From Caldifarciminota bacterium (lineage in GTDB: Bacteria > SDB-A), in NCBI GenBank assembly GCA_016929715.1, contig JAFGIG010000094.1, positions 1-44,535 on the forward strand: a DNA stretch of 44,535 bases, read 5' to 3'. Numbering within the stretch: the stretch's first letter is position 1; every line of letters starts with the position of its first letter. This document shows, one piece after another, positions 1-44,535 of the stretch. The position numbers and the translations under genes were made by a program. Under the pieces are notes generated by a model. The model was not told where the DNA came from, did no database searches, and was given only the letters and a program-made list of their open reading frames with translations.

Positions 1-126
1 GAATCAGTAATGATTCCCTCCTTCGTGTAAGAGGCATGCTGAGTGTAATTCAACATGCCTCTGCTTCGTGGTAGAAATTGTATTTGTGTTTAAAAAAAGA
101 AAGAATATTATATGTCCGCCCTTTTA

Positions 127-1005
127 TCAGTTTTTGCCCTTATCCTTGAAAAGTTCTCCGACAGAGGCTATAGAGCCTAGGAATGCTGAAGAGTCATAGG
201 GCATGAAAATTTTTGTCGCTGTTCCATTGGAAATTTTTTCAAGAGCTTCAAGGTATTTGACTGCGAGCAGATCATTTGTCGGATTTCCCTTGTGTATGGC
301 GTTGAAGACAATGGAAATGGATTCGGCTTCGCCCTGCGCAATTGTAATTTTCTGGTATTTTGAAGCGTCCGCGACTTTTTTTATGGATTCTGCGTCTCCT
401 TCGGCCTTCAATATTACAGACTGTTTGTGACCTTCAGCTTCGAGAATCATAGCTCTTCTTTCTCTTTCAGCCTTCATCTGCCTGTGCATTGAATCGACAA
501 CCTCAGAGGGCGGTTCTATTCTCTGAAGCTCGACTCTTGTAACTTTTGTTCCCCATTTGTCTGTTGCTTCGTCAAGAATCATCCTTAGCTTGGTGTTTAT
601 AACTTCTCTTGATGTAAGGGATTCGTCCAAAGCGAGGTCGCCGATGAGGTTTCTGAGATTTGTCTGAGCGAGTTTTGTGGCGGCAAGATAGAAATTAGCG
701 ACGTTATACGCGACCTTCACCGGGTCTGTTACCTCATAGTAAACTACGGCGTCAACGTCTACGACAACGTTGTCTTTTGTTATTACAGACTGAGGGGGCA
801 CGTCTACAACCTGTTCACGGGAATCAATTCTTCTGATTTTCTCTATGAAAGGGAAAACAAAATTCAAACCGCTGCCCACAGTCCTCTGGTATCTTCCAAA
901 CCTTTCAACGAGACCTTTTTCCCATGGCCTGACTATTTTCAGAGAGGTCGCCGCGAAAAAAAAGATGATTATTGCCGCGAATATTATCAAGGGAAGAAAA
1001 TTCAT
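127..1005 (-). CDS. SPFH/Band 7 (stomatin/QmcA-like) membrane protein
   Basis: 292 aa; N-terminal TM then VRPWEKGLVERFGRYQRTVGSGLNFVFPFIEKIRRIDSREQVVDVPPQSVITKDNVVVDVDAVVYYEV, typical of stomatin-like proteins; paired with NfeD. Confidence 0.93.
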   Translation of the reverse strand: MNFLPLIIFAAIIIFFFAATSLKIVRPWEKGLVERFGRYQRTVGSGLNFVFPFIEKIRRIDSREQVVDVPPQSVITKDNVVVDVDAVVYYEVTDPVKVAYNVANFYLAATKLAQTNLRNLIGDLALDESLTSREVINTKLRMILDEATDKWGTKVTRVELQRIEPPSEVVDSMHRQMKAERERRAMILEAEGHKQSVILKAEGDAESIKKVADASKYQKITIAQGEAESISIVFNAIHKGNPTNDLLAVKYLEALEKISNGTATKIFMPYDSSAFLGSIASVGELFKDKGKN

Positions 1006-1448
1006 TTGAGGCTCCTTTCTCTTGTTTTTTTGACAATCAGGTGAACTCCTTTAATTTCTAAAACCTCCACCTCCTCGTCTTTTTCGATTATTTCTTCTTT
1101 TTCGCTATTAGCCCTCCAGATTTCGTTTTCAATCCTTACAAGGCCGGTGTTCTCGAGAGGGTCAATTTTTTCCGTCACTATTCCTTTGAGCCCTATAAGC
1201 CTGTCGGCTCCTATGCCTTTAGGCTGTTTTTTTGTTATCTTTTCTGAAAATTTTCTTGAAAAAGCGAAAGACAGAGCTGAAAGTATGACAAAAGCAGCCC
1301 ACTGCCACAGGGGATGAACATCTATCATAGAAACGATTCCTGCAGCCGCTGCTCCTATGCCGAAACAAATGAGAAAAAATCCGGCAGTGAATATTTCGCC
1401 GACAATGAACACAGCGGCGAAAATCAGCCAGACCCACGTTATCCACAT
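1002..1448 (-). CDS. NfeD-family membrane protein
   Basis: MWITWVWLIFAAVFIVGEIFTAGFFLICFGIGAAAAG plus C-terminal OB-like domain; start moved from 1517 to ATG at 1448 because GGGGAGG lies just upstream; overlaps SPFH start. Confidence 0.85.
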   Translation of the reverse strand: MWITWVWLIFAAVFIVGEIFTAGFFLICFGIGAAAAGIVSMIDVHPLWQWAAFVILSALSFAFSRKFSEKITKKQPKGIGADRLIGLKGIVTEKIDPLENTGLVRIENEIWRANSEKEEIIEKDEEVEVLEIKGVHLIVKKTRERSLK

Positions 1449-1540
1449 TGGAACCTCCCCTTTGAATATATTTTGTTTATCAAAGAGATATATATAATGT
1501 ATACTATTAGGAATCAACTCATATAAATTTTGGGGGCGCT

Positions 1541-2242
1541 TTGTCTTACAAAAAAAAGATAGCAGTTGTTGACGACGAGCCAGATATAACAGAACTTTTA
1601 AAAACCGGACTGCAGAAAGAAAATTATTCTACAGAAATTTTTTCAGACGGGTATTCATTCGTCAGATATATTTCAAAGAACAAGCCGGATCTCGTAATAC
1701 TTGATCTGATGCTTCCTGGTTACACGGGTATAGAGATTTGCAAATTAATGAAAGCAGATCCCAATAAAAAAGACGTGCCGATAATCATGCTGACGGCAAT
1801 GGATTCAGAGACAGACAAAGTTTTGGGTCTTGAACTCGGAGCAGATGATTATATTGTAAAACCTTTCAGCATGAAAGAACTGACGGCGAGAATAAAAGCG
1901 GTCATAAGAAGGACATCCGGCGTTGAACCTACCCAAGAAGAGGAAAAAGGAATTCTCAGTGTCCTGGATATGACCATTGACAGAGAAAAGTATGAGGTTA
2001 AAACCGGAGAAAAAAAAGTTTTTCTCACAACGACGGAATTTAAGATTCTTGAAATTCTCGCGTCGAAACCCGGCAGAGTCTTCAGCAGGGACTCTATTCT
2101 CGAAAAACTCTGGGGATCAGAAAAAATAGTAATAGACAGGACTATAGATGTCCACATTGTGAAAATAAGGGAAAAGATCGGAAAATACGGAAAGTTCATA
2201 AAATCAGTAAGAGGGGTCGGATATAAGTTTGAATCTGATTAA
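1541..2242 (+). CDS. phoB: OmpR/PhoB-family response regulator
   Basis: REC domain (VVDDEPD, LVILDLMLPG, KPFSMKEL) plus winged-helix DNA-binding domain; TTG start; followed by PhoR-like kinase and pst genes. Confidence 0.88.
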   Translation: MSYKKKIAVVDDEPDITELLKTGLQKENYSTEIFSDGYSFVRYISKNKPDLVILDLMLPGYTGIEICKLMKADPNKKDVPIIMLTAMDSETDKVLGLELGADDYIVKPFSMKELTARIKAVIRRTSGVEPTQEEEKGILSVLDMTIDREKYEVKTGEKKVFLTTTEFKILEILASKPGRVFSRDSILEKLWGSEKIVIDRTIDVHIVKIREKIGKYGKFIKSVRGVGYKFESD

Positions 2243-3983
2243 AAGGACATCTTATTTCATAGTAATTCCGCTTTCTATAATCGTTATTTTGTTTGTCGTC
2301 TCCATTTTTATTTCAATGAAATACGCCGGCGAAAAAAAGCAAAGTGAATACCTCAACGTGCTTTTCGCCTCTTGTATAAACGCAAGAGAAATATCCAGAA
2401 CAATGCTCGAAGAGGAAGGAAGACAAAACACCGACAGCTTATTTAAAAATATTTTTCAGGATCAGAAACTTCGATATTCTCTTTACGGCAAAAACGGCGA
2501 GCTGATAGCGGATTCCAGAGCTGAATTCGGAACAGGGCAAAAAGCCCATTTAGGAGGAGCTTTTTATCAGGTGTTGAGAGCTGCTTCAGAGTATGGTGAA
2601 GAAACACGCTTTTTCGGATATTCTCAAACCGACTCATTTGTTTCTCTCGCGTTGCCTGTATTCGTCGAAAATGAATTCAGAGGGATAATTTCCGTCGAGG
2701 GAGATCCATCTGCGATACATCTGGGATATAGCGAAAATGTATATATATTCATGCTTGTTTCATTGTTTCTCGGCGCGATCACAGCTGTTTTATTCGCGAT
2801 AAGGGCTGTTTTGAAGACAAACGATTCGGTCTATGCCGTGGCAAAAAGTGCATATAAGTCTTCATCTGAACCTATTCTGAATGATAGGGAAAAGAGTATT
2901 CTCGGAGACAACTATCCTTTTTTCCTGAAACTCGTATCAATGACCCGGACAAACGACAAGGATTCGGATGAATATCTTAAATGGATTAAATGGACAGCTG
3001 ACTGTGCTCCATCGTCTTTTTTCCTGATAGACGATACAGGGAAGATTGTTTTGTCGAACGCTCCATTGGGCTCCTTCTTAAAAGAAACATCCAATAAATC
3101 CGTTGGCAAACATTACAGGGATATTATCGGAGGAGAAGACTTTTTTTTACTGCTGAAAAAAGCGAAGGAAAGCGACGAGACGGTATCAGGACAGTTTGAC
3201 GTTATGAATTGTTTCTGCAGTGTTTGTGCAAAGAAAATTTTAGAGGAGGAAAAAAAATTCTTTTTGGTTTGGGTTTCCGACCTTTCTCCGATTAAAGAAG
3301 CCGAAAACAGACAAAACAGATTCATTGTAAATACCGCTCACGAACTAAAGACGCCTCTTTCGGTTATAATAGGTTTTCTTGAAATGTATGACGGCGAAAC
3401 TCAGGAGAATAAAGAAAAATTCATGAGTATAATTAAGAAAAACCTCAGCAGGCTCAACAGCCTTGTCAAAGACTTGCTTCTCCTGACACAGACTGACGAT
3501 CCCGGATATATTTACGATTTTAAAAAAACAGATTTAGAGCCTGTAATTTTAGAAACTTTAGCTGTCTTTGAACAAAGAGCAAAAGAAAAAGCTGTTACTC
3601 TTAATGAAGAATTAAATGGAAAGGATTTTTTTGTCTTTGGAGACGAATTTTTACTTATGCAGATGATTATTAACCTTGTGGATAATTCAATAAAATACAA
3701 TAAAGAAAAGGGTAAATCCATAGTTTCACTTTCAAAAAAAGCAGGGATGATAGTTTTTTCAGTGCGAGATACCGGAATAGGAATATCAAACAGGGACAGA
3801 GAAAAAATTTTTTCAAGATTTTATACAGCTGATAAATCGAGATCACGAGAGCTCGGCGGGACAGGCTTAGGGCTGTCCATAGTGAAAAGTATAGCTGAAA
3901 GGCACAGCGCTTACGTCTCTTTTGAAAGCGAAGAAGGCAAAGGCTCGGTTTTCACGGTGAGTTTTCCCGAATTGAAAAGTTAG
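2229..3983 (+). CDS. phoR: PhoR-like sensor histidine kinase
   Basis: Two TMs, PAS-like region, HisKA NTAHELKTPLSVIIGF, HATPase DNSIKYN...DTGIGIS...GGTGLGLSIVKSI; overlaps phoB by 14 bp. Confidence 0.87.
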   Translation: MNLIKRTSYFIVIPLSIIVILFVVSIFISMKYAGEKKQSEYLNVLFASCINAREISRTMLEEEGRQNTDSLFKNIFQDQKLRYSLYGKNGELIADSRAEFGTGQKAHLGGAFYQVLRAASEYGEETRFFGYSQTDSFVSLALPVFVENEFRGIISVEGDPSAIHLGYSENVYIFMLVSLFLGAITAVLFAIRAVLKTNDSVYAVAKSAYKSSSEPILNDREKSILGDNYPFFLKLVSMTRTNDKDSDEYLKWIKWTADCAPSSFFLIDDTGKIVLSNAPLGSFLKETSNKSVGKHYRDIIGGEDFFLLLKKAKESDETVSGQFDVMNCFCSVCAKKILEEEKKFFLVWVSDLSPIKEAENRQNRFIVNTAHELKTPLSVIIGFLEMYDGETQENKEKFMSIIKKNLSRLNSLVKDLLLLTQTDDPGYIYDFKKTDLEPVILETLAVFEQRAKEKAVTLNEELNGKDFFVFGDEFLLMQMIINLVDNSIKYNKEKGKSIVSLSKKAGMIVFSVRDTGIGISNRDREKIFSRFYTADKSRSRELGGTGLGLSIVKSIAERHSAYVSFESEEGKGSVFTVSFPELKS

Positions 3984-3987
3984 CACA

Positions 3988-4018
3988 ATCTTAACAAATT
4001 AATTATTTGATCTTAATA
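3988..4018 (+). promoter_or_regulatory. Candidate Pho-box-like repeat region upstream of porin/pst genes
   Basis: ATCTTAACA at 3988-3996 and ATCTTAATA at 4010-4018, spaced exactly 22 bp; TTAACA/ATTATT/TTAATA in an 11-bp register. Confidence 0.35.
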
Positions 4019-4092
4019 TAAAAAAATTACAAATATTGCGTTTTAATTCTCGGTTGGAGAAAAAAAAGGATTCATAAAAAAAAGGAGGATTA

Positions 4093-5151
4093 GTGAACGC
4101 AAGAAGAGTTTTGCTGGTTGCCGCCGTTGTTTCAACGGCAGTCTTCTCCGCGCTGCAGGCTTTCGATCTGAATCTCGGTATGGAAGTCAGAAACAGATTC
4201 ACGCTTGTCCAGGAAGCGCCGGACGACACGGGCGATGCTGAAATCACGCAGACATACTTCAGCATTGAAAGAGGATATGTCATTTTGTCGGCAAAATATA
4301 ATGAATATCTTTCCGGAAAATTGACTCTTGATTTTTTGAGCAGTAAAAACTATAAAGACGGTGCTTCTGTCAGACTGAAAGCAGGATATATACAGCTTGC
4401 CAATCTCGTTGAATTTCACAAATTTCAGTTCGGACTGATAGGAAACGCTTTCGGGGAAGACGGAATCGCCAAGTCCGCATGCCCCACTATATCACCAAAG
4501 CTTTTCGACATGCAGGGACTTCATTCGTCAGCGGATTACGGATTTGCTGCAATAGGAAATCTCCAGTATTTTGATTGGGCTGCTACTGCGGTAAACGGAG
4601 AAGGTTATAAAAACACGCAGGGTAGCGCCAACTTCAACAAGAACATGATGTTTGCCGCCGCCGCGAATATAAAACCCATGCCGATGATCTCTTTCGGGGG
4701 ATCTTTTGCATACGACAAGCCCGGAACTCCAAACGCAGACGACGAATATGCAGTGTTGAACCTTTATCATGCCACTCTCAATTTCAACCATGAAATATTC
4801 GGTCTCGGAGCTGTATATTACGGCAGAAGCTTTACAGCCGCCGGCGCCGACGACGCGGTTAAATCTATGGGTTTTGCCGTATATCCTGTTCTACATCTCA
4901 AACCGATGACCGGAAATGAAATAGATCTTTACGTAAGATACGATCAATGGGATCCCGACACGGACACGGATGACGACGGACTTAACAGAATTTTCGGCGG
5001 ATTAAACTGGACGGCGTTCAAAGACAGCAAAAACAGAGTTTATCTCGGCGCTGAATTTATGATGGAAAATTACGAAATGGAAGACTACACTTCGACGAAT
5101 AAATTTCTTTTGCAGGTGAGATGGGTGTTTGACACGAAGGTTTCATCATAA
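4093..5151 (+). CDS. Outer-membrane porin-like beta-barrel, phosphate-regulon associated
   Basis: GTG start behind AAAGGAGG; signal peptide; alternating beta-strand pattern; C-terminal strand FLLQVRWVF; sits between phoR and pstS. Confidence 0.75.
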   Translation: MNARRVLLVAAVVSTAVFSALQAFDLNLGMEVRNRFTLVQEAPDDTGDAEITQTYFSIERGYVILSAKYNEYLSGKLTLDFLSSKNYKDGASVRLKAGYIQLANLVEFHKFQFGLIGNAFGEDGIAKSACPTISPKLFDMQGLHSSADYGFAAIGNLQYFDWAATAVNGEGYKNTQGSANFNKNMMFAAAANIKPMPMISFGGSFAYDKPGTPNADDEYAVLNLYHATLNFNHEIFGLGAVYYGRSFTAAGADDAVKSMGFAVYPVLHLKPMTGNEIDLYVRYDQWDPDTDTDDDGLNRIFGGLNWTAFKDSKNRVYLGAEFMMENYEMEDYTSTNKFLLQVRWVFDTKVSS

Positions 5152-5171
5152 TAAAATAACAAAAATTCTGA

Positions 5172-5190
5172 AGGGGGCATTGCGCCCCCT
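5172..5190 (+). other. Intercistronic hairpin between porin and pstS
   Basis: AGGGGGC-ATTGC-GCCCCCT, perfect 7-bp stem, no clear U-tract. Confidence 0.7.
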
Positions 5191-5218
5191 AAACTTATTT
5201 TACACAGGAGGGGAAGAA

Positions 5219-6298
5219 ATGAAGAAAAAAATTATTTTAGCCTTGTCATTCGCGTTTTTAGCGCTTTTATTCGCGTGCAGTCAAAAACCGCAGCAGGGAG
5301 TGCAGGACTCCTCGCTGGTTGAACTGATTGAGATGGACTTTCTCGGAGCCGGGGCGACGTTTCCTTTCCCTCTTTATTCGAAAATGTTCGATGAATACAG
5401 CAGGATAAGGGGACCCAAAGTCAATTACAATGCAATAGGCTCAGGCGGCGGGATCAGCCAGCTTATAGAAAAGACTGTTGATTTCGGCGGAACAGACGCT
5501 CCTATGAAAGAGGAAGAACTCAGTAAAGCCGGCGCAGAAATTATTCATGTGCCTATTTGCCTCGGCGCGGTCGTTCTTTCATACAATCTGCCAGACAATC
5601 CCCCGCTCAACCTCACCGCGGAAGTAATAGCTCAGATCTTTCTCGGAGAGATAACCAAATGGAATGACCCTAAAATAACAGAAATCAATGCGGGGATTTC
5701 TCTTCCTAACACGGAAATAATCGTTGTCCACAGGTCCGACGGAAGCGGAACTACATATATTTTCAGCGACTATATGACAAAAGTTAGCAGGGACTGGGCG
5801 CAGAAAGTGGGAACGGGAAAATCCCTGGAATGGCCTGTAGGAATAGGAGCCAATGGAAACCCCGGTGTTGCAGGTCAGATAAGCTCAACTCCCGGAGCCA
5901 TAGGATATACCGAACTCATATACGCACTGAGTAATTCAATGCCGGTCGCTTCAGTCAGAAATAAAGCCGGAAAATTCATAGTTCCTACAATTGAGTCAGT
6001 CAGCGCTTCAGCCGATGTAAACCTTCCGAAAGACATGATAGTTTCCCTGACGGATACAGAAGCCGAGGATGGATATCCTATAAGCGGTTTTACCTGGATT
6101 ATTCTTTATAGGGACCAGAATTACGGCGAAAGAGACGAGAAAAGAGCAAAAGAACTCGTAAATCTGCTTTGGTGGATGACTCACGAAGGACAAGTTTACT
6201 GTGAAGAACTGCATTATGCTCCGATACCGCAGAAAGCGGTGGAGCAGGTCGAAGACCTTATAAAATTAGTGAACTTCGGCGGTAAAGAACTTATTTAA
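5219..6298 (+). CDS. pstS: Phosphate ABC transporter substrate-binding lipoprotein
   Basis: MKKKIILALSFAFLALLFACSQKP lipobox; FLGAGATFPFPLYSKMF, GSGGGISQL, DFGGTDAPM, HRSDGSGTTYIFSDY; ATG 5219 behind ACAGGAGGGG preferred over 5129. Confidence 0.95.
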   Translation: MKKKIILALSFAFLALLFACSQKPQQGVQDSSLVELIEMDFLGAGATFPFPLYSKMFDEYSRIRGPKVNYNAIGSGGGISQLIEKTVDFGGTDAPMKEEELSKAGAEIIHVPICLGAVVLSYNLPDNPPLNLTAEVIAQIFLGEITKWNDPKITEINAGISLPNTEIIVVHRSDGSGTTYIFSDYMTKVSRDWAQKVGTGKSLEWPVGIGANGNPGVAGQISSTPGAIGYTELIYALSNSMPVASVRNKAGKFIVPTIESVSASADVNLPKDMIVSLTDTEAEDGYPISGFTWIILYRDQNYGERDEKRAKELVNLLWWMTHEGQVYCEELHYAPIPQKAVEQVEDLIKLVNFGGKELI

Positions 6299-6304
6299 TA
6301 AACC

Positions 6305-6322
6305 GGGAGGCGAAAGCCTCCC
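6305..6322 (+). other. Intercistronic hairpin between pstS and pstC
   Basis: GGGAGGC-GAAA-GCCTCCC, perfect 7-bp stem with a GNRA tetraloop. Confidence 0.75.
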
Positions 6323-6335
6323 TTATTATCATTCT

Positions 6336-7253
6336 ATGAACGACAGGATATTCAGAGCCATGCTCTATGCTTCAGGCGCGATAATATTCGTGTTGATAGC
6401 GGGTATTTTTTTGACGCTCTTTATAAGCGCATTGCCGTCCGTAAAAGCGCTGGGGCATTCTTTTTTGTTCGGAACTCGATGGAATCCTCAATCGGTATGG
6501 GAAGGCGAAAATATAACGCTCGGAGCCGTCCCATTCCTTTTTGGAACAATATCTACTTCCTTTCTCTCTCTCCTTATTTCAATCCCCTTTGCTTTTTCAA
6601 CAGCGCTTCTTCTCGGTGAATATATGAAGAAAGGGTTTTTTTTCGCTTTTCTTAAAAGTTCGGTTGAACTTCTTTCAGGAATTCCGTCAGTCATATACGG
6701 TTTCTGGGGCTTCAGCGTCGTGGTTCCCATTGTCAGGGCCTTTGAGATTAAAACGGGTATCCCCCCCTACGGAGTGGGAATAATGACAGCCTCTTTGGTC
6801 CTTGCCATAATGATTATTCCTTATTCCGCATCAATAATTAGAGAAGTCCTGCATCTTGTGCCGACCGAACTGAAAGAAGCGGCTTACTCGCTCGGCGCGA
6901 CACGCTATGAGGTAATAAAAAACGTGATCTTTCCTTACGCAAGGTCGGGAATTTCGGCAGGGCTTCTTTTAGCCCTCGGAAGGGCTCTCGGAGAGACGAT
7001 GGCGGTGACTATGGTAATTGGAAATCTAAATTCACTGCCAGCCTCCTTAACCTCTCTTCATGAAATACACAAAACGATTTTTTCACCGGGCAACACTATG
7101 TCAAGCATTATCGCTCTGGAGTTCAACGAATCGAGCGGCATACATCTCTCCGCGCTTATTCAGATGGGTCTTCTTTTAATTCTCGTCACGACTATTATCA
7201 ATTTTATCGGCCGTATTTACATCAAAAAAACAGACAAGTCAGGAAAAGATTGA
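6336..7253 (+). CDS. pstC: Phosphate ABC transporter permease PstC
   Basis: ELLSGIPSVIYGFWGF, EAAYSLGATRYEVIKNVIFPYARSGI, GRALGETMAVTMVIGN. Confidence 0.95.
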   Translation: MNDRIFRAMLYASGAIIFVLIAGIFLTLFISALPSVKALGHSFLFGTRWNPQSVWEGENITLGAVPFLFGTISTSFLSLLISIPFAFSTALLLGEYMKKGFFFAFLKSSVELLSGIPSVIYGFWGFSVVVPIVRAFEIKTGIPPYGVGIMTASLVLAIMIIPYSASIIREVLHLVPTELKEAAYSLGATRYEVIKNVIFPYARSGISAGLLLALGRALGETMAVTMVIGNLNSLPASLTSLHEIHKTIFSPGNTMSSIIALEFNESSGIHLSALIQMGLLLILVTTIINFIGRIYIKKTDKSGKD

Positions 7254-7269
7254 CGCACAAAGAAAAGAG

Positions 7270-8127
7270 TTGTTTTTGAAAGTTAAATCTATAAATAGAA
7301 GAAAAGCTGAAAATATTATATTCAAGGGAACGGTCATATTTCTTTCTCTTTTGACTGTCATTCCGCTTATTCTGATATTGTTTTTTGTGGCAAAAAAGGG
7401 AATCTCGATCATAGACCTGAATTTTTTCTTTTCTCTCCCGAAACCGGTTGGACAGGAAGGCGGAGGAATTTCTAACGCAATTGTAGGGACGATGATTCTA
7501 ATTGCCCTGACTTGCCTGCTTTCAATACCTCTCGGTATTTTATGCGGCGTTTTTCTTGCGGAGAACAGAAAGTCGCGGCTTTCTTTTTGGGTGAGGTTAT
7601 GGGTAGAGGTCCTTCAGGGAGTGCCTTCCATTGTCATGGGAATAATAGCTTATGTGTGGATAGTCCGGCCCCTGAAAGGTCTTTTTTCTGCTTTTGCCGG
7701 TTCTGTCGCGCTTTCAATTATGATGCTGCCCATGGTAATAAAAGCGACAGAAGAAACTGTCAAGCTCGTCCCTGTTGCCCTGAAAGAGGCTTCAATGTCG
7801 CTCGGGGTGCCTTATTATAAAACAGTTTTAAGGGTGATTCTTCCGGTGAGCACAAGCGGTATTCTTACCGGGATACTTATCGGAGTCAGCAGGATAGCCG
7901 GAGAAACCGCGCCTCTTCTTTTTACGGCTTTTGGGAATCAATTCATGAACTACAACATATTCAAGCCGGTCAACGCATTGCCCCTGATGATATATAGATA
8001 TGCGACGAGCCCTTATAAGGACTGGCAGAATATTGCATGGGGGGCTTCTTTGTTTTTAATTCTTTTCATTCTAGGTATTAATTTTATAGCAAGCGGGATA
8101 GCGAAAAAATGGAAAGTCCAGTTTTAA
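7270..8127 (+). CDS. pstA: Phosphate ABC transporter permease PstA
   Basis: [61 protein letters not shown]. Confidence 0.95.
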
Positions 8128-8867
8128 ACACAATTGATTTTTCGCTCTATTACGGCGAAACGAAGGCTCTTGACAAAATCAACATAGAAGTGCCAGAAAA
8201 CCAAGTCACTGCCATAATGGGTCCTTCCGGATGCGGTAAAACAACATTTATCAGGGCGATAAACAGAATGCACGAACTCGATTCAAGCGTCCGCAGGGAA
8301 GGAGAGATATTTCTTCACGGAAAAGAAATTCACGGGCTGGACCCCATAGGATTGAGAAGGAAAATCGGAATGGTCTTTCAGAAACCGAATCCTTTTCCCA
8401 CCATGAACATATACGACAATGTAATAGCCGGATACAAGCTCGGAGGCATCAAACTGTCGAGAACGGAAAGGGACCAAATAGTTGAGGATTCCCTGAAAAA
8501 AGCAGCGCTTTGGAACGAAGTCAAAGACAGCCTTCACAAAAGAGGGACTTTTCTTTCAGGGGGACAGCAGCAGCGGCTCTGCATAGCCAGATCGCTGGCA
8601 TTAAATCCTGAAATTCTGCTTCTCGATGAACCAACGTCAGCTCTTGACCCGAAAGCGACAAAGAGAATAGAAGAGCTTATAGTCGAGTTAAAAGAATTCG
8701 TGACTCTTATGCTTGTCACGCACAACATGTCTCAAGCCGCGAGAGTGTCCGACTACACGGCATTTTTTTATATGGGCGAACTCGTCGAATTCGGTAAAAC
8801 TGAAAAAATGTTCACGTCGCCGGACGACAAAAAAACAGAGGAATATCTCACAGGAAAATTCAGCTGA
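8109..8867 (+). CDS. pstB: Phosphate ABC transporter ATP-binding protein PstB
   Basis: Walker [22 protein letters not shown]-loop [44 protein letters not shown]. Confidence 0.97.
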
Positions 8868-8876
8868 GGAGAGAGC

Positions 8877-9524
8877 ATGCTTCATGAGAAAATCGAATTA
8901 TTAGAAGAAAGCATCATTTCATTTTCTGCTCTCATAGAGGAGATGATAGTCAAAAGCCTTAACGGTCTGACGGGAAATATAAAAAACCTTCTTGAAGAAG
9001 TCATTGGAAAACTTGAAAACCAAGCAAACATGAAAGAAATCCAGATTGAAGAGCTATGCACTCACATTGTCGCTCAATTCGGGCCGAAAGCCTCAGACCT
9101 CAGAAAAGTCCTCATGATAATGGAGATGAACAGCGATCTTGAGCGAATGGGCGATCACGCCGTAAACATTGCACAACATTCGCTTTATCTCATAGAAAAA
9201 CCAAAAATAAAAGAATATGAGGACCTGACGAAAATGAAGGACGAAGTTCTGAAAATGTTCAAAGACAGCATATCTTCATTTATCAACGAAGATATAGCTT
9301 TGGCAAGAGAAGTCTGCGCCAAAGACGATATTGTCGATGCTCTGAAAGACAGTATAATAAGAGAACTTGTCGTTTTCATGCTGAAGGACGCGACGACGAT
9401 AGAGAGAGCTTTGAAGCTCATAAGCATAACTCATAACCTCGAGAGAATAGCGGATCTTTCCACCAACATCGCTGAAGACGTAGTCTTTATCGGCGAAGGC
9501 AAAACAATAAAACACAATTTATAG
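8877..9524 (+). CDS. phoU: Phosphate transport regulator PhoU
   Basis: Two PhoU repeats: DLERMGDHAVNIAQHSLYL and NLERIADLSTNIAEDVVFIGEGKTIKH. Confidence 0.93.
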   Translation: MLHEKIELLEESIISFSALIEEMIVKSLNGLTGNIKNLLEEVIGKLENQANMKEIQIEELCTHIVAQFGPKASDLRKVLMIMEMNSDLERMGDHAVNIAQHSLYLIEKPKIKEYEDLTKMKDEVLKMFKDSISSFINEDIALAREVCAKDDIVDALKDSIIRELVVFMLKDATTIERALKLISITHNLERIADLSTNIAEDVVFIGEGKTIKHNL

Positions 9525-9541
9525 ATAGTTTTTTCTCCATA

Positions 9542-9922
9542 TCAGCGGCTTTTCTCCGGAATGATTGTAAAAGAGAACGAATCCGCTGGAGATGAGTTTT
9601 CCCAATCCCTCAGATAATAAAAAATAAGCCTGGCGGAAACATCGTGTCTGAGTGTTATGAAAAAGGTTTGTTCTCCGGAAGATCCGAGAAGACCTTCGGT
9701 TCCGGGACTGAAAAGCGAGCTGTCCAGAGACAGATTATTGCTTTCGTCTGTCTCAAAAAACCATTGATATCCCGTTGACGGATTGGAAGGAAGGACAACG
9801 TTAATAGAAGTGTTGGCTCTTGCAAGAACAGTGTCTCCGTCAAAAGAACTGTCGATGACTATATATTTCCTGCCGGAACATCCTAAAAACGAGAAGAGAG
9901 CCAGAAAATATAGCTTTTTCAT
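9542..9922 (-). CDS. Chagasin/I42-family-like peptidase inhibitor lipoprotein
   Basis: Lipobox FSFLGCSG; NPSTGYQW (canonical NPTTGY), GLLGSSGEQTF (GxxG loop), YLRDWE (RPW-like); start moved to ATG 9922. Confidence 0.75.
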   Translation of the reverse strand: MKKLYFLALFSFLGCSGRKYIVIDSSFDGDTVLARANTSINVVLPSNPSTGYQWFFETDESNNLSLDSSLFSPGTEGLLGSSGEQTFFITLRHDVSARLIFYYLRDWENSSPADSFSFTIIPEKSR

Positions 9923-9923
9923 G

Positions 9924-10568
9924 TCAATCAACCATCACCTGAATTGGTTCAGCATCCTTTACGAAAAAGACTCCTTCAAAAAGGATATCCGGATTTGACG
10001 AAGATTTAAGTCTCATTTTCCCCTTAAAAACCTTTATGAAAGTTTCTTCTATCACTATTGAATCTATATCTATCTCAAAGATGTCAAAAGAAAGGCTCTC
10101 TATTTGCCTTCCGTTGCTTGTGTATGATAATGTCATGACAGGATCAAGAGGAATATCGAAATACGTCTTCAGACCCACGTATTCCGAGTCGGTTACCGTA
10201 AAAGGGCATTCGGGGCTTACAAAATCCAAAACACATCCTGACGGAGTGCACAATCCGACGAAGACGGAAAACCTGCTCGTTGAAGGAAGCATCATTTCGA
10301 AAATCAATCCGTCTGCAGAATCAAGTTGTGAGGAAAAAGAAAGGGAAATGCTCGAAAAAGATCCTTCAGTAACCGAAGCTTCTGAAAAAGAAAGAACAAA
10401 ATCGCCTTCTTTGAGATGCGACAATCCTTCTGCGGCAGATAAATTGAAGGAAATATAATTTACTTCCGGTGCTTTGGTCGTCTGAGGATTGTCCTCCGGA
10501 CATGGTTTTTCGGAACAGCCGGCTCCGAGAAAAGTCAGACAAAGCAAAATGGAAAAGAGTGTTTTCAT
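9924..10568 (-). CDS. Uncharacterised lipoprotein
   Basis: MKTLFSILLCLTFLGAGCSEK lipobox; beta-rich; directly upstream of the chagasin-like gene on the same strand. Confidence 0.7.
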   Translation of the reverse strand: MKTLFSILLCLTFLGAGCSEKPCPEDNPQTTKAPEVNYISFNLSAAEGLSHLKEGDFVLSFSEASVTEGSFSSISLSFSSQLDSADGLIFEMMLPSTSRFSVFVGLCTPSGCVLDFVSPECPFTVTDSEYVGLKTYFDIPLDPVMTLSYTSNGRQIESLSFDIFEIDIDSIVIEETFIKVFKGKMRLKSSSNPDILFEGVFFVKDAEPIQVMVD

Positions 10569-10649
10569 TGCGCCTCCTTGCGATTTTTACGATAATGATA
10601 TACAAAATAAACCGTCAAGTCTATGCGGGCTAAATATAAAGGAGGAAAG

Positions 10650-11411
10650 ATGAAAAAAATTATTTTTCTCATAACGGCTTTTGTTTTAACTGCTTGTTCT
10701 GCCATAAAGGATTTTGACAGGAGAGGCGTTTACGGAGGGTCTTTGTCGGAAAAAGATTTAAAAATGATTTATGAGGCCTGGTTTGAAAGACCTTATGAAT
10801 ACATGTTTTTTGCCCAGGACAAAGATCAAATGCTCTTGGGCGGGATAAACGGAATACTTTACTACGGAGGATTGACCGACGGCTTTGCGCTTCTTCAGGG
10901 AAAGTCGCAGAGTCCGGGTTTTTTCGATCTTTCATTGATAGAAAAAACTGCTAAAATCCCGATTCTGATAAAACATGATGAATTCGGCTATTACAACCCT
11001 GATATAATAATATGGGGATACGAAAATCTTCTGCCTCCGCCAGGCGGAAATTTAGGAAATTCGACCTACAAAGAGGTCTATCAGAGAGTTTTCAGGCGTT
11101 TTTTCAGAATGATGGCAGAGAGCTACCTTTACCTTCAGAGAAACAGGGATATTGACAAGGATTCGGGAAATTATATGACATTCGTCGTAAGCGGCAGGAC
11201 AGACGCCCTAAAATGGCTCGACAATGAATACGCCCAAGTGCTCATTGAATACGATGTTGAAAACAGTTATTCTTACTGGACCGTCGGCATGTCATTCGGT
11301 TTTTGGCTTAGAAGACACATTGACGGAACGGATGTTCATGTATGGGAAGGATTGAAAAGGCTTATGCTTTTATATGACGAAGAATGGTTTTTTGAAAAAC
11401 TTTTGGGTTGA
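10650..11411 (+). CDS. Uncharacterised lipoprotein
   Basis: AAAGGAGGAAAG then MKKIIFLITAFVLTACSAIKDF lipobox; no family recognised. Confidence 0.7.
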   Translation: MKKIIFLITAFVLTACSAIKDFDRRGVYGGSLSEKDLKMIYEAWFERPYEYMFFAQDKDQMLLGGINGILYYGGLTDGFALLQGKSQSPGFFDLSLIEKTAKIPILIKHDEFGYYNPDIIIWGYENLLPPPGGNLGNSTYKEVYQRVFRRFFRMMAESYLYLQRNRDIDKDSGNYMTFVVSGRTDALKWLDNEYAQVLIEYDVENSYSYWTVGMSFGFWLRRHIDGTDVHVWEGLKRLMLLYDEEWFFEKLLG

Positions 11412-11442
11412 CGCGAAAAAAGGATCTAAAAACAGATAAAAA

Positions 11443-13224
11443 ATGATTTTTTCCGGTTATAAAACAGCTCTTTCAGTTGTATTAAGGGCTTCTAAAAAAA
11501 TACTCACCGCGAGAATTTTCTTGACGACTGTAAGAGCTGTGTTCCCGGTAGTTATGCTTTATATAATCAAGCTGTTTGTCGATTCGGTGGCTGAAGGGAT
11601 GTCTTCTCAGGATGCGGAAAAGGCTTTCTTGAAGTCTATAATCCTGATTGTAGCCGCAGGTCTATCATACGCTTTGAGTTTTATTGCTGATTCTTTGAAC
11701 GAAATTCTTTCTGAATATCACTCCTTAAGAATAACGGACAAAGTTTTCGAAATGCTGCACGACAAATCTTCCGAGATAGATATTGCCTTTTACGAAAACC
11801 CTGATTACTATGACACTCTTCACAGAGCTCAAAGGGAAGCGCCTTACAGGCCTACGGCTATATTAAACCAGATGTTTTCTGTTTTTCAAAACTTTTTGAC
11901 TTTTATCGGTGTTGCGGCGCTGATCCTTTCTTTCAGCCGAATTGCGGGTATTGTCCTTCTCGCGGCTGTTGTTCCTGGAACGCTGGTTCAGCTCGCATTC
12001 GCTAAAATAGTGTATAAATGGCAGAAAAAAGTAACCAAACACGAAAGAGAAACCTGGTATTACAATTTTTTGCTTTCATCGGAACAAAACGCCAAAGAAC
12101 TAAGGCTTTTCGGTGCAGCTGGTCTTTTCAAGGAAAGATTCAATCAATTCAGAAAAATGCTCAGAGGGCAATTGCTTTCGATAAAGAAAAAAAGAGCAGG
12201 AGCGGACCTGGCGGCTCAGACTCTTTCTTCGGCGATTCTCGCCTCTCTTTTAGTATATCTCACTTCGCTGGCTTACAGCGGAGCTATGTCGCTTGGAAAC
12301 CTCGTAATGTTCTTTCAGGCTTTTCAGAGGGGACAGGGAAATTTAAGAGGAATTTTGGGTGGTTTCGTCGGTTTGTATGAAAGCGGTCTTTTCATGACTT
12401 ATTTTTCAGATTTTCTCAGCCTCAAAAGCGGCCTTAAAAAAGAGGGGGGCAAGACAAAGGCGGAAATAAGCAGCTTTTCGGAAATCTCAGTCAGAGAAGC
12501 CGCGTTCAAATATCCGGGTTCAAAAACTATGGCGATACAAGGCTTGAACATGAACTTCAGAAAGGGTGAAATAACAGCGATGGTCGGAGCAAACGGATCT
12601 GGCAAGACGACAGTCGCCAAGCTTCTATGCCGGTTTTACGATCCGGACGAAGGAGCAATTTTCGCAGACGGCGACAATATAAGAAGATTCGAACCTGAAG
12701 AGTGGAGAAAATTTATTTCAGCCTCTTTTCAGGATTTTCAGAAATATCAGCTGTCTGCCGAAGAAAATATCTGGCTCGGAGATATTTCTGGTGATAAAGA
12801 CAGCAACAGAATTTTGTCGGCTTCGGAAAAAACAGGAGCAAAAGAAGTAATCCAAAAACTTGAAAACGGCTTTTCAACACGGCTCGGAAGATGGTTCGAA
12901 AACGGAAGGGAACTAAGCGCCGGCGAGTGGCAGAAGATGGCTCTCGCAAGATGTATGTATAAAAACGCGGGTCTTTATATCCTCGACGAACCGGCGGCTT
13001 TTCTTGACTATATTTCGGAAAAAACCTTAATGAAAGCTCTGAAAGAAAAGGCTAAAAACTCGGCAATAATCCTTATCAGCCACAGGTTTTCCGATGTCGC
13101 GAAAGCCGATTACATCTATGTTTTAGACGGGGGCAGGATAGTCGAACAAGGGTCTCACAAAGAACTGATTCTAAAGAACGGATTGTATGCCGAATCATTT
13201 TTGGGCTCGGTCAAAAAAAACTGA
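11443..13224 (+). CDS. ABC exporter, fused permease and ATPase
   Basis: N-terminal TM domain; Walker A VGANGSGKTTVAKLL; variant signature LSAGEWQKMALARCM; Walker B LYILDEPAAFLD; H-loop LISHRFSDV. Confidence 0.92.
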   Translation: MIFSGYKTALSVVLRASKKILTARIFLTTVRAVFPVVMLYIIKLFVDSVAEGMSSQDAEKAFLKSIILIVAAGLSYALSFIADSLNEILSEYHSLRITDKVFEMLHDKSSEIDIAFYENPDYYDTLHRAQREAPYRPTAILNQMFSVFQNFLTFIGVAALILSFSRIAGIVLLAAVVPGTLVQLAFAKIVYKWQKKVTKHERETWYYNFLLSSEQNAKELRLFGAAGLFKERFNQFRKMLRGQLLSIKKKRAGADLAAQTLSSAILASLLVYLTSLAYSGAMSLGNLVMFFQAFQRGQGNLRGILGGFVGLYESGLFMTYFSDFLSLKSGLKKEGGKTKAEISSFSEISVREAAFKYPGSKTMAIQGLNMNFRKGEITAMVGANGSGKTTVAKLLCRFYDPDEGAIFADGDNIRRFEPEEWRKFISASFQDFQKYQLSAEENIWLGDISGDKDSNRILSASEKTGAKEVIQKLENGFSTRLGRWFENGRELSAGEWQKMALARCMYKNAGLYILDEPAAFLDYISEKTLMKALKEKAKNSAIILISHRFSDVAKADYIYVLDGGRIVEQGSHKELILKNGLYAESFLGSVKKN

Positions 13225-13258
13225 CGACGAAAAAGATAAGCCGGAAGTTTTTTCAAGA

Positions 13259-14461
13259 ATGGCAAAGATAATCTCTCCGGCTGAAAGATATTCCCCTCTG
13301 CCGGACATGCCTGACCATTACTGGCAAAAAATTGTCTCTCTTGCCTCAAAGCACGGAGTCACAGCTTATCTTCACGGAGTTTTAAAAGATAAAAAAAAAG
13401 TACCGCCTTCCGTGTTAAAAGATTTACGCGCTCTCTATGCCCCTCTTTGGAGAGATTCCATATTAATGTATGGTGTTTTTTCATCTCTGGCAGATTTATT
13501 CAGAGATGAAAAACTCGAATTTATGCTTTTAAAAGGTTTCCACGTAGCTGAGAGAGTTTACGGAGGATTAAAAAAAAGACCGATGCAGGACATAGACATT
13601 CTCGTCAGAAAAGAAGACGCAGAAAGAGCAGACAGAATTTTAAGCGAATTTGCCAGCCCTGAAAGATGGAACAGGACGTGGATTGAAAAACACGGCTATC
13701 ACATGGGTTATCTGAAACCTGTCTGCACAGGGCGGCAGGAAAAAGCTGTTAAAATCGAACTCCACTGGAATATTTTGCCTCCAGAGAGCCCTTTTTGTTT
13801 CTCAACGGAAGACATCTGGGAAAAAGCCCAAACCATGAGAATTTCCAAAAAAGAGATTAAAGTCATGTCAAAAGAGCATTTGCTTTTATACCTCTGCCTT
13901 CACCTTTCGTTTCAGCACATATTCTGTCTTAAGCTGATACACCTGCTGGATATTGCCATAATAATCCACACCGGTGATTTTTCTTGGGACAAATTCGCTG
14001 AATTAAGTGTAAAAACAGCTTCGACAAGGGCAGTTTGCGCTGTTTTCGGAGCGGTGGAAAGGGTTTTCGGGTTAAAACTTAATTCTTACATCACAGAGGA
14101 GATTAAAGAAAAAGACTATTACGGAAAAATTGTTGAAAACGCTCTCGTTCTCATCGAAGATGACCCGGTCATTCTTCACAGCGCTTTCAGCCGAATGGGG
14201 AAACACAAAGGAGCGGCAAAAAAAACAAGCAGTTTATTCTTCAGCTTTTTTCCGAAGCCCTCTGATTTGAAGGCTCTTCACGGGGCGGAGTCTTTTTTTC
14301 CCGATGTCATACTGGCATATATATACAGAATGAAAGAACTCTTCATAAAATACGGAGCCATTGCCTTTGAACTGGTGGCTGACGAAAAAAAATTCAGAAA
14401 ATACAGGCGTCATTCAAAAACGAGAAAGAGGATACTGAGCTGGATTTCGGAGAAGAACTGA
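13259..14461 (+). CDS. Nucleotidyltransferase-fold protein (NTP_transf_5-like)
   Basis: LLKGFHVAERVYGGLKKRPMQDIDILVRKEDAERADRIL and KIELHWNILPPESPF are typical; start inferred at ATG 13259 rather than 13187. Confidence 0.8.
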   Translation: MAKIISPAERYSPLPDMPDHYWQKIVSLASKHGVTAYLHGVLKDKKKVPPSVLKDLRALYAPLWRDSILMYGVFSSLADLFRDEKLEFMLLKGFHVAERVYGGLKKRPMQDIDILVRKEDAERADRILSEFASPERWNRTWIEKHGYHMGYLKPVCTGRQEKAVKIELHWNILPPESPFCFSTEDIWEKAQTMRISKKEIKVMSKEHLLLYLCLHLSFQHIFCLKLIHLLDIAIIIHTGDFSWDKFAELSVKTASTRAVCAVFGAVERVFGLKLNSYITEEIKEKDYYGKIVENALVLIEDDPVILHSAFSRMGKHKGAAKKTSSLFFSFFPKPSDLKALHGAESFFPDVILAYIYRMKELFIKYGAIAFELVADEKKFRKYRRHSKTRKRILSWISEKN

Positions 14462-14482
14462 AAACACTTCATCCGGCGGGAA

Positions 14483-14511
14483 TTGACCTGAATGAATATA
14501 AAGATTAAAAT
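14483..14511 (+). promoter_or_regulatory. Candidate sigma70-type promoter for umuDC
   Basis: TTGACC-N17-TAAAAT ending 5 nt before the ATG at 14517. Confidence 0.4.
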
Positions 14512-14516
14512 CAGGA

Positions 14517-14957
14517 ATGGACGGAAAAGAAGTTAAAATAACAGGCGTGTATTCTTTCGAAAAGAGGACAAGCCTCAAGCTGCCTTATTTCATAACCAAA
14601 ATTTCTGCCGGGTTTCCCTCTCCCGCGGGAGATTATGAAGAGAAAAAACTCGACTTAAACGAATTTTTAGTTAAACATCCCTCGGCCACCTTCTTCATCA
14701 AAGTTTCGGGAGACTCGATGATTGGTGCCGGTATTCACTCCGGGGATTTGCTTATTGTGGACAGATCACTCGAACCGTCCAACAATAAAATCGCAATAGT
14801 CGTTCTGGACGGAGAGTTCACCGTCAAACGGATTTTTATAAAAAAAGACAAACTGCTTCTTCTGCCTGAAAACCCGGATTTCAAACCTATCGAGGTAACG
14901 CCGGAGATGAATTGCGAGATATGGGGAATTGTGACATTCGTGATTCATCAGCTTTGA
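14517..14957 (+). CDS. umuD: UmuD-like S24 peptidase, polymerase V accessory subunit
   Basis: AGFPSPAGDYEEKKLDLNEFLVKHPSATFFIKVSGDSMIGAGIHSGDLLIVDRS...VLDGEFTVKR; A-G cleavage site, SxxM Ser and Lys present. Confidence 0.93.
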   Translation: MDGKEVKITGVYSFEKRTSLKLPYFITKISAGFPSPAGDYEEKKLDLNEFLVKHPSATFFIKVSGDSMIGAGIHSGDLLIVDRSLEPSNNKIAIVVLDGEFTVKRIFIKKDKLLLLPENPDFKPIEVTPEMNCEIWGIVTFVIHQL

Positions 14958-14967
14958 TTTATAGCGC

Positions 14968-16239
14968 ATGAAAAAAGGCTCTCCTGCGATAGCCCTTGTC
15001 GACTGCAATAATTTTTATGTCTCATGCGAGAGAGTTTTTGATCCGTCTCTAATGAATGTCCCTGTAATAATTTTGTCAAATAACGATGGATGTGTGGTTT
15101 CGAGATCCAATGAAGCAAAGACTCTCGGGATTTCTATGGGAACGCCGGTTTTCAAGATACCGGATGTCATAAAAAAAAATAAAGTCCAGGTCTTTTCCTC
15201 GAATTATGCACTTTATCAGGACATGTCCTCAAGAGTCATGCAGACATTGAAGGAATTTTCTCAGGAAATGGAAATTTATTCGATTGACGAGGCTTTTCTG
15301 TCTCTGCGAGGTTTTGGTAAAGATGATTTAATATCCATCGGAGAAAAAATAAAAAAAACCGTCTACAAATGGACAGGAATACCCGTTTCCGTGGGTATTT
15401 CTCCCACAAAGACTTTGTCTAAAGTCGCGGGGGATATCGCTAAGAAAAAAGAAAACGGCGTATTTTGTGTTTTCGACTCAGCTCAGACAAATGACATTCT
15501 TTCCAAAACAGAAGCAGTTGAAGTATGGGGAATTGGCGGCAGGCAGGCGGCCAAACTCGCCGTAAAAGGAATTTTCACGGCTTTAGATCTAAAAAACGCC
15601 GACAGAAAGTGGGTTCAAAATAACCTGACTGTCACTGGAGTCAAAACGGTTCTGGAGCTCAACGGCATTTCATGCATTGATCTCGAAACAGTCGTCCCTG
15701 ACAAAAAAGGCATAGCATGTTCCAGATCTTTCGGAAAACCGGTCACAAGCATCGAAGAGATAAAAAAAGCCCTTTCAGAATATGTCACGACAGCCGCTGA
15801 AAAAATGAGACGTCAAAAAACTGTTCCTTTGTCCCTTACTGTTTTCATAACTACGGATAGATTCAGTGAAAACGCCAGTCAATACGCGAATTGGACTGAA
15901 ATGAAAATTTCTGAACCGACGGCGTACACTCCAGCTCTAATTAAATATGCTTATTCGGGACTGGAGAAAATTTACAGGAAAGGATACCAATACAAAAAAG
16001 CCGGCGTTGTATTCACCGGATTGATAGGAGAAGACGATGTTTCCCCTCCTTTTTTCGGGGAAGACAACAAAAGACAAAATTTAATAAATACAGTCGACGT
16101 GATAAACAAAAAGATGGGAAAAAATACTGTCAGTTTCGGACCTTCCGAACGGGAAGGGAATTGGAAGATGAGAAGAAATTTTCTTTCAAAGAAATTTACA
16201 ACCGACTGGAATGAGCTTCCAGTTGTCTACTGTGACTGA
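14968..16239 (+). CDS. umuC: UmuC-like Y-family DNA polymerase
   Basis: [65 protein letters not shown]-terminal DUF4113-like region. Confidence 0.96.
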
Positions 16240-16271
16240 AGAACATTCTCTCGCTATGATCTAAGATGCGG

Positions 16272-17639
16272 TCAGATCACCTTTTTTAAAAGTTTTTGAG
16301 AGAGACAAGAAGCTTTATCAGCCACAAACTCCTCGTCAATACCGGTAAGTTTGCCTTTCCTTACAGCGACTTTGCCGTTTACTATGACATAATCAGCTGC
16401 ATGTGATATCCCTGTAAAGACGAGAGAAGCGACTGGATCTGAAAGGGATCCCGCTCTATCTAAACCGCCGAGGCTGAAAATTGCAAGGTCGGCGGCACTG
16501 CCCTCTTCTATTGTTCCTGAATTTTCAAAACCGAGCATTCGCGCTCCGTTTCTGCAGGCAAAACCGAGGACATCTCTCGCCGTCAGGGCGCCTGGTCCGC
16601 CGGAGACCCTCGCCAAAAGCATGGCATTCCTTGCCTCTCCGAGCATATCTGAGCTGTCATTTGAAGCGGATCCGTCAACGCCGAGCGAAATCCTTATTCC
16701 GAGATCTTTCATTTCTTTAATTCTCGCGATTCCCGAGCCCAAACGCATATTTGATGTCGGGCAGTGCGAAATACCCGTATCTGTCTCTGAGAGAATTTGA
16801 AGTTCGCGGTCGTCGAACCATATACCGTGAGCGTAAAAAACATCTCTGCCTGTCCAATCCAATTCCAGCATTAAATCGAGAGGTCTTTTTCCGTAAATCT
16901 CCATGCAGTAGTCGTCTTCATCGCGGGTCTCGGCGAGATGGGTGTGAAGAAAGACTTTTTTTTCACGTGCGAGAAGAGCGGATTCTTTCATAACTTTTTT
17001 TTCAACAGTGAATGGACTGCATGGTGCGAGAATGACTTTCGTCATTGAATAAGGAGACGGGTCATGAAATCTGTCTATTGACGATTCCATGTCTTTCAGC
17101 ACTGTTTCGGGGGATTGAACTATATTATCGGGGGGCAGTCCGCCGTCGCTTTTGCCTCTCGTCATTGTTCCTCGGGAAGGAGCGAACCTTATGCCTGTTT
17201 TCATAGCCGCTTCGAATTGAATTTCGAGGATGCTTTTTGAGATGTCGGGCGGGTATAGATACATATGGTCAGTTGAAATCGAGCATCCGGTTTTTAAAAG
17301 CTCTCCGCATGCAATGAGAGTGGAATAAAAGATACATTCCTCGTCTATGTCAGACCATACATTGTATAGAAATGACAGCCAGTCAAAAAGTTTGGCATTC
17401 TGGACCTGGCGGACATTTCTTGTCAAGGACTGAAACATGTGATGATGGGTGTTTGCAAAACCCGGGACTACGATATGGTTGCTGCAGTCTATGGTCTCCC
17501 CCGAAAAATCCGTGCCGATTTCGATGGATCTTGAAATTTTAACTATTCTGTTTTGCTTTATTAATATGTCGCTTCCCAGCAGTTCCTCTTGGTTTTCGTC
17601 AAAGGTCGCTATAAAACGGCAGTTTTTGAGCAATATCAT
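16272..17639 (-). CDS. Amidohydrolase, 8-oxoguanine deaminase type
   Basis: NTHHHMFQSLTR, DGGLPPDNIVQSPE, LAPCSPFTV, HTHLAETRDEDDYC, GISHCPTSNMRLGSGI, GVDGSASNDSSDM match the 8-oxoguanine deaminase subgroup. Confidence 0.85.
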   Translation of the reverse strand: MILLKNCRFIATFDENQEELLGSDILIKQNRIVKISRSIEIGTDFSGETIDCSNHIVVPGFANTHHHMFQSLTRNVRQVQNAKLFDWLSFLYNVWSDIDEECIFYSTLIACGELLKTGCSISTDHMYLYPPDISKSILEIQFEAAMKTGIRFAPSRGTMTRGKSDGGLPPDNIVQSPETVLKDMESSIDRFHDPSPYSMTKVILAPCSPFTVEKKVMKESALLAREKKVFLHTHLAETRDEDDYCMEIYGKRPLDLMLELDWTGRDVFYAHGIWFDDRELQILSETDTGISHCPTSNMRLGSGIARIKEMKDLGIRISLGVDGSASNDSSDMLGEARNAMLLARVSGGPGALTARDVLGFACRNGARMLGFENSGTIEEGSAADLAIFSLGGLDRAGSLSDPVASLVFTGISHAADYVIVNGKVAVRKGKLTGIDEEFVADKASCLSQKLLKKVI

Positions 17640-17669
17640 TTAATCCCCCTGAAGTCTTCTTTTTAAAAT

Positions 17670-17700
17670 AAACGGCGCCTGTTATGTTTCGGCGCCGTTT
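17670..17700 (-). terminator. Strong GC hairpin, likely terminator of minus-strand small-ORF unit
   Basis: AAACGGCGCC, 11-nt loop, GGCGCCGTTT; on the minus strand followed by ATTTTAAAAAG. Confidence 0.65.
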
Positions 17701-17717
17701 GGGTCAAGAAAATGATA

Positions 17718-17831
17718 TCAGAAGGTTCTGAAATATGGAAGAGCTTCTTCGAATGCGGATATCCTCGATTCATCGAAAAAGATTACAGATTGTATTTCGA
17801 GATCATTGTTTATGGAAAGCATCTTTTTCAT
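17718..17831 (-). CDS. Small ORF B, 37 aa: MKKMLSINNDLEIQSVIFFDESRISAFEEALPYFRTF
   Basis: ATG behind GAGGTGAAAA; stop just before the 17670-17700 hairpin; below the ORF-track cutoff. Confidence 0.5.
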   Translation of the reverse strand: MKKMLSINNDLEIQSVIFFDESRISAFEEALPYFRTF

Positions 17832-17841
17832 TTTTCACCTC
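17822..17841 (-). repeat. Copy 2 of exact 20-nt RBS/start repeat (other copy 17950-17969)
   Basis: GAGGTGAAAAATGAAAAAGA on the minus strand, identical in both copies, offset 128 bp. Confidence 0.9.
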
Positions 17842-17959
17842 ACCATATAAAAAGAGGGTTCCAGGAAAATGAAGGGACTTCTTTTTTAAGCAAACGATGC
17901 GTCAGTTTTTTTCTCAAAGTCTTCTTTTGAATTGTCTTTGCTGTCGATTTCTTTTTCAT
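17840..17959 (-). CDS. Small ORF A, 39 aa: MKKKSTAKTIQKKTLRKKLTHRLLKKEVPSFSWNPLFIW
   Basis: ATG behind GGGAGGTGAAAA; stop overlaps the RBS of ORF B; an overlapping GTG frame (VKNEKEIDSKDNSKEDFEKKTDASFA) is also open, so the coding frame is uncertain. Confidence 0.45.
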   Translation of the reverse strand: MKKKSTAKTIQKKTLRKKLTHRLLKKEVPSFSWNPLFIW

Positions 17960-17969
17960 TTTTCACCTC
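17950..17969 (-). repeat. Copy 1 of exact 20-nt RBS/start repeat
   Basis: GAGGTGAAAAATGAAAAAGA on the minus strand. Confidence 0.9.
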
Positions 17970-17994
17970 CCTGTTTCAAGCAATATTTAATTAA

Positions 17995-18025
17995 CAAACA
18001 TGCTTAATATATTAAACACTGTTTG
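17995..18025. promoter_or_regulatory. Extended dyad, candidate TetR operator
   Basis: CAAACATGCTTAATATATTAAACACTGTTTG; core TTAATATATTAA is a perfect palindrome; outer CAAACA/TGTTTG arms pair. Confidence 0.55.
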
Positions 18026-18037
18026 ATGTTTTGTCAA
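18009..18037 (-). promoter_or_regulatory. Consensus-like promoter for minus-strand small-ORF unit
   Basis: TTGACA (18037-18032), 17-bp spacer, TAATAT (18014-18009) reading on the minus strand. Confidence 0.75.
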
Positions 18038-18110
18038 GTATTTTTTTTTCTTTACTTCTATTAATTTTATTTATATTATGAATTAGTATGCATCTTTTTC
18101 GGAAAGAGGA

Positions 18111-18719
18111 ATGAATAAAAGAGAAGTAAGAAAAAAAAGAACTACAGATTATTTTGTCTTGGCGGCTTGTCAAATAATCGAAAATGATGGTTTAAACGCA
18201 TTGAGCGTCAGAAAGGTCGCGGACATAGCAGGATATCATTATGCGACTTTATATTCATATTTTAAAGATGTATATGAATTGAAATTTCTGGCGGCTCTCA
18301 AGTTCATGGACGATATATATGAATATATGCTCAATTTTACAAAAGATATGGAATTTTCGTCCCCTGTTGAACACTATCTCTGGGCTAGAAAGGCAATCGC
18401 TTATTTTGCCTTCGAACACCAAGACGCTTACAGGCTGATAAATTTTACTTATTTCGGCGAAAATACCAAAAATGTGATATCCAAACTAATGCAAACCAAA
18501 GCGGCTGTTTTGGAAAACACTCTTTTTGACAATAGTTCAGAATTTTTGGGCATTTCAAAACAGAGAGCGCAACTTCTGCACACGATTGTCCGTTCGATTT
18601 TTCACAGTTATTTTACAGGATATTCAGAGAAAAGATTTGAAAAGAACAAAGATGACGTAGTCAAAAACTACGGGGCTGAGATAAAGGAGATCTTTGAAAT
18701 ATTCAGATCCGCGTCGTGA
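18111..18719 (+). CDS. TetR-family transcriptional regulator
   Basis: N-terminal HTH LSVRKVADIAGYHYATLYSYFKDVYELKFLA; AAAGAGGA RBS. Confidence 0.9.
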   Translation: MNKREVRKKRTTDYFVLAACQIIENDGLNALSVRKVADIAGYHYATLYSYFKDVYELKFLAALKFMDDIYEYMLNFTKDMEFSSPVEHYLWARKAIAYFAFEHQDAYRLINFTYFGENTKNVISKLMQTKAAVLENTLFDNSSEFLGISKQRAQLLHTIVRSIFHSYFTGYSEKRFEKNKDDVVKNYGAEIKEIFEIFRSAS

Positions 18720-18727
18720 AATAAGAT

Positions 18728-18756
18728 TTGCATTAGGCCTGATTAGTGATTAAAAT
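18728..18756 (+). promoter_or_regulatory. Candidate promoter of the repeat lipoprotein
   Basis: TTGCAT-N17-TAAAAT, about 40 nt before the ATG at 18797. Confidence 0.45.
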
Positions 18757-18796
18757 TAGCTTCTGCATATGTAAAAAAGGAAGAAAGGAGAGAAAG

Positions 18797-19555
18797 ATGA
18801 ACAAAAAAACAACCGCGTTTCTGTTTTGCGTGGTCTTTTTTGCGCTGATTGCCGCAGGATGCAGTCAAAAACCCGCAACCCCGGCTGCCGATACTACAGT
18901 TCCAGATACTACTACGGTCGTTGAAGAAGCCTGGGTTAAACTCGACAAAAGCGTGTATGGACCGGACGAAATAATAACAGTCGAATACATGGCACTCGAA
19001 GAGTTCGACGACAATGCGTGGATAGGACTTATTCCCTCTGAAGTTCCTCACGGGGACGAAGAAGAAAACGACGAATATGACCTTCAGTATCATCTTATAG
19101 GTTCCGACCTCTCAGGAGAAATTACTTTTATCGCCCCGACTGAACCCGGACTTTACGATATAAGAATGTTTACCAGCGATTTTGAAGGAGTCGAAGTCAC
19201 ATACCAGACTTTCGAGGTTCTCGAAGAAGGCGTCTATGATTACAGCGCGGTAAGCGCATATATAGATCTCGAAAAAGCTGAGTTCGAACCCGGAGAGGAA
19301 ATTGAAGTAAGTTTCACGGTGTCTGAAAAATTGAGCCCTTCCGCATGGCTGGGTTTAATTCCTTCTGAAATTGAACACGGAGACGAAGAAGAATGTGATA
19401 AATACGACCTCGATTATGAATATCTTGAGGAGAAACTCGAAGGCAGTTTTGTTTTTTACGCTCCTGACGAACCCGGCTCATACGATTTCAGGCTTTTTGA
19501 CAGTGATGACGGCGGAAAGGAAATCACATATACGACATTTACTGTTGCAGAATAA
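18797..19555 (+). CDS. Lipoprotein with two tandem copies of an uncharacterised ~100-aa beta domain
   Basis: MNKKTTAFLFCVVFFALIAAGCSQK lipobox; repeat 1 AWIGLIPSEVPHGDEEENDEYDLQY, repeat 2 AWLGLIPSEIEHGDEEECDKYDLDY; start 18797 after GAAAGGAGAGAAAG. Confidence 0.8.
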   Translation: MNKKTTAFLFCVVFFALIAAGCSQKPATPAADTTVPDTTTVVEEAWVKLDKSVYGPDEIITVEYMALEEFDDNAWIGLIPSEVPHGDEEENDEYDLQYHLIGSDLSGEITFIAPTEPGLYDIRMFTSDFEGVEVTYQTFEVLEEGVYDYSAVSAYIDLEKAEFEPGEEIEVSFTVSEKLSPSAWLGLIPSEIEHGDEEECDKYDLDYEYLEEKLEGSFVFYAPDEPGSYDFRLFDSDDGGKEITYTTFTVAE

Positions 19556-20963
19556 CTGAATCCCTGGCCCGTTCTGTCTCTAAAAGGACGGGCCTCTTCA
19601 AGAGAATCTGCATTTTTTTGTAGAATTTTTCTCTTTTGGCATACTGTCTCTCAAAGTAATCAATTTTGTAGTCCCTGAAATCATAGACTGTCTTGTCTCC
19701 TGCGCCGCGAAGGATTCGTCCAATATACTGCATTAGTTTTCCGTCGAAAGAAAGCGGAAAAACGAGAAAGAGACAATCCAAGGACAAAACGTCGGATCCC
19801 TCGCCAAAAAACTGTCCTGTCGTCATAATCAACTGATAGTCGTTTGATGCCATCTTTTCGTTTTTTGTCTTTCTGCTTTTAGCCGAATCGTCGCCGGTTA
19901 TTGATATAGTGTCATATCTTCCTGAAAGATACAGATTAAGGACATCTATATGCTCTTTTCTTTCTGTTATCAGTATTATTTTTTTCTCTTTCTCTATTTC
20001 ATTTTTTATATTATTGATTATAGTTTTATTTCTCGATGTATCAAAAAAAAGAATTTTATTCAGGAGATTTATGTCGCCGGTCATGACATTGAAAGGGACA
20101 TGCAAATCCGTCTCTACGGTTTTTATTATTATTTTTGAAGAGGTGTTTGACGGGCTTGCAGTAGAGTTTTTTGATTCATCGTGAATTACGTCTCCAATAA
20201 AGACAAAAATGGACCTTTCGTCGTTGTTTTTTCTGTAAGGTGTTGCGGTTAGACCGTAAAGATAACATGGGTTTAATTTTGACACGGCATTTCTGAATGT
20301 CTTTGCCGGGACATGATGACATTCATCCACAAAAACGGTTCCGAAAAGGTTTTTCAGTTTTGGAGACCTAATTTTTGAAAGAGACTGAAGGGTTGAGACG
20401 GTTACTTTGTCGCCTACGTCGATTTTTTTTGTCGAAATAGTTCCGATTTCTTTTTTAGGGATTCTCAAAAAATTGATTATCTTTTCTATCCATTGTTCAA
20501 GAATCTGTCTTCTGTGGACGAGAATAAGCGCCGGGAGCGATTTTTCTTTTATTATTTCAAGCGCTATTATGGTTTTCCCTGAACCAGGAGGAGCCACTAT
20601 TATCCCGTTGTCATGTTCTGCCGTCTTCTGAAAAGCCTCTTGCTGTTGCTTGGTGAGGAAAATTTCGGACTGGAAAATTACTCTGGATGGTCTCGATCTC
20701 TTATCGTAGAAATCATAAGAAACTTTTTCTGATTCTAATTTTGTTTGGAGTTCGTGGATAAATCCCCTGGGAAGCAGAACTTTATTTTCGGTAAATCTGT
20801 AAAAAGAAAAATGGCTTTTCAGCCCCCAGAGGCTTTTTCCCATTTTTTTTCTCTGAAAGTATTCTAAATTGGAGAAAGTCAGTCTTTTCTTTATAAAGGA
20901 AGATAAAAAATCTGTCTCGTTGAAATCTTCTATCTGAATTATGTTGGTCAGTGTTATTTTCAC
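19539..20963 (-). CDS. XPB/SSL2-like DEAD/DEAH superfamily II helicase
   Basis: LTKQQQEAFQKTAEHDNGIIVAPPGSGKTIIALEI, FVDECHHVPAKTF, YGLTATPYRKN, QYIGRILRG. Confidence 0.9.
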   Translation of the reverse strand: MKITLTNIIQIEDFNETDFLSSFIKKRLTFSNLEYFQRKKMGKSLWGLKSHFSFYRFTENKVLLPRGFIHELQTKLESEKVSYDFYDKRSRPSRVIFQSEIFLTKQQQEAFQKTAEHDNGIIVAPPGSGKTIIALEIIKEKSLPALILVHRRQILEQWIEKIINFLRIPKKEIGTISTKKIDVGDKVTVSTLQSLSKIRSPKLKNLFGTVFVDECHHVPAKTFRNAVSKLNPCYLYGLTATPYRKNNDERSIFVFIGDVIHDESKNSTASPSNTSSKIIIKTVETDLHVPFNVMTGDINLLNKILFFDTSRNKTIINNIKNEIEKEKKIILITERKEHIDVLNLYLSGRYDTISITGDDSAKSRKTKNEKMASNDYQLIMTTGQFFGEGSDVLSLDCLFLVFPLSFDGKLMQYIGRILRGAGDKTVYDFRDYKIDYFERQYAKREKFYKKMQILLKRPVLLETERARDSVILQQ

Positions 20964-21058
20964 GGATTATTATAAGCGAAAAGAAAACAATATTCAACAA
21001 TTGACAGACAGGTTGATATAAAAGCTTTATGGCAATATACTGTAACAAAGAGACTAAA

Positions 21059-24000
21059 ATGTCGGAAAACAATGATTTCTCAAAGAGGGCAGAAGAGCTT
21101 TTTCTTGTTCTTAAAAACCAGACCGGTATTCTACTCTGGAGTCTCGTCAAAAAAGAGGGCGAATATTACTATGAATTTGTCAACGATGGATTCGCGTCTG
21201 TTGAAAATAAAAACAGCAATTATTACGAAAATAGAAAAGTCCGTGATATTCACGAAGCAGACGAGTATATAGCAATTGAAAAAACTCTCATAAAAACAAA
21301 AGAATTAGGTTCATACGAATATAAGAAAAAGCTAAGTAAAAACGGCTCTATCAAGCAATTTCTGATTAAAATCGTCTACAACGCCCCAAAAGAAAACTTC
21401 TATGAACATTGGACGGCTCTGGGCAGCGATATAACCGAGTTAATAGATATACAGACTCGGCTTGAGAAATCCGAGGAAAAGCACAAATTCATTCTCGAAA
21501 GCCTAAAAAATCCGGTTCTCGTCCTCGACGAAACTTTGCGGGTTCTCTTCTGCAACTTGGCTTATGCGGAATTTTCGGGGATAAGAAAAAATGAAATAGA
21601 AGGCCGAATTGCCTCAGAGGTTATTCCGGACTTTTATAATTCAAAAGCCTATAATGCCTGTCTGAGCGTTCTAAAAACCGGATTGTCTGAATCCTGCGAG
21701 GCAACCATTGGAGACAAAAAGGTTTGTTATTCGGTTCACAGGACAAAAGAAGGCGTTATAGCTGTTTTGGAAGATATTACAGAAAGAAAAAGGGCTGAAA
21801 ATAATCTACAGAGAGAGAGGGATGTATATCATTCTCTCATAGAATCGTCCGCTTTGTCGAAGAATGTATTTGATTTTTGCTCTGATTTTCTGAATGAATT
21901 CGTCAAAATTCTCTCCCTCGATAAAGCTTCAGTAAGATTAATAGACGGAGAAAAACTTGAACTTGTTTCGCAAATTGGATTTCCCCCTGAAGAACTTGAT
22001 GAACAGAAAAAATCCAGATTTCTATCGGATAGAAATCATATAACCTCATACGTCGCAATGACAAAAACACCGATTTTCGCCCCTGACACAAAGGAACATG
22101 TTCTCGGAGAGCTATTTTCGGATTCGTTTGTAAAAAAAGGCATTAAATCTCTTTTTTCATGGCCTCTGACGGGAGACGCCGGTGATGTTTTCGGTGTAAT
22201 GCATCTTATAGGAAAGAAAACAAAAGATTTTTCTGAAAGAGACAGAATATTTTTCGAAAATACGGCAAAACTGTTTTCTGCAATCCTCGAAAAAAAATTA
22301 TCTCAGGAAAAACTCACCAAAAGCGAAGAAACACTGAGAAATTTGCAGGAAAACATTCCTCTGGGGCTTTTCAGGACGGATCTTGAAGGAAAAATTGTGT
22401 CGGCGAATTCGTCTTTTGTAAAAATTTTCGGCTACTCTGATTTTAAAGAACTTGAAAAAACACCCGTCTTTACACTATACGCGAATCCCTCTGACAGAGA
22501 AATTCTCATCAAACAGCACATGAAACAGGAAGTTGTCAGGGATTTCGAAATACAGATGAAGAAGAAAAACAAAGATATAATATACTGCATGGTGAACGAG
22601 AAGCACATAAAGGATGCCGACGGCAGTATAGTCTATATCGATGGATCTATAGAAGATATTACTCAAAAAAAAGAAACTCAAACTGCATTGAAGGAAACAC
22701 AGGACAGATACAGGCTTTTGTATGAAAGCGCTGACGATGCGATTTTTATCCTTAAAGACGATATTTTTATTGACTGCAATGAAAAAGCATGTGAGATGTT
22801 CAAACAAGCCAAGAAAAAACTCGTTGGAAATAAACCGTTTGTAGTTTCGCCTCCGTTTCAGGCAGACGGAAGTAATTCTTCGGAAAAAGCGATTCTTAAA
22901 ATTGAAAAAGCCAAAAGAGGAGAACCGCAGCGTTTTGACTGGCTCCACAAAAGAGGAGACGGGACTGTTTTTGACGCAGAGGTGTCATTAAACCCTTTTT
23001 CTATTGGGAAAATAGTTTATCTTCAGGCGATAGTTAGGGATTATACGGAAAAGAACAAAATTATTAAAGCGCTGAGAGATTCCGAAGATAAGTTTAAACA
23101 GTTTCTCGAGATCGTCCCCGATGTTCTTTTCAGACTCGACTTGAAAAACAATAGGTTCGAACTTCTCTCTCCGTATATAGAAGAATTACTCGGATACCCT
23201 CTGCACTTGGCATATTCAGACCCGAAAAATTTTCTCTTTTCAATCCTCCATGAAGATGACAGGAAAAACATTGAAAAAGCGATTTCCGACATATACAGCG
23301 GACCTGAAAAGACCAACTTCCTCGAAATTCCTTTCAGGGCAGTGAAAGCCGACGGAGCATTTTTATGGTTAAATGCGAAAATCAGATTTGAAAGAGAAAG
23401 AGGAGAAATTACACGGGCAAACGGCGTCCTGAGCGATATTACACAGCAGGTCAAGATGGAAAAAGAATTGCTTAAAATCGAAAAGCTCGAGTCGGTGGGA
23501 ATTCTCGCCGGGGGTATAGCACACGATTTCAACAATATACTGACGGGTATACTCGGAAACATATCGCTTTCAAGGGTTTATATAGACAAAAGTTCGGAAT
23601 CATGGGGATTGCTCGAAGAAGCGGAAACCGCCGCGGTAAAAGCAAAAAACCTTACGCGTCAGCTTTTAACTTTTTCAAAAGGAGGGAAGCCTGTAAAGAA
23701 AACGGTTGAGCTAAAAGATTTTCTCAAGGAAACCTGTGTTTTTGCGACAAGAGGTTCGAACTGCGGGTGCGCTTTCAGATTTGATGACGGTTTGATGGCT
23801 GTCGAAATAGATGAAGGACAGATGATACAGGTAATCAACAACGTCATAATCAATGCTGTTCAGGCTATGCCAAACGGCGGATTTATAAAAGTAACAGCTG
23901 TAAATGAGACAGTTGCAGAAAAATTTCCGCTTCCGATTGAAAAAGGGAATTATGTCGTAATTTCCATTGAAGACTCGGGCGCTGGAATGAGCGACGATAC

Positions 24001-24610
24001 CAAGGCGAGGATTTTTGACCCGTTTTTTACAACAAAAGAAAGCGGAAGCGGACTCGGATTGACGACGGCATTCTCGGTCGTAAAAAACCACGGCGGACAC
24101 ATAGAAGCTTTTTCAAAAAAAGAAGAAGGCACAACATTCAGAATATACTTGCCGGCAAGCCGCGAAAAGCCTGTTCCCGCCGGCGAAAAAAGCAAGGCGA
24201 AAAGAGGAAAAGGGAAAATCCTTATAATGGACGACGAAGAAATGGTTTTAAGCATCCTCTCTGAAATGCTCACTTATTTGGGATATGATATCTGCGCGAC
24301 TAAAAACGGGGAGTCCGCGGCTGAAGAATACAAAAAGGCATACTCTGAAAACGCCTCTTTCGACGCAGTAATTATGGACCTTACTGTTCAAGGCGGAGGA
24401 ATGGGCGGCAGGGAAGCCGTCAAAATAATTCTCGAAATTGACAAAAATGCCAAAGTATTCGTTTCAAGCGGTTATTCTGACGACCCTGTGATTTCCGAAT
24501 ACAAAAAATACGGTTTCACCGGGTCTCTTTCCAAACCCTACAGTTTAGAAGAATTGAGCGGTCTTCTCGAATCAGAACTTTCATCTGATCACTGTGAACT
24601 TGATAGTTGA
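21059..24610 (+). CDS. Hybrid sensor histidine kinase (multiple PAS, GAF, HisKA, HATPase, REC)
   Basis: Several PAS/PAC segments, GAF-like region, GGIAHDFNNILTGILGNI, DSGAGMSDDTKARIFDPFFTTKESGSGLGL, C-terminal REC ILIMDDEEMVLSIL...AVIMDLTVQGGGMGG; ATG 21059 or 21029. Confidence 0.92.
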   Translation: MSENNDFSKRAEELFLVLKNQTGILLWSLVKKEGEYYYEFVNDGFASVENKNSNYYENRKVRDIHEADEYIAIEKTLIKTKELGSYEYKKKLSKNGSIKQFLIKIVYNAPKENFYEHWTALGSDITELIDIQTRLEKSEEKHKFILESLKNPVLVLDETLRVLFCNLAYAEFSGIRKNEIEGRIASEVIPDFYNSKAYNACLSVLKTGLSESCEATIGDKKVCYSVHRTKEGVIAVLEDITERKRAENNLQRERDVYHSLIESSALSKNVFDFCSDFLNEFVKILSLDKASVRLIDGEKLELVSQIGFPPEELDEQKKSRFLSDRNHITSYVAMTKTPIFAPDTKEHVLGELFSDSFVKKGIKSLFSWPLTGDAGDVFGVMHLIGKKTKDFSERDRIFFENTAKLFSAILEKKLSQEKLTKSEETLRNLQENIPLGLFRTDLEGKIVSANSSFVKIFGYSDFKELEKTPVFTLYANPSDREILIKQHMKQEVVRDFEIQMKKKNKDIIYCMVNEKHIKDADGSIVYIDGSIEDITQKKETQTALKETQDRYRLLYESADDAIFILKDDIFIDCNEKACEMFKQAKKKLVGNKPFVVSPPFQADGSNSSEKAILKIEKAKRGEPQRFDWLHKRGDGTVFDAEVSLNPFSIGKIVYLQAIVRDYTEKNKIIKALRDSEDKFKQFLEIVPDVLFRLDLKNNRFELLSPYIEELLGYPLHLAYSDPKNFLFSILHEDDRKNIEKAISDIYSGPEKTNFLEIPFRAVKADGAFLWLNAKIRFERERGEITRANGVLSDITQQVKMEKELLKIEKLESVGILAGGIAHDFNNILTGILGNISLSRVYIDKSSESWGLLEEAETAAVKAKNLTRQLLTFSKGGKPVKKTVELKDFLKETCVFATRGSNCGCAFRFDDGLMAVEIDEGQMIQVINNVIINAVQAMPNGGFIKVTAVNETVAEKFPLPIEKGNYVVISIEDSGAGMSDDTKARIFDPFFTTKESGSGLGLTTAFSVVKNHGGHIEAFSKKEEGTTFRIYLPASREKPVPAGEKSKAKRGKGKILIMDDEEMVLSILSEMLTYLGYDICATKNGESAAEEYKKAYSENASFDAVIMDLTVQGGGMGGREAVKIILEIDKNAKVFVSSGYSDDPVISEYKKYGFTGSLSKPYSLEELSGLLESELSSDHCELDS

Positions 24611-27094
24611 TTCTCCTTGATCGGATATAAGCAGGGCAAAATAAGATCCCCGGGAGATTTTTTCCCCGGTTGTATCCGTAAAATTCCAGAAGTATTCTCT
24701 TCTTGAGGACAGCCCCTCGTAAACAGAAAACACTCTTCTGCCTGAAACGTCGTATATTATTATTGAAATCCTTCCCGCAATACCTGATGGAACTCTGAAT
24801 AGCGCGCCGCCGGTGGTCTGAAAAACAGAAAAGACAGAAGAAGAATCCGTAAGAAGAGTCCGCTCTTCGACGTTGACGGAAACTTCCATGTAGTTGAGAA
24901 TTCTCGACAACAAAGTGTCCCGAGGGGCGTAAGCGGGTATATTAGATACAACTCCCTCAAGTCCGAAGCCGGCGAACACGATTTTTCCCGGAGATTCTTT
25001 TCTTATCATGGAAGCCATTTCTGGGTTTGTCTGATACCTGAAACACTCCGAAACGCCTGAGACGACAGACAGCATATCCTGCGAGGTCAGGTTTGTAGCG
25101 AGAACAAGGGCGTCTCCAACAGGGTCGGATGCCCTTCCTGTCTGAAAGTGAACGGAAGTGTTTCCTTGCCAGGTAACTCCGAGAAAAGAAGAGAGAAAAG
25201 AAGATCCTGACAGTTCTTCGGCGATGTTTTGACCCTGAAGAAAAATTTTTCCCGACGAGTTGAAATAGTTTTCTATCAGAACCTGATCCTCCGGCGTCAA
25301 CGTCCCGGCCGATGAAGAACCTGTCAGCCAGATTACCATCTCATAAAAACCGAGAAAATTGTTCGGCAATGGAAAAGAATCCTGAGCGAAGACTTCACAA
25401 TTATATCCGAGGTTTTCGAGGCTCTGGATACATGCGGCTTCCGCCGAAGTTCCTCCGTCGTCGTCTATGACGAGGATATTGGATCTTCCTATAAAGAGAA
25501 AAAGCGAATCGCGTGAAATTCTTCCGGTCGCCCCGTCATTCATGGAAAGAACGAGCAAGGCGGAGTGAGGCTGAAAAGAAGGGGATGCCGAAAGACTAAA
25601 AGACAGCGCGCCCCAAACCGTGTCTCCAGCAGGAATAGATGGGCAGAATGAATTGGCAAAAGTCACCGAAAGACTGCCGTCGAGAGACAGTAAAGTCGCG
25701 TCAACAAGAGAAGCATCCTGTGCGTCGGGATGATTGAAAACCGTGAAAGATATGACGGCTTCTTCTCCGGGGTCAATTCTTCCGTCGCTGTTGCCAAGAG
25801 AGTCGGTTACCTGAAAGGAGGCAATTTCGAGGAAAGGACCAGCGGGACTGAGCTTCACCGTCGGGTCACCGTAAAGAGACATTCCGTAAAACCATGATTT
25901 TTCCCAGTTTTCAAATCCGCCGACGGCTATCGCCTGAAACCACTGGAGAAATGCCTCGCCGAGGTTTGCTCCCTGTCCGAGAGGCGTGTAAAAATGCTGG
26001 AATTCGAGCATGCTCCCTGTTTTTGTCGAACCGACTGCGCCAATTCCAAAGGGGGTCTTGATGACATACAAGCCGCCCATGAAGTTGGTTTCGACGAATC
26101 TCGCGTTGGAACAGGCGAAGAGATTGTAAAAAAGTCCGAGCGGCCTGAGTTGAGGTATTTCGGAGGCATACATGTCCGACCAGCCGGTTCCGGAGTTGAC
26201 TTTGAAAGAATGGAGGGCAGGGGAAGAGTGACAGAATATCCCTACCCATTCATAAGTTTCTCCGAGGTGTTTTTTGTAATTTACAGGGTTTGTCGTGTCT
26301 ATTTGAGAGACGGAGACCACGTCCTGATAAGCCGCCTGCATATTGGAGCTATATATATTTGCCCAGTAAGCCCAGTCGTCGTCTACATAGCTCAAGCCTC
26401 TGCAGACCGACTGAAAAGAATCCGTTTTGTATCTGTGAACTCTTCTGAGGTAATTTGGCGCCAGAGAATCTTCGTCTCCGAGTGAAGAGAGAAAAAGCCT
26501 GCCCACCCATATTTCCGGAGATACATCACCCGCGTGGGCATCAAATATACCGTCTTGTCCCGGAGAAAGATAGAGATTGGGGTTAATCCATATCGAGTCG
26601 TCATTCCATGTTCCGTCTAAATCCATGTAAAAAAGGTCACAGGGAAATTCTTCGTATCCTTCAGGACCTGAACCCCAGTCGTCGATCATCTGAAACCAAG
26701 CGACGGGGACGTCGCCGATAAAATATGCTCCGACAAGACCAAGGGGAAGTTTTGACGCCAGATTATTTCTCAGAGCCGTGCATGCCTGAGACGTTTGGAC
26801 AGAGGGGACTGTTTCGACGGAAACAGAATAGCCCTCAGAAACAAGGTCTGAAACCAGAACACAAACTTCTGGAATGATGCCTGGATAGATTTCGGACTCG
26901 ACGATTATCTGGACGAGGTCGGTTTCGGGAAAATGGCGCTGGAAGACTTTAACTGAGAAAAAGTCATCCCTTACGCTGTAGGAAGATGCCCATTCTCTGT
27001 AAGTGATAGGAAAACCATCTCCTGCCCATCGCGTGACGGGAATATCGTTTTGGGCAACAAAAATATTTATAAAAATAGTAAAAAGCAGTATCAC
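24581..27094 (-). CDS. Gingipain-like C25-family cysteine peptidase with FlgD/sorting-like C-terminal domain
   Basis: Caspase-fold dyad motifs WVGIFCHSSP and LFYNLFACSN; C-terminal GRISIIIYDVSGRRVFSV...GEKISRGSYFALLIS; GTG at 27094 (VILLFTIFINIFVAQ) behind GGAGGTGTCA preferred over 27130. Confidence 0.82.
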   Translation of the reverse strand: MILLFTIFINIFVAQNDIPVTRWAGDGFPITYREWASSYSVRDDFFSVKVFQRHFPETDLVQIIVESEIYPGIIPEVCVLVSDLVSEGYSVSVETVPSVQTSQACTALRNNLASKLPLGLVGAYFIGDVPVAWFQMIDDWGSGPEGYEEFPCDLFYMDLDGTWNDDSIWINPNLYLSPGQDGIFDAHAGDVSPEIWVGRLFLSSLGDEDSLAPNYLRRVHRYKTDSFQSVCRGLSYVDDDWAYWANIYSSNMQAAYQDVVSVSQIDTTNPVNYKKHLGETYEWVGIFCHSSPALHSFKVNSGTGWSDMYASEIPQLRPLGLFYNLFACSNARFVETNFMGGLYVIKTPFGIGAVGSTKTGSMLEFQHFYTPLGQGANLGEAFLQWFQAIAVGGFENWEKSWFYGMSLYGDPTVKLSPAGPFLEIASFQVTDSLGNSDGRIDPGEEAVISFTVFNHPDAQDASLVDATLLSLDGSLSVTFANSFCPSIPAGDTVWGALSFSLSASPSFQPHSALLVLSMNDGATGRISRDSLFLFIGRSNILVIDDDGGTSAEAACIQSLENLGYNCEVFAQDSFPLPNNFLGFYEMVIWLTGSSSAGTLTPEDQVLIENYFNSSGKIFLQGQNIAEELSGSSFLSSFLGVTWQGNTSVHFQTGRASDPVGDALVLATNLTSQDMLSVVSGVSECFRYQTNPEMASMIRKESPGKIVFAGFGLEGVVSNIPAYAPRDTLLSRILNYMEVSVNVEERTLLTDSSSVFSVFQTTGGALFRVPSGIAGRISIIIYDVSGRRVFSVYEGLSSRREYFWNFTDTTGEKISRGSYFALLISDQGESTIKFTVIR

Positions 27095-27220
27095 TGACAC
27101 CTCCGGTTTGTTTATGTATATGTCTATCACCCAAGAAAGACAAAATCAACAAAATAGGGGTAGCGCGCATCAGAGTGTGATATACTATCTGCGTAGAGAA
27201 TAAAAAAGAGGAAAAGAGAG

Positions 27221-27727
27221 TTGAAAATACAGGGACTGTCGGCAAATATGGAACTTTGTTTGAGGACAATATTATGTTTGAGTCAAACGAAAAATGTTGT
27301 CAGGGTCAAAGACATAAGCGATTCTCTGAACGTCAAAATGCCTTCCGTGACGGCTGTCCTCAATAGCTTGAAAAACAAGGGAATGGTTGTCCACGAAAGC
27401 TACGGCAACATTGAGTTGACGCGGATTGGGGAAAAGCACGCGAGAAACAGCATGAGAACGCTTTTTCTTAAAAACAAATTTTTAAGAGGAATGCTCGGTG
27501 TATCGGGTTTTTGCATAGAAAGCGACATTAAAAACCTTGAATTCTGTCTGAGCCCTGAAACTTTCGAGAGGCTTTTGGATTTTGTCGAGTTTTCGGACAT
27601 CTGCCTAACGGGAAAATGCGCATTTTCCGAGAAAAATCTATCCGAGTATATGCGCCTTAAACGCATGAATGCCGAAAAAGGCGCCGCAGAATCAGAAAAA
27701 ATATCTGAAACCGATTCCGCCGTCTAA
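27221..27727 (+). CDS. DtxR/MntR-fold transcriptional regulator with atypical metal site
   Basis: LSANMELCLRTILCL, HTH VKDISDSLNVKMPSVTAVLNSLKNKGMV, dimerisation region; TTG start. Confidence 0.8.
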   Translation: MKIQGLSANMELCLRTILCLSQTKNVVRVKDISDSLNVKMPSVTAVLNSLKNKGMVVHESYGNIELTRIGEKHARNSMRTLFLKNKFLRGMLGVSGFCIESDIKNLEFCLSPETFERLLDFVEFSDICLTGKCAFSEKNLSEYMRLKRMNAEKGAAESEKISETDSAV

Positions 27728-28156
27728 ATCAGCTTTTGTCTCCGGTATGATGTTGACTACAGGGGCAAGTTCTCCGTATATCTCTATGGGAACCTGATCA
27801 AACAAATAAGCCATACCTAAGGGAATTCTAAAACCGACGTTTGTCTCTCCGTCTTTCGGAAAATAAAATCTTCCGCCGATGCCTATAAAAACAGGAGCTT
27901 TGCCGCTTTCGACTCTGAAAAGATCATAGTAATAAAACACGTGATCCAAGTGAATATAGAAAGCCTGAAAAGAATTGTCGTCGAAAACAGACCATGCAAT
28001 TGCCGCGTTCAAAGAATTTACGTGAGAGAGCCAGTATTTCATTGTAAAACCTGTTGGTTCCCCGACGACAAGGCCAAGGCCGAATCTTTTGGACTGAGCG
28101 AAAGACGAACAAACAGATGCTGTTAAGACAAGAACTATAATCAAAGTTTTTTTCAA
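27692..28156 (-). CDS. Small outer-membrane beta-barrel-like secreted protein
   Basis: Signal peptide MKKTLIIVLVLTASVCSSFAQ; RFGLGLVVGEPTGFTMKYWL; C-terminal GFRYFF. Confidence 0.7.
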   Translation of the reverse strand: MKKTLIIVLVLTASVCSSFAQSKRFGLGLVVGEPTGFTMKYWLSHVNSLNAAIAWSVFDDNSFQAFYIHLDHVFYYYDLFRVESGKAPVFIGIGGRFYFPKDGETNVGFRIPLGMAYLFDQVPIEIYGELAPVVNIIPETKADLDGGIGFRYFF

Positions 28157-28273
28157 TTTTGACTCCTTTCAGTTTTTTTTAATTATATTGTCTAAAGCAT
28201 TCAGCGACAAGAAAGATTTACTGCAGGAAAAGTGATACCTTTGCGGAAAAGAAAAAGGAAAGTATAATTCACT

Positions 28274-29392
28274 GTGGGATATAAAAAAGCAGAAGAATAT
28301 GGAGAAGATGAAAGAGTTGTCCTGACTCTGGACGCAGGAGGGACGAATTTTGTTTTTTCTGCGGTCAAGGGAAATAAATTTATCAGGGGTCCGTTTTCGT
28401 TGGAATCTAACGGAGGAGACCTCGATCTGTGCCTTAAAACTATAACCCAAGGATTTAAGAAGGCGTCAGAAGGACTGAAAGGCTTTTTTGTCGCCGCTAG
28501 CATAGGGTTTCCCGGTCCCGCGGACTACAGGGAAGGAATAATATACGAACTCGTCAACCTCAAAGCCTTCGACAGGCCTTTTCCTCTGGGTCCCTATCTG
28601 AAAGAAAAAATGAAAATCCCTGTGTTTATCAATAACGATGCGGATCTTTTTGCGCTCGGCGAATTCATCTTCGGAATAACCAGGGAAATCAACGAAGAAC
28701 TCAAGACGAGAAACTCGAAAAGACGTTCAAATAATCTTGTGGCGGCGACTTTCGGGACCGGCCTTGGAGGGGGTATTGTCGCGGGAGGAAAACTTTTGGA
28801 CGGCGACAACAGCGCTCAGGGCGAGCTGAACAGACTCAGAAATCATCTCTTTCCAAACTCCTGCACGGAAGACTCGGTTTCAGACAGAGGCATAAAGAGG
28901 AGTTTCAGGGAAAGCGGAGGTGTTTTAGCGGATGAATCAGCAGGAGTAGAAGAAATCGCCGCGCACGCGCGAGATCCTTTTTCGGAATTTCACGAACAGG
29001 CAAAAAACGCTTTTGCTCTTTTTGCCAAAGCGGCGGCAGACTCTTTGGCAAATGCCCTGAGCCTCATAGACGGCGCTTTAGTCATCGGGGGCGGAATATC
29101 AAATGCTCACGATGTCTTTCTTGAACAGATCGTCAAGGAAATGAACATGCCTTTTGACAGCGTTCACGGGGTAAAAATCCCCAGAACCGAGGTCAGGGTG
29201 TTTAATCTCGAAGACAGAGAAGACAGAGAAAAGTATCTCGCGGGAAAAATAATACAGATGCCAATTCCGGGGACATCAAAAATAATCAGCGTAGATATAT
29301 TCAGAGGCGCCGGAATAGGAGTCTCTAAAATCGGCACAGGGAAAGCGGCCGCCCTCGGAGCCTGTGTTTTCGCTCTTGAAAAGCTCGGATGA
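28274..29392 (+). CDS. ROK-family sugar kinase
   Basis: TLDAGGTNFVFSAV, SIGFPGPADYREG, FINNDADLFALGE, ATFGTGLGGGIVAGG, VIGGGISNA; GTG start. Confidence 0.85.
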   Translation: MGYKKAEEYGEDERVVLTLDAGGTNFVFSAVKGNKFIRGPFSLESNGGDLDLCLKTITQGFKKASEGLKGFFVAASIGFPGPADYREGIIYELVNLKAFDRPFPLGPYLKEKMKIPVFINNDADLFALGEFIFGITREINEELKTRNSKRRSNNLVAATFGTGLGGGIVAGGKLLDGDNSAQGELNRLRNHLFPNSCTEDSVSDRGIKRSFRESGGVLADESAGVEEIAAHARDPFSEFHEQAKNAFALFAKAAADSLANALSLIDGALVIGGGISNAHDVFLEQIVKEMNMPFDSVHGVKIPRTEVRVFNLEDREDREKYLAGKIIQMPIPGTSKIISVDIFRGAGIGVSKIGTGKAAALGACVFALEKLG

Positions 29393-29764
29393 TCAGATCC
29401 TTGATTTATAGTCGTCTATAGCCGCTTTTATAGCCTGTTCTGCGAGCACTGAACAGTGGACTTTAGCCGGAGGAAGGCCCTTGAGCTCCGAGACAACAGA
29501 TTTATTCGTGATTTTCAGCGCTTCATCAAGAGTTTTGTTTTTTATCAGTTCTGTTGTCATGGAAGACGAGGCTATTGCGGCGACGCATCCGAAGGTCTCG
29601 AACTTGCAGTCTGTGATTATATTGTCCCTGACTTTTATGTAAATCGTCATCATGTCTCCACAGACCGGATTTCCGACAGAACCGATGCCGTCGGCGTCAG
29701 GGATAGAGCCCATGTTTCTCGGATTCTTAAAGTGATCTATGACTTTTTCGCTGTATTGACGCAT
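29393..29764 (-). CDS. iscU: Fe-S cluster scaffold, IscU/NifU N-terminal type
   Basis: YSEKVIDHFKNPRNMGSIPDADGIGSVGNPVCGDMMTIYIKV, KFETFGCVAAIASSSM, KVHCSVLAEQAI: three Cys ligands. Confidence 0.93.
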   Translation of the reverse strand: MRQYSEKVIDHFKNPRNMGSIPDADGIGSVGNPVCGDMMTIYIKVRDNIITDCKFETFGCVAAIASSSMTTELIKNKTLDEALKITNKSVVSELKGLPPAKVHCSVLAEQAIKAAIDDYKSRI

Positions 29765-29792
29765 AAAAACCCCTCATATAATTTTTGGTTCA

Positions 29793-30950
29793 TTATTTAG
29801 AAAGAGGCGACATTTTTCTCAGTTTTTCGACCGCCTTTTTCAAAGATTTTACCACTATATCGACTTCTTCAGTTTTATTGTGCCTTCCGGCGCTGAATCG
29901 GACGCTTCCGTGGGCATCTACGTGATCTAAACCCATTGCTAAAAGAACATGAGACGGGTCGAGCGACTCTGAAGAGCAAGCGGAGCCGGTTGAGACTTCT
30001 ATATTGTCCAGCTCAAGAAAGGTCATGAGGCTTTCGCCTTCGATGAATTTGAAAGAAACGTTAAGGGTGTTAGGGAGGGAGTAATCAGCCGGAGTGTTGA
30101 CAATGACATCGGGAATGTTTTCAAGTATTTTGGCAAGAAGCCCGTCTCTCAAAGCTTTCGTCTGTTTTCTTTCGGATTCGGTTTTTTCTTTGGCAATTTC
30201 AGCCGCTTTTCCAAAGGCGATTATGCCTGTGACGTTTTCGGTTCCGGCTCTTTGTCTTCTTTCGTGTGAACCGCCGTGTATGAGAGGGAATATTTGAACA
30301 TCCTTTTTCTTGTAAAGGGCGCCGATGCCTTTTGGGGCGTAAATCTTGTGCCCTGAAAGAGAGAGCATGGAAAAAGACGTTTTCTTGACGTCTAAATGGA
30401 TTTTTCCGATGGCTTGAACGGCGTCGGTGTGAAAGAGAATTTTTCTTTCAGCGGCGATTTGGGCAAGTTCCTCGACAGGCTGTATAGCTCCCGTCTCGTT
30501 GTTTGCGGTCATGACAGATGCGATTATTGTGTCTTTTGTTATAGCCCTGCGAAAATCATCCGGCGACACGCGGCAGTTTCTGTCTACAGGTAGAAATGTG
30601 ACCGAATACCCCAGTTTTTTAAGAAAAGAACAAGAACTCAAAACGGCCTTATGTTCTATTGAAGAAGTGATTATGTGTTTGCCCTTTTCCGAAAGGAAGA
30701 GAGCCGACCCTATAATAGCGTGATTGACAGACTCTGTTCCGCCGGAAGTGAAAAATATTTCTGATGGTTCACAACCGAGCAGGTCTGAAACTTTTTTTCT
30801 CGAATCTTCGATTTTCTGTCTGACAAAATAGGCGGTTTCGTATGAAGAAGATGGGTTTTGGAAATACTCTGAGAAAAAAGGAAGCATTTCGGACAACACC
30901 TCGCCATCGACAGGCGTCGTCGCATTATTGTCAAGGTATATTTTGTTCAT
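29793..30950 (-). CDS. iscS: Cysteine desulfurase, IscS/NifS type
   Basis: IYLDNNATTPVD, FTSGGTESVNHAI, HTDAVQAIGK, SLSGHKIYAPKGIGALY, STGSACSSESLDPSHVL. Confidence 0.94.
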   Translation of the reverse strand: MNKIYLDNNATTPVDGEVLSEMLPFFSEYFQNPSSSYETAYFVRQKIEDSRKKVSDLLGCEPSEIFFTSGGTESVNHAIIGSALFLSEKGKHIITSSIEHKAVLSSCSFLKKLGYSVTFLPVDRNCRVSPDDFRRAITKDTIIASVMTANNETGAIQPVEELAQIAAERKILFHTDAVQAIGKIHLDVKKTSFSMLSLSGHKIYAPKGIGALYKKKDVQIFPLIHGGSHERRQRAGTENVTGIIAFGKAAEIAKEKTESERKQTKALRDGLLAKILENIPDVIVNTPADYSLPNTLNVSFKFIEGESLMTFLELDNIEVSTGSACSSESLDPSHVLLAMGLDHVDAHGSVRFSAGRHNKTEEVDIVVKSLKKAVEKLRKMSPLSK

Positions 30951-30992
30951 ACGATTTACCTTTCCCGATGATTTTTATGAATACAGTCTTCT

Positions 30993-31694
30993 TCAGATCT
31001 TTTTGGCGAGAACTTTTTTCATCCCGCTTCTGGTCTCTTCGATGTCGACGAGAGCGAAGCCTTCTTTGAAAAAGGTTTCGATTTTCTTGCTGTCGCGGAG
31101 ATAGAGAATTTTCCCTTTTTCAGGGCCGTCGTGCAAGATGAGAGTTCCGTCGTTCCGGAATTCAAACTTGAATTTGGTCGGTATTGGTTCTTCCGGCAGG
31201 AAATTTATGAAAAGAAAACCGTTTTTGATAAGAAGCCTGTTGATTTCCTGGACGATTGCTAAAACCTCGTTGTCGTCGAAATAATTTATAGAGTCGATTA
31301 ATGTGGCTCCGTTGAAGACGTTTTTCGGCAGATTTATCCTGAAGGAAGGCGACATCTCCGCGAATTCAAGGGTGATGTCATTTTGCTTTGCCCGTAATGT
31401 AGTTATCTGTATTGCGTCGGGAGAAGTTTCCGTGACTATAACCCTGTTGTTCATTTGAGCGAGATAAACCGAATACATACCAGTTCCGCAGAGAAAGTCG
31501 AGAATCCTTCTTTCTTTGTAAATCTCCATTTCGTTGAGAAAGAGAGCGAGAAAGTCGCTCTTGGGCTGATTCTGCAACTCGTATTTCAGAGCTTCCTTGT
31601 CCTGTATCAGGCGCCTCAATGTCTCGTCTCTGAAATTCATGAAAAAAAGATAAAGCAGGAGCACAAAATAGTCAATTGTTTTTTGGCTTGACAA
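30993..31694 (-). CDS. SAM-dependent class I methyltransferase
   Basis: RILDFLCGTGMYSVYLAQMNNRVIVTETSPDAI; alternative start ATG 31640 (MNFRDETLRRL). Confidence 0.75.
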   Translation of the reverse strand: MSSQKTIDYFVLLLYLFFMNFRDETLRRLIQDKEALKYELQNQPKSDFLALFLNEMEIYKERRILDFLCGTGMYSVYLAQMNNRVIVTETSPDAIQITTLRAKQNDITLEFAEMSPSFRINLPKNVFNGATLIDSINYFDDNEVLAIVQEINRLLIKNGFLFINFLPEEPIPTKFKFEFRNDGTLILHDGPEKGKILYLRDSKKIETFFKEGFALVDIEETRSGMKKVLAKKI

Positions 31695-31716
31695 AATTAT
31701 TTTTGGGGGTTAATTT
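31688..31716 (+). promoter_or_regulatory. Promoter of TetR/efflux operon
   Basis: TTGACA-N17-TAATTT. Confidence 0.65.
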
Positions 31717-31727
31717 TTGACGTTTTA

Positions 31728-31745
31728 TGACTGAACAGTCAGTCA
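31728..31745. promoter_or_regulatory. Candidate TetR autoregulatory operator
   Basis: TGACTGAACAGTCAGTCA: perfect inverted repeat TGACTG-AA-CAGTCA with an extra overlapping AGTCA. Confidence 0.65.
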
Positions 31746-31754
31746 GGAAATATT

Positions 31755-32348
31755 ATGAACAAACGCATAACAATAATAAAATCAGCTCTCAAAGTAATTT
31801 CGAGAAAATATTTCAAAGAGGTGACGCTTGACGAAATAGCCAGAGAAGCTGACATCGCAAAAGGCACATTATACCTTTATTTCAAAGACAAAGAGGATTT
31901 ATATCTGAACTGCGTGCTTTTTGTAATTGAGGCAATGAAGAGAACTGTTACCGAAAGCATCAAAAAAGAAGATGATTTTTTTAGATCCTGCGATAAAATT
32001 ATGAAATCTTCGGTCGGCTTATTCAAGAAGAATCCTGAGTATGCGGGTCTTGTTTTCATTTTGCACAACCCCGGGCTGGTTAAAAACAGCCAGAAATTTT
32101 TTAACGAGATGTATCTTAAAAAAACAGAATTCTTCGAATTTTTGGTAGATTTGGTCGGAAAAGGAAAAATATCAGGAAAGGTTAGAAAAGATCTGAATAC
32201 TGAAGAGGCCGCTTTTGTCTTTATGAGCCTTTATTTTGATCTGATATTCAGAACCTTGTCTCCGAAATTAATAAAAAACAAGAAAACCGCGGGATACAAG
32301 TCCGTGAAAACAGCGCTCGATATCTTCAGAAACGGCGTTTCGAGTTGA
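31755..32348 (+). CDS. TetR-family regulator of efflux operon
   Basis: VTLDEIAREADIAKGTLYLYFKDKEDLYLNCV; followed by TolC/MFP/RND genes. Confidence 0.93.
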   Translation: MNKRITIIKSALKVISRKYFKEVTLDEIAREADIAKGTLYLYFKDKEDLYLNCVLFVIEAMKRTVTESIKKEDDFFRSCDKIMKSSVGLFKKNPEYAGLVFILHNPGLVKNSQKFFNEMYLKKTEFFEFLVDLVGKGKISGKVRKDLNTEEAAFVFMSLYFDLIFRTLSPKLIKNKKTAGYKSVKTALDIFRNGVSS

Positions 32349-32373
32349 ACCTAAAGGACTTAAAGGAGGTTGC

Positions 32374-33663
32374 GTGTTTAATTTAATCTTTTTGACGGCT
32401 TTGATATGTCAGCATAGCCTGACCATGACTTTGGACGATGCTATGTCCATATCTTTGGAAAACAACATAAGCATAAGAAAAGCCGAAGAGGATATTCTCT
32501 CTGCAAAAGCGGGATATAGAAAATCTCTGTCCTCTTTTCTTCCTACGATTTCATTTTCTTCTGCATATACGAGATATCCCGAAGAAATAACCCAGCCCAC
32601 AATAGGCGGAGGAGAAATTGTTTTGAGGGCTAAAGGAACTCATCAGACGGGCTTTTCCATGTCTCTTCCTGTTTTTACAGGAGGAGCGAGAATTGCCGGA
32701 GTGAAACTGAATTCATCTTTGCTGGAAATAGCCCGGAATGCGGAGGACATGACAAGAGACCAGATAGCTTTCGGAACTTTGTCTTCTTACCTTGGACTTG
32801 TTCAGGCTGTTAAATCTCTTAAAATAGCCACGGAATCTCTCGAGATGGCGAGAGAGAACCTCAATTTGACCAGCGAAATGACGAGAGTAGGAATGCTTAC
32901 AGGCCTCGATGTGGCAAGGGCGGAGGTGCGCCTTGCTCAGGAGGAGGCAAATCTTCTAAAAGCAGAAAACGACCTTGAAAACGCCGTTAATTCCCTCTGC
33001 GATATTCTTCAGATAGAAAAAACTCAAATCACAGTGGTGGAGCCGGTTTTTCACGGTGTAATTCTGCCCGGACCCGACAGCTGTTTGGAGGCGGCTCTGA
33101 ACGCGCCGACGATGTCGCTCGCTGAAGCTTCTCTTTCGACGGCGATAGCCGGCAAGTTATCTTCAGCGTCTTCCTTTTTGCCGACAGTCAGCCTTTTTGC
33201 GGGATACAACTGGTCCGGCAACAATTTTGAATTCGGTGAACCTAATTACTACGGAGGCGTTCAGCTTAGCTGGACTCTTTTTCAAGGGACAGCCAGAGTT
33301 CAGGACTTTTTAAGCTCTTCCTCTCAAGTTAGATCGGCGGAGCTCAACGTCATTGATGTTCGCGCCCAAACGGCAAGTTCAATAGAAAAACAATACAGGG
33401 ACGTAAAACAGGCGATTTTGCAGTATGAAAGCGCCCTTAAAACAGTCGAAGCGGCGAGGGAAGCATACGATTTGACCGATAAAATGTATAAAAACGGACT
33501 CGCCACTTCTCTTGAACTATTAGAGGCGGCAAATACGCTTGAACAGGCAAGGTTAGCCGAAGTTTCTTCATATTACGGCATTTATATTTCATACGCTCAG
33601 CTTCTGACTACGATGGGCGTTCTGAACGATTTCATATCCTCCGGAGGTCTCTATGAAAAATAA
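32374..33663 (+). CDS. TolC-family outer-membrane efflux protein
   Basis: MTLDDAMSISLENNISIRKAEEDI; long paired coiled-coil repeats; GTG start behind AAAGGAGG. Confidence 0.93.
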   Translation: MFNLIFLTALICQHSLTMTLDDAMSISLENNISIRKAEEDILSAKAGYRKSLSSFLPTISFSSAYTRYPEEITQPTIGGGEIVLRAKGTHQTGFSMSLPVFTGGARIAGVKLNSSLLEIARNAEDMTRDQIAFGTLSSYLGLVQAVKSLKIATESLEMARENLNLTSEMTRVGMLTGLDVARAEVRLAQEEANLLKAENDLENAVNSLCDILQIEKTQITVVEPVFHGVILPGPDSCLEAALNAPTMSLAEASLSTAIAGKLSSASSFLPTVSLFAGYNWSGNNFEFGEPNYYGGVQLSWTLFQGTARVQDFLSSSSQVRSAELNVIDVRAQTASSIEKQYRDVKQAILQYESALKTVEAAREAYDLTDKMYKNGLATSLELLEAANTLEQARLAEVSSYYGIYISYAQLLTTMGVLNDFISSGGLYEK

Positions 33664-34726
33664 GACTAAGATTTTGTTCATTTTTACCGCGGCTCTTCTG
33701 CTTTCAGCCCTTCTGTCTTACGGCTGTTCAGGTAAGCCGAAAAACAACCGGACGCTTTTCACCAGCACGGTGAGAACAATCGAGATCGAGAAAGGCGAGT
33801 TTGTCGACAGAATAAGGTCTTCCGGCAAAATCGAAGGGCAGAGGGAAATCGATCTTTCTTTTAAGTCCGGCGGGCGTGTTCTATCAGTTTCCGTCGAGGT
33901 GGGCGATTTTGTGAGAAAAAACGATGTCATCGCGACCCTCGAGCAGACGGACTACTACGCGAACTATGTCCAGGCGCAGGCATCTTTCAACCAGGCTCAG
34001 GATAATTTCAGGAGAACAGAAGAGCTCTACTCATCTGGTCTTGTCTCGCAGGCACAGTATCAATCAGCCCAAACAGCTTTTCAGAGCGCGCAGGCGGCGT
34101 TGATGCTCGCCCAGTCAGCGATGTCTGGAGCTGTTATAAAGGCTCCTTTCGAAGGGACTATTACGGCAAGGGGCATTGACCCGCAGGAGATGGCGAGTCC
34201 CGGCGTCCCTTATTTCGGAATAGCCGATATGGACACGGTGAAAATAAAATTGAGCGTCAGTTCCGAAAATGTTACAAAAATCATTGCCGGCGCGTCGGCA
34301 TCACTGCAGGTCGACGCATTCAGGGGAATGACTTTTTATGGTTCAGTTGAAAGGGTCTATCCTGCGGCGGACAGGCAGACGGGGAAATTCACTATAGAAG
34401 TGATAGTTCCCAATCCGGAAAATGTCCTTTTGCCTGGCATGATAGGCCTTGCTTTAATCGAGATAGGCAGATATGAAGATGCCATCATTGTCCCGATTAA
34501 ATCAGTTCTCAGACAGGAGGGAGAGACTGTGGTCTTCAGGGCTTCGGGAGGAAAAGCCGTCAGAACAGTAATATCCCTTGAACAGCTAAACGATTCTTTC
34601 GGCATTGTGCTCTCGGGTCTCGAAGTGAGCGATACTGTCATAATAGCCGGTCAGGATTACATAGAGGACGGCTCTTTGATAAACTGCGTAATGTGCCCTG
34701 AATTCGGCCTCGGAGTTGAAAAATGA
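33653..34726 (+). CDS. RND efflux periplasmic adaptor (MFP)
   Basis: Lipobox LLSYGCSG; GGRVLSVSVEVGDFVRKNDVIATLEQTDY, AVIKAPFEGTITARGIDPQEM, GMIGLALIEI. Confidence 0.93.
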   Translation: MKNKTKILFIFTAALLLSALLSYGCSGKPKNNRTLFTSTVRTIEIEKGEFVDRIRSSGKIEGQREIDLSFKSGGRVLSVSVEVGDFVRKNDVIATLEQTDYYANYVQAQASFNQAQDNFRRTEELYSSGLVSQAQYQSAQTAFQSAQAALMLAQSAMSGAVIKAPFEGTITARGIDPQEMASPGVPYFGIADMDTVKIKLSVSSENVTKIIAGASASLQVDAFRGMTFYGSVERVYPAADRQTGKFTIEVIVPNPENVLLPGMIGLALIEIGRYEDAIIVPIKSVLRQEGETVVFRASGGKAVRTVISLEQLNDSFGIVLSGLEVSDTVIIAGQDYIEDGSLINCVMCPEFGLGVEK

Positions 34727-37700
34727 AGATTTCCCAACAGGCGATTTCTGCCAATCTTACTGTCTTTATCCTCGCGATTTCCGCGGCGGCATTCGGAGTT
34801 TACTCTTATTTCAGCATTCCCGTGGAACTCACGCCGGACGTCAATATCCCCTGGATTTCAGTTACAGTCCCTTATCCCGGAGCGGCTCCGGAAGAGGTGG
34901 AGAAACAAATTTCGAAATTAATAGAAGAAGACTCGAGAGGGATGGACAACTTAAAACACGTCTATTCATTTTCTTCAAACAGCGGCGCTCAGATCTGGTA
35001 TGAATTTGAGATAGGTATAGACACGAAAGAGGCGAAGAGAGACGTTGAGGAGATATTAAACAGAGTTAAATACAAATTCCCAGAGGACGCACTTGATCCG
35101 GTCGTGATGGACATAAAGCTGAACGAAAGGCCGGTTATTCTTCTGACCCTTATAGCCGAAAACGGGAGCAGGCTTTCTTATGAAAACCTTAAAAAATATG
35201 CCGACGACATCGCGCCAATTTTTGAAGGCATAAAAGATGTCTCGAGGGTGGATATATTCGGTGGAAGGGAAAGGCAGTTTGTCGTCCTTTTAAGAGAAGA
35301 CAAACTCAGAGAATTCGGAATTACAATACCCATGATATTGGGAGCCATAAACAGCTCCAATCTCGACCTTCCCGCCGGTTCTGTAAATCTCGGAGACAGA
35401 GAGTTCAGTCTAAGGGTCCTCGGAGCATACAGATCAAAAGAAGATATTGAAAACACAATAGTGTCGATTACGCCAAACGGACCTGTTTATGTCTCGGATG
35501 TCGCGACCGTCAGAGACACTCTCGAAAAAACAACTTCCTATTCGAGGTTCAACGGAAACCAGTCGGTTACTCTTGCCATATACAAAAAGACGAGTGGAAA
35601 CACTATAGGCATTTCAGAGAATATACAAAAAACTCTCAAAGAGATAAAAGACGGCCTCCCGCAAGGTTTAAGCTTCGACGTGACGTTCGATCAGGCGGAT
35701 TATATAAACGAGAACCTCAATCAGCTCAAGCAGAATGCGGTTTTTGGAGCGATTCTCGTAATTTTAATACTCGTTATAGGCATAGGCTGGAGAAATGCTG
35801 TTCTCGTCATGACTGCAATTCCGCTGATTATACTTGTTTCTTTCGGCGCTTTGTTTCTTCTCGGTTATTCGCTTAACAACATAACGCTTTTTTCTCTTAT
35901 ACTTCTCGTCGGAATGATAGTTGACGGAGCGATAATAGTAGTCGAGAGCACATACAGGCATCTTGAATACGGATTTGACAGGGTGACCGCCGCGAGAAAG
36001 GGAATTGACGAGGTTGGAAGCGCAGTCCTCGCCTCCGCACTGACGACTATGGCGGCGTTTTTTCCTATGTTCATGATAAAAGGCGTCACCGGCGAATTCA
36101 TGAAACTTATACCGATAACCGTTGTTATCGCGCTGTCGGCTTCGATAATTGTGGATCACCTCGTCATTCCGGCTGTCGCTTCGAGGTTTGTCGTTTATCA
36201 TAAAAAAGCCGCAAGGAGAAAAGAGAAATGGGCAACGTCATTGCCTATGAGATACTACAGAAAAATTTTAGACTGGGCTCTATCTCACAGAATAAAGACG
36301 CTTTTAATCGCTTCAGGGGCTTTTTTAGCATCTTTGACCCTTTTGCCCCTTGTTGGTTTCGAACTCTGGCCGAAAAGCGGTTTTGGACAGTTTTCAGTCA
36401 TGGTATCTGTCCCCAACGGGACTCCGACAGAGACGCTGGACGATATTTCTAAAAAGATAGAGAACCTTATCGAAGAAATTCCTGAAGTAGAGAAATACAC
36501 TTCCAACGTAAGCGGAAGAGGAGCTGAAATAGAAGTCCAGTTATTTGAGGGGGCTGACAAAAACGACCTCGAAGTCAGAGAAATATTAAGAGAGAAAATA
36601 GATTCGATAAGACATGATATAGCCGAAGCCCGTGTTGAAATGGAAGGGCAGACAATGGGTCCGCCGACGGGCGCTCCAATACAGATAGAGATAAAAGGAG
36701 ACAACATATCCGTTCTTATGGATATAGCCTTTAAGGTAAAGCAGTTTCTGCGTCAGCAGGAAGGAACTCGAAATGTAAAAGACGACTTCGGCTCCGGCTC
36801 TCCTGAGGTGGAAGTCCGCATAAAAAGGAGAGAAGCCGCCTTCTACGGAGTCACCCCCGCGGACATAGTCCAGACCGTCTCTGTTTCTTTCAACGGCACT
36901 GAGGCGACTGAAGTCTATTTGGGAGATGACAAGATAAAAGTCAGGGTGGAACTGCTTGAAGGCGACAAAACTTTGGAAGTTCTGAAATCTTTTCCCATCC
37001 CGACGAGAACCGGCTCTACCGTCCCTCTCGAACAAGTGGCAGAAGTCGAGGTCACTTCAGGTTTTTCGAGGATAAACAGGGTGGACGGCAAAAGGCAGGT
37101 CACTGTAAATTCGGATGTCTATGGAGTTCTGCCCATAGATGTAATAAGAAAACTCACACCTTTCATAGATTCCATACAGGAACCCGGATACACAATAAAT
37201 ATTACAGGCGAAAAACAGCAGATGGAGGAGGATTTCAGCAGCCTCGGTATCGCCCTCATTGTCGGAATAGCACTCATTTACATTATAATGGTCATTCAGT
37301 TTCAGTCCCTTTCACATCCATTCGTCATAATGTTCACCGTTCCTTTTTCTATTATCGGAGTGATGTTTGGCTTAATGATTACGAGAAACCATTTCGGCGT
37401 CATGCCTTTTATAGGCACAATTGCACTTGTCGGAATAGTAGTAAATGACGCGATAGTGCTTGTAACATACACAAACAAGCTGAGAAAAGACGGCATGCCC
37501 ATATATCAGGCACTCAGGAAAGCCGGCCCGGTTCGGTTGAGGCCGATTCTTATGACTTCAATAACGACAATGGGCGGGATGATGCCGCTTGCCCTCGGAA
37601 TTGGAGTGAGATACAAATTCTGGGGCCCCATGGTCTGGCCTATAATCTTCGGCCTTCTTTTCTCTACAATGCTTACCCTAATAGTGATACCCGTCGTATA

Positions 37701-37770
37701 TTCTTTCATAAACAGGGCGGGAAAAATGCCGAAAGATCTCGAACCCGTGGATATCAATCAAAGCGATTAA
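34723..37770 (+). CDS. RND efflux transporter (AcrB/HAE1-like)
   Basis: 1015 aa; FSIPVELTPDVNIPWISVTVPYPGAAPEEVEKQI, GMIVDGAIIVVESTYRHLE, GIVVNDAIVLVTYTNKLR. Confidence 0.96.
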   Translation: MKISQQAISANLTVFILAISAAAFGVYSYFSIPVELTPDVNIPWISVTVPYPGAAPEEVEKQISKLIEEDSRGMDNLKHVYSFSSNSGAQIWYEFEIGIDTKEAKRDVEEILNRVKYKFPEDALDPVVMDIKLNERPVILLTLIAENGSRLSYENLKKYADDIAPIFEGIKDVSRVDIFGGRERQFVVLLREDKLREFGITIPMILGAINSSNLDLPAGSVNLGDREFSLRVLGAYRSKEDIENTIVSITPNGPVYVSDVATVRDTLEKTTSYSRFNGNQSVTLAIYKKTSGNTIGISENIQKTLKEIKDGLPQGLSFDVTFDQADYINENLNQLKQNAVFGAILVILILVIGIGWRNAVLVMTAIPLIILVSFGALFLLGYSLNNITLFSLILLVGMIVDGAIIVVESTYRHLEYGFDRVTAARKGIDEVGSAVLASALTTMAAFFPMFMIKGVTGEFMKLIPITVVIALSASIIVDHLVIPAVASRFVVYHKKAARRKEKWATSLPMRYYRKILDWALSHRIKTLLIASGAFLASLTLLPLVGFELWPKSGFGQFSVMVSVPNGTPTETLDDISKKIENLIEEIPEVEKYTSNVSGRGAEIEVQLFEGADKNDLEVREILREKIDSIRHDIAEARVEMEGQTMGPPTGAPIQIEIKGDNISVLMDIAFKVKQFLRQQEGTRNVKDDFGSGSPEVEVRIKRREAAFYGVTPADIVQTVSVSFNGTEATEVYLGDDKIKVRVELLEGDKTLEVLKSFPIPTRTGSTVPLEQVAEVEVTSGFSRINRVDGKRQVTVNSDVYGVLPIDVIRKLTPFIDSIQEPGYTINITGEKQQMEEDFSSLGIALIVGIALIYIIMVIQFQSLSHPFVIMFTVPFSIIGVMFGLMITRNHFGVMPFIGTIALVGIVVNDAIVLVTYTNKLRKDGMPIYQALRKAGPVRLRPILMTSITTMGGMMPLALGIGVRYKFWGPMVWPIIFGLLFSTMLTLIVIPVVYSFINRAGKMPKDLEPVDINQSD

Positions 37771-37777
37771 TATAGAG

Positions 37778-37815
37778 TTTGTTACAAAGAGTCCAATAGG
37801 GCTCTTTGTAACAAA
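37778..37815 (+). terminator. Long hairpin after RND operon
   Basis: TTTGTTACAAAGAGTCC-AATA-GGGCTCTTTGTAACAAA, 17-bp stem including one G-U; no U-tract. Confidence 0.65.
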
Positions 37816-37847
37816 GTTAAAGAAAAGATGAAAATAAATTCATTGCT

Positions 37848-37870
37848 GTGAAATAAATTTCACTTTTTTT
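37848..37870 (+). terminator. Second T-tailed terminator-like hairpin
   Basis: GTGAAA-TAAA-TTTCAC followed by TTTTTTT. Confidence 0.55.
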
Positions 37871-37957
37871 GTAAAATTAAGTTATCCCCAAAAATTATTT
37901 ATATATGCAAGTTATTAAATAACGAGCTATGTGATAATTTTGATGTAATAAGAATTT

Positions 37958-37972
37958 CGGCAAAGATATTGC
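37958..37972 (+). promoter_or_regulatory. Candidate sigma54 -24/-12 promoter upstream of minor-pilin operon
   Basis: cGGCAAAGATATTGC: GG-N10-GC spacing, partial match to TGGCAC-N5-TTGC. Confidence 0.35.
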
Positions 37973-38005
37973 CTATACGATAACATGATATTACGGAGGT
38001 CTTCT

Positions 38006-38467
38006 ATGGATAAAAAAGGTTTTTCGATAATCGAACTCATGGTCGTTGTCGTCCTCATGGGTTTGATTGTCTCGATATCGATCCCTCTTGTCAGGGCGCT
38101 CAACGACAAAGTGGACAGGACGACAAGGCAGATCATTGGCGCCGTCAGAGAAGCGAGAGAGCTCGCCATAACGAAAGCCGATACAGTCCTGATGAGGTTC
38201 AACAGCCCTTCGGGGCAATACGAACTGTGCAAGTGGCAGGGAGGAGTCCCCGGTTCAGCTCAATCTCTCGGGATAAAAGGAGAAATACCAAGCGGTGTCA
38301 CGCTGAGCGCGGGTTTTTACGGCGAGATTTTTTTTCTGCCGACAGGGTCGGTGACTTACTCGCTCGGAACAGCCCCGACAGATTCAGTGATGATATCCAG
38401 CGGAAACAGAAAACTTTCCGTCAAAGTGATCCCCGCGACCGGAATCGCGAGAATCGTGAAATATTGA
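38006..38467 (+). CDS. GspH/FimT-type minor pseudopilin
   Basis: Prepilin motif MDKKG|FSIIELMVVVVLMGLIVSISIPL; ATG 38006 behind ACGGAGG. Confidence 0.9.
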   Translation: MDKKGFSIIELMVVVVLMGLIVSISIPLVRALNDKVDRTTRQIIGAVREARELAITKADTVLMRFNSPSGQYELCKWQGGVPGSAQSLGIKGEIPSGVTLSAGFYGEIFFLPTGSVTYSLGTAPTDSVMISSGNRKLSVKVIPATGIARIVKY

Positions 38468-38477
38468 GGGGGCAAAG

Positions 38478-38828
38478 ATGAAGAGAGGTTTTTCATATCT
38501 CGAAGTCCTCGTTGTCGTAGTCCTTTTTGCTATAGGCATAGTGGCACTCGGAGCGGCGAGAGTCAGGACGATGGAGGCTGAGCTGAGCGTCCGCATTGAG
38601 AAAAAGGCTATAAACGACCTTGAGGATTTCATGGAGTGGATAAAGAGCATAGACTATGACCTGATAGCCGACGGTGATTCGACTTTCGGTTCGACGAGAA
38701 TTGTCTGGACTGTTACGCCGGATCCCACGGGTCTTAGGGCAAAAAATCTCATGGTTGTCTATTCCTGGAGAAACAGGCTGAATCAGCAGGTCTATGACTC
38801 CATTTTAACCTATGTAGCCGAGAGGTGA
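38478..38828 (+). CDS. PilV-like minor pilin
   Basis: Prepilin motif MKRG|FSYLEVLVVVVLFAIGIVAL. Confidence 0.82.
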   Translation: MKRGFSYLEVLVVVVLFAIGIVALGAARVRTMEAELSVRIEKKAINDLEDFMEWIKSIDYDLIADGDSTFGSTRIVWTVTPDPTGLRAKNLMVVYSWRNRLNQQVYDSILTYVAER

Positions 38829-38833
38829 TACCC

Positions 38834-39439
38834 ATGAAAAAAGGATTTTCGCTCATAGAGCTTCTCGGTGCTCTGACAATGGGACTCGCCTTAATCGGCG
38901 TCCTCGTATTTTACTACACACAGGAACGCAACCATCAGTCTGTTATGGAAGGAAGGTCCGAGGCGATGCAGTCCGCTGAGGCGATATTGAGGATTGCCGC
39001 GAAAGAAATGAGGGCTATTCCCGGAAACACGAGAGAGTTCGGGGACACGACAATTTTTAAGGTATTCAAACTTCACTATAATCCAAACGGAAACGACTCT
39101 TTTTGTTATTATGCCGACGTATATCCTGAAGCCACTTTCGGAAACGGAGCACTCGACACGGCTTTCGAGACTTTCGGTATAATTTACGACGCGGCTTCTA
39201 AAAATGTCTATAACAGCAGATATACAGGAGGAGTATATACTTACAATCTTCTCATTCCCGGCGTAGAAAATTTCGACATAGTCCCTTATGACGAGAACGA
39301 TTCCGTCACAGCCACCACTCTCGACGTAACGCACGTCGAACTGAGGGTCACGACATATAACCAAAGAGCTGTGAGAAATCAGACGTCAGCGGACACTATA
39401 ACTTTCAGCAGAATTGTCACCATAAGAAGCAGGATGTAA
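38834..39439 (+). CDS. PilW-like minor pilin
   Basis: Prepilin motif MKKG|FSLIELLGALTMGLALIGVLVFYY. Confidence 0.82.
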   Translation: MKKGFSLIELLGALTMGLALIGVLVFYYTQERNHQSVMEGRSEAMQSAEAILRIAAKEMRAIPGNTREFGDTTIFKVFKLHYNPNGNDSFCYYADVYPEATFGNGALDTAFETFGIIYDAASKNVYNSRYTGGVYTYNLLIPGVENFDIVPYDENDSVTATTLDVTHVELRVTTYNQRAVRNQTSADTITFSRIVTIRSRM

Positions 39440-39448
39440 GGGGGTAAG

Positions 39449-39892
39449 ATGAACAGAAAAGGAATAGCGCTCATACTGGCCCTGAGCATTCTCGTCGCTG
39501 GCGCGCTTCTCGTCGGAGCGGCTTTCATGCTCGCTATTTCCGACATGAGGATAACAGACGTTATTAAGCATAAAACTCAGGCTTTCAGGGGGACTGAAGC
39601 CGGAGCGGAAAGAGTTACGGCGACACTCGGGACTGTATATCAGCCCGACCACGGCGACTCTTTTTCAATTGGAAATGTCTGGTGCCAAGTCGACACTATG
39701 ACCAAGACGACAAAAATTCTGCCCGGCTACACGTCGTCATGGACCGCAAACGAGAGAGCGCTCGTGGCGTTGAATTATTCTTACAAGATAACCGGAGAAG
39801 AACAGATAACATCGCCCCGCAAAGGACGTTCACAGATACTCGTCGGCACCACTGCTGCGCCTGTGCCCGGCGGGACGACTGGTTATCCGTAA
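39449..39892 (+). CDS. PilX-like minor pilin
   Basis: MNRKG|IALILALSILVAGALLVGAAFM, no Glu5, as in PilX/GspK-type proteins; conserved operon position. Confidence 0.78.
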   Translation: MNRKGIALILALSILVAGALLVGAAFMLAISDMRITDVIKHKTQAFRGTEAGAERVTATLGTVYQPDHGDSFSIGNVWCQVDTMTKTTKILPGYTSSWTANERALVALNYSYKITGEEQITSPRKGRSQILVGTTAAPVPGGTTGYP

Positions 39893-39905
39893 AGGAGGAA
39901 TGGAT

Positions 39906-40442
39906 ATGCTCAAGGTCACGATGATTATTGTTCTGACTTTTTTTGTCTTTCACAGCGCTTCGGCGCATGAACAAAACGAGGATATGGCACCTCCGCAGGA
40001 GAGAGAGCAGGTCAAATGGTTTTCGCTGAGAACACCCGGTCCTACCGTCTCTTCGACCGCCCTTGAAACAGACGATATCCGAAAAGCTGTTCTCGAAGAT
40101 TACCAAAAAAGAAATGATCCCTCTCTCCCCTCGGGTGTCTTGCTATACGATCCGGTTGTGATTTACATTCACGGGCCGGACGAATACGGCTTCGAAATCG
40201 GAAGCCTGAGAGGCTACGCCCCGGGTTTCCCCTTGAGGCTCCCTGAAAAAATTCAAGTCTCATTCATGGGAAAAGTATTAAACAAAGACTCGTGGCACTA
40301 CGCGGTGAACGTATTTGAAGACAGCGGTTTCAACGCCGAAGGAATTTACTACACCGTGATGGAGATTCAGCTCGGATCCGGGAAGGCTTGCCTGCCCATG
40401 GCTCTGGTAGTAGATCAACGCGCATCACAGGGAACGAGGTAA
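39906..40442 (+). CDS. Secreted protein of unknown function within minor-pilin operon
   Basis: Signal peptide MLKVTMIIVLTFFVFHSASA; start 39906 gives better spacing to AAAGGAGG than 39900. Confidence 0.7.
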   Translation: MLKVTMIIVLTFFVFHSASAHEQNEDMAPPQEREQVKWFSLRTPGPTVSSTALETDDIRKAVLEDYQKRNDPSLPSGVLLYDPVVIYIHGPDEYGFEIGSLRGYAPGFPLRLPEKIQVSFMGKVLNKDSWHYAVNVFEDSGFNAEGIYYTVMEIQLGSGKACLPMALVVDQRASQGTR

Positions 40443-40452
40443 GGGGGATAAT

Positions 40453-43209
40453 ATGAAATGGAAAACAATTTTATTATTTGTTCTTCTTCCCGTCCTTTTG
40501 GCGTCGAACGATGAGGTTCTTTTCAGGGTCGCCGCCGAACCTGCCGCTATGCTGTTTTTGGACAGGTCGGGAAGCATGTCCGGCTCGAGGATACAGCAAG
40601 CGCTTCAGGTTATAAAGAGCCTTCTCGACGCAGACGGAAACGGAACAGTTGAGGATTCAGACAAGGATATACTCGGCGTGGATCTGGCGACCGGATTTTT
40701 CTACAACACGCCTTCCGGAACTTTCAACCCCGGACCTTATATCTATCTTCCGGGGGAGGCCACCGGATCTCTGAGAGCGGACACTTTCGGAACGGGTTAT
40801 TCGACGATTTGGGCGAATACCAATCACACTACGGTTGGCGGTTGGACTCCAAACGGCCCTTCTATTTATTTTGCCTCGGAATGGATACACCATTACGACA
40901 CGACACACCCCGACTTAGACTGCAGAAGCTATTATCTGATATTCATAACTGACGGAGAGTCAAACGGATACGGAACGAGTTCAACTTACTCTCAGATCTA
41001 TGAATCAGATGATTGGCGCGGAAGCTGGTGCCTCGTCAGGGAAGCCTCTTTATGCTACAGAGAAAGAGGAATACCGGCATTCATGGTCGGATTTGGAACG
41101 GGAATCACCCAAAAAGGCAGAAATGAACTCAACTGGGCGGCATATTGGGGAGGCACCGACAACCCCGAAAAATACAATTATTCAGACATGCAGTATAACC
41201 CCCCTCACACGCACGTCCACAATCCCTGGACCTGGCCCCAGCCGATACCTTCCGGTTGGGGATCAGCCAACGGATGGTATAATCCGAGGTCGGCTCACGG
41301 GACAAGTTATCAAGCACTTCCGCCGTCTTTTCACTATTGCGAAGGTTATGCATATATAGCCCAGACGGCAGAAGAGCTGTCTCAGTCACTGCAGAATATT
41401 TTCCAGTCAATACTCGAAAACAACTTTTCATTCTCTCCCGCAAGCGTTCCTGTCGTCAGGACGATGATAAGCGACACGGCGATAGTCTATGCGACTTTCA
41501 GGCCGCAGACGGGAGGTTTCTGGGACGGTCAGTTGAGGGCTATAGTCTTCACAGGCGACACTGTCCTTGGGCCGCAGATTTGGACTGCAGGAGAATCCCT
41601 TCAGCAGACTCCATCAGGAGTCAGAAGGATTTTTTACACGAATCAGCTCGGCGTAAAAACGCCTTTCACATTTATGAACGTCCTTCCCTCTGAACTCGGA
41701 GTCTTTTCAGGATGGGAAAAAGACCTTATAGTCCAGAGGACGAGGGAAGGATACAGCGCCGCTTCCCCCGGCTGGAAGCTCGGCGATATTTTTCACAGCG
41801 CGCCTCTGATGATAGGTGCGCCGAGCCCGTTCTATACGGGCGATCCTTCTTACGTCAATTTCAGAAAAAATAACGCCTACAGAGACAACAGAAAAAGGGT
41901 CTATGTCGGGACGAATACAGGAGTTCTTCACTGCTTTGACGCTTCGACTGGCAAAGAGGTCTGGGCGTGGGTGCCGAAATTCGCCTTGAGCAAAATGAAA
42001 GTCTGGGCTCTCGACAATCAGCACACCTACGTTCTCGACGGACCTGTTACAGCGGCGGACCTCTGGGCGGATGTAGATATGAACGGCCAGAAAGATGCCG
42101 ACGACTGGAGGACTGTCCTCATTGTCGGGCAGAGGGAAGGCGGGAACAATTACTTAATGCTCGACATAACATATGTTCCGACAAATCCTGATTCATCGGA
42201 ATATCCGAAACTTCTCGCAGAGATATCCGGAACCCTCATCGGCGGCTTATACAAAAGATTTGCCGACACATGGTCACAGCCGACGGCAGGTCAGTTCAGA
42301 ATGGACACGGATCCTGTAAACACCGACTCGGCGGTTCCTGTCTGGGGATTTTTCATAGGAGGCGGTTACGCCCCTGACTTTGTCGGCGGCTTCGTCCCCG
42401 ACACGGGAGATTTCTTCGCTTTCTGGGGTTTAAAAGACAACACAGCTTGGGCGAAAGGTTGGGAAAACCCGAACAACAACGGCATAGCGGCATCATTAGC
42501 TATGACTGACATGAACATCAACGGATTTGTAGATTATGTCATAGCGCCGGATCTCGCAGGAAACCTCCTTGTCATGGACACGGAAACAGACACAAATCCT
42601 TCCAACTGGACCATTAGGACTGCTTTCAGGGCGAGCACAGGCGCGCCGGCGGACGCCGACATGGTTTGTTTTTTCCCTGCCGCTGTGGCGCAGGATTACA
42701 GCGGACAATACTGGTATTGCTGGGGATCCGGCAACAGGGACAATCCCATGGACACAACTAAATACGGATATTTTTTCATGCTCTTGTCCCCCCCCAGCGC
42801 GGGCGCACCTGCGACGATGGCGGATATGGAGCTTTTGACGGACGTCGCCGCATCCCCGGGGGACAACGGATTTTATTACAGACACACACATCCCGGAGAG
42901 AAGGTCACTTCCCTCCCTCTGATATACAGCAACTACGTCTATTGGACGACATTTGCTCCTGACACGGCAGAGGCCGGTCCCTGCGACATCGGGGCGGGTT
43001 ACGCGAGGATGTATGTCGCTTCTCTCCTCGAGGGAAGAATGATAGACCAGATAGACCTCGGGCATATCGGAATTCCTTCCTCTCCCCAGGTCACGGTGGG
43101 TCCGGACGGACCTGTAGTCATAGTCATGACGAGTTCGGGACCCATAGTAAGACAGATTGCCGGTCCTGGTTTCAAGAAAAAATATGTTTATTGGAACGAA
43201 GTTTACTGA
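40453..43209 (+). CDS. PilY1-like protein: N-terminal VWA domain plus C-terminal beta-propeller
   Basis: MIDAS LDRSGSMSG; DADGNGTVEDSDKD loop; RKRVYVGTNTGVLHCFDASTGKEVWAWVPK; DVDMNGQKDADDWRTVLIVGQREGGNNYLMLDIT; DMNINGFVDYVIAPDLAGNLLVMD. Confidence 0.9.
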   Translation: MKWKTILLFVLLPVLLASNDEVLFRVAAEPAAMLFLDRSGSMSGSRIQQALQVIKSLLDADGNGTVEDSDKDILGVDLATGFFYNTPSGTFNPGPYIYLPGEATGSLRADTFGTGYSTIWANTNHTTVGGWTPNGPSIYFASEWIHHYDTTHPDLDCRSYYLIFITDGESNGYGTSSTYSQIYESDDWRGSWCLVREASLCYRERGIPAFMVGFGTGITQKGRNELNWAAYWGGTDNPEKYNYSDMQYNPPHTHVHNPWTWPQPIPSGWGSANGWYNPRSAHGTSYQALPPSFHYCEGYAYIAQTAEELSQSLQNIFQSILENNFSFSPASVPVVRTMISDTAIVYATFRPQTGGFWDGQLRAIVFTGDTVLGPQIWTAGESLQQTPSGVRRIFYTNQLGVKTPFTFMNVLPSELGVFSGWEKDLIVQRTREGYSAASPGWKLGDIFHSAPLMIGAPSPFYTGDPSYVNFRKNNAYRDNRKRVYVGTNTGVLHCFDASTGKEVWAWVPKFALSKMKVWALDNQHTYVLDGPVTAADLWADVDMNGQKDADDWRTVLIVGQREGGNNYLMLDITYVPTNPDSSEYPKLLAEISGTLIGGLYKRFADTWSQPTAGQFRMDTDPVNTDSAVPVWGFFIGGGYAPDFVGGFVPDTGDFFAFWGLKDNTAWAKGWENPNNNGIAASLAMTDMNINGFVDYVIAPDLAGNLLVMDTETDTNPSNWTIRTAFRASTGAPADADMVCFFPAAVAQDYSGQYWYCWGSGNRDNPMDTTKYGYFFMLLSPPSAGAPATMADMELLTDVAASPGDNGFYYRHTHPGEKVTSLPLIYSNYVYWTTFAPDTAEAGPCDIGAGYARMYVASLLEGRMIDQIDLGHIGIPSSPQVTVGPDGPVVIVMTSSGPIVRQIAGPGFKKKYVYWNEVY

Positions 43210-43222
43210 GGGAGGGGGATAA

Positions 43223-44535
43223 ATGAAAATAATTTTGACTATACTTTCGATGCTGATTCTGACATCGGCGTTGTCAGCGTATTATTTCTGGGATTTCGAG
43301 ACAAACCCATGGACGGACGGATGGTCTTCGGCAAAGAGGGATCAGGGAGTCAACTGGCCGAGGAGATGGGAATGGCGGACTTACGACCAGGAAGGCATAA
43401 GACCTCTCGACCCGCTCACCATGACCATGTGGATTTGCAGCAACAGAGCTGGAAATTTTGTTCTAAGGGATACATTGTATTCTCCGAAACTCACAGATTC
43501 TCTGTATTACACCCAGTGGCTGAAATACACAATAGGATACAGATACAGAGCCGGAAGGGATGAAGATACGGCTTCTGTCATCATAAGAAGGTCTGTCGCG
43601 GGAGCGTGGACGTCCTGGCAGCAGTTGCAGTTTTACTTCGGAACAAATTATTCTATATGGGACTCGATAGATATAATGCCGCTTGCAAGGGGCTCAGACT
43701 CTATACAGATCGCCTTTGCCTACAGAGGTGGAGGCGGAGCACCGCTTAGGCCGGACTATTATTTCGGAGTGGACAATGTCTCCGTCCGGACTGTTCAGGG
43801 AGGCAGTATCCCGGGACCGACGATCTCCCCTGTCGGAACTGACAGCGGACTTACCGAGATCGAGTATATCTATACTTCAGAGCTCGTCCCGGGAAATTAT
43901 GAATATCAGTTCTCGTGGGGAGACGGGACTTATTCCGACTGGGACATATCCAACGTCGCTCTAAAATCGTGGAACACCCCTGGAACTTATTTTGTCTCAT
44001 CGAGAATCCGCGACGCTTTAGACAGCGCGCTCTATTCGAACTGGTCTCCGCCTCTTTATGCCGTCATGGTTACGCCGCGAACGGCTTATTATTGGGGATT
44101 CGAAGTTGACGACGCTGGGTTTGTCGGTCTCTATCAGCTCGGAGACTGGCAGTGGGGAATTCCGAACTCGGGTCCTTTTATGGCGAGGAGCGGAGCGAAC
44201 GTCTGGGGAACGAGGTTAAACGACAACTACCAGACCAACGCGAGCTGGTTAAACTCCCCGGAAATGGACATTTCGATGTGCGATTCTGTGAAACTCTATT
44301 TCTGGATGTGGTATGACTCCCGGCTCAATTACGACGGCGTCAACCTCTGGGTGGGGAGCGATTCTTTCACCTGGGGGCTAAGCAACTACGGTTATTACTG
44401 GGACACGGTTCCGAGCGCCAATATAATTCCAGTATATACCGGCAGTTACAACGTCACATGGACGGGAACGACTATGCCCGGATGGACAGGGTCATCTCCG
44501 CTCTGGACCCTCTATGAAGTAGAGCTGACTCCTTA
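43223..44535 (+). CDS. Secreted surface protein with MAM/immune-inhibitor-A-like beta-sandwich domains (3' truncated by window)
   Basis: ATG 43223 behind GGGAGGGGGAT; frame open to window end (about 437 codons); MKIILTILSMLILTSALSAYYFWDFETNPWTDGW... and GDWQWGIPNSGPFMARSGANVWGTRLNDNYQTNASWLNSPEMDIS; missing from the ORF track because it has no stop in the window. Confidence 0.85.
   Translation, partial: MKIILTILSMLILTSALSAYYFWDFETNPWTDGWSSAKRDQGVNWPRRWEWRTYDQEGIRPLDPLTMTMWICSNRAGNFVLRDTLYSPKLTDSLYYTQWLKYTIGYRYRAGRDEDTASVIIRRSVAGAWTSWQQLQFYFGTNYSIWDSIDIMPLARGSDSIQIAFAYRGGGGAPLRPDYYFGVDNVSVRTVQGGSIPGPTISPVGTDSGLTEIEYIYTSELVPGNYEYQFSWGDGTYSDWDISNVALKSWNTPGTYFVSSRIRDALDSALYSNWSPPLYAVMVTPRTAYYWGFEVDDAGFVGLYQLGDWQWGIPNSGPFMARSGANVWGTRLNDNYQTNASWLNSPEMDISMCDSVKLYFWMWYDSRLNYDGVNLWVGSDSFTWGLSNYGYYWDTVPSANIIPVYTGSYNVTWTGTTMPGWTGSSPLWTLYEVELTP

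Follow-up and report, generated by a model that had tools for sequence, protein, structure and literature searches.

Two short open reading frames lie on the minus strand, with a repressor gene on one side and an enzyme gene on the other, in the 44,535-nucleotide stretch of DNA analyzed here (the window), which raises the question of whether they belong to a genuine transcription unit and, if so, what the unit produces and how it is controlled. Small-ORF units of this type are passed over by gene callers. Read along the minus strand, positions 17670–18037 hold first a promoter, then small ORFs of 39 and 37 aa, each led by a Shine-Dalgarno site, and last a terminator hairpin. The features of the locus are as follows.

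18111–18719, plus strand: divergent TetR-family regulator (202 aa, TetR_N above the cut-off)
18051–18079, plus strand: putative tetR promoter, TTTACT-17-TATTAT (GTAAAG, the complement of its −35 hexamer, is conserved in the genus)
18032–18037, minus strand: −35 hexamer TTGACA of the small-ORF promoter (CTTGAC and the next A residues are invariant in 4/4 genomes)
18013–18025, no strand assigned: putative TetR operator, palindrome (C/T)AAACANTGTTT(A/G), between the −35 and −10 hexamers of the small-ORF promoter
18009–18014, minus strand: −10 hexamer TAATAT of the small-ORF promoter, with a 17-nt spacer from the −35 hexamer
17840–17959, minus strand: ORF A (39 aa), cationic (net +11), ending in SWNPLFIW-stop, Shine-Dalgarno GGGAGGTG
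17718–17831, minus strand: ORF B (37 aa), core FFDESRISAFEE, with an 8-nt gap from the ORF A stop
17670–17700, minus strand: intrinsic-terminator-like hairpin, perfect 10 bp, 17 nt past the ORF B stop
16272–17639, minus strand: amidohydrolase, 8-oxoguanine deaminase-like (455 aa), 30 nt past the hairpin

The small-ORF promoter, TTGACA-N17-TAATAT, is a 10/12 match to the consensus. On the minus strand, GGGAGGTGAAAA precedes the start of ORF A, and the ribosome site of ORF B, GAGGTGAAAA, overlaps the TGA stop of ORF A. The hairpin (loop of 11 nt, −18.6 kcal/mol, z −4.5) is followed by a weak U-tract, UUUAUUUU. A simple terminator scan did not call it, because the loop is over the limit of the scan and the U-tract is short. 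The first-pass annotation had described the promoter, the two ORFs with their ribosome sites, the overlapped stop, the 10-bp hairpin, and the very basic character and Trp/Phe-rich tail of ORF A just as we find them; it lacked the divergent TetR gene, the palindrome in the promoter, and the conservation of the motif at the ORF A C-terminus. ORFs A and B are the sole tandem pair of Shine-Dalgarno-led ORFs of 25–60 aa on both strands of the 44.5-kb window, and both congeners also carry the ORFs, similarly spaced, and the terminator, so the unit is more than a chance arrangement. A genuine, un-annotated small-ORF transcription unit between the repressor gene and the enzyme gene is thereby supported at the sequence level.

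The comparison set consists of four genomes from the same phylum: that of the window (G000), two congeners (G001 and G002), and one from a sister genus (G003). The coding and operator evidence comes from three to four genomes, and this small sample is its main weakness. In G002, tetR and the small-ORF unit are on two contig ends, and we infer their adjacency there. All three genus genomes have ORF A and ORF B at corresponding positions. The frameshifts and loss of conservation that the first-pass annotation had proposed to look for in relatives did not occur, as both ORFs are kept in the two congeners.

The ORF A sequences are MKKKSTAKTIQKKTLRKKLTHRLLKKEVPSFSWNPLFIW in the window, MKVLKKKKINGKKILKKKIKGQKPMTERFYLSWNPLFLW in G001, and MKKVVLKKENTKKSINKRIREHKSKTARYLFSWNPLFIW in G002. 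Each is 39 aa long, they align without gaps, and their net charges range from +10 to +12. The C-terminus, SWNPLF[IL]W directly before the stop codon, is invariant among the three. The in-frame similarity score of ORF A exceeds those of all 5000 column shuffles, and the variable columns in the tail fall on third codon positions (6/8) or on first positions with synonymous or I/L exchanges (2), never on second positions. In ORF B, the motif [FY]DES[KR]I..F is kept across the genus, and the in-frame score of its 15-residue core is equaled by only 3 of 5000 shuffles. The acidity ascribed to ORF B by the first-pass annotation is not a conserved trait, as the net charges are −2, 0, and +2. In profile searches, each of the three genus genomes has a single orthologue of each ORF, at E values of 1e-17 to 4e-24; this shows single copy and is not independent proof, since the profiles were built from the same three genomes. 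DNA similarity detectable in the congeners is limited to the promoter and the leader up to the ORF A start. The in-frame conservation indicates that both ORFs are most likely protein-coding.

The spacing of the unit is also kept. The ORF A start is 75–79 nt past the −35 hexamer and the hairpin is 17–19 nt past the ORF B stop in the four genomes, counting the ORFs of the G003 unit described below, and the hairpin sequences are mutually unrelated despite this near-equal distance. The gap between the ORF A stop and the ORF B start is 8, 4, and 8 nt in the three genus genomes, which suggests translational coupling of the two ORFs; the ribosome site of ORF B is weak in G001.

Relatives of the two proteins were sought more widely. 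Neither ORF matches Pfam, NCBIfam, PHROGs, or PADLOC, including the toxin/antitoxin and defense families therein; Rfam covariance models give no match in the whole window; no copies of ORF A were found in plasmids and phages; and SWNPLF[IL]W is absent from the viral contigs searched. The single exact match of SWNPLF[IL]W in genome contigs (Thioclava) overlaps the beginning of a different gene-like frame and is attributed to chance, and a profile search of 98 genomes for a wider ORF A family is significant in the genus only, the remainder being Lys-rich noise. Literature searches returned neither a mention of SWNPLF nor a description of an equivalent unit. The two proteins have so far been found in one bacterial genus only.

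The position of the palindrome should be noted, since it bears on the control of the unit. Within the promoter of the window, the palindrome between the −35 and −10 hexamers reads CAAACAGTGTTTA. The pattern TTGACA-N4-9-AAACANTGTTT has exactly one match per genome in all four genomes (none in the reversed-pattern control), and every one of these sites stands before a unit of two small ORFs. The palindrome of the ORF A/B unit thus overlaps the promoter and is conserved among relatives, as is expected of an operator. A wider TetR regulon defined by the palindrome was considered and rejected, as the other sites inspected are mostly within or across coding ORFs and none stands behind TTGACA.

The product of 18111–18719 has the TetR_N helix-turn-helix (PF00440, 26.3 bits against a cut-off of 24). 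The AlphaFold model (pLDDT 89.9) shows the full all-helical TetR fold with a ligand-binding C-terminal domain, and the best PDB fold match by Foldseek is Rv0078 (4.5e-5, TM 0.77/0.80), with RolR, EthR2, and FadR also matched. The conservation of the regulator is 72/64/42 %, and its recognition-helix region is near-identical. This TetR subfamily is present in 4 of 386 sampled genomes. No TetR relative was found in viral contigs, and a viral origin was dropped.

The G003 site lies at a different locus (C387), which has neither tetR nor the amidohydrolase gene. Behind the site come two small ORFs with Shine-Dalgarno sequences (a basic one of 31 aa and one of 44 aa) and a terminator, and GTAAAG is missing there, at a unit without tetR. 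Only a convergent gene is found downstream. Similarity of the G003 peptides to ORFs A and B is not significant in the comparisons or in shuffle tests (36 % and 11 %), so their homology is not demonstrable; an KIDFDELNYRSF stretch of the second peptide is similar to the ORF B core FDESKI..F, which could be chance. What we claim as shared between the genus and G003 is the promoter/operator and the layout, not the peptides as homologues.

G003 has its own tetR with a palindrome upstream, of the AAACATAGTTT type, and the recognition region of the encoded protein is nearly the same as that of the genus TetR. At L023:691-2648, this tetR orthologue is divergent from an imidazolonepropionase-like amidohydrolase gene, with an TAAACATAGTTTG site in the divergent region between them. 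This arrangement suggests that the imidazolonepropionase-like amidohydrolase may be a second target of the same regulator in G003. Because tetR is divergent from the small-ORF unit, the operator-like palindrome is unique, and tetR in G003 is also accompanied by the palindrome, the divergent TetR is likely to repress both the small-ORF unit and itself through the AAACANTGTTT palindrome, which the neighboring TetR very probably binds.

The gene downstream of the unit encodes an amidohydrolase whose NCBIfam score for 8-oxoguanine deaminase, 547 bits, is slightly over the cut-off of 532. It follows the unit in all three genus genomes at 23–39 nt from the hairpin to its start codon, so that a separate promoter would not fit between the hairpin and the gene. 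Since this distance is so short, read-through from the unit into the amidohydrolase gene is likely within the genus. An orthologue of this amidohydrolase in the sister genus is directly after a PLP-enzyme-like gene.

We favor, with modest confidence, the reading that the unit is an autonomous bicistronic operon, repressed by TetR, whose products are two small proteins acting in trans. TetR would bind CAAACAGTGTTTA between the −35 and −10 hexamers, shutting off the small-ORF promoter and limiting the tetR promoter, and a ligand of the repressor would release the small-ORF promoter. One short mRNA would then be made, from which ORF A is translated and then ORF B by coupling over the 8-nt gap. 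The hairpin would stop most transcripts, with some read-through to the amidohydrolase gene in this genus. In protein A, the invariant SWNPLF[IL]W tail probably docks on a conserved partner, and the polycationic helical N-terminal part would bind an anionic surface, which could be RNA, the ribosome, or a membrane; protein B would be the co-produced partner of protein A. The structure prediction for ORF A gives a helix at residues 4–27 with moderate confidence (pLDDT about 70), with the aromatic tail outside the helix; this would suit a protein that binds through its positive charge and docks by its C-terminus. The helix is not amphipathic, and a membrane-binding amphipathic helix was rejected, as the helical moments do not exceed those of shuffles.

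The main rival is a cis-acting leader or attenuator, in which ORF A is a ribosome-arrest or sensing peptide that, with ORF B and the hairpin, attenuates transcription of the amidohydrolase gene. We regard it as unlikely. The conservation of ORF A is highest in the last eight codons before the stop, as in TnaC or MsrDL (MYLIFM), and the unit shares with these systems a short ORF with conserved residues just before the stop and a terminator ahead of a downstream gene. Stalling of MsrDL at the stop codon is established to let RNA polymerase pass a terminator (PMC10314930). The constant presence of the closely spaced amidohydrolase gene, which has no room for a promoter of its own, also fits a leader and counts against the autonomous operon. 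However, about 140 nt lie between the ORF A stop and the hairpin, so a ribosome stalled at that stop would be unable to block the hairpin, and a second conserved ORF, itself kept as a protein, is in between. An antiterminator or a stall site overlapping the terminator was sought and rejected, as pairing to the 5′ arm of the hairpin is at most 6 bp in every genome (longest complement, 6 nt). A downstream gene that could be regulated is present throughout the genus and not at the stand-alone G003 unit, whose peptides, on the other hand, are not demonstrably homologous. The missing antiterminator, the distance from stop to hairpin, and the G003 unit without a gene to regulate favor action in trans, and the last weakens the leader role that the first-pass annotation had listed.

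That list also held toxin-like or secreted peptides and a small RNA. The unit could instead be a system of the small toxin-antitoxin, bacteriocin-like, or secreted signal-peptide kind, in which ORF A is the active peptide and ORF B its antidote or helper. This reading is in keeping with the shortness, strong basicity, and Trp/Phe-rich tail of ORF A and with two coupled genes conserved in single copy. We nevertheless consider it improbable: no signal sequence is apparent, no dedicated exporter, peptidase, or modification enzyme was found directly beside the unit, and the empty PADLOC and PHROGs searches and the absence of plasmid or phage copies of ORF A also speak against it. The tail does not vary between species, as a species-specific signal would, and control is likely to be by TetR, not by antitoxin autoregulation. 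A short unit with a promoter and a terminator could encode a small RNA with incidental ORFs, but both ORFs are strongly conserved in frame and have Shine-Dalgarno sites, the congener DNA similarity ends at the ORF A start, and Rfam has no match in the window. Because of the coding statistics, a non-coding RNA is very improbable; the small-ORF unit described in the first-pass annotation stands.

The bicistronic operon resembles the divergent, autoregulated targets of the TetR/AcrR, RamR, and FadR type in the TetR_N domain, the full TetR fold, the palindrome between the −35 and −10 hexamers, and the divergent gene. It differs in that the proximal cargo is two tiny proteins instead of a pump or an enzyme, in an operator not recognized from any described regulator, and in the rarity of the TetR subfamily. 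In size, conservation, and regulated expression from their own transcription unit, ORFs A and B are like the stress-induced proteins under 50 aa of the AcrZ, MgrB, and YohP class. However, no transmembrane segment is evident here, ORF A is polycationic with a C-terminal aromatic motif, and no sequence relationship to that class was found. More tentatively, ORFs A and B may be two new micro-protein families that form the main output of the TetR switch, and SWNPLF[IL]W may be a short motif of a new kind, for docking or ribosome arrest. If this is confirmed, a lineage of four compared genomes would have yielded two new families of small proteins together with an inducible switch that is ready for use, and the eight-residue C-terminal motif would be a direct handle for a partner search.

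Other neighbors of the locus were also observed. A predicted lipoprotein is encoded downstream of tetR (18746–19555), and a similar two-repeat lipoprotein is behind tetR in both congeners and not in the sister genus. A umuD/umuC-like translesion polymerase cassette occupies 14517–16239. An ABC transporter (MsbA/peptide-exporter-like) and then an uncharacterized nucleotidyltransferase (NTP_transf_5) are at 11443–14461, with no link drawn to the small ORFs. At 9542–9931, next to a cluster of a phosphate-type ABC transporter and PhoU, a Chagasin-type cysteine-peptidase inhibitor (Inhibitor_I42) is encoded.
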